From the NCBI GenBank assembly GCA_030040865.1, contig JASHSX010000138.1:1-34237 (forward strand): a stretch of 34,237 nt of DNA. The letters run 5' to 3'. Position 1 is the first letter of the stretch. Every line of letters begins with the position of its first letter. Shown piece by piece: positions 1 to 34,237 of the stretch. Under the pieces are notes generated by a model that saw only the letters and a program-made list of their open reading frames with translations, was not told the origin of the DNA and did not search any database. Source of the DNA: Thermoplasmata archaeon. Lineage in GTDB: Archaea; Thermoplasmatota; Thermoplasmata; Lutacidiplasmatales; UBA184. Both the position numbers and the translations under genes were made by a program.

Positions 1-1011
1 GTCGTCCGCGAGTCGAAGGAGGAGTATGCGCGGCTCGCGGCTCAGTGGGACGCGAGCGCCTACACCGTGAACGGATTCGCCCGCTGGACCCGGGACGCCG
101 AGGCGGCCCGTCTGCTCGCGGACGCGACCAAACGGCTCCGGGGCTGGGGTGTAGAGGTTCGGCCGGTCGGCCCCCAGGAGCTCGCCGACCGGCTCCCGTT
201 CGGGAGGTTCGACGACCTCGAGGGCGCGATCCTGAGCGAGGGAGACGCAGTGGTCACGCCGAGCGCGATCACCGAGCTGTATGCCGAGTCGGCGCGCCGG
301 GCCGGCGTCGACCTCGAGCTTGCGACCCCGCTGCGTTCCGTCGGGCGGGCGGACGGGGGTTGGGAGCTCACTACGGCCGGCCGAACGGTCCGCGGGCGCC
401 GGCTCGTGGTCGCCGCCGGCGCTTGGTCGAAACGCGTGCTTGCGCGACTGGGGCACGCTCTCCCGCTCGTCCCGTACCGCACCCAAGCCGCGGTGCTGCG
501 CCCCGCGGCCGCGGGTCCCGCCCCGTTCCCCTCCGTCCACGACATCGACTCCGACGTCTACGCGCGGCCGGAGGCGAACGGGAGGATCCTCGCCGGCGAC
601 GGCACCGAGTCGGTGGAGGCCGACCCCGACACGTTCCGGCCCGGCGGCGACGAGGGGTTCGTCGCGCACCTCGCCGAGACGTTCGAGCGCCGGTTCCCGG
701 GCTGGTCGGACGCCGAGCTGGTCCGGGCCTGGGCGGGCGTATGCACCGCGACGCCCGATCGACGGCCGCTGGTAGGCCCCGTCGACGCGTCGGAGGGTCT
801 GTTCGCGGTGACGGGGTTCAACGGCTTCGGCGTGATGCGGGCCGGCGGGGTCGCTGCCCGTCTGGCGGGCGTCCTGGCCGCGAGCGAGGACGGCACGAGC
901 GGTCTCGACCCGCTCCGTCCCGTCCTCCCGGAGCGGCTCGTCGGCCGATCGATCTCCTTCGCGCCCCGGCCGGGCTTCACGCTCGAGGGCGGCGACGCGC
1001 CCCGGTTCTAG
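1..1011 (+). CDS. FAD-dependent oxidoreductase, DAO family (glycine/sarcosine oxidase-like), 5' truncated by the window
   Basis: Frame 1 is open from base 1 (VVRESKEEYARLAAQWDASAYTVNGFARWTRD...). DAO-like features: VVTPSAITELYAESARRAGVDLE, GRRLVVAAGAWSKRVL, and the C-terminal FAD-binding segment GLFAVTGFNGFGVMRAGGVAARLAGVL. Confidence 0.85.
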   Translation, partial: VVRESKEEYARLAAQWDASAYTVNGFARWTRDAEAARLLADATKRLRGWGVEVRPVGPQELADRLPFGRFDDLEGAILSEGDAVVTPSAITELYAESARRAGVDLELATPLRSVGRADGGWELTTAGRTVRGRRLVVAAGAWSKRVLARLGHALPLVPYRTQAAVLRPAAAGPAPFPSVHDIDSDVYARPEANGRILAGDGTESVEADPDTFRPGGDEGFVAHLAETFERRFPGWSDAELVRAWAGVCTATPDRRPLVGPVDASEGLFAVTGFNGFGVMRAGGVAARLAGVLAASEDGTSGLDPLRPVLPERLVGRSISFAPRPGFTLEGGDAPRF

Positions 1012-1028
1012 GGCGCGGGTGGGGCGGC

Positions 1029-1955
1029 CTACCCGGGCCCGAACTCCGGACCGGGTGCCCGGAGCCGCTCGAGCTTCGCCAGGAACTCCACGCCCTCCCC
1101 CGTCGTCATCGGTTTCCCGTCGTCGCGGAGGAGAGGGAGGTCGGCGAGCGCGCACGCCTCCTCGGGCTTCGCTCCGCGGAGGAGCGCGGCCACGGCGACG
1201 GACTCCTTTCGGCTCAGGGAGATCGAGCCGAGCTCGAAGTCCTCGAACGCCTCGTAGGCGATCGGGCAGACGACGCGGACGATCTGCGCGAGCTCGGCCG
1301 CGTAGAGACGGATCTCCTCCTGGGCGTGGGGGTCGAGCCGGAGCGAGAGGAAGTGCAGGAGGTTCCAGAGGTCGGACTTCCAGTACCATTCGGTGTAGTA
1401 CGAGAGGGGCAGGATCAGGCGGGCCGTCTCGCGCGCGACGCCGTCGGCGAGCGCCCGCTCGTAGGCGGCGTACGCCTCGGTGGAGACCCGCGCGAGCTCC
1501 GAGCGGAACCGCTCGACGACCTCTCCCGGCAACGGCTCGCCCCGACCCTGCCGGTTCCGGGTCGACTGCCGGCGCACCTCCTCGGCCGGCGGAAGATCGA
1601 ACTCGTCCGGCACGACCGAGTACCGCTGCGAATACTCGTTGATGGAGGCGGTCCGGTGCCGCACCCACTGGCGCGCGACGTAGATCGGAAGCCGCACGAG
1701 GAACTTGAACTCGACCATCTCGAACGGCGTCGTATGCCGGTGCCGAAGCAGGTAGCGGATGAGCCCGCGGTCGTCGCGGACCGACTTCGTGCCGGCGCCG
1801 TAGGAGACCCGGGCGGCCTGGACGATCGAGGCGTCGGTGCCCATGTAGTCCACCAGCGCGACGAAGCCGTGCGAGAGCACCGGGCGTCGGACCCCGATGA
1901 GTCGGTCGGCGGCCGGAACGCCGGGACGGGTCATCGCGGGCTCGGCGTCCGCCAC
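1029..1955 (-). CDS. thyX: FAD-dependent thymidylate synthase ThyX
   Basis: ThyX signature RHRX7S is present as RHRTASINEYS; also ARVSYGAGTKS, RHRHTTPFEMVEFKFLVRLPIYVARQWVRHR, and C-terminal ARLILPLSYYTEWYWKSDLWNLLHFLSLR. GTG start at 1955. Confidence 0.95.
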   Translation of the reverse strand: MADAEPAMTRPGVPAADRLIGVRRPVLSHGFVALVDYMGTDASIVQAARVSYGAGTKSVRDDRGLIRYLLRHRHTTPFEMVEFKFLVRLPIYVARQWVRHRTASINEYSQRYSVVPDEFDLPPAEEVRRQSTRNRQGRGEPLPGEVVERFRSELARVSTEAYAAYERALADGVARETARLILPLSYYTEWYWKSDLWNLLHFLSLRLDPHAQEEIRLYAAELAQIVRVVCPIAYEAFEDFELGSISLSRKESVAVAALLRGAKPEEACALADLPLLRDDGKPMTTGEGVEFLAKLERLRAPGPEFGPG

Positions 1956-1974
1956 GATCGGGACGCAGGACGTC

Positions 1975-1986
1975 GAGATTAAAGGC
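1975..1986 (-). promoter_or_regulatory. Putative archaeal TATA/box A for thyX
   Basis: CTTTAATC on the minus strand (1984..1977), centred about 25 nt upstream of the thyX GTG, consistent with a leaderless transcript. Confidence 0.45.
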
Positions 1987-2016
1987 GCTCCGCCGAGAGA
2001 CGGGCGCGCTCCGGGG

Positions 2017-2028
2017 AAAACCTATAGG
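2017..2028 (+). promoter_or_regulatory. Putative TATA/box A for metG
   Basis: AAAACCTATAGG, an AT-rich island in a very GC-rich context, about 35-40 nt upstream of the metG ATG at 2062. Confidence 0.4.
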
Positions 2029-2061
2029 CCGCCCCCCGCTCGATCGGGTCCGGAGGGCCCA

Positions 2062-4332
2062 ATGGCGCGCATTTTCGTCGGCATCGCGTGGCCGTACTCG
2101 AACGGCCCGTTCCACATCGGGCACCTCGCCGGGGCGTACCTTCCCGGGGAGATCTTCGCCCGGTTCCACCGCTTGCGCGGCGACGAGGTGCTGATGGTGT
2201 CGGGCTCGGACATGCACGGCACCCCGACGCTGATCCGGGCCGAGAAGGAGGGCACGACGCCCCAGGTGGTCGCCGAGCGGTACCACGGGATCAACCGGGA
2301 CGCCTTCGGTCAGCTCGGTTTCTCGTTCGATCTCTACACCCACACGCACACGGTCGTTCACGAGCGGACCGTCCAGGAGTTCTTCCTGACGCTGCTCGAG
2401 CACCGGTACATCGACCGGCGTACGGAGGAGGCCGCGTACTGCCCGAAGCACCGCCGGTTCCTGCCCGACCGGTACCTGCTCGGGACATGTCCGCACTGCG
2501 GCTTCGACTCCGCCCGGGGCGACGAGTGCGACAACTGCGGTAAACCGGTCGACGCCCGGCAGCTGGGCGCGCCGCGGTGCGCCCTCGACGGCACTCCGGC
2601 GGAGTTCCGCCCCACGGAGCACTTCTACCTCGACCTGGACCGCCTCCAGGAGAAGCTCGCCCGCTACGTGGCGGAGCAGGCGCCGCACTGGCGGCCCGGC
2701 GTCACCGGTGTCGCGGAGAGCTTTCTCGCCGCCGGGCTGCGCCCGACCCCGATCACGCGCGACCTCGACTGGGGGGTCCCGATCCCGCTCGACGGCTACG
2801 ACGCGAAGCGGTTCTACGTCTGGTTCGACGCGGTGATCGGCTACCTCTCGGCGTCCAAGGAGTGGGCGATCCGCGCCGGCCGGCCCGAAGCGTGGAAGCG
2901 GTACTGGGACCCGCGCGAGGCGGTCCGGCAGTACTACTTCATCGGCAAGGACAACAAGTTCCACCACACGATCGTCTGGCCCGGGATGCTCCTCGGGGCC
3001 GAAGGGCTCCAGCTGCCGTACGACGTTCCCGCGAACGAGTGGCTGAGAGTGGACGGCCAGAAGATCTCGAAGAGCCGCACGGACGGGCTCGAGGCGTTCA
3101 TCCCGTCGCTGCTCGCCCGGTACCCGCCGGACGTGATCCGCTTCTATGCGGCGCTGCTCGCGCCCCAGAACCACGACACCGAGCTCGACTGGGACGAATT
3201 CCACCAGCTCCACGAGGAGGTGCTCGCGAACCAGTGGGGCAACCTCGTTCAGCGCACCCTCGTCCTCGCCCGGGATCGGTACGGCGGCAAGGTGCCGCCC
3301 GGGCCCGCGGACGCCCGCGACGAGGACGCTCCGGGGGGCACGCTCGACCGGCTGCGGACCGCCCACGCGCGGATCACGCGGGAGTACGAGCAGGTCCACC
3401 TGAAGGAGGCGCTCGACCTCACGCTCGAGCAGGTCCGGGAGACGAACCGCTGGTTCCATGACGCGCATCCGTGGGACGCGAAGGACCCCGAGCGGGCCCG
3501 CCTTCTCCGCGAGGCCCTCTGGCGCGTGAAGGCGCTCGCGACGTGGCTCGCCCCGGTACTCCCGTTCTCCAGTGCCGAGGTCTACCGGATGCTCGGCTAC
3601 TCCGGGCCGCCGAGTTCCGGCGACTGGGATCGGGCGCTCGATCCGCCGCCCGGTGGTCAGCCGCTCGGGGAGATCCGGCCGCTCTTCCCCCGGCCGACCG
3701 TGGAGAGCCCCGCCCCCGTGGCTCCCTCGTCGAAGTCCCCCGGGGAGATCGCGGCCCTCGCCCCGCTGGGCGCGCGGGCCGGAGTCATCCGGGCGGCCGT
3801 TCCCCATCCCGCGGCGGACAAGCTGTACGTCCTCTCGGTGGACCTGGGCGAACCGACGCCGCGAACGGTCGTGGCCGGCCTGCGGGGCTCGTACCCGGTC
3901 GAGGAGCTCGTGGGCCGGCCGGTGATCGTGCTCGCGAACCTGGCCCCCCGGACCATCCGACGCATGACCTCCCAGGGGATGGTGCTCGCGGCCGAGGACG
4001 GGGATCGGGCCGTCCTCCTCCGGCCGCCGGACGCGGTGCCGCCCGGCGCCTGGCTCGCGGGCGTCGGGCCGGAGGTCCGGGAGATCACCTACGACGAGTT
4101 CGCGGCGACCCCGCTCTCCGTCGGCCGCGTGGTCGGCCGGAGGCCCGACGGCCGCCGCTCCGTCGACCTGGGAGCGCGGAGCGTCGAGGTCGACGGGGAA
4201 TGGCCCGAGGGCGAGACGGTGGTCGTCCGGTTGCCGACGGCCGAGGCGACCCACGGAGAGGTCTTGGGCTTCGACGGCTCCCGTCCGATCCGGCCGGAGG
4301 TGCCGGTGCCGCTCGGGGCGAAGGTGCGATGA
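2062..4332 (+). CDS. metG: Methionyl-tRNA synthetase with C-terminal tRNA-binding (EMAP/Trbp111-like) region
   Basis: MARIFVGIAWPYSNGPFHIGHLAGAYLPGEIFARFHRL (HIGH motif), KISKS, WFDAVIGYLSASKEW, GKDNKFHHTIVWPGMLLG. C-terminal EMAP-like IRAAVPHPAADKLYVLSVDLGE...VVAGL...VVLANLAPRTIRRMTSQGMVLAAED. Real ATG at 2062; the longer ORF from 1897 overlaps the thyX 5' end and is not needed. Confidence 0.96.
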   Translation: MARIFVGIAWPYSNGPFHIGHLAGAYLPGEIFARFHRLRGDEVLMVSGSDMHGTPTLIRAEKEGTTPQVVAERYHGINRDAFGQLGFSFDLYTHTHTVVHERTVQEFFLTLLEHRYIDRRTEEAAYCPKHRRFLPDRYLLGTCPHCGFDSARGDECDNCGKPVDARQLGAPRCALDGTPAEFRPTEHFYLDLDRLQEKLARYVAEQAPHWRPGVTGVAESFLAAGLRPTPITRDLDWGVPIPLDGYDAKRFYVWFDAVIGYLSASKEWAIRAGRPEAWKRYWDPREAVRQYYFIGKDNKFHHTIVWPGMLLGAEGLQLPYDVPANEWLRVDGQKISKSRTDGLEAFIPSLLARYPPDVIRFYAALLAPQNHDTELDWDEFHQLHEEVLANQWGNLVQRTLVLARDRYGGKVPPGPADARDEDAPGGTLDRLRTAHARITREYEQVHLKEALDLTLEQVRETNRWFHDAHPWDAKDPERARLLREALWRVKALATWLAPVLPFSSAEVYRMLGYSGPPSSGDWDRALDPPPGGQPLGEIRPLFPRPTVESPAPVAPSSKSPGEIAALAPLGARAGVIRAAVPHPAADKLYVLSVDLGEPTPRTVVAGLRGSYPVEELVGRPVIVLANLAPRTIRRMTSQGMVLAAEDGDRAVLLRPPDAVPPGAWLAGVGPEVREITYDEFAATPLSVGRVVGRRPDGRRSVDLGARSVEVDGEWPEGETVVVRLPTAEATHGEVLGFDGSRPIRPEVPVPLGAKVR

Positions 4333-5009
4333 CCGACGGGGTCCGGATCGACCTGCACGTGCACGCCCAGTGGTCGCCCGACTCGCGGCTCACGCTCGAG
4401 GCGATCGTCGGTCGGCTGTCGTACGTCGGGCTGCGCGGGTTCGCGCTGACCGACCACAACACCGTCGCCGGCCACGCCGCCCTCGCCGAGCTGCGCGCCC
4501 GCCACCCCGAGTACCTGTACCTGCCGGGCGTCGAGGTCTCGGCGCGCGAGGGGCACCTGCTCGGCTACGGCGTCACCGAGGCCCCTCCCCCGCACCGGCC
4601 GGTCGCCGAGACGGTCGAGTGGATCGAGGGACGGGGTGGGGTCGCGGTCCTGGCGCATCCGTACCGGTGGACCCACGGGGTGGGTCGGAAGGTGGCGTCG
4701 CAGGCTCGGGTCCGCGTCCTGGAATCCCGGAACGGCCACAACTCCGAGATCGCGAACGCCAAGGCGGAGCTCACCGCGGCCCAGCGCCAGCTGGCGACCA
4801 CGGGGGGGAGCGACGCCCACGATCTCGGGGACCTGGGGCGCGCGTTCACGGAGTGGACCGAACCCGCGGAGACGGCCGACGAGCTCCTCGAGTCGCTCCG
4901 TCGGGGCCGCACGAAGGCCGACGGCCTCTCGCTCGCCCTCCCGGGGCGGGTCCGCTGGTCGACGCGCACGATGCTCCGCTTCGTGACCCGCGGATTCCGT
5001 CCGCTCTGA
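4329..5009 (+). CDS. PHP-domain metal-dependent phosphoesterase
   Basis: PHP motifs DLHVHAQWSPDS, LTDHNT, PGVEVS, VAVLAHPYR and GGSDAHDLGDLG. ATG overlaps the metG stop (ATGA). Confidence 0.92.
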   Translation: MTDGVRIDLHVHAQWSPDSRLTLEAIVGRLSYVGLRGFALTDHNTVAGHAALAELRARHPEYLYLPGVEVSAREGHLLGYGVTEAPPPHRPVAETVEWIEGRGGVAVLAHPYRWTHGVGRKVASQARVRVLESRNGHNSEIANAKAELTAAQRQLATTGGSDAHDLGDLGRAFTEWTEPAETADELLESLRRGRTKADGLSLALPGRVRWSTRTMLRFVTRGFRPL

Positions 5010-5032
5010 CCCGACGGCCGACGCGCCCCCAC

Positions 5033-5042
5033 GTCTTTTACC
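5033..5042 (+). promoter_or_regulatory. Putative box A for tRNA-Cys
   Basis: TCTTTTACC about 30 nt upstream of the mature tRNA 5' end (5068). Confidence 0.45.
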
Positions 5043-5067
5043 CCCGACGGTCCCTCCCTCCCGCCGC

Positions 5068-5140
5068 GCCGAGGTGGCAGAATGGTTAATGCGACGGACT
5101 GCAGATCCGTTTCCTGGGGGTTCGATTCCCTCCCTCGGCT
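5068..5140 (+). tRNA. tRNA-Cys(GCA)
   Basis: Hand-folded. Acceptor GCCGAGG/CCTCGGC with T73; anticodon stem ACGGA/TCCGT with loop CTGCAGA (anticodon GCA); T arm GGGGG-TTCGATT-CCCTC. No intron and no encoded CCA. Confidence 0.95.
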
Positions 5141-5263
5141 CCTCCGGACCGGGCCGGCCCGCGACCCTGACCGGCGGCGGCACCGACGGCGGCGCCGTTC
5201 CGGTGGCCCGCGCCCCGGGACCGCGGTTCCCAAGCTCGTCCGATCGAGCGCCGGACCCGTCGG

Positions 5264-5755
5264 ATGAGCGTCGCGACGAAGCGGGCGTACGAACCGGCGG
5301 CGCCCGAGGACGGCACCCGGTACCTCGTCGACCGGCTCTGGCCGCGCGGCGTCACGAAGGAACGGCTCCACGTCGCCGCGTGGCTCAAGGAGATCGCCCC
5401 GAGCGAGACCCTGCGTCGGCGATTCCATCACGATCCCGCCGAGTTCGCGCAGTTCCGGGCCGCGTACCGGCGCGAGCTGCTCGCGCGGCCCGAGGCGTGG
5501 GCGGGCCTGGCCGCGGAGGTCCGGGACGGTCCGGTGACCCTCGTCTACGCCGCGCGCGACGGGACGCATTCCAACGCGGCGGTCCTTGCCGAGCTCCTGC
5601 GCGAGGGCGACGTCACGGTGGCGGGTCTCGGGGTGGGGAAAAGCGCGCGCGCACGCGGGTCCACCACGCCGCGACCGGCACCGAGAGGACGCGCTCGCGC
5701 TCCTGCTCGAGCTGCGACCAGAGGATCCGGGCCTCGAACGGCGCCTCGCGGGTGA
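5264..5755 (+). CDS. DUF488 family protein (YeaO-like)
   Basis: RYLVDRLWPRGVTKERLHVAAWLKEIAPSETLRRRFHHDPAEFAQFRAAYRREL...VTLVYAARDGTHSNAAVLAELL is the classic DUF488 pattern. The last ~50 aa are Arg/Ala/Pro-rich, antisense to the clc 3' end, and may not be conserved. Confidence 0.85.
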   Translation: MSVATKRAYEPAAPEDGTRYLVDRLWPRGVTKERLHVAAWLKEIAPSETLRRRFHHDPAEFAQFRAAYRRELLARPEAWAGLAAEVRDGPVTLVYAARDGTHSNAAVLAELLREGDVTVAGLGVGKSARARGSTTPRPAPRGRARAPARAATRGSGPRTAPRG

Positions 5756-7457
5756 CGAAGCCGATGACGTGGGTGGGTTCGCCGGGGTCGACGACCGGAA
5801 GCGCGCTCCCGTCGAGCTGGGCGAGACGTTCGGCGGCGGTACGCATCGGCTCGTCCGGGTAGGCGGCGCTCGAGAGCGCGACGGCGCGTCGGCGCACCGG
5901 CGCGGCCGGGTCGCCGCCGATCTCGAGATACCGCTGGAGGTCGCGGCGGGCCGCGAACCCGACCGGCGTCCCGCCGTCCGCGAGGAGCGTGAGGCCGCTC
6001 TCGCCGGCGTCCGGTGTCCCCGAGACGCGGACCGCCTCCTCGACCGAGACGTCGGCCGGGACGATCGCGACGCTCGTGTGCATCACGGAGCGCACGGGGA
6101 TCCGCTCGAGGGGATCGACCGAGTACTCGCGGGCGACGTGCACGCCGCGGCGAGCGACCTTCTCGGTGAGGACCGAGCGCTTCACCACGAGGACGGTGAC
6201 GGCGTCGGCGACCAGCGCGGCCACGAGGAGCGGGAACAGGGCCTCGAAGTCGTGGGTGAGCTCGAGCGAGAAGACGACGCCCGTGAACGGCGCGCGCATC
6301 GTGCCCCCGATCATCGCGCCCATCCCAACGAGCACGAACAGTCCCACGGAACCTCCGGGCAGGACGACGGCGAACAGGGCGCCTAGGCAGCCGCCGATCA
6401 TGAGGAGCGGCGCGAGGACGCCGCCGGACGTGCCCGATCCGAGGGAGATCGCCCAGATGGCGGCCTTGACGATCACGAGCGACAGGATCACCGTGATCCC
6501 GAACTGCGCCAGGAGGAGCCCGTCGATCGAGTTGTAGCCGACCCCGAGGGCACGCGGCGCGAGGATCCCGCCGACCCCGATCGCGAGGCCCCCGAGGGCC
6601 GGCCACCACATCCAGTGGATCGGGAGCTTTCGGAAGCCGTCCTCCGAGGCGTACACCGACCAGGTGAGCAGCATCGAGATCCCGCCCGCGAGGAGACCCA
6701 GGACGAGCGCGGACAGGAGGGTCCACGAGGTGGGCGCGGCCGAGAGGGGGATCGGGAACAGCGGGTTCGCGCTGATGAGCTGCCAGCGGACGACCGTCGC
6801 CACCGCGACGGCCGCACCGACCGGCACCAGGCTCCGCGGTTTCCACTCGAAGAGGAGCAGCTCGACCGAGAGGAGTACCGCGGCGAGCGGACTGTTGAAC
6901 GTCGCGGCCATCCCGGCCGCGGCGCCGGCGACCAGGAGGGTCTTCCGCTCCGCGGCGGTCACCCGCACGAACTGGCCGAGGACGCTCCCGAAGGCGCCGC
7001 CGGTCATGATGATCGGGCCCTCGGCCCCGAACGGCCCTCCCGAGCCGATCGAGATCGCCGTCGCGACCGGCTTGAGGACGGTGACTTTCGGCTCGATCTT
7101 GCTCTTGTTGATCAGGATCGCCTCGATCGCTTCGGGGATCCCGTGGCCCCGGATGCGCTCGGAACCGTACCGGGCCATCCCGCCCACGAGGAGCCCGCCG
7201 AGGACGGGAACGCCGATCGCCAGGAGGCCGAGCGAGTTGCCGGACGGCGACGTGAACGAGAACGACAGTCGGCCGTAGTAGAACAGGTTCGTGAAGAACC
7301 CGATCAGATCGAGGAGCGCGACGGCGATGAGCGCCGCCACGATCCCGATCGGGACCGCCCACGCCGCCAGGAGGAGCAGCCGCCGGTTCGCGGAGGTGAA
7401 GTCCCCGAGCTGCTGCGCCCCGTAGTGCGGCGGGGCCGTCGCGGCGGGGGAGCTCAC
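5613..7457 (-). CDS. ClC-family chloride channel / Cl-/H+ antiporter with C-terminal CBS pair
   Basis: ClC selectivity-filter motifs: GHGIPEAIEAI (GSGIP-like), GSGGPFGAEGPIIMTGGAFGS (GxEGP with gating Glu), GSGTSGGVLAPLLMIGG (GxFAP-like). Many TM helices; C-terminal tandem CBS-like region ending ALPVVDPGEPTHVIGFVTRE. Confidence 0.93.
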   Translation of the reverse strand: MSSPAATAPPHYGAQQLGDFTSANRRLLLLAAWAVPIGIVAALIAVALLDLIGFFTNLFYYGRLSFSFTSPSGNSLGLLAIGVPVLGGLLVGGMARYGSERIRGHGIPEAIEAILINKSKIEPKVTVLKPVATAISIGSGGPFGAEGPIIMTGGAFGSVLGQFVRVTAAERKTLLVAGAAAGMAATFNSPLAAVLLSVELLLFEWKPRSLVPVGAAVAVATVVRWQLISANPLFPIPLSAAPTSWTLLSALVLGLLAGGISMLLTWSVYASEDGFRKLPIHWMWWPALGGLAIGVGGILAPRALGVGYNSIDGLLLAQFGITVILSLVIVKAAIWAISLGSGTSGGVLAPLLMIGGCLGALFAVVLPGGSVGLFVLVGMGAMIGGTMRAPFTGVVFSLELTHDFEALFPLLVAALVADAVTVLVVKRSVLTEKVARRGVHVAREYSVDPLERIPVRSVMHTSVAIVPADVSVEEAVRVSGTPDAGESGLTLLADGGTPVGFAARRDLQRYLEIGGDPAAPVRRRAVALSSAAYPDEPMRTAAERLAQLDGSALPVVDPGEPTHVIGFVTREAPFEARILWSQLEQERERVLSVPVAAWWTRVRARFSPPRDPPP

Positions 7458-7560
7458 GAGGGGCCGCCCGGGGCGTTCCGCGGCGATGCGTCCTGTCGGG
7501 AACGGCGGGCCGGCGGGCGCCCGCTGCCGTTGCGCCGGGGTCGCGTCCGGTCCATGGCGC

Positions 7561-8001
7561 CTAGCTCCCGATCACCAGGACGGAGCGGTGGGACACTCCG
7601 GCCACGTACTTCGCCACCCGCCCGCGCAGCCGAAGGCCCCCCGCCTTCTCGCGGCGAACGAGGACGATCAGGTCGCAGTCCGCGAACTCCGCGTACTCGC
7701 AGATCCGCTCGCCCGGGTCCCCGTGGAGGATCTTGATGGGGATGTCGCGCGCCCCCGGCCCGGCGTGCGCGACGAGCGCGGAGCGGAGCGTCTGGTTGAC
7801 GCGCAGCTCCTCCTCGTTCGCGGGGTTCCCGTCGTGCTCGTCGCCGGCGATCGCGGTCGGCCGCATCACCACGTGGCAGACGATCGTGGCCGGGACGCGC
7901 TCGAGCACGCCCTTCAGGGTCTCCCAGGCCCGGTCGCTCGGGGGCGTGGAGTCGAGCGCGAGCAGCGTGCGACGAAACAGCGGCGGACTCGCCGTGGCCA
8001 T
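7561..8001 (-). CDS. Universal stress protein (UspA-like)
   Basis: MATASPPLFRRTLLALDSTPPSDRAWETL...DCDLIVLVRREKAGGLRLRGRVAKYVAGVSHRSVLVIGS matches the UspA fold and C-terminal pattern. ATG at 8001 chosen; the ORF extended to 8754 is antisense to the next gene. Confidence 0.82.
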   Translation of the reverse strand: MATASPPLFRRTLLALDSTPPSDRAWETLKGVLERVPATIVCHVVMRPTAIAGDEHDGNPANEEELRVNQTLRSALVAHAGPGARDIPIKILHGDPGERICEYAEFADCDLIVLVRREKAGGLRLRGRVAKYVAGVSHRSVLVIGS

Positions 8002-8148
8002 GCCCTCGAGCTCCGTCCAGCACCGACTCGGACTTAACGCCGGAGGAACGAACGGCCCGCCCGGCTCGGAGCGGGTCTTTATCCCCCGCCCGGACTCGGC
8101 CTCCCGGTTCCGATCCGTCCTGCCGGAACCCTGCGGGAGGGAACGCAC

Positions 8149-8820
8149 GTGACGGCGCCCATCCGGCCGTTCGTGGACGGCTCGGTCCGCGTCGGCGCCG
8201 CCCTCATCGGCGTGGGCACGGTCCAGTTCGTGGTGGCGATGGCCGTCGCGCAGTCCGGCTACCCGCACTACTCGCTCCTCACGAACTACATCAGCGACCT
8301 CGGGAACACGGCGACCTCGCCCCTCCACGACGTCTTCAACGCGTCGATCGTCGGGCTCGGTGTCCTCGGGTTCGTCGGGATCCTCGCCGCATGGAGCGGG
8401 TTCCCCCGGGGCGGCGGCCGGCTCGTCGGCCTCTCGCTGCTCTTGCTCGCCAGCGTGGCCGCCGTCCTCGTGGGGCTGTTCCCGGAGAACGTGAACCCGA
8501 CCGTCCACGGGCTCGCGTCGCTCGCCGTGTTCGCTCCGGGCGGGTTGGGACTCGTGATCGTGGGCACCGGGATGGTCCCGACGACCCATTGGTCGTCGTA
8601 CCGGGGGGCTTCGTACCTGCTGGGAGTGATCACCCTCGTCTCGCTGGCGTACTACGCCCCGACCCAGGCGACGAACTCCACGTTCGACCCCGGTCTGATC
8701 GAGCGCCTCATCGTCGCCCCGATCCTCGTGTGGGCGTTCGCCGTCGCGCTCCACCTCGCCCGGCTTCCGGTCCGCCCGAGGGTGCGCGTAGGATCGGGCG
8801 CCTCGAGACTCCGATCATGA
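8149..8820 (+). CDS. DUF998-like multi-TM membrane protein
   Basis: GTG start. YSLLTNYISDLGNTATSPLHDVFNASIVGLGVLGFVGI, GLFPENVNPTVHGLASLAVFAPGGLGLVI: several hydrophobic helices with the ISDLG / FPE...HG pattern seen in DUF998 proteins. Confidence 0.75.
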   Translation: MTAPIRPFVDGSVRVGAALIGVGTVQFVVAMAVAQSGYPHYSLLTNYISDLGNTATSPLHDVFNASIVGLGVLGFVGILAAWSGFPRGGGRLVGLSLLLLASVAAVLVGLFPENVNPTVHGLASLAVFAPGGLGLVIVGTGMVPTTHWSSYRGASYLLGVITLVSLAYYAPTQATNSTFDPGLIERLIVAPILVWAFAVALHLARLPVRPRVRVGSGASRLRS

Positions 8821-10037
8821 TCGGCGACCCCGGGGGCGCGTCCACCGGCCCGGACGACACGGCGGCGTCGCTCGTGATCCTCGGGGCGGGGTACGCGGGC
8901 CTCACGGTCGCCCACGAGGTGAACCGCCGCGCGAAGGGGACGATCCCGATCGTGCTGGTCGACCGTCATCCGGTCCACGTCCTCCGCACCGAGCTCTACG
9001 AGATCGGGCGGCTCGCGGCCGCCGGCGGGAACGTCGCCCGGTGGACGGTGCCGCTCGGGAGGATCTTCGACCGCACGTCCGTCACGACGCGGGAGGGCAC
9101 CGTCACACGGATCGACCTCGCCGCCCGTCGCGTCGAACTCGACCACGGGACGGTACCGTTCCGGTCGCTCGCGATCTGTCTCGGGAGCGTCGCGGCGTAC
9201 TACGGCGTCCCGGGGGCGAAGGAGCTCACGCAGCAGGTCTACCGCCTCTCGGGGGCCCAGCGCCTGGCCGCCGAGATCCTCCGGGTCGAACGGGCGTCCC
9301 GGGAGCTCCCCGGCGAGCGTCGACCCCGGATCGTGGTCGTCGGCGGTGGTTCGACCGGCACCGAGCTCGCCGCCGAGATCGCGACGACCGACTGGGCGGC
9401 GCTCGCCGGTGCTGGGGCGCGACCGCCCGACGTCGTGCTGCTCACCGGCGCGCTGCCGTTCCTGGCCGGGCTGCCGCCGCGCTTGGTCGCGCACGCCCGG
9501 GAGGTCCTCCGCCGGGCGGGCGTCGCCGTCGTGCACGGATACAACGTGACCCGCGTCGACCCCGGCAGGGTCACGCTCGAGGACGGCACCGCCCTCGCCT
9601 GCGACCTCGCGGTCTGGTGCGCCGGGCTCGAAGCGCCGGACGTCGTCCGGGAACTTCCGGTGCCCCACGGTCGGAGCGGCCGGATCCGGGTCGATCCGAC
9701 GCTCATGGTACCGGGCCATCCGGGCGTCGCCGGCGTCGGCGACGTGATCGAGTTCGTCGACCCCGAGACCGGCATGATGGTGCCCGGGACCGCCCAGGCG
9801 GCGCTCGCGGAGGCGAAGACGGCCGCCGCGAACCTGATCGCCCAGTGGCGGGGAGAGCCGATGTCGGCGTTCCACTACCGGGAGCGGGGGGTCGTCGTCG
9901 CGCTCGGCCTCGGGAAGGCCGCGGGCTCGGTGCGACAGCTCACGATCTGGGGGAGCCCGGCGGCGCTGTTGAAGCGTGCCGTGCAGCGGGACTACGCCCG
10001 CGCCGCCGAGCGCGGCGACACGCCATCGCTGCTCTAG
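8817..10037 (+). CDS. NADH dehydrogenase-like (NDH-2 type) FAD/NAD(P)-dependent oxidoreductase
   Basis: Two dinucleotide-binding motifs: LVILGAGYAGLTVAHEV and IVVVGGGSTGTELAAEI. Also LAVWCAGLEAPDVVREL and GVAGVGDVIEFVDPETGMMVPGTAQAALAEAKTAAANL. ATGA overlap with the upstream gene. Confidence 0.9.
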   Translation: MIGDPGGASTGPDDTAASLVILGAGYAGLTVAHEVNRRAKGTIPIVLVDRHPVHVLRTELYEIGRLAAAGGNVARWTVPLGRIFDRTSVTTREGTVTRIDLAARRVELDHGTVPFRSLAICLGSVAAYYGVPGAKELTQQVYRLSGAQRLAAEILRVERASRELPGERRPRIVVVGGGSTGTELAAEIATTDWAALAGAGARPPDVVLLTGALPFLAGLPPRLVAHAREVLRRAGVAVVHGYNVTRVDPGRVTLEDGTALACDLAVWCAGLEAPDVVRELPVPHGRSGRIRVDPTLMVPGHPGVAGVGDVIEFVDPETGMMVPGTAQAALAEAKTAAANLIAQWRGEPMSAFHYRERGVVVALGLGKAAGSVRQLTIWGSPAALLKRAVQRDYARAAERGDTPSLL

Positions 10038-10052
10038 CCGTGCCCGGTCCGA

Positions 10053-10065
10053 AACGGGATATTCG
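10053..10065 (+). promoter_or_regulatory. Putative TATA/box A for the nucleotidyltransferase at 10090
   Basis: GGGATATTCG about 30 nt upstream of the ATG. Confidence 0.35.
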
Positions 10066-10089
10066 CCGTCTCCTCCCGGAGTCCCGGCG

Positions 10090-11064
10090 ATGAAGGCGCT
10101 GGTCCTGATCGGCGGCTTCGGCACCCGGCTGCGGCCGGTCACCTACTCCGTGCCGAAGCAGCTGATCCCGCTCGCGGGACGCCCGATGCTCTACCACGTG
10201 CTCGATCTCCTCCCGACGGACATCGAGGAGGCCGTGCTCGCGACCGGCTACAAGGCGGAGATGATCGACGCCTACGTCCGAGCGCATCCCCTGCCGTTCC
10301 CGGTCCGAACCGTCCCCGAGGCGGAGCCGCTCGGCACCGGCGGGGGGATGCGGAACGCCGGCGAGGGGATGTCCGATCCGTTCTACCTCCTCAACTCCGA
10401 CGTGATCGCCCAGGTCGACCTGCGCGACGTGCGGGCCCGGTTCGACCGTCTCGGCGGGGCCGGCGTCATGACCCTCGCCGAGGTCGAGGACGTTCGACCG
10501 TACGGGGTGGCGGCCCTGGGTCCCGACGACCGCATCACGGGGTTCGTCGAGAAGCCCGAACCCGAGGCGGCCCCGTCACGCTGGATCAACGCCGGCGTCG
10601 CGATCTGGCGCCGGAGCGTCCTCGACCGCATCCCGCCCGGTCGGGCCCTGAGCTTCGAGCGCGAGGTCGTTCCCGGTCTCCTCGCCGACGGGGTCTTCGG
10701 CTACCGTCTCACCGGCTACTGGGACGACGCCGGGACCCCCGAGCGCCTGCTTCGTTCGCAGCGCCTCCTGTTCGGCGACGACCGCGGCCGGATCGGGACG
10801 CTCCCCGCGGGCGCCGAGGGGACCGGCCCGGTGGCCACGATGGAGGGCGCGACGGGTCGGGGGGCCGAGTTCGGCCGCTGGGTCACGCTCGGGCCGCACT
10901 CCTTCGTCGGCCCCGACGCGCACGTCGAGGACTCGATCCTGATGGACGGGGTTCGCGTCGAGGCAGGCGCGTGGGTCGTCGGGAGCATCCTCGGGCCCCG
11001 GACCACCGTCCGCGCCGGGCATCGCGTCGAGGGCCAGGTCACCGGCGAAGCCGCCGAGTTGTGA
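10090..11064 (+). CDS. Sugar-1-phosphate nucleotidyltransferase with C-terminal left-handed beta-helix-like region
   Basis: MKALVLIGGFGTRLRPVTYSVPKQLIPLAGRPMLYHVLD (GxGTRLxP...K), FYLLNSDVIAQ, GFVEKPEPE, INAGVAIWRRSVLD, YWDDAGTPERLL; hexapeptide-like C-terminus HVEDSILMDGVRVEAGAWVVGSILGPRTTV. Confidence 0.92.
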   Translation: MKALVLIGGFGTRLRPVTYSVPKQLIPLAGRPMLYHVLDLLPTDIEEAVLATGYKAEMIDAYVRAHPLPFPVRTVPEAEPLGTGGGMRNAGEGMSDPFYLLNSDVIAQVDLRDVRARFDRLGGAGVMTLAEVEDVRPYGVAALGPDDRITGFVEKPEPEAAPSRWINAGVAIWRRSVLDRIPPGRALSFEREVVPGLLADGVFGYRLTGYWDDAGTPERLLRSQRLLFGDDRGRIGTLPAGAEGTGPVATMEGATGRGAEFGRWVTLGPHSFVGPDAHVEDSILMDGVRVEAGAWVVGSILGPRTTVRAGHRVEGQVTGEAAEL

Positions 11065-11068
11065 GGGA

Positions 11069-12106
11069 CTAGTACGCCGGTCCGGTCACGACCACCTTGA
11101 CGGCCTCGTCCGGCCGCTGGGCGAGCGCGAACGCCCGAGCGATCTCCCCGAGCGGCACCCGGTGGGTCACGAGGTCGGCGAGCGGTAGCCGACCCTCGAC
11201 CGCGAGGCGATGGACCTCGGCGATCTCCGGCTCGGTCGTCGCGTACGACGGCACGATCCGGACGCCCCGCAGGTAGAGGTCCTGGAGGTCGGCGTCGAGC
11301 CGGCTGCCCTTCTCCGGCAGCCCGAACAGGTTGACGGTGCCGCCTCGCCGGACGAGCGCGGTCGCGTCGCGGACGACCGACGGGTGCCCCGTGGCGACGA
11401 CGGCGAGGTCGACCCCGCGCCCCTCGGTCGCCCGGTCGACCGCGGCGCGCACCGCCCCCTCCGTGCGGGGGTCGACGGTGGCGTCGACCCCGCCTCGCTC
11501 GGCCGCGGCCCGTCGGAGGGGCGAGATCTCGGTACCGCCGACCCACGCGGCGCCGAGGGCCCGCGCGAGCCGGGCGTAGAGCAAGCCGACCGGCCCGAGC
11601 CCGAGGACGACCACCGTCCCTCCGGCCGGGAATCCCACGCGGCGGAGCGCGGTGAGCGCGCAGCCGGCGGGCTCCAGGAGGGCGCCGACGTCCCACGAGA
11701 TCCCGGGGTCGAGCCGGAGCACCGCCTTCCGCTCGACGTTCTCGGCCGGCACCCGGAACGTCTCGGCGAAACCCCCGGGATCGAGGTTCGTCGACGAGTA
11801 CGTCGGGCAGAACGTGAGGTCGCCGCGGGCGCAGACGGCGCACCGGTAGCACGGGACGTGGTGGTGCACGAAGACCCGGTCGCCGACGCCGAGTCCGGGG
11901 ACTCCGTCGCCGACCGCTGAGATCCGTCCGACCGGCTCGTGGCCGATCACCCCGGCTGTGCGGTAGTTCCCGCGCAGCTTTTCGAGGTCCGTGCCGCAGA
12001 CGCCGCAGGCGGCGAGTTCGACGGCGACCTCGCCCGGACCGACGGCCGGAGCCGTCCGTTCGTCGACGGAGAGGCCTCCGTTCCCGTCCAGCCGCGCGAA
12101 CTTCAT
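11069..12106 (-). CDS. Zn-dependent medium-chain alcohol/polyol/threonine dehydrogenase
   Basis: CGVCGTDLEKLRG, GHEPVGRISAVGDGV, structural-Zn cysteines HHHVPCYRCAVCARGDLTFC, Rossmann motif VVVLGLGPVGLLYARLARALG. ATG at 12106 overlaps the upstream aminotransferase stop (ATGA). Confidence 0.92.
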   Translation of the reverse strand: MKFARLDGNGGLSVDERTAPAVGPGEVAVELAACGVCGTDLEKLRGNYRTAGVIGHEPVGRISAVGDGVPGLGVGDRVFVHHHVPCYRCAVCARGDLTFCPTYSSTNLDPGGFAETFRVPAENVERKAVLRLDPGISWDVGALLEPAGCALTALRRVGFPAGGTVVVLGLGPVGLLYARLARALGAAWVGGTEISPLRRAAAERGGVDATVDPRTEGAVRAAVDRATEGRGVDLAVVATGHPSVVRDATALVRRGGTVNLFGLPEKGSRLDADLQDLYLRGVRIVPSYATTEPEIAEVHRLAVEGRLPLADLVTHRVPLGEIARAFALAQRPDEAVKVVVTGPAY

Positions 12107-13494
12107 GCCCGGGCGCGGGCCGCGCGGATCGCGGCGTCGAGGATCTCGATCGCCTCGTCGATCTCCTCGCGGCGCACGATGAGCGGCGGGATGTACCGGA
12201 GCGTCGAGCGACCGCACGGGAGGAGGATGAGGCCCCGCCGGTATGCCTCTTCGAGGACGTGGTCCCGGAACGCGACGGCGGGCGCCTTCGTGCGCCGGTC
12301 GACGACGAACTCCGTCGCCGTCATCAGCCCGATCCCGCGGACGTCGCCGATCTCGTCGTGCTTCGCCTGGAGCTCCTTGAGACGGGCGAGCAGGTAGTCG
12401 CCCTGGAGGCGGGCGTTGTCCAAAAGGTGCTCCTTCTCGATGACGTCGAGCGTGGCCAGCGACGCGGCGACCGAGACCAGGTTGCCGCCGAAGGTGTTCG
12501 AGTGCGTCCCCGGTACCGAGAGGTCGAGCTCCTCGCGGAATGCGACGGCCCCCATCGGGAGTCCGCCCCCGACGGCCTTCGCCATCGTCACGATGTCGGG
12601 GTCGATGCCGTGGTGCTCGATCGCGAACCAGCGGCCGGTCCGGCCCATGCCGGCCTGGACCTCATCGTCGATGAACAGGATCCCGTGCTCGTCGAGGATC
12701 CCCTTGATCGTCGTGTGCCAGCGCGGCGGCGGCACGATGTACCCGCCCTCGCCCAGCACCGGTTCCGCGATGAACGCGGCCACGTCGTCGGGAGGGATCG
12801 ACGTCTGGAAGTACAGCTCCTTCAGGATCTTCGCGCAGTACAGATCGCAGCTCGGGTACTCGAGCTGGTACGGGCATCGGTAGCAGTACGGCGAGGGGAT
12901 CGCATGGCCCCCGCCCACGAACGCGTCGAACCGCGCCCGCTGGACGGGCTTCGACGTGGTGAGCGTGAGCGACCCCATCGTGCGGCCGTGGAACGCGCCG
13001 AGCAGTCCGACCGTGATCGGTCGCTGCCGGTGCCACCGGGCGATCTTGAGCGCCGCCTCGGCGCTCTCGGTCCCGCTGTTCGTGAAGAAGACCTTCTTCG
13101 CAAAGTTCCCCGGCGCGATCTTCGCGAGGCGCTCGGCGAGCACGGTCTGGCTCTCGTAGTAGAAGTCCGACCCCGCGAAGTGGGAGAGCCGCCCGACCTG
13201 CTCCCGCACCGCGCGCACGACCTCGGGGTGCGCGTAGCCGACCGCGTTCACGGCCACGCCCGACGCGAAGTCGAGGAGACGGTTCCCGTCGACGTCGGTC
13301 ACCCAGACGCCCTGGCCGGAGGCGGCGACGATCGGGCCCGTCTTCGTGTTCGTCATCAGGTAACGCCGGTCCCGCTCGATGATCCGCTTCGCGTTCGGGC
13401 CGGGGATCGACGTGCGCAGGACCACGCCCCGGGCGGGGCTCGGGGCGTCGGCCGAGGACGACGGAGCTTCGGGGACGGGACCGCTCTGGCTCAT
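12103..13494 (-). CDS. Class III PLP-dependent aminotransferase (acetylornithine/4-aminobutyrate/ornithine aminotransferase-like)
   Basis: VWVTDVDGNRLLDFASGVAVNAVGYAHPEVV, FTNSGTESAEAALKIARWH, GAFHGRTMGSL, GILFIDDEVQAGMGRTGRWFAIEH, PDIVTMAKAVGGGLPMGAV, SNTFGGN. Cys-rich insertion PYCYRCPYQLEYPSCDLYC. Confidence 0.94.
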   Translation of the reverse strand: MSQSGPVPEAPSSSADAPSPARGVVLRTSIPGPNAKRIIERDRRYLMTNTKTGPIVAASGQGVWVTDVDGNRLLDFASGVAVNAVGYAHPEVVRAVREQVGRLSHFAGSDFYYESQTVLAERLAKIAPGNFAKKVFFTNSGTESAEAALKIARWHRQRPITVGLLGAFHGRTMGSLTLTTSKPVQRARFDAFVGGGHAIPSPYCYRCPYQLEYPSCDLYCAKILKELYFQTSIPPDDVAAFIAEPVLGEGGYIVPPPRWHTTIKGILDEHGILFIDDEVQAGMGRTGRWFAIEHHGIDPDIVTMAKAVGGGLPMGAVAFREELDLSVPGTHSNTFGGNLVSVAASLATLDVIEKEHLLDNARLQGDYLLARLKELQAKHDEIGDVRGIGLMTATEFVVDRRTKAPAVAFRDHVLEEAYRRGLILLPCGRSTLRYIPPLIVRREEIDEAIEILDAAIRAARARA

Positions 13495-13524
13495 AGGGAC
13501 CGGGACGGCCGAGGCCGGCGGGCG

Positions 13525-13535
13525 GGTAAAATGTT
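13525..13535 (-). promoter_or_regulatory. Putative box A for the class III aminotransferase operon
   Basis: CATTTTACC on the minus strand, about 35 nt upstream of the 13494 start. Confidence 0.4.
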
Positions 13536-13613
13536 CTCGGTGCGCGACCGGACGGCCGGACCTCCTCTGCAACGACTTACTTTATGCGGCGCGTCCGGGT
13601 CGCGGTCCGAGCG

Positions 13614-13895
13614 ATGACCTCCGGCGGCGCCGAGCCCGATGCCGAACTCGACGAGATCGAGGAGGTCGTCCCGGCGCGGGCCGTGCTGACGGAGCTCGCC
13701 CGCGGGTTCCTGCTCGTCCAGAGCTCGGACCCCGAGCACGCCGTCCGGTTCGCGGCCGGGTTCCTCCGCGAGCAGACGGGCCGGGCCGGGCTCGCCCGCA
13801 TCGAGCCGGTGCAGAAGGTGAGCCTCGCGAGGCTCTCGCTGGGTCGCCAGAATCGGGGCGCAGTAGAGCCGTCGGGTCTACCGCCGTCCCCGTGA
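13614..13895 (+). CDS. Small uncharacterised protein (~93 aa)
   Basis: MTSGGAEPDAELDEIEEVVPARAVLTELARGFLLVQSSDPEHAVRFAAGFLREQTGRAGLARIEPVQKVSLARLSLGRQ...; preceded by ACTTACTTTATG (13570-13582), a plausible TATA about 30-35 nt upstream. Start could instead be 13584. No family recognised. Confidence 0.5.
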   Translation: MTSGGAEPDAELDEIEEVVPARAVLTELARGFLLVQSSDPEHAVRFAAGFLREQTGRAGLARIEPVQKVSLARLSLGRQNRGAVEPSGLPPSP

Positions 13896-14891
13896 CCCGG
13901 CCCGGTCCCGCACCGCGAGGTACGCCCGGAAGTCCCGCGCGAACGTCGGTCGGGTGAGTCCGATCCGGACGCCCTGGGGGTCCCCGAAGAAATCTCCGGG
14001 GCAGACGAGGACGGAGGCCCGAAGGCATCGCCGGGCGAGCGCCCGGCCGTCCGGCCGCACTGGTCGGTCGAAGTATACCGGGGCGGCGCGAGGGGCCGAG
14101 CCCGGGAACGCCGCCCGGATCACGGCCGCGTTCCGCTCGAACACCGCGGCGACTCGGCGTCGGATGCGCTCGCGTTCCCGCCAGGTAGCGATCGCCGAAG
14201 CGATCGAGTACGGCGACACCTTGTCGACAAAGTGATCGTGGAACCGACGGAACGCCCGTTGCGACTCCTCGGGGGCGACCGCGAACCCGACCCGGATCGC
14301 GTCCGCGCCGAAGAACTTCGAGAACGTTCCGGTCCGCCAGACCCCCCGGCGGCCGTCCCCCGAGAAGCTCGGAACGTCGGCGAACTCCCGGAACGTTTCG
14401 TCGACGAGCACGTGCCGGGCCCCGTCGACGGCGGTGTGCATCGCGTCGCGACCCAGCCATGTCCCCTCGGGGTTCCTCGGGTTCGACAGCACGGCGAGCG
14501 CGGCCGGGCCCCCCGGCGGCACCGGGCGGAACCCGGACCAGCGAGCGACCTCGACGAGCGGCGGATACTCCGGCCACCGTACGCGGCACCGGCGAGCGCC
14601 GCCCCCGCGGATCGTGCGCCCCAGGAAGAGGGCGACCCAGCCGTTCGCCTCCGACGCCCCGTGGGTGAGGAACAGGCGCCCCGGATCCACGTTGACGGAC
14701 TCGGCGAGGAGCGCGCGGAGCTCCGCGGCGTCGGCGGTGCGGACCTCCCGGGCCGAGGGTCGCACCGGGCCTACGACCCCGTGCATCCCGCTCTCGCCGA
14801 GGTTGTGGCGGCACGCCTCGTGCGCGTCGATCCACTCGCCGAGAGGGAAGGTCACGACATGTGGGAAGGGGGAGCGGGCTAAGGCCTGCAC
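13878..14891 (-). CDS. PLP-dependent aminotransferase, fold type I (HisC/CobD-like class I/II)
   Basis: HNLGESGMHGVV, LFLTHGASEANGWVALFLG, AVLSNPRNPEGTWL, HVLVDETFREF, TGTFSKFFGADAIRVGFAVAP (Schiff-base Lys in SKFFG), C-terminal GVRIGLTRP. Confidence 0.85.
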   Translation of the reverse strand: MQALARSPFPHVVTFPLGEWIDAHEACRHNLGESGMHGVVGPVRPSAREVRTADAAELRALLAESVNVDPGRLFLTHGASEANGWVALFLGRTIRGGGARRCRVRWPEYPPLVEVARWSGFRPVPPGGPAALAVLSNPRNPEGTWLGRDAMHTAVDGARHVLVDETFREFADVPSFSGDGRRGVWRTGTFSKFFGADAIRVGFAVAPEESQRAFRRFHDHFVDKVSPYSIASAIATWRERERIRRRVAAVFERNAAVIRAAFPGSAPRAAPVYFDRPVRPDGRALARRCLRASVLVCPGDFFGDPQGVRIGLTRPTFARDFRAYLAVRDRAGSRGRR

Positions 14892-14976
14892 GGCTCAGGA
14901 CGACGTCCTCCGGCCCCCGGTATCACGCCCCGCAGCGGGGACTTCGGGCGGTCCCATTCCCGGGGAGGCCGTTCCC

Positions 14977-15459
14977 GTGCAGCCGAACGCTCATGAGCAC
15001 CGGCCGGGAGCTCCGCCGACCCCTGTGGTGCCGGCTCCCGCCCCCTCGGTCACCGTCGGACCGAACGGGCGGATCCTCGCCCTCTCGGCCGCCTGGTTCG
15101 GCGACGGCGCCCGCCGGCGACGGGAGGCCCGCCGGGCCGGCCGATGCGTCGAGTGCGAGCGGCCTCTCGCGGGCCACCGGACCCCGTACTGCTCGCGCCG
15201 GTGTCGCTGGAGGTTCCACGGGCACTACTTCTGGGACTCGGCGCGCTCGTACGTGATGCTCCGTGATCGGTACGTCTGCCAGGTCTGCCGCGTTCGCCGA
15301 CGGGCGCGCGAGCTCGACGTCGATCACATCGTGGAGATCGCGCGCGGCGGCGCCGCTCTCGAGTACTCGAACCTCCAGACCATCTGTCGCGCGTGCCACC
15401 GCTCGAAGACGCGGGCGTTCCTCCGGTCGCGGGGGGAGGCGCCGGCCGACCCCGGTTGA
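14977..15459 (+). CDS. HNH endonuclease-domain protein with N-terminal Cys-rich zinc-binding motif
   Basis: HNH core ELDVDHIVEIARGGAALEYSNLQTICRACHRSKT; CQVC...CRAC pair; N-terminal RCVECERPLAGHRTPYCSRRCRWRFHGHYFW. GTG at 14977 chosen; exact start uncertain. Confidence 0.78.
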   Translation: MQPNAHEHRPGAPPTPVVPAPAPSVTVGPNGRILALSAAWFGDGARRRREARRAGRCVECERPLAGHRTPYCSRRCRWRFHGHYFWDSARSYVMLRDRYVCQVCRVRRRARELDVDHIVEIARGGAALEYSNLQTICRACHRSKTRAFLRSRGEAPADPG

Positions 15460-15514
15460 CCGGTGCCGGTGCCTTCAATTGGCCCCGGACGCTGGGGACG
15501 GCGAGGTCGCACCG

Positions 15515-16162
15515 ATGAGGGTCGGCATCCTCGGATCGGGGGACGTGGGCTGCTCGCTCGCGAGGGGGTTCGTCGCGGCCGGCCACACCGTGAAGATCGG
15601 CACCCGGAAGGCGACGCCTCCGAAGGTCGCGGAGTGGGTCGAGACGTCCGGAGGCTCCGGGAGCGTCGGGACGTTCGCCGAGGCGGCGAGGTTCGGCGAG
15701 GTCGTGGCCCTCGCGATTCGGGGGGTCGCCGTGGAGGACGCGATCGAAGCTGCGGGGGTCGACGCCTTTGACGGCAAAGTGGTGATCGACGTGACGAACC
15801 CCCTCGCGTTCTCTCAGGGCGGCTCGGTCTCGCTCGCCCGCGGGTTCACGACGTCGAACGGGGAGGAGGTCCAGCGTCGACTCCCGCGGGCCCGCGTGGT
15901 GAAGGCGTTCAACATCGTGGGGAACTCGCTGTTCTACCGGCCGGCCCTCCCCGGCGGACCGCCCGACATGTACGTCTGCGGCAACGACGCGACGGCGAAG
16001 GGTACCGTCACCGAGATCCTGCACGAGTTCGGGTGGCCCTCCGTGATCGACATCGGGGGGATCGAAGGGTCCCGCGAGCTCGAGAGCCTCTGCATCCTCT
16101 GGGTGAAGACCGGCGTCGCCCTCCAGAACTTCGAGATCGCCTACAAGGTCCTCCGCAAGTAG
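15515..16162 (+). CDS. NADPH-dependent F420 reductase-like / NAD(P)-binding oxidoreductase
   Basis: MRVGILGSGDVGCSLARGFVAAGHTVKIGTRK, VVIDVTNPLAF, VVKAFNIVGNSLFYRP, MYVCGNDATAKGTVTEILHEFGWPSVIDIGGIEGSRELESLCILWV: fits the YwqN/Npd-type F420:NADP reductase fold. Confidence 0.82.
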   Translation: MRVGILGSGDVGCSLARGFVAAGHTVKIGTRKATPPKVAEWVETSGGSGSVGTFAEAARFGEVVALAIRGVAVEDAIEAAGVDAFDGKVVIDVTNPLAFSQGGSVSLARGFTTSNGEEVQRRLPRARVVKAFNIVGNSLFYRPALPGGPPDMYVCGNDATAKGTVTEILHEFGWPSVIDIGGIEGSRELESLCILWVKTGVALQNFEIAYKVLRK

Positions 16163-16184
16163 CGGACGGCCGGGATCGGGGCCG

Positions 16185-16727
16185 CTACGCGCCGACCAAC
16201 TCTCCGAGCGTGCGCACCGTGTTCCAGTTGCGGATCGTCCCCCGCACCCCGAGCGTCCGCTCGAGCAGCGCTGTGGTAAGCCGCGAGGTGCCGATCCCGT
16301 CGCGGAAGTAGATGTAGGCGTGCCCGTCCGCCGGAACGACCCGCTCCCGGCCGGGGACCGCCGCCGCGAGCGCCGTCCAGGCGGACCGGGTCGGGGGACG
16401 CTTGAGCACCAGCACCGTGACGTGGGCCGGGTCGTCCGCGGCCTCCTCCGGGAACGGATTCCCGTCGAGCACGCGACGCCACTCCGCACGTCGCCGCACG
16501 AAGAAATCGGTCGTCACCCCGACCTCGGCGGACAGTTTCCGCTCGAGGGCGCGCTCCAGCCGGGCGGGGTCCGCCGCGCGGGACTCGAACGTCACGTTGC
16601 CCGACTGGAGCCAGGTCCGGACCGCACCGAACCCCAACGCCTCCACGGTCCTCTGAAGGTCGGCCATGCGGAGGGTGCCGGTCTTCGCGACGTTCACTGC
16701 TCGCAGGAGGGCCACGTACGACTCCAT
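16185..16727 (-). CDS. DUF1697 family protein
   Basis: MESYVALLRAVNVAKTGTLRMADLQRTVEALGFGAVRTWLQSGNVTFES...IYFRDGIGTSRLTTALLERTLGVRGTIRNWNTVRTL is typical of DUF1697. Confidence 0.88.
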   Translation of the reverse strand: MESYVALLRAVNVAKTGTLRMADLQRTVEALGFGAVRTWLQSGNVTFESRAADPARLERALERKLSAEVGVTTDFFVRRRAEWRRVLDGNPFPEEAADDPAHVTVLVLKRPPTRSAWTALAAAVPGRERVVPADGHAYIYFRDGIGTSRLTTALLERTLGVRGTIRNWNTVRTLGELVGA

Positions 16728-16755
16728 CGTGACGCCGAGCGGTAACGCCCCTCCG

Positions 16756-17625
16756 TCATGAACGTGCCCTCCTCCCTCGAGCGCCGGATCCCCCATGCTC
16801 GACGGAACAGATCCGCCGGGCCGTATAGACCGGGGTCAGGACCGAGATCGTCGCCTGACCGTCGAACTGCTCGTCGACGATCCGCGCCAGGCCCTCGAGG
16901 AACCGGCGGCGTCGAGCGGGCGGGCGCGTCACGATATCGGAGAAGGACGCCCAGAGCGCGACCACCCGGGCCGTCGGCAGCGTGGCGCTCCAGTGCACCC
17001 GTTCGAGCGCCACCTTGTCGAACGCCCCGCTGGCCCGGTGGGCGGACAATCTCTTCCGGGCCGATCGGGCGTCCTGGGCTCGGCCCTCCGCCGGGGTGGT
17101 CGTCCGGCCGTCCTCGGCCCGATACAGTTCCTCGAGCGCGGATTGGAACGGCGTCGGCCGATAGGGGTCGCCGTGGTGGTTGTTCCAGTTCGCCCACCAG
17201 CCGCCCGGTCGCAGCGCCCCCGAGATCTTGCGAAGCGATCGACGGGGCGGAAGCCAATGGAAGCTCGACGCCGCGACGGCCAGGTCGTACGGTCGCGAAG
17301 GGAGCACGGCGCGCTCGAACGGCTTCGGGACGATCGTCACCGGCGCCGGAGCGCCCTCCAGGCGGCGACGGAGGTACCGGACGAACCGACGGTCCGGCTC
17401 GACGAGCGTGAGGGCACCGACGCCGCGGCCCAGCAGCTCCCGGCTGACCGTGCCGGCGCCCGGACCGATCTCGAGCGCCCGGGCGCCCCGGGCGAGACCG
17501 CACCGTTCCTCGAGGATCGCGTAGACACGGGCCGGGTACCCGAGACGGGCCCGCTCGTACGCGGCCGGGTCCCGACCGAACACGGTCTTCCGACGGCTGC
17601 GCGGGACCCGGGTCGCCACGTCCAC
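16756..17625 (-). CDS. Class I SAM-dependent methyltransferase
   Basis: ALEIGPGAGTVSRELLGRGVGALTLVEPDRRFVRYLRRRL (motif I), YDLAVAASSFHWLPPRRSLRKISGALRPGGWWANWNN. Confidence 0.88.
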   Translation of the reverse strand: MDVATRVPRSRRKTVFGRDPAAYERARLGYPARVYAILEERCGLARGARALEIGPGAGTVSRELLGRGVGALTLVEPDRRFVRYLRRRLEGAPAPVTIVPKPFERAVLPSRPYDLAVAASSFHWLPPRRSLRKISGALRPGGWWANWNNHHGDPYRPTPFQSALEELYRAEDGRTTTPAEGRAQDARSARKRLSAHRASGAFDKVALERVHWSATLPTARVVALWASFSDIVTRPPARRRRFLEGLARIVDEQFDGQATISVLTPVYTARRICSVEHGGSGARGRRARS

Positions 17626-17675
17626 CTCAGAACGACGCGGTCAAATCGGCTGCGCCCTCGAGGAAGGGCCGGGGC

Positions 17676-17990
17676 TCAGTCGACGATCCGAAGCTCGACC
17701 CGGAGTCGCTCGGCGACGTGACGCAGCAGCGCGACCTGTTCCTCGGTGACCGTGGCCCGCGACATCGCCCGCCGGTACGCGTGGGCGATCTCCCGGGGGA
17801 CGGGCGTGTTGAAGATCGAGGCCCAGGCCGTGTCGAGCGTCCAGACGCGGGAGCGGAGCGCGACGGCGAGGAGGTTCACCTCGGAGGTCGGGCGTTTGGG
17901 CTCGTTGGGATCGATCCACCCGCGCCGGCGGCTGAGATAGCAGACCGGACGGACCTCCGAGGCGGGCTCGGCCGGAGGGATGCCGCTCAC
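17676..17990 (-). CDS. Hypothetical protein (104 aa)
   Basis: MSGIPPAEPASEVRPVCYLSRRRGWIDPNEPKRPTSEVNLLAVALRSRVWTLDTAWASIFNTPVPREIAHAYRRAMSRATVTEEQVALLRHVAERLRVELRIVD; mixed protein-like composition, fits between neighbours, no family recognised. Confidence 0.5.
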   Translation of the reverse strand: MSGIPPAEPASEVRPVCYLSRRRGWIDPNEPKRPTSEVNLLAVALRSRVWTLDTAWASIFNTPVPREIAHAYRRAMSRATVTEEQVALLRHVAERLRVELRIVD

Positions 17991-18095
17991 GAGACGCTCA
18001 CCGACCGGTAGGACCGGCGCTCGGATTTAGCGCCGCGGCCCGTCGGAGGAACGCCGGCGCCCGGGTTCCCGCCGGCCTCGGATCGCGGGGTCGGA

Positions 18096-18168
18096 TGGGC
18101 TCGGCCGGATTCGAACCGGCGGTCTTCGCTGTGTGAGAGCGACGTCTTAACCGCTGGACTACGAGCCC
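18096..18168 (-). tRNA. tRNA-Val(CAC)
   Basis: Minus-strand GGGCTCGTAGTCCAGCGGTTAAGACGTCGCTCTCACACAGCGAAGACCGCCGGTTCGAATCCGGCCGAGCCCA. Acceptor GGGCTCG/CGAGCCC; anticodon arm TCGCT-CTCACAC-AGCGA (CAC); T arm GCCGG-TTCGAAT-CCGGC. Confidence 0.95.
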
Positions 18169-18190
18169 AACGGACGGGGCGAACGTGCCT

Positions 18191-18202
18191 CCTAACTAAA
18201 GG
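18191..18202 (-). promoter_or_regulatory. Putative box A for tRNA-Val
   Basis: CCTTTAGTTAGG on the minus strand, about 28 nt upstream of the tRNA 5' end. Confidence 0.45.
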
Positions 18203-18210
18203 CTTGGAGG

Positions 18211-19080
18211 TCAGAGGGGGACGGCGAGCAGGAGCGGCACGACGAGGCTCGCCGCGATCGTGAGGACGAGCCCGTTGGCGATGGCGAGGGTCCCCGCGTC
18301 CCGGTCGCCGTAGCGCGTGACGAAGTAGAGCGTGGTGTCCATCGAGGTGGCGCCCCCCCACGCCGCGAGCCCCTCCCCGCCCATCCGTCGCCCCGCCGAC
18401 GGCGACAGCAGCATCGTGAGGTTCTCCCGGAAGAAGTTCGTCAGGAAGGCGAGGAGACCGAGGACGGCGCCGACCCGCGCTTCCACGAGCGGCCCGGTGA
18501 GCGAATAGAACCCGAATCCGAGGGACGTCGCGAGCGACACCGAGAGAGGAGTCCCGGAGAGCTCCGCGAAGAGGACGCCCGCGCCGACCGCACCGGCCAC
18601 CGCCGCCCCGATCGGTATCCAGAGCGAGGGCAGCCGGCCCCAAGCGAGGCGAAGACCGAAGCCGACGAGCGCGAGCAGCGCGTACAGCGCGAGCGGGATG
18701 CCGACCGCCGTCGGAAGGGCGACTGCGTGGCCGACGCCGTAGCCGACGACCAGCGCGGCGACCAGCGCCACGCTGAACGGTACGCGTTCGGGCGGGGGAC
18801 GGTCCGCCGCCGGTCCGGCGGGGGTGGGGCGGAGCCGAGCGAGCCCGAGGTAGACGCCCGCGGTGAGGGCCAGGATGAGCCCGACGAACGCAAGAGCGAG
18901 GGGGATCGTGACGAGGAGACTTCCCGGCGGGATCCCGTTCAGCGACGCCCCGAGGAGGGCGACGAGGACGACGATCGTCGCGAGGGTGAGACGACCCACC
19001 CACGGGGTCGACGGGCGCACGATCGCGCCCGCGATCAGGCCGCCGGCGAGCGCAAGGTAGAGGAACGGGTCGAACGCCAC
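18211..19080 (-). CDS. LysO-like lysine exporter family (DUF340) membrane protein
   Basis: SLATSLGFGFYSLTGPLVEARVGAVLGLLAFLTNFFRENLTMLLSPSAGRRMGGEGLAAWGGATSMDTTLYFVTRYGDRDAGTLAIANGLVLT carries the GFGxYSLTG, NFxRE and GGATSMDTTL pattern of LysO/YbjE. About 8 or more hydrophobic helices. Confidence 0.85.
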   Translation of the reverse strand: MAFDPFLYLALAGGLIAGAIVRPSTPWVGRLTLATIVVLVALLGASLNGIPPGSLLVTIPLALAFVGLILALTAGVYLGLARLRPTPAGPAADRPPPERVPFSVALVAALVVGYGVGHAVALPTAVGIPLALYALLALVGFGLRLAWGRLPSLWIPIGAAVAGAVGAGVLFAELSGTPLSVSLATSLGFGFYSLTGPLVEARVGAVLGLLAFLTNFFRENLTMLLSPSAGRRMGGEGLAAWGGATSMDTTLYFVTRYGDRDAGTLAIANGLVLTIAASLVVPLLLAVPL

Positions 19081-19087
19081 AGCCGGT

Positions 19088-20515
19088 TCAGGAGTTCCCG
19101 GCGCGGCGGCGGCGGGGGGGCGGCGTGCCGAGCGAGACCGTCTGGTCCCGCGCGGGGCCGTAGCCGACGAACTCCACCGGGACGCCCGTCTCGATCGCGA
19201 TGAAGCCGAGGAACTCCTTGAGCGTCGGCGGGAGCGCGGCCGCTCCCTCGGAACGCAACCGCTCGTGGAGCCGCTCGTGGAACTCCGGCCACCCCGGCTT
19301 CGTCTCGTAGATCGGCTCGGCCTTCGCGAGCTCCTCCGCTTGCGCCGGCAGGAGGTCGCGTACCGTGCGCCCGTCGGGCATCCGGTACCCGACGCACACC
19401 GGCACCCGCTCCCGCCCTCCGAGCGCGTCGACCTTCGTGATCGCGAACGAGGTGAACCCGTTCAACCGGGACGCGTAGCGCAGCAGGACGAGGTCGAGGG
19501 AGCCGCACCGGCGCGGCCGTCCCGTGGTGGCGCCCCGTTCCCCGCCGACCCTCCGGAGGTACTCGCCCCAGTCGCCGGTGTCCTCGGTCGGGAACGGCCC
19601 CTCGCCGACCCGGGTCGTGTACGCCTTCGAGACCCCGACGACCCGGTCGAGCTCGGTGGGCGGGATCCCGCTCCCGAGGAGAGCGCCCGCGCTCGTGGGG
19701 TGCGAGCTCGAGACGTACGGGTAGGTGCCGTAGTCGACGTCGAGGAGCGCGCTCTGCGCCCCCTCGATCAGGATCGGCTCGCCGCGGTCGATGGCGCCCC
19801 AGACGATCGGCTCCGTCGGCCGGACGAACGGGGCGAGTCGACCGCCCGTTTCGAGGAGCTGCCCCAGGAGGTCGGCGAAGGGCGGGAGGTTCGCGAGGTG
19901 CGTCTTCGTCGCGTAGAGGAGCTTCAGCCGCTCCTCGAGGATCGCGGGGTGGCCCAGGTCCCCGTAGCGGATCCCCCATCGTCCGGCCCGGTCGGCGTAG
20001 GCGGGGCCGACGCCCCGCCGCGTCGTGCCGAGGCCCGCGCCCGGCGCCGTGCGGCTCCTCAGGTCGTCCTCCCACGCATCCTCGACCTCGTGGACGGGGA
20101 GGAGGACGTGGGCGCGGTCCGAGATCACGACCTCGCCGCGCAACAGGCCGCGTCCCTCGAGCTCCCGCAGCTCCTCCTCGAACTTGAACGGCTGAATGAC
20201 CATCCCGGGGCCGCTCACGCCGACGACTCCGTGGCGGAGCGCGCCGCACGCGACCTGGTGGAGGACGATCTTCCCCTCGGGCAGGACGATCGTGTGGCCG
20301 GTGTTCGGCCCGCCGCCCGAGCGGACGACGTAGCGCGCGTCGGCCGCGAGGTAGTCCGAGATCTTCCCCTTCGCTTCGTCGCCGAACTGCGCGCCGAGGA
20401 CGATCGTGACGGTCGTACGGCTCCCCCGAGCCGGAGGGGAACGTGCCGCGTAGATGTCGCTTGTGTCTACCGGTCCGTGCGCTACCCTCGCGCGCCACGG
20501 CGTGCGGTACCCCAA
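19088..20515 (-). CDS. purA: Adenylosuccinate synthetase
   Basis: VTIVLGAQFGDEAKGKISDYLAADARYVVRSGGGPNTGHTIV, GPGMVIQPFKFEEEL, TTRRGVGPAYADRAGRWGIRYGDL, ILIEGAQSALLDVDYGTYPYVSSSHPTSAGALLGSGIPP, TGRPRRCGSLDLVLLRYASRLNGFTSFAITKVDALGG. Only TTG at 20515 is an in-frame ATG/GTG/TTG start upstream of the conserved N-terminus. Confidence 0.93.
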   Translation of the reverse strand: MGYRTPWRARVAHGPVDTSDIYAARSPPARGSRTTVTIVLGAQFGDEAKGKISDYLAADARYVVRSGGGPNTGHTIVLPEGKIVLHQVACGALRHGVVGVSGPGMVIQPFKFEEELRELEGRGLLRGEVVISDRAHVLLPVHEVEDAWEDDLRSRTAPGAGLGTTRRGVGPAYADRAGRWGIRYGDLGHPAILEERLKLLYATKTHLANLPPFADLLGQLLETGGRLAPFVRPTEPIVWGAIDRGEPILIEGAQSALLDVDYGTYPYVSSSHPTSAGALLGSGIPPTELDRVVGVSKAYTTRVGEGPFPTEDTGDWGEYLRRVGGERGATTGRPRRCGSLDLVLLRYASRLNGFTSFAITKVDALGGRERVPVCVGYRMPDGRTVRDLLPAQAEELAKAEPIYETKPGWPEFHERLHERLRSEGAAALPPTLKEFLGFIAIETGVPVEFVGYGPARDQTVSLGTPPPRRRRAGNS

Positions 20516-20547
20516 CGGTAAAGAGGAGTACCGGGGTCCGCGGCGGA

Positions 20548-21678
20548 ATGGTCGCCCAGCGGGCCCGCGATGCGGAGCTCTCGGGGATCCGGCGGATGTT
20601 CGAGGGCGCTCCCCCGAACGCGATCAACCTGGGGCTCGGGGAGCCCGACTTCGACCCACCGCCCGAGGTCGTCGAAGCGCTCGTGCGCGCCGTTCGCAAC
20701 GGCATGAACCACTACGGTCCCTCCGCCGGCCTCGCGAGCCTGCGGACGAAGATCGCCGAACGGTACCGCGACCGCCTCGCCTCGACCTCGGCGGAGAACG
20801 TGATCGTGACGGCGGGCGGTTCGGAGGCGCTCATGGCGACGGCCCTCGCCCTCTACGATCCCGGCGACCGGGTGCTCGTGCCGAACCCCGGGTTCGTGCT
20901 CTACGCGCCGCACGCTCGGCTCGCCGGCGCGACGCCGGTGCCGTACTCGCTCGCCGAGGAGCGGCGCCACCAGCCCGACTTCGACGAACTCGAACGGATC
21001 GTGACCCCGAGGACGCGGGCGATCGTCGTGAACAGCCCGTCCAACCCGACCGGCGCGGTCTTCGGCCCCAAGGTCGTGGACCGAATGGTCCGGTTCGCCG
21101 AGGACCACGACCTCACGATCGTCTCCGACGAGGTGTACGAGGAGATCGTCTACGACGGGCCGAGCCCGACGTTCTGGGGTCGTACGGACCGGGTCGTGAT
21201 CGTGAACTCGTTCTCGAAGACGCTCGCGATGACCGGCTGGCGGCTCGGGTTCCTGGTCGCGCCCCGACCCCTCGCGATCGAGCTCAACAAGATGCACTAC
21301 CACATCGTGGCGTGCCCGTCGACGCCGGCCCAGGCGGCGGTCCTCGAGGGGCTGTCGTCGGAGCGCAGTGCGCTCGCTCGCATGGTGCGCGAGTTCCGCG
21401 TCCGGCGCGACCTCGTCGTCCGCCGCCTGCGCGCGATGCCCGGCGTCTCCGTCGTGCCGCCGGAAGGAGCGTTCTACGCGTTCCCGCGGTTCGCCTGGGA
21501 CCGCTCGTCGACGGAGATCGCGCGCGCCCTTCTGGGGCGCGGGGTGATCACGACGCCGGGCGACGCGTTCGGGTCGCTGGGCGCCGGCCACCTGAGGCTG
21601 TCGTTCGCCGCGTCGCGGGCGAACCTCGAGAAGGGGCTCGGGATCCTGGGCGACTACGGCGCCGGGGTGGCCGGATGA
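20548..21678 (+). CDS. Class I aminotransferase (aspartate/aromatic aminotransferase-like)
   Basis: AINLGLGEPDFDPPPEVVEALVRAVRNGMNHYGPSAGLASLRTKIAERY, VTAGGSEALMATALALYDPGDRVLVPNPGFVLY, VVNSPSNPTGAVF, IVSDEVYEEIVYDG, VNSFSKTLAMTGWRLGFL. Confidence 0.95.
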   Translation: MVAQRARDAELSGIRRMFEGAPPNAINLGLGEPDFDPPPEVVEALVRAVRNGMNHYGPSAGLASLRTKIAERYRDRLASTSAENVIVTAGGSEALMATALALYDPGDRVLVPNPGFVLYAPHARLAGATPVPYSLAEERRHQPDFDELERIVTPRTRAIVVNSPSNPTGAVFGPKVVDRMVRFAEDHDLTIVSDEVYEEIVYDGPSPTFWGRTDRVVIVNSFSKTLAMTGWRLGFLVAPRPLAIELNKMHYHIVACPSTPAQAAVLEGLSSERSALARMVREFRVRRDLVVRRLRAMPGVSVVPPEGAFYAFPRFAWDRSSTEIARALLGRGVITTPGDAFGSLGAGHLRLSFAASRANLEKGLGILGDYGAGVAG

Positions 21679-21751
21679 TCGCCCGCCTCGTGGGCACGGT
21701 GTTCCGGGCGCTTGCCCGTCTGCGGCCCGGCGACGCGGGCCGCGACCTCGA

Positions 21752-22951
21752 TCACGTCGGCGCCGAGCTCGTGCGCCTCGACGCGTCGGGGCGGCCCCCG
21801 TCGACGAGGGCTCGGTAGAGCGCCCGGTGGCGTTCCGTCGCCACCGACCAGTCGTAGCCGAGGGCGCGCTCGGCGCCGTACTCCACGCGGCGTCGGGTCT
21901 CGGGCGCGTCGCCGTCGATCGCCCGCAGGGCGGCCGCGAGCGCCGGGGCGTCCCCGTAGGGGACGAGCCGACCGGCCTTGCCGCCGTCCAGCACCTCCGG
22001 CACGCCGCCCACCGCCGTCGCGACGATCGGCGTGCGCGCGGCCATCGCCTCGAGCAGGACGAGCCCGAACGCCTCCCACTCCGACGGCAGCACGAGCGCC
22101 CGGGCGCCGCGCACGACCGCACGGTACGTGCGCTCGTCCTCGACATGGCCGAGCGGACGGAGCAGGTCCGCGACCCCGAGCCGGCGCGCCTGCTGGGTCA
22201 GCGCCCCGAGCTCGCCCCAGTCGCGACCCATGAGCACGATCGGCTGACGCTCGGCCGACGGGAGGAGCGACAGGCTCTCGACCAAGTAGCGAAGGCCCTT
22301 GTTCGGCGCCAGGCGCCCCACGAACAGGTAGTACGAGGGCGGGAGGCCGTCGGGCCGAGGCGCCTCAGGATCCGGCCGCTGCCACGGAACGAGGTCGATC
22401 CCCGGGGGGATCACCGCGATCGCGTCGCGGGGGGCGAACTCCGCGACGAGCTCGGCCTCGCGCGCCGTCTCGACCACGAGGCTCCGCGCGACGCGGTAGG
22501 CGGTCATCCCGAAGCCGACGTCCTGGAGCCGAAGCATCGTGCGCTTCCAGGTCGGCTCCCGCCGATCGGCCGGGTGGTAGTGCGTCGAGACGACGAGCGG
22601 GATCCCGCGCCGGTCCGCGACCGCCGCCGCCTGGAGGACGTGGCCGTACCGATGAGAGTGCGCGTGGAGGACGTCGGCCCCGCTCCCCGCGAGCCCGTCG
22701 ATGAGGCCGACCATCATCGGGAGCGTGAGCCCCGGCACGAGGCGCTTCCGTACCGGGAAGCGGCGGACCGGCACCCCGTCGACCTCCGGGGACCAGACCG
22801 CCCGCCGCTCCCAGCGTGACTCGTTGTACAGGTCGGAGGCGTAGACCGACACCTCGTCCCCCGCCGCCTTCAGGCGCCGGGTCACCTCGCGCGTCGTCGT
22901 CTCGACGCCCCCGGGGGCGTCGAAGCGCAGGACGACGTGGACGACCTTCAT
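21752..22951 (-). CDS. Glycosyltransferase family 4 (GT-B)
   Basis: MKVVHVVLRFDAPGGVETTTREVTRRLKAAGDEVSVYASD, HAHSHRYGHVLQ, IAVIPPGIDLVPW, YYLFVGRLAPNKGLRYLVESL, LVLPSEWEAFGLVLLEAMAARTPIVATAVGGVPEVL (E-x7-E region). Confidence 0.93.
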   Translation of the reverse strand: MKVVHVVLRFDAPGGVETTTREVTRRLKAAGDEVSVYASDLYNESRWERRAVWSPEVDGVPVRRFPVRKRLVPGLTLPMMVGLIDGLAGSGADVLHAHSHRYGHVLQAAAVADRRGIPLVVSTHYHPADRREPTWKRTMLRLQDVGFGMTAYRVARSLVVETAREAELVAEFAPRDAIAVIPPGIDLVPWQRPDPEAPRPDGLPPSYYLFVGRLAPNKGLRYLVESLSLLPSAERQPIVLMGRDWGELGALTQQARRLGVADLLRPLGHVEDERTYRAVVRGARALVLPSEWEAFGLVLLEAMAARTPIVATAVGGVPEVLDGGKAGRLVPYGDAPALAAALRAIDGDAPETRRRVEYGAERALGYDWSVATERHRALYRALVDGGRPDASRRTSSAPT

Positions 22952-24129
22952 CGCTCGAGGACTTCGCGGTAGAGCGCGTTCACGCGCTCGGCGAGGCGGT
23001 CCCACGTGTACCGCGGGACGATCTCGCGACGACCGTACTCGCCGAGCCGGCCGGCGAGCGAGGCATCGTTCCAGACGGTCCGTATCGCCTCGGCGAGCGC
23101 CGGGACGTCCTTCGGCGGTACCAGGAGGCCGGCCCGGCCGTCCTCGACGAACTCGGGGATCCCCCCGACCCGGGTCGCGACGACCGGCTTCCCCTGGGCC
23201 ATCGCTTCGAGGAGCACGAGCCCGAACGCCTCGTACTCGCTCGGCAGGACGACGAGGCGGGATTCCCGGTACGCGGCCGCGAGGAGCGCATCGCTCGGCA
23301 CGTGCCCCACGATCCGGATCCGGTCCACGAGACCGAGCGAACGGGCGCGCTGCTCGACCGGCCGCTGCATGCCGCCGTCGCCGCCGACGAGCACGAGGCG
23401 CGCCGTGGGGTCGGACTGCGCGAGCGGGCGGAACGCCTCGACGAGCTCGAGCAGTCCCTTGTTCGAGGCGAGGCGTCCCACGAACAGGAGGTACGGCCCG
23501 TCGAGGCCGTAGCGGTCCGAGAACGGGTGTTCGCCCGCCGGCGGCTCGGGGAGCGCGCGGCGGCCCGGCGGGATGATCGACACGGGCGGCAGCGGGAAGT
23601 CGAGCTCCCGGAGGAGCCGCTCCTCCTCCCGGCTCTGCACGATGACCCGGGCCGCCGGCGCGAGGAGCCGCTTCGCGAGGTGCCCGTCGTAGAAGCCGCG
23701 CAGCTGGTGGCGGAACCAACCGCCGTAGATCGACCAGGCCGGGTGGAAGTGGGCCGTGAGGACGAACGGGGTCCCCGCGCGGCTGTGGTGGCGCCGGGCG
23801 ACGGCGAGCTGGTGCGTCCCGTACGTGTGCACGTGCACGATGTCGGGTCGGGCGGCCGCGACGGCGCGCCCGAGCCCCCGGAAGAACGGGTAGTGGAGCT
23901 CGCCCGGCATCGAGACGACCGGGATCCGGTGGATCGTCCCGTACGGCGCCCGTTCCGTGCGGGGGACGCTCGGGGGGAGCGGTTCGATCGGGATCTCGCG
24001 GAAGAGGTCGCTCGTGAAGATGTCGACCGAGTGGCCCATCGCCGCGAGGCGCGGGGCGAGCTCGCCCACGTGCTGCTCGACCCCGCCGGGGGCCGGCGGG
24101 AACCGGGTCGACAGCTGGGCGACCTTCAC
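22948..24129 (-). CDS. Glycosyltransferase family 4 (GT-B), tandem paralogue of the next gene
   Basis: GTG start at 24129: (M)KVAQLSTRFPPAPGGVEQHVGELAPRLAAMGHSVDIFTSD, IVHVHTYGTHQLAVARRH, VSIIPPGRRALPEPP, YLLFVGRLASNKGLLELVEAF, VVLPSEYEAFGLVLLEAMAQGKPVVATRVGGIPEFV. 4-bp overlap with the 21752..22951 gene. Confidence 0.93.
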   Translation of the reverse strand: MKVAQLSTRFPPAPGGVEQHVGELAPRLAAMGHSVDIFTSDLFREIPIEPLPPSVPRTERAPYGTIHRIPVVSMPGELHYPFFRGLGRAVAAARPDIVHVHTYGTHQLAVARRHHSRAGTPFVLTAHFHPAWSIYGGWFRHQLRGFYDGHLAKRLLAPAARVIVQSREEERLLRELDFPLPPVSIIPPGRRALPEPPAGEHPFSDRYGLDGPYLLFVGRLASNKGLLELVEAFRPLAQSDPTARLVLVGGDGGMQRPVEQRARSLGLVDRIRIVGHVPSDALLAAAYRESRLVVLPSEYEAFGLVLLEAMAQGKPVVATRVGGIPEFVEDGRAGLLVPPKDVPALAEAIRTVWNDASLAGRLGEYGRREIVPRYTWDRLAERVNALYREVLER

Positions 24130-24185
24130 GGGGACGGACCTTCCCCTCGGATACTTGACGGCAAGGGTTCGGCGGAGGCGGCGCG

Positions 24186-25298
24186 CTAGGCGAGGGAGCG
24201 GGTGGCGGCGAGCCGCTGGGCGTACTTCTTGTAGATCTCGGTCGCGCGCGCGACCGATTCGATCTTCACGTACTCGTTCGCCTGGTGCGACAGCTCCTCC
24301 TCGCCGGCGCCCAGGATGACGACGCGCGGGTTCACCTGGGTGTAGTGGACCGCCTCGGACGCGTGGACGAGGACCGTCGACTCGGCCTGGGCGACGTCCC
24401 GCAGGAGCTTCACGTGCTCCGCGTTCGGATCGATCTGGACGGCCGGCATCGTGAGGATCCGGCGGAGCGTGAACGGCGTCTTGATCCGGCGCAGGTGCTC
24501 CTCGATCTCGTGGTACAGCTGATCGGGCGTGTACGGCGGCGGGAAGCGAATGTCGACCTCCGCCGTCGCCTTGTTCGGGACGACGTTCAGGCGGGTGCCG
24601 CCGTTGAACGTCCCGATGTTGAGCGTCACGCTCCCGAGCTCGGGGTGCGCGATGCGGCCCTTGAACGACTCCAGGCCCCGGAGGATGCGCATCATCTTGC
24701 CGATCGCGTTCTCCCCCAGGTGGGGCATCGCGCCGTGGGCCGCCTTCCCCCGCGTCTCGATCGAGAGGTCGAGGACGCCCTTCTCCGCGTAGGCGACCCT
24801 GAGCCCGGTCGGTTCGCCGACGATCACGGCCTTGGCCCGGCGGAGGGGAAGGGTCTTGGCGAGCGCCGTCGCACCCTGCATGGTCGTCTCCTCGTCGGTC
24901 GTGAAGGCGAGGACGACCGGGATCTTCCGCGCGATGAGGTCCTGCGCGGCCTCGAGCATCGCGACGACGGTGCCCTTCATGTCGGCCGCCCCGCGCCCGT
25001 ACATCCGGCCCGAGGCGAGCTGGCTCTGCGAGAAGCTCCAGTAGTCGCCGACCGGTGGCGTGTCCAGGTGCCCCGAGAGGACGAGACCGCCCTGGCCGAA
25101 CTCGGCGAGCAGGCTCGGCGCCGCGGCGTCGCCGAAGAGCGTGTTGCGCATGTGGATCTGGTCGGTGAACGACTGGACGTAGTCGAGCACCTCCTGCTTG
25201 TCGGAGAAGGGGTCGCTCGGGATCTTGATCAGCTCCGCGAGCATGTCCACCATCTGACGCTTCACCGAGGGCCGTACCTCCGGGCGCCCGGGCACCAC
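24186..25298 (-). CDS. M20 family metallopeptidase (ArgE/DapE/carboxypeptidase-like)
   Basis: LVLSGHLDTPPVGD, GRMYGRGAADMKGTVVAMLEAAQDL, VLAFTTDEETTMQGA, IVGEPTGLRVAYAEKGVLDLSIETRGKAAHGAMPHLGENAIGKM, NVVPNKATAEVDIRFPP. GTG start. Confidence 0.93.
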   Translation of the reverse strand: MVPGRPEVRPSVKRQMVDMLAELIKIPSDPFSDKQEVLDYVQSFTDQIHMRNTLFGDAAAPSLLAEFGQGGLVLSGHLDTPPVGDYWSFSQSQLASGRMYGRGAADMKGTVVAMLEAAQDLIARKIPVVLAFTTDEETTMQGATALAKTLPLRRAKAVIVGEPTGLRVAYAEKGVLDLSIETRGKAAHGAMPHLGENAIGKMMRILRGLESFKGRIAHPELGSVTLNIGTFNGGTRLNVVPNKATAEVDIRFPPPYTPDQLYHEIEEHLRRIKTPFTLRRILTMPAVQIDPNAEHVKLLRDVAQAESTVLVHASEAVHYTQVNPRVVILGAGEEELSHQANEYVKIESVARATEIYKKYAQRLAATRSLA

Positions 25299-25337
25299 CC
25301 CCGGCGCGCGCTGCGGGGGCTAAGGGGCCGGCGTGCC

Positions 25338-26231
25338 TTAATCGTGGCGGTGCGCGGGGGTGCCCCCGAGCACCCGACGGCGGCTCACGGCCAGCGCCCG
25401 GGCATACCCGTCGGGCGAGCCGACCGATCGCCATTCTCCGAGCCGGGGTTCGAGGACGAGGGCCGCGACCCGGCCCCCCTCGTTCACCACGGTGCGGATC
25501 CCGTCCGTGAGCTCGAGCTCGGCCGGGCGCTCGAGGCGCCGGTACCGCTCGAGCGCGGGGAAGATCGTAGGGCGGAACGCGTAGACCGCCGTGGCCGCCC
25601 AATGCGAGCGGGGGCGTTTCGGCTTCTCGACGAGGGAGCTCACGGCGAGCCGTCGGATCCCGTCGACCGGCATGCCGCGCCTTCCCTCGATCACCCCGTA
25701 GCGTCGCGGATCGGCGACCCGTCTCACGAGCAGCACGGCGTCGAGCCGCTCGCGCTCGAGGAGTCGGACCATCGTGCCGACGAGCGCCCCCCGGTGGCGC
25801 TCGAACAGTACGCCGTCACCGGCGTGGAGCACGAACGGCCGATCGCCGACGCTCGGGCGGCTCGCGAGCACGGCATCCCCGAACCCCGCCGGACGGCGCT
25901 GCACTGCGCATCGGAACCGTAGCCCGCGGATCGTCCGGTAGAATCGCCGGGTGTCGGCCAGGCGGTCCGCGTGCGCCCGGTGCCGCTCGAGGAACCGCGC
26001 GTCCAGCGCGAAGTAGCTCCGGACGAAGTCGCGGTCCTTCGGCTGAACGACGAGCGTGAACGCGTCCGCGCCGGCGTCGACGAGGTCCTCGACCACGAGG
26101 TGCGCGATCGGCTTCAGCACCGGGCGGCCGTTCTCGCCCGCGTCGAAGAGCGGCAAGAACTCCTTGCGGAGGCCGCGGGTCCAGGGCAGCATCCGGGTCC
26201 CCTCGCCGGCGAGGGTGACCACCGCCTGCAT
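25338..26231 (-). CDS. UTP-glucose-1-phosphate uridylyltransferase-like (GalU-type) nucleotidyltransferase
   Basis: MQAVVTLAGEGTRMLPWTRGLRKEFLPLFDAGENGRPVLKPIAHLVVEDLVDAGADAFTLVVQPKDRDFVRSYF, FVLHAGDGVLFE, RYGVIEGRRG, SLVEKPKRP, ELELTDGIRTVVNEGGRVAALVLEPRLGEWRSVGSPDGYARAL. Confidence 0.88.
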   Translation of the reverse strand: MQAVVTLAGEGTRMLPWTRGLRKEFLPLFDAGENGRPVLKPIAHLVVEDLVDAGADAFTLVVQPKDRDFVRSYFALDARFLERHRAHADRLADTRRFYRTIRGLRFRCAVQRRPAGFGDAVLASRPSVGDRPFVLHAGDGVLFERHRGALVGTMVRLLERERLDAVLLVRRVADPRRYGVIEGRRGMPVDGIRRLAVSSLVEKPKRPRSHWAATAVYAFRPTIFPALERYRRLERPAELELTDGIRTVVNEGGRVAALVLEPRLGEWRSVGSPDGYARALAVSRRRVLGGTPAHRHD

Positions 26232-26237
26232 CGGGTC

Positions 26238-27488
26238 CTACGCGAGGCTCCGGGCGGGATCCTCGCCCCCGGTACCGGGAGCGGGGTGGGCCGTCGGGGC
26301 CGGAGCCCGGGCCGCCAGCGCGGAGGCGCTGTCCTCCGACCGCCACTGGGTCGTGGCCGCGAGCACGTGGCGCCGGGCCTGGATCCGCTTTCGGTACCGG
26401 ATCAGGTCCCGGAAGATCTCCCGGACCACGTCCTCGAGCTCGCGCGTACGCCGGTACCCGAGCCCGACGAGCCGGTCGTGGATCGGCTGGTAGTAGTGGT
26501 CCTCCGCCTCGACGCGCGGGTCGGGAGGGTGCTCGATCGTGGCCGCCAGGCCGAACTCGGCCGCGACCCGACGGGCGACCTCGGCGAGCTCGTTCACGGA
26601 ATAGGCCGCATCGAACTGGTTGAGCACGCGGTACTCCCCCGGGCTCGCCGGGTGCTCGATCGCGAGCCGGAGCGACTGCATCGAGTCCTCGAGCGCGATG
26701 AAGCCGCGGCGCTGACCTCCCTTCCCGTACGGAGTGATCGGAAGCCCGACCACGGCCTGGGCGATGAACCGATTGAGCGCCGTCCCCCAGGTCTCGTCGA
26801 AGTCGAACCGGGTGAGCAGTCGGCGATCGGTGATCTCCGGGGTCCGGATCCCGTAGATCACTCCTTGCATCACGTCGGTCGCCCGGAGATTCCAGATCCC
26901 GGTCGCGAACATCACGTCGCCGGAGTCGAACACCTTGCTCCAATGGTACCACGAGCCGGCGCGCCGCGGGAACGGCAGCGTGTCCTTGCGGCCGCGGAAC
27001 TCGACCTCGAAGAACCCCTCGGGAATGTCGACGTTCGGGGTCCCGTACTCGCCCATGGTGCCCATCTTGACCAGGTGGGCGTCGGGGCAGACCGCCCGCA
27101 TCGCGTAGAGCAGGTGGAGGGTCCCGGTGAGGTTCTCCACCTGCGTCGTCACCGCGTGGTGGACGTCGATCATGGAGTACGGGGCGCTCCGCTGCTCGGC
27201 CAGGTGCACGATCGCGTCCGGCCGCTCGCGCGCGAGCACGTCGCGAACAAAATCGAAATCCTGGAGGTCCCCCCGATGGAAGGCGAGGTCGCGCCCGAGG
27301 ACCTCCTTCACGGCCGCGAGGCGGCGGGGGAACGACGGGATCGGCGTCGCCGACCAGCTACCGACCTCGCTCACGCGGCGTCGCGTGACGAAGTTGTCGA
27401 TCCCGACGACCTCGTGGCCCCGGGCCAGTAGGTGGAGCGCGAGCGGCCAGCCGGAGTAGCCGTCCACGCCGGTGATGAGTACCTTCAC
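26238..27488 (-). CDS. agl3: UDP-sulfoquinovose synthase (SQD1/SqdB/Agl3 family), extended SDR
   Basis: GTG start at 27488. KVLITGVDGYSGWPLALHLLARGHEVVGIDN, VHLAEQRSAPYSMIDVHHAVTTQVENLTGTLHLLYAMR, HLVKMGTMGEYGTPNVDIPEGF, GRKDTLPFPRRAGSWYHWSKVFDS, NLRATDVMQGVIYGIRTPE, FDETWGTALNRFIAQAVVGLPITPYGKGGQRRGFIALEDSMQSLRLAIEHPASPGEYRVLNQFDAAYSVNELA, PDPRVEAEDHYYQP: extensive agreement with plant SQD1 as I remember it. Confidence 0.93.
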   Translation of the reverse strand: MKVLITGVDGYSGWPLALHLLARGHEVVGIDNFVTRRRVSEVGSWSATPIPSFPRRLAAVKEVLGRDLAFHRGDLQDFDFVRDVLARERPDAIVHLAEQRSAPYSMIDVHHAVTTQVENLTGTLHLLYAMRAVCPDAHLVKMGTMGEYGTPNVDIPEGFFEVEFRGRKDTLPFPRRAGSWYHWSKVFDSGDVMFATGIWNLRATDVMQGVIYGIRTPEITDRRLLTRFDFDETWGTALNRFIAQAVVGLPITPYGKGGQRRGFIALEDSMQSLRLAIEHPASPGEYRVLNQFDAAYSVNELAEVARRVAAEFGLAATIEHPPDPRVEAEDHYYQPIHDRLVGLGYRRTRELEDVVREIFRDLIRYRKRIQARRHVLAATTQWRSEDSASALAARAPAPTAHPAPGTGGEDPARSLA

Positions 27489-27521
27489 GGGGTCCGACCT
27501 CCCGAAGCATGGCGGGCGCCG

Positions 27522-27532
27522 AGGATAAAGGG
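27522..27532 (-). promoter_or_regulatory. Putative box A for the sulfoquinovose synthase cluster
   Basis: CCCTTTATCC on the minus strand, about 38 nt upstream of the 27488 GTG. Confidence 0.45.
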
Positions 27533-27623
27533 TCCGTCTCCGGCCCGGAGTTCGCGCGCGCTCGACCCCAACCCGCATAAGCGAGGCGGCGCTGGCCGAG
27601 GAGTAGGCCGGAGCCCGGGGAGC

Positions 27624-28400
27624 ATGCAGACCGCCGACGTCCGGATCGTCGACACGCGCGACGAGTCACTGAAGGGCGCGATGGTCGTGGTCGGCTTCCC
27701 GACCCACGGGCTCGTCGGATCGGTCGCCGCGTCGTACCTCGTCCACACGCTCGACATGAGCCTGATCGCGTACATGGTCAGCGAAGAGTTCCCGCCGACC
27801 GTGATCATGGAGGAGGGCGTCGTCGGCGCGCCGATCCGCTTCTACGCGAGCAAGCTCGTCTGCGGGGTCGACCGCTCCTGCGACCAGCTCGTCGTCGTCA
27901 TCGCGGATATCCAGCCGCCGGTCGAGATGCTGAACGCGCTCGGCCGGACGATCCTCGACTGGGCGGAGTCGAAGCAGGTGCAGCTCGTCGTCGCCATCGA
28001 GGGACAGCCGATCGAGAGCGAGATCCGCGGCGACGCGCGGGTCGTCGCGATGGCGAACCGGGCGGCCGCGCCGCTGCTCGACAAGTACCGCTTCGAGGCG
28101 GCCAACGGCGTCGTCACGGGCCTCGCAGGAGGGATCCTGCTCGGCGCGATCGGGCGCACGACGCCCGTGCTCTGCCTGGTCGCCCAGGCGCACAAGGATT
28201 ACCCGGACGCCCGGGCCGCGGCGAAGGTGATCGAGACGGTCAACCCGCTGGTCCCGCTCCTCGTGCTCGACACGAAGCCGCTCCGCGACAAGGCCCGCCA
28301 GATCGAGTCCGAGGTGCGGAAGACCCTCCAGCAGACCCGGGACTCGATGTCGAACATGCGGGCGAACGAATCCGAGGGGCCGGGTGAGATGTATCGCTGA
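27624..28400 (+). CDS. PAC2 family protein (archaeal proteasome-assembly-chaperone homologue)
   Basis: LKGAMVVVGFPTHGLVGSVAASYLVHTLDMSLIAYMVSEEFPPTVIMEEGVVGAPIRFYAS, VVVIADIQPPVEMLNALGRTILDWAESKQVQLVVAIEGQP, NGVVTGLAGGILLGAIGRTTPVLCLVAQAHKDYPDARAAAKVIETVN. Confidence 0.92.
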   Translation: MQTADVRIVDTRDESLKGAMVVVGFPTHGLVGSVAASYLVHTLDMSLIAYMVSEEFPPTVIMEEGVVGAPIRFYASKLVCGVDRSCDQLVVVIADIQPPVEMLNALGRTILDWAESKQVQLVVAIEGQPIESEIRGDARVVAMANRAAAPLLDKYRFEAANGVVTGLAGGILLGAIGRTTPVLCLVAQAHKDYPDARAAAKVIETVNPLVPLLVLDTKPLRDKARQIESEVRKTLQQTRDSMSNMRANESEGPGEMYR

Positions 28401-28905
28401 CACGGCCCCCCGGCCGGTGAGCGCCTCCCTGCCGCCGAACCCTCCGCCGGTGACCCTGCGCGCCTTCCGGCCGTCCGACGTCCCGTTCGTCTCCGGCATC
28501 GTGGCGGAGGCGCTCCACGAGCACTACGAGCCGTCGCTCTACCAGTCCCTGAGCGTCGAGTGGAACGACGGCTTCCTCGTCGCGTCGGACCCGCACGACG
28601 TGCCGATCGGCTTCCTCCTCGGGGTGACCCAGGTCGACCGGGAGGCGCGCGTCCTCATGTTCGCGGTCGAACGCAACCACCGGACGCTCGGCGTGGGCAC
28701 GCTCCTCATGGACGCCTTCCTCGAGCGGTGCCGCGTCCGGGGGTTCCGGCGGGTCACGCTCGAGGTCCGGGTGTCGAACGCGACTGCGATCCGGTTCTAC
28801 ACCCGCTACCGGTTCTCCGTCACGGACCTCCTTCGTTCGTACTACTCCGACGGCGAGAACGGCTACCAGATGGCGCTCGACCTGGTCGCTCCCGCGGCCG
28901 GGTGA
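28384..28905 (+). CDS. GNAT acetyltransferase, RimI/Ard1-like N-terminal acetyltransferase
   Basis: VTLRAFRPSDVPFVSGIVAEAL, VLMFAVERNHRTLGVGTLLMDAFLERCRVRGFRRVTLEVRVSNATAIRFYTRYRFSVTDLLRSYYSDGENGYQMALDL: acetyl-CoA motif RxxGxG plus the YYxDGExxxxM motif of archaeal Ard1. Start 28384 (GTG) or 28417 (GTG). Confidence 0.88.
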   Translation: MRCIADTAPRPVSASLPPNPPPVTLRAFRPSDVPFVSGIVAEALHEHYEPSLYQSLSVEWNDGFLVASDPHDVPIGFLLGVTQVDREARVLMFAVERNHRTLGVGTLLMDAFLERCRVRGFRRVTLEVRVSNATAIRFYTRYRFSVTDLLRSYYSDGENGYQMALDLVAPAAG

Positions 28906-28943
28906 CCAAAGCCGCTAAGTCCTCCGGCCCGGCTGACCCGCCG

Positions 28944-30176
28944 ATGCCCGCGGCATGGCCGTCGGTCGGCGAGCTCATGACCCGCGACCCGGTCACGCTG
29001 CCGCACGACGCCCCGATCGCGAAGGCGCTCGGCCTCATGCGCACGCGCGGGTTCCACGAGATCCCGGTCCTCCGCAACGCCCGGCTCGCGGGGATGATCA
29101 CGTTCGAGTCGATCGCCCGTCGGGTCCGTGGCTCGCTCACGACCAAGGTCGAGAGCCTCCTGATCCTGCCGCCGCTCGTCACCCCATCGACCACGCTCGC
29201 CGAGATCGCGGGCCAGCTGCTCGCGACCGGGCTGCGGGCGGCTCCCGTGGTCGGCCGCCGCGGCGAGCTCGTCGGGATCGTGAGCCGCACCGACCTCGTC
29301 CGGGCGCTTCGCAACGCTCCGGTGGCGGCGCGCGCGACCGTCGAGTCGATCGCGAGCCCGGCGTCCGTCGTGATCCGGGAGGACGACCAGGTGCGCCACC
29401 TGCTCGCCCAGCTCCGCCTGCTCGAGGAGCACCCGCTCCCCGTCGTCGATCGGAAGGGTCGCCTCGTGGGAGCCGTCGGCGTCGCGGACCTGGGGGCGGT
29501 CCTCTGGCGTCCCACAGCGGGCGGCAAGGCGGACGCGAAGACCGGCCGGTCCGCCCTCGAGGTCGAGGTCGCCTCGATCATGCGCTCCCCCGCGATTACC
29601 GTCCCGACCGGCACGTCGGCCGCGGAAGCGGCGGCGATGATGAGCCGGGAGAAGGTGTCGAGCGTCTTCGTCGTCGAGGGCGGCCGCCCGACGCGCGTCG
29701 TCGGTCAGTCCGACCTGCTGGGGCTGCTCGTCGGGGCCACGCGCGCCGCACTCCCGGGCGGAGGCGTCGAGGACGTCTACGTCGAGATCACGGGGCTGCG
29801 GGGCTCCGCCGATCCGGCGTTGCTCGCGGACATCGACCACGTGGTCGCCGCGGGCCTACGGCGCATCGCGAAGCACCTCCACCCGACGTTGCTCACGCTC
29901 CACTTCGCGCCCCACGCGACGCACCGCACCAACGATCTCACGGTCGAGGCGCGGCTTCACACCGACGTCGGGATCTTCTACGCCTCGCACACCGGCTGGA
30001 ACTTGATGGCCGGCGTCGCCGGGCTCCTCGAGGAGCTCGCCGGCCAGGCGCGCCGAACCCGCGAGGAGCAGCGGCCCCGCGGTCGGGGCCGAAGGGCGGC
30101 CGGGGCCGACGCCACGCTGTTCGTCGATGCGGAGCTCGAGGCGAAGATCCGCTCCGCGAGCGGGGCGGACGAATAG
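28944..30176 (+). CDS. Four-CBS-domain protein with C-terminal HPF/RaiA-like domain (putative ribosome-associated factor)
   Basis: Four CBS repeats: VGELMTRDPVTLPHDAPIAKALGLMRTRGFHEIPVLRNARLAGMITFESI; TLAEIAGQLLATGLRAAPVVGRRGELVGIVSRTDLVRAL; VRHLLAQLRLLEEHPLPVVDRKGRLVGAVGVADL; VASIMRSPAITVPTGTSAAEAAAMMSREKVSSVFVVEGGRPTRVVGQSDL. These are followed by VYVEITGLRGSADPALLADIDHVVAAGLRRIAKHLHPTLLTLHFAP...NDLTVEARLHTDVGIFYASHTGWNLMAGVAGLLEELAGQARR. CBS calls firm; HPF-like call is inference. Confidence 0.9.
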   Translation: MPAAWPSVGELMTRDPVTLPHDAPIAKALGLMRTRGFHEIPVLRNARLAGMITFESIARRVRGSLTTKVESLLILPPLVTPSTTLAEIAGQLLATGLRAAPVVGRRGELVGIVSRTDLVRALRNAPVAARATVESIASPASVVIREDDQVRHLLAQLRLLEEHPLPVVDRKGRLVGAVGVADLGAVLWRPTAGGKADAKTGRSALEVEVASIMRSPAITVPTGTSAAEAAAMMSREKVSSVFVVEGGRPTRVVGQSDLLGLLVGATRAALPGGGVEDVYVEITGLRGSADPALLADIDHVVAAGLRRIAKHLHPTLLTLHFAPHATHRTNDLTVEARLHTDVGIFYASHTGWNLMAGVAGLLEELAGQARRTREEQRPRGRGRRAAGADATLFVDAELEAKIRSASGADE

Positions 30177-30188
30177 GAGGCGACGGCG

Positions 30189-30602
30189 GTGGCGGTCCCC
30201 AACATGCCGCGCGACCCGCGGCAGATGCAGATGATGATGCGGCGGCTCGGCATGAAGACGGAGGAGGTGCCGGACGTCGAGGAGGTGATCGTCCGCACCC
30301 GCACGAAGGACCACGTCTTCCGCGCACCGTCGGTGACGATCCTCACGATCCAGGGCGTGCGGACGTACCAGGTGGTGGGCACCCCCGAACTCCGACCGCG
30401 CGGGGCGGGCGGGACCGCGGCCCCGGCGTCGGGTCCGGCGATCTCCGCCCCCGCGGCACCGGCCGGGCCTCCCGAGGAGGACATCCGGCTGGTCATGGAG
30501 CAGGCGAACGTCTCGCACGAGGAGGCGGTCGAGGCGCTCCTCCAGGCGCACGGCGAACCGGCGGAGGCGATCATGAAGATCCTCTCCCGGGGCGGCGGGT
30601 GA
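30189..30602 (+). CDS. Nascent polypeptide-associated complex protein (archaeal NAC) with C-terminal UBA
   Basis: MPRDPRQMQMMMRRLGMKTEEVPDVEEVIVRTRTKDHVFRAPSVTILTIQGVRTYQVVGTPE (NAC domain), then EEDIRLVMEQANVSHEEAVEALLQAHGEPAEAIMKI (UBA). GTG start. Confidence 0.95.
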   Translation: MAVPNMPRDPRQMQMMMRRLGMKTEEVPDVEEVIVRTRTKDHVFRAPSVTILTIQGVRTYQVVGTPELRPRGAGGTAAPASGPAISAPAAPAGPPEEDIRLVMEQANVSHEEAVEALLQAHGEPAEAIMKILSRGGG

Positions 30603-31048
30603 GCGGCGCCGCCGGCCCGATCGCCCAGGAATGCGTCGAGGGGTACCTCTTCGCGACGCCGCCGGTCGAGCTGCTCCTGTTCCGCCGTCCGCCTGCCCGA
30701 GGGCGGTTCTGGGTGCCGATCAGCGGCAAGGTGGAGCCGACCGACCCGGACTTCGAGGGCGCCCTGCGCCGGGAGCTCGCGGAGGAGACCGGCCTCGCCC
30801 GTCCGCGGGATGTGTTCCCCCTCGACTGGGACGTCACGTTCCCCTCGGAGTCGGGCGCCCCGTGGCGGCTCCATGCGTTCGGCGTCGAGGTCGCGCGGTC
30901 GTTCCGGCCCCGCCTGAGCGACGAGCACGACGACGCGGCGTGGGTAGGGCCCGACGACGCGATCGCGCGACTGCACTTCGAGGACAACCGGGCGGCCGTT
31001 CCCCGGCTGCTCGCGCGGATCCGGGACCGTCGCTCCCCAAACGTTTAG
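30599..31048 (+). CDS. NUDIX hydrolase
   Basis: FWVPISGKVEPTDPDFEGALRRELAEETGLARPRDVF is a NUDIX box with REL-AEE-TGL; spacing from Gly to REL is one residue longer than GX5EX7REUXEEXGU. GTGA overlap with the NAC stop. Confidence 0.88.
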   Translation: MSGAAGPIAQECVEGYLFATPPVELLLFRRPPARGRFWVPISGKVEPTDPDFEGALRRELAEETGLARPRDVFPLDWDVTFPSESGAPWRLHAFGVEVARSFRPRLSDEHDDAAWVGPDDAIARLHFEDNRAAVPRLLARIRDRRSPNV

Positions 31049-31050
31049 CG
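31040..31050 (+). promoter_or_regulatory. Putative box A for dph2
   Basis: AACGTTTAGCG about 33 nt upstream of the ATG at 31079; overlaps the NUDIX stop. Confidence 0.4.
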
Positions 31051-31078
31051 CGCACCGCCGCTCGAACCGTCGAAGAAC

Positions 31079-32107
31079 ATGTCGCCGGCCGCGGACGCGC
31101 CCGCCCGCCCTGCCCGGGTCTTCCCGCGGGTCGGCCCCGAGCTCGTGGCCGCGCTCCGTGAGATCCGGCCGCAGAGGATCGTGCTGCAGGTTCCCGCGGG
31201 CCTCGTGCGGAACGCGCACGAGATCGCGGAGGGGCTGCGGACGGAGGTCGGTGCTCCCGTCGCCCTCGCGACCCGCGCCTGCTTCGGGGCGTGCGACTTC
31301 CCGTCCCGTGATGAGGCGCCGTCGGCCGACGTCGCGGTCGTCCTGGGCCACGCCCCGATCCCGAACGTCGAGCTGGTCCGCCCGACGTTCTTCGTGGAGA
31401 TGCGGGAAGCGGGCGGGGACCCGGAGCGCCTCGCCGACACGCTCGTCGCCGCCGGCGTCCCCCGGCGTCTCGGCCTCGTCTTCTCGATCCAGCATCTCGA
31501 CCTCGCCGGGCCGCTCTCCGAGAGCCTCGGGCGCCGCGGGGTCTCCGTACGGATCGGGCGCGGGGACCGCCGGCTCGCCTACGCCGGTCAGGCGCTCGGC
31601 TGCAACTACACCGGGGCCGAGGCCGTCGCCGCCGAGGTCGACGCGTTCGTCTTCGTCGGGACGGGAGCGTTCCACCCGATCGGGCTCGCGTTCGCCACCG
31701 ACCGGCCCGTCTGGAGCCTCGATCCGCTGCGGAACTCGCTCGATCCGCCGATCGACCGGGCCGAGCTCGTCGGCCGACGTCAGCTCGCGGTCGCCTCGGC
31801 CCGGGAGGCCCGGCGGTGGGGCATCTTGGTCTCGACGTTCCGGGGGCAGGACCGTCTCGGCACGGCCCGGGCGCTCGAGGAGAAGGCCCGGGCCCGAGGC
31901 CGGGACGCCGAGATCCTGCTCTTCGACCGGCTCGACCCGCGCGACCTCGAGGGCCGGGCGTTCGACGCCTACGTCAACACGGCGTGTCCGCGCATCGCGC
32001 TCGACGACGGGGCGCTGTACGGGAAGCCGATGCTGACGCCGCCCGAGTTCCTGATGGCGCTCGGCGAGCTCCCGCTCGCGCCGTACCGGTTCGACACGTA
32101 TCACTGA
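31079..32107 (+). CDS. dph2: Diphthamide biosynthesis enzyme Dph2 (radical-SAM-like [4Fe-4S] 3-amino-3-carboxypropyl transferase)
   Basis: IRPQRIVLQVPAGLVRNAHEIAEGLRTEVGAPVALATRACFGACDFP, ALGCNYTGAEAVAAEVDAFVFVGTGAFHPIGLAFAT, FDAYVNTACPRIALDDGALYGKPMLTPPEFLMALGE: three conserved-position Cys regions and the Dph2 C-terminus. Confidence 0.95.
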   Translation: MSPAADAPARPARVFPRVGPELVAALREIRPQRIVLQVPAGLVRNAHEIAEGLRTEVGAPVALATRACFGACDFPSRDEAPSADVAVVLGHAPIPNVELVRPTFFVEMREAGGDPERLADTLVAAGVPRRLGLVFSIQHLDLAGPLSESLGRRGVSVRIGRGDRRLAYAGQALGCNYTGAEAVAAEVDAFVFVGTGAFHPIGLAFATDRPVWSLDPLRNSLDPPIDRAELVGRRQLAVASAREARRWGILVSTFRGQDRLGTARALEEKARARGRDAEILLFDRLDPRDLEGRAFDAYVNTACPRIALDDGALYGKPMLTPPEFLMALGELPLAPYRFDTYH

Positions 32108-32499
32108 CCCGGCGGCGGACCCACGCCGACGACGTTCCCTTCCGCGTCGGTCCGAAAGCGTCCCCGGATCAGGTCGATCAGGACGAGGCGGGTGCCCCAC
32201 GGGTCGCGGACGACCGCGCACCGCCCGACCGGCACGTCGAACGGCCCCGTCTCGACGTGCCCACCAGCCGCCGAGAACGACCGGCAGGCGTCGTCGGTGG
32301 AGTCGACCAAAAGGTCCGTCTCCGGTCCACCCTGCTCGGCGAGGAGCACGAACTCCGTCTCGGAGTCCGTCATCGCGAGCCCCGCCGCTTCCCCGTCCCG
32401 ACGCCAGACGAGTCGGAGTCCGAGCCGGTCCCGATAGAACCCGAGCGCCGCGTCGAGGTCGGGGACGCGCACGAGGACGCAGTCGACCTTCCGGAACAT
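32101..32499 (-). CDS. VOC/glyoxalase-bleomycin resistance superfamily protein
   Basis: MFRKVDCVLVRVPDLDAALGFYRDRLGLRLVWRRDGEAAGLAMTDSETEFVLL...VPVGRCAVVRDPWGTRLVLIDL. Tail-to-tail 7-bp overlap with dph2. Confidence 0.9.
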   Translation of the reverse strand: MFRKVDCVLVRVPDLDAALGFYRDRLGLRLVWRRDGEAAGLAMTDSETEFVLLAEQGGPETDLLVDSTDDACRSFSAAGGHVETGPFDVPVGRCAVVRDPWGTRLVLIDLIRGRFRTDAEGNVVGVGPPPGQ

Positions 32500-32601
32500 G
32501 CTTCCTCAGCGCCCGGGTCGCGATAGGGTTGGCCGGGGTGGGGGTCGGCCCGTTCCGCCGGAGGGGAAACTCGAAAGCGGGCCGGCACCCTCGTACGGAC
32601 C

Positions 32602-33006
32602 GTGCGGTGGGCCGCGCTCGTTCCGTTCGGGCTCTTCGGGGCGGGCGTTGCGCTCGTGGCGCTGGCCCTCCGGGAGGGCCAGGCCGTTGTGGGGATCGCG
32701 ATCGTCGTCCCGTTCGTAGTGGGCACGTCGATCGCGTTCCTCCTCGGCGTGGCGGCGCTGTTCCTCGGTTTCGTGACGCTCCCGCTCGCGTTTCCCCCGG
32801 CGGAGGAGACCGCTACGCTCGCTCCGTCGACCCCACCGGCCGGAGAGGCCAGGGCCTCGTGGGGCGGGATCGTCCTGATCGGTCCGGTGCCGCTCCTCTT
32901 CGGCAGCGCCCGGAACGTCCCGAACTGGGTCCGCTACGTCGCGGCGGCGGTGGGGGCGGTCGTCCTCGCCGTGTTCGTCGTCGTCGTGGTGGGGCTCGTC
33001 CGGTAG
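32602..33006 (+). CDS. DUF131-like membrane protein
   Basis: Hydrophobic helices plus ASWGGIVLIGPVPLLFGSARNVPNWVRYVAAAVGAVVLAVFVVVVVGLV; the GGxVLIGPxPxxFG motif is what I associate with archaeal DUF131. Confidence 0.75.
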   Translation: MRWAALVPFGLFGAGVALVALALREGQAVVGIAIVVPFVVGTSIAFLLGVAALFLGFVTLPLAFPPAEETATLAPSTPPAGEARASWGGIVLIGPVPLLFGSARNVPNWVRYVAAAVGAVVLAVFVVVVVGLVR

Positions 33007-33014
33007 CGGGTCGA

Positions 33015-33608
33015 CTATCGCCGCCGGCCGACCGTCGCGAGGAACTGCCGGTGGAGACGCGGATCGCCGGAGAGCTCCGGGTGGAAGGCAAGGCCCCACA
33101 CCGGCCCGGCCCGCACGCCGACCACCTGGTCGCCGAGCCACGCCAGCGGGCTCGCCCCGTGACCGACCCGGAGGATCCGGGGGGAACGGATGAACACCCC
33201 GGGGAACGGACCCCCCGGGAGCCGGTCGACGCGCACCGACCCCTCGAACGACTCGCGCTGAGCCCCGTAGTCGTTGCGGCGGACCGTGATGTCGACGGTC
33301 CCGAACGTCGGCGGATCGCGTCCCGAAGCGCTCGGCGCGATCTCGCGGGCGAGGAGGATGAGCCCGGCGCACGTCGCGAGGACCGGCAGCCCGTCGGCGA
33401 GGCGGAGGGCGAGGGGGTGCCACAGTCCTGCGTCCTCGATCAGCCGGGCGATCGTCGTCGACTCCCCGCCGGGAAGGAACAGCGCGTCGGTCCGCGCGAG
33501 GTCCGCCGGCCCTCGGACGAGGATCCGATCGCCCTCGGGGACGACCCCGCGGAGGGCGCGCCAGTGCTCCGGTACGTCCCCCTGGAGCGCGAGGACCCCG
33601 ACCTTCAT
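33015..33608 (-). CDS. pdxT: Pyridoxal 5'-phosphate synthase glutaminase subunit PdxT
   Basis: [110 protein letters not shown]. Confidence 0.95.
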
Positions 33609-34237
33609 CCGGAGCCGCCGCGCCGGAGGTCCTCGATGACCTCCTTGGCCCGGTCGAACCGAACCTGGTGGTCCGCGACGAGCCGCGCCACGACCCGGTC
33701 GACCTCGTCCGCCCGGGCCCCCGCGCTCACGGCGAGGTTCCGCGCGTGCAGCTCCATGTGGCCCCGCTGGATCCCCTCGGTCGCGAGCGCCCGGAGCGCC
33801 GAGAAGTTCTGGGCGAGTCCCACGGCCGCGAGCACCTCGGCGAGCTCACGGGCGCTCTTCACTCCGAGCACCTTCACGTTCGCCTTCGCGGTCGGGTGCA
33901 CGGCGGTCGCCCCCCCGATGAGCCCGACCGCGGCCGGGAACTCGATGGTGCCGACCAGGTTGCCGTCGCGGTCCTTCTCGTAGGTCGTGAGCGGTCGGAC
34001 GACGCCGCCGGCCGACTGCCACGCGGCGAAGGTGTGCGCCCCGGCCTCGATCGCCCGGAAGTCGTTCCCCGTCGCGATCACGACGCTCGAGATCCCGTTC
34101 ATGATCCCCTTGTTGTGGGTCGCGCAGCGGAACGGATCGGCGACGGCGAACGCGTAGGCGTCCAGGATCGCGTCGACGACCTGCGGTCCGGTCGCCGACT
34201 CGGTGGCGAGCAGCGCCGCCGGGAACGTCGCGTGGGC
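33605..34237 (-). CDS. Hydroxymethylglutaryl-CoA reductase, class II, 5' truncated by the window
   Basis: Reading through to the window edge: [86 protein letters not shown]...[26 protein letters not shown]...[16 protein letters not shown]. Class II motifs THNKGIMNG, TGNDxRAxEAGAH and GHMxLHARN present. 4-bp overlap with pdxT. Confidence 0.95.

Follow-up and report, generated by a model that had tools for sequence, protein, structure and literature searches.

A probable HibA-family ribosome hibernation protein with four CBS domains in a Thermoplasmata archaeon

The window (the whole 34,237-nucleotide stretch of Thermoplasmata DNA that was analysed) contains a gene encoding four CBS domains followed by an HPF/RaiA domain, which we refer to as hibA. 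It lies within a gene cluster whose members were assigned from Pfam and NCBIfam families. The features of the gene and its surroundings are as follows.

27624-32107: gene cluster PAC2 - GNAT - hibA - aNAC - NUDIX - Dph2 (diphthamide synthesis)
28426..28905, + strand: GNAT acetyltransferase, RimI-like, upstream neighbour (PF00583; TIGR01575 at 75.3 bits, below the 86.4 cut-off; synteny)
28944..30176, + strand: hibA, predicted HibA-family four-CBS + HPF/RaiA protein, 410 aa (ORF, Pfam CBS, full-length homology, conservation)
28965..29129, + strand: CBS domain 1 (Pfam CBS, 51 bits)
29172..29312, + strand: CBS domain 2, canonical GIVSRTD nucleotide-contact motif kept, S114 and D117 (Pfam CBS, motif table)
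29340..29492, + strand: CBS domain 3, motif GAVGVAD without S/T, G in 23/23 of the genus (Pfam CBS, motif table)
29514..29561, + strand: CBS3-CBS4 loop, counterpart of the PTC loop of P. abyssi HibA, residues 190-207 (alignment to 9SR9_H)
29568..29732, + strand: CBS domain 4, motif RVVGQSD without G and S/T (Pfam CBS, motif table)
29766..30071, + strand: C-terminal HPF/RaiA domain (profile, hhalign, AlphaFold2, Foldseek)
30054..30101, + strand: basic tail, covering the end of the last helix and the residues beyond it (sequence; basic stretch conserved in congeners)
30126..30167, + strand: genus-conserved C-terminal segment D-x-ELE-x-KIR-x-A (alignment; predicted helix 396-405)
30189..30602, + strand: archaeal nascent polypeptide-associated complex protein (aNAC), downstream neighbour (TIGR00264 at 108.7 bits, over the cut-off; PF01849; synteny)

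The hibA reading frame runs from ATG 28944 to the stop codon at 30174-30176, giving 410 residues. An in-frame GTG at 28902, overlapping the stop codon (TGA) of the GNAT gene upstream, was rejected as the start because it is not conserved and congeners align at ATG 28944. Among close relatives, the upstream stop typically lies ~50 nt from the hibA ATG.

Matches to the window protein were present in 41 of 41 genomes (its own and 40 relatives). Across the full length, identity was 54-80% for almost all genomes of the genus; other families showed ~24-34%. The relatives that carry names are Thermoplasmata MAGs, pointing to an uncultured archaeon of this class as the source of the window. A clade profile detected the C-terminal domain in 57 of 61 genus genomes; the four without a match have completeness values of 59-71%. 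This conservation across genomes rules out chance for the observed domain architecture. The domain was also detected in 94 of 196 sampled genomes of the phylum, mostly in frames of HibA-like length, which agrees with the published detection of HibA in 47% of archaeal genomes (PMC13324472). No second four-CBS gene was found in the window's own genome (~80% complete). That genome does encode SBDS, the companion factor in the HibA paper (PMC13324472).

In a few relatives, the main gene is accompanied by an adjacent, diverged HibA-like copy: L043:1757-2962 (G022:C6), G007:C95:32-805, and L051 (G029:C22). In the two same-genus cases this copy shares 43-44% identity with the window protein, and the G007 copy is partial. 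Tandem HibA-like pairs were likewise seen in the same class at L134:2438-4964 (G255:C29) and L135:2990-5437 (G221:C3), with a third copy at a separate place in G221 (L136).

Pfam CBS matched the protein four times (E=1.5e-42), confirming the four repeats read in a preliminary description of the locus. That description had also read the C-terminus as beta-alpha-beta-beta-beta-alpha, the HPF/RaiA order. AlphaFold2 elements (E279-283, H291-309, E314-323, E332-340, E344-351, H354-376) agree, and both strands and helices had been placed correctly. The domain limits needed slight widening, from 29774..30060 to ~29766-30071. Modelled alone, the domain gave a mean pLDDT of 88.5 with its element order unchanged. 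When this model was searched against the PDB with Foldseek, the top 36 matches were all HPF/RaiA/pY, with no ACT fold among them and a target-normalised TM of 0.7-0.8 for most.

We also prepared a profile (A2) from the C-terminal domains of 23 relatives. Against the PDB, 25 of its 27 matches at E<=10 were HPF/RaiA/pY or archaeal CBS-HPF chains (9SR9, 9L96), the best at 3.1e-5. Alignment of the C-terminal profile by hhalign gave E=8.5e-7 for E. coli HPF and E=1.1e-5 for RaiA. Comparison with the S30AE family proposed at the outset succeeded in part: with a loose threshold, PF02482 (Ribosomal_S30AE) was detected in 17 of the 23 domains in the alignment, 6e-9 being the best value, while the window's own C-terminus alone had no meaningful match in Pfam. 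Taken by itself, this null result would wrongly have implied the absence of an HPF domain. PF02482 rose above the Pfam cut-off in 8 relatives outside the genus and in none of 19 genus genomes (its own and 18 congeners). Pfam annotation therefore misses the HPF domain in 19/19 genus genomes, compared with its detection by the clade profile in 57/61. Two residues conserved family-wide, R337 and W352, are retained in the window protein. The aligned sequences also appear to have longer loops than E. coli HPF at the beta13-alpha11 and beta14-beta15 places, the positions of the two archaeal insertions reported for the HPF domain of HibA (PMC13324472).

The basic tail in which the protein had been described as ending is present; however, it is not the end of the protein. 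In the genus it is followed by the D-x-ELE-x-KIR-x-A segment, which almost every one of 40 close relatives shares and which, by sequence comparison, other families of the class lack.

To identify full-length homologues, we searched the PDB with a second profile (A1) representing the full-length family of the window protein. The best match was 9SR9_H (E=4e-57), with profile positions 6-372 covering residues 4-379 of the 392 in HibA, its HPF domain among them. This chain belongs to the HibA-ATP entry (PMC13324472). A1 also matched both the CBS and HPF parts of PDB 9l96_a, a chain of 406 aa named 'CBS domain-containing protein' that looks like another HibA; a literature search found no paper for it. 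Foldseek with the whole model placed a ribosome-bound CBS protein of Methanosarcina first (9znf_4, an SriA/SriB entry), with Dri and SriC/SriD entries also among the top matches. HibA entries were not in the fold-search results (the library ends 2026-04-08), and P. abyssi HibA was compared by sequence only.

The ribosome-bound proteins Dri (Pyrobaculum) and SriA-D (Methanosarcina) share the fold of the four-CBS module with the window protein. In contrast, Sri chains are 270-339 aa long, Dri consists of two CBS modules, and neither matched the HPF profile. Bacterial HPF/RaiA/pY proteins (PF02482) share the fold and profile similarity of the C-terminal domain but are without a CBS module, and the HPF domain of the window protein is below Pfam detection. 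P. abyssi HibA (Q9UYR4 / Pab0961; PDB 9SR9-9SRF, 9T7H; PMC13324472) combines four CBS domains, a CBS3-CBS4 loop, and a C-terminal HPF/RaiA domain as the window protein does, and the two are similar in length (392 versus 410 residues). The window protein differs in its low identity to P. abyssi HibA, a shorter PTC loop, an extra conserved C-terminal segment, and a gene that adjoins aNAC.

Because identity is low and there is no significant Pfam match to S30AE, assignment to the HibA family rests on profiles and the predicted fold. Together with the full-length homology, these agree with the identity first proposed, an archaeal ribosome hibernation factor. We estimate a probability of roughly 0.92 that the window gene is the Thermoplasmata orthologue of hibA, encoding a ribosome-silencing hibernation factor. 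Two observations count against this reading: the counterpart of the PTC loop is shorter by about two residues, and the nucleotide motifs of CBS3 and CBS4 are degraded. The reports of CBS-containing archaeal hibernation proteins that the preliminary description had mentioned without citation do exist (PMC13324472; HVO_2384 in PMC12607858). Its label of 'candidate' is outdated, as the family is already published as HibA (PMC13324472, April 2026), and the window gene adds a member. Three details of this lineage go beyond the available account of HibA in that paper, namely the degradation of the CBS3/CBS4 motifs, the probable operon with aNAC, and the genus-specific tail.

The HibA paper (PMC13324472, Nat Commun, 27 April 2026) brings together cryo-EM, translation assays in vitro, and a gene knockout. 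In its account, HibA has four CBS domains in tandem (residues 1-269) joined to an HPF/RaiA domain (270-392), and was visualised on 70S ribosomes of P. abyssi by cryo-EM. The CBS module of HibA falls in a clade that is sister to CM-5, one of the groups CM-1 to CM-6. The HPF domain occupies the mRNA/tRNA channel of the 30S subunit, the CBS module was seen in three positions at the 50S subunit side, and the CBS3-CBS4 loop reaches into the peptidyl-transferase centre (PMC13324472). HibA inhibits translation in vitro, and deletion of hibA in Thermococcus barophilus lowered stationary-phase 70S by ~60% and delayed regrowth (PMC13324472). The Haloferax counterpart, the CBS-RHF protein HVO_2384, was reported by another group (PMC12607858) and by description likewise has a CBS module and a C-terminal domain resembling hibernation factors.

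Domain make-up, fold, full-length HibA homology, conservation, and gene context were determined for the window protein itself, and by homology we infer that it acts on ribosomes as the P. abyssi and T. barophilus proteins do. As in HibA, its C-terminal HPF/RaiA domain would anchor to the 30S subunit, and its CBS module would occupy the 50S side. The two parts together would hold idle 70S ribosomes intact, inactive, and protected until the protein is displaced by competing mRNA and tRNA. The CBS3-CBS4 loop spans 16 residues in the window protein and 18 in P. abyssi HibA by alignment, and AlphaFold2 gave low pLDDT at its residues 196-199.

In CBS domains, a G-x-x-S/T-x-x-D motif contacts the phosphate and ribose of nucleotides. 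We tabulated these motifs in alignment A1, where the genus is represented by 23 sequences. CBS2 keeps S in 23/23 and D in 21/23, with the canonical G-x-x-S-x-x-D in 21/23. In CBS3, G replaces S/T in all 23, and loss of S/T here is also common elsewhere in the class. In CBS4, G is lost in 15/23 and S/T in 17/23. The window protein itself retains D in both CBS3 (D182) and CBS4 (D257) while S/T is missing from both. P. abyssi HibA has the reverse arrangement: in the alignment its CBS3 (GLVTLHD) and CBS4 (GILTVKD) are canonical, with T-x-x-D in both, whereas its CBS2 (GVISDMA) is without D. This pattern tentatively suggests a relocated or weaker adenylate site in the genus. Adenylate binding is likely within the HibA family.

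The same motifs bear on the earlier proposal that energy charge, sensed by the CBS domains, controls ribosome binding. An adenylate switch of this kind would be an addition to the HibA reading, not a substitute for it. The CBS module of P. abyssi HibA does bind AMP, ADP, and ATP in that order of affinity (Kd of 12, 65, and 113 uM), with the nucleotide between CBS3 and CBS4 (PMC13324472), and CBS2 is canonical in most of the window's genus. However, the paper reports no clear effect of AMP or ATP on ribosome binding by P. abyssi HibA and a largely unchanged conformational landscape, and its authors allow that nucleotide might act when HibA is released or when a partner sequesters it (PMC13324472). 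The P. abyssi-type site is also degraded in the window protein, with S/T lost from CBS3 throughout the genus and from CBS4 in most members. The proposal was not upheld, and we consider nucleotide gating unlikely.

The order PAC2 - GNAT - hibA - aNAC - NUDIX - Dph2 is kept across ~40 close relatives, contig ends permitting and with few insertions. Other genera of the family (L130-L133) have the complete cluster or portions of it, and among the relatives checked it is not kept outside this Thermoplasmata family. The gap between hibA and aNAC is 12 nt in the window and about -7 to 30 nt among relatives. Spacing and orientation point to a tight operon in which hibA lies just upstream of aNAC. Since aNAC is a ribosome-associated chaperone, this context fits a hibernation role. 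On the GNAT side, a Haloferax GNAT variant co-purifies with HVO_2384 (PMC12607858); the link for the window hibA is gene adjacency only, and orthology to Pat2 is not implied.

The family-wide proximity to aNAC and GNAT, that co-purification (PMC12607858), the degraded CBS3/4 motifs, the added conserved tail, and the extra HibA copies in some relatives would all suit a member of the HibA family whose role has changed in this lineage. Such a protein could, for example, be a CBS regulator of nascent-chain handling with aNAC and GNAT that performs little or no ribosome silencing. Nevertheless, the window protein retains the HPF fold with R337 and W352, and its gene is the sole four-CBS gene found in the genome and near-universal in the genus. 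As aNAC binds ribosomes, the cluster fits hibernation as well, and we regard a changed role as very improbable. A metabolic CBS regulator with a C-terminal ACT or other small alpha/beta domain is effectively ruled out: CBS-ACT proteins exist (1vr9) and Pfam returned nothing meaningful for this C-terminus, but the top 36 Foldseek matches, nearly all profile matches, and both hhalign results are HPF/RaiA.

The HibA orthologue reading supplies a functional name for a gene that Pfam and NCBIfam, across a whole Thermoplasmata genus, annotate as nothing more than a CBS protein. With its degraded CBS3/4 motifs, this diverged HibA is a natural mutant of the P. abyssi site that could serve for testing the role of the nucleotide. 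The aNAC gene cluster provides a lead on hibernation coupled with nascent-chain factors. More speculatively, and with a low probability in our view, this Thermoplasmata family may have a HibA variant in which the adenylate site has shifted from CBS3/4 to CBS1/2 or disappeared. Such a variant would also carry the conserved extra tail close to the mRNA exit and be co-expressed with aNAC and the GNAT. Hibernation would then respond to other signals and be coupled to nascent-chain factors.
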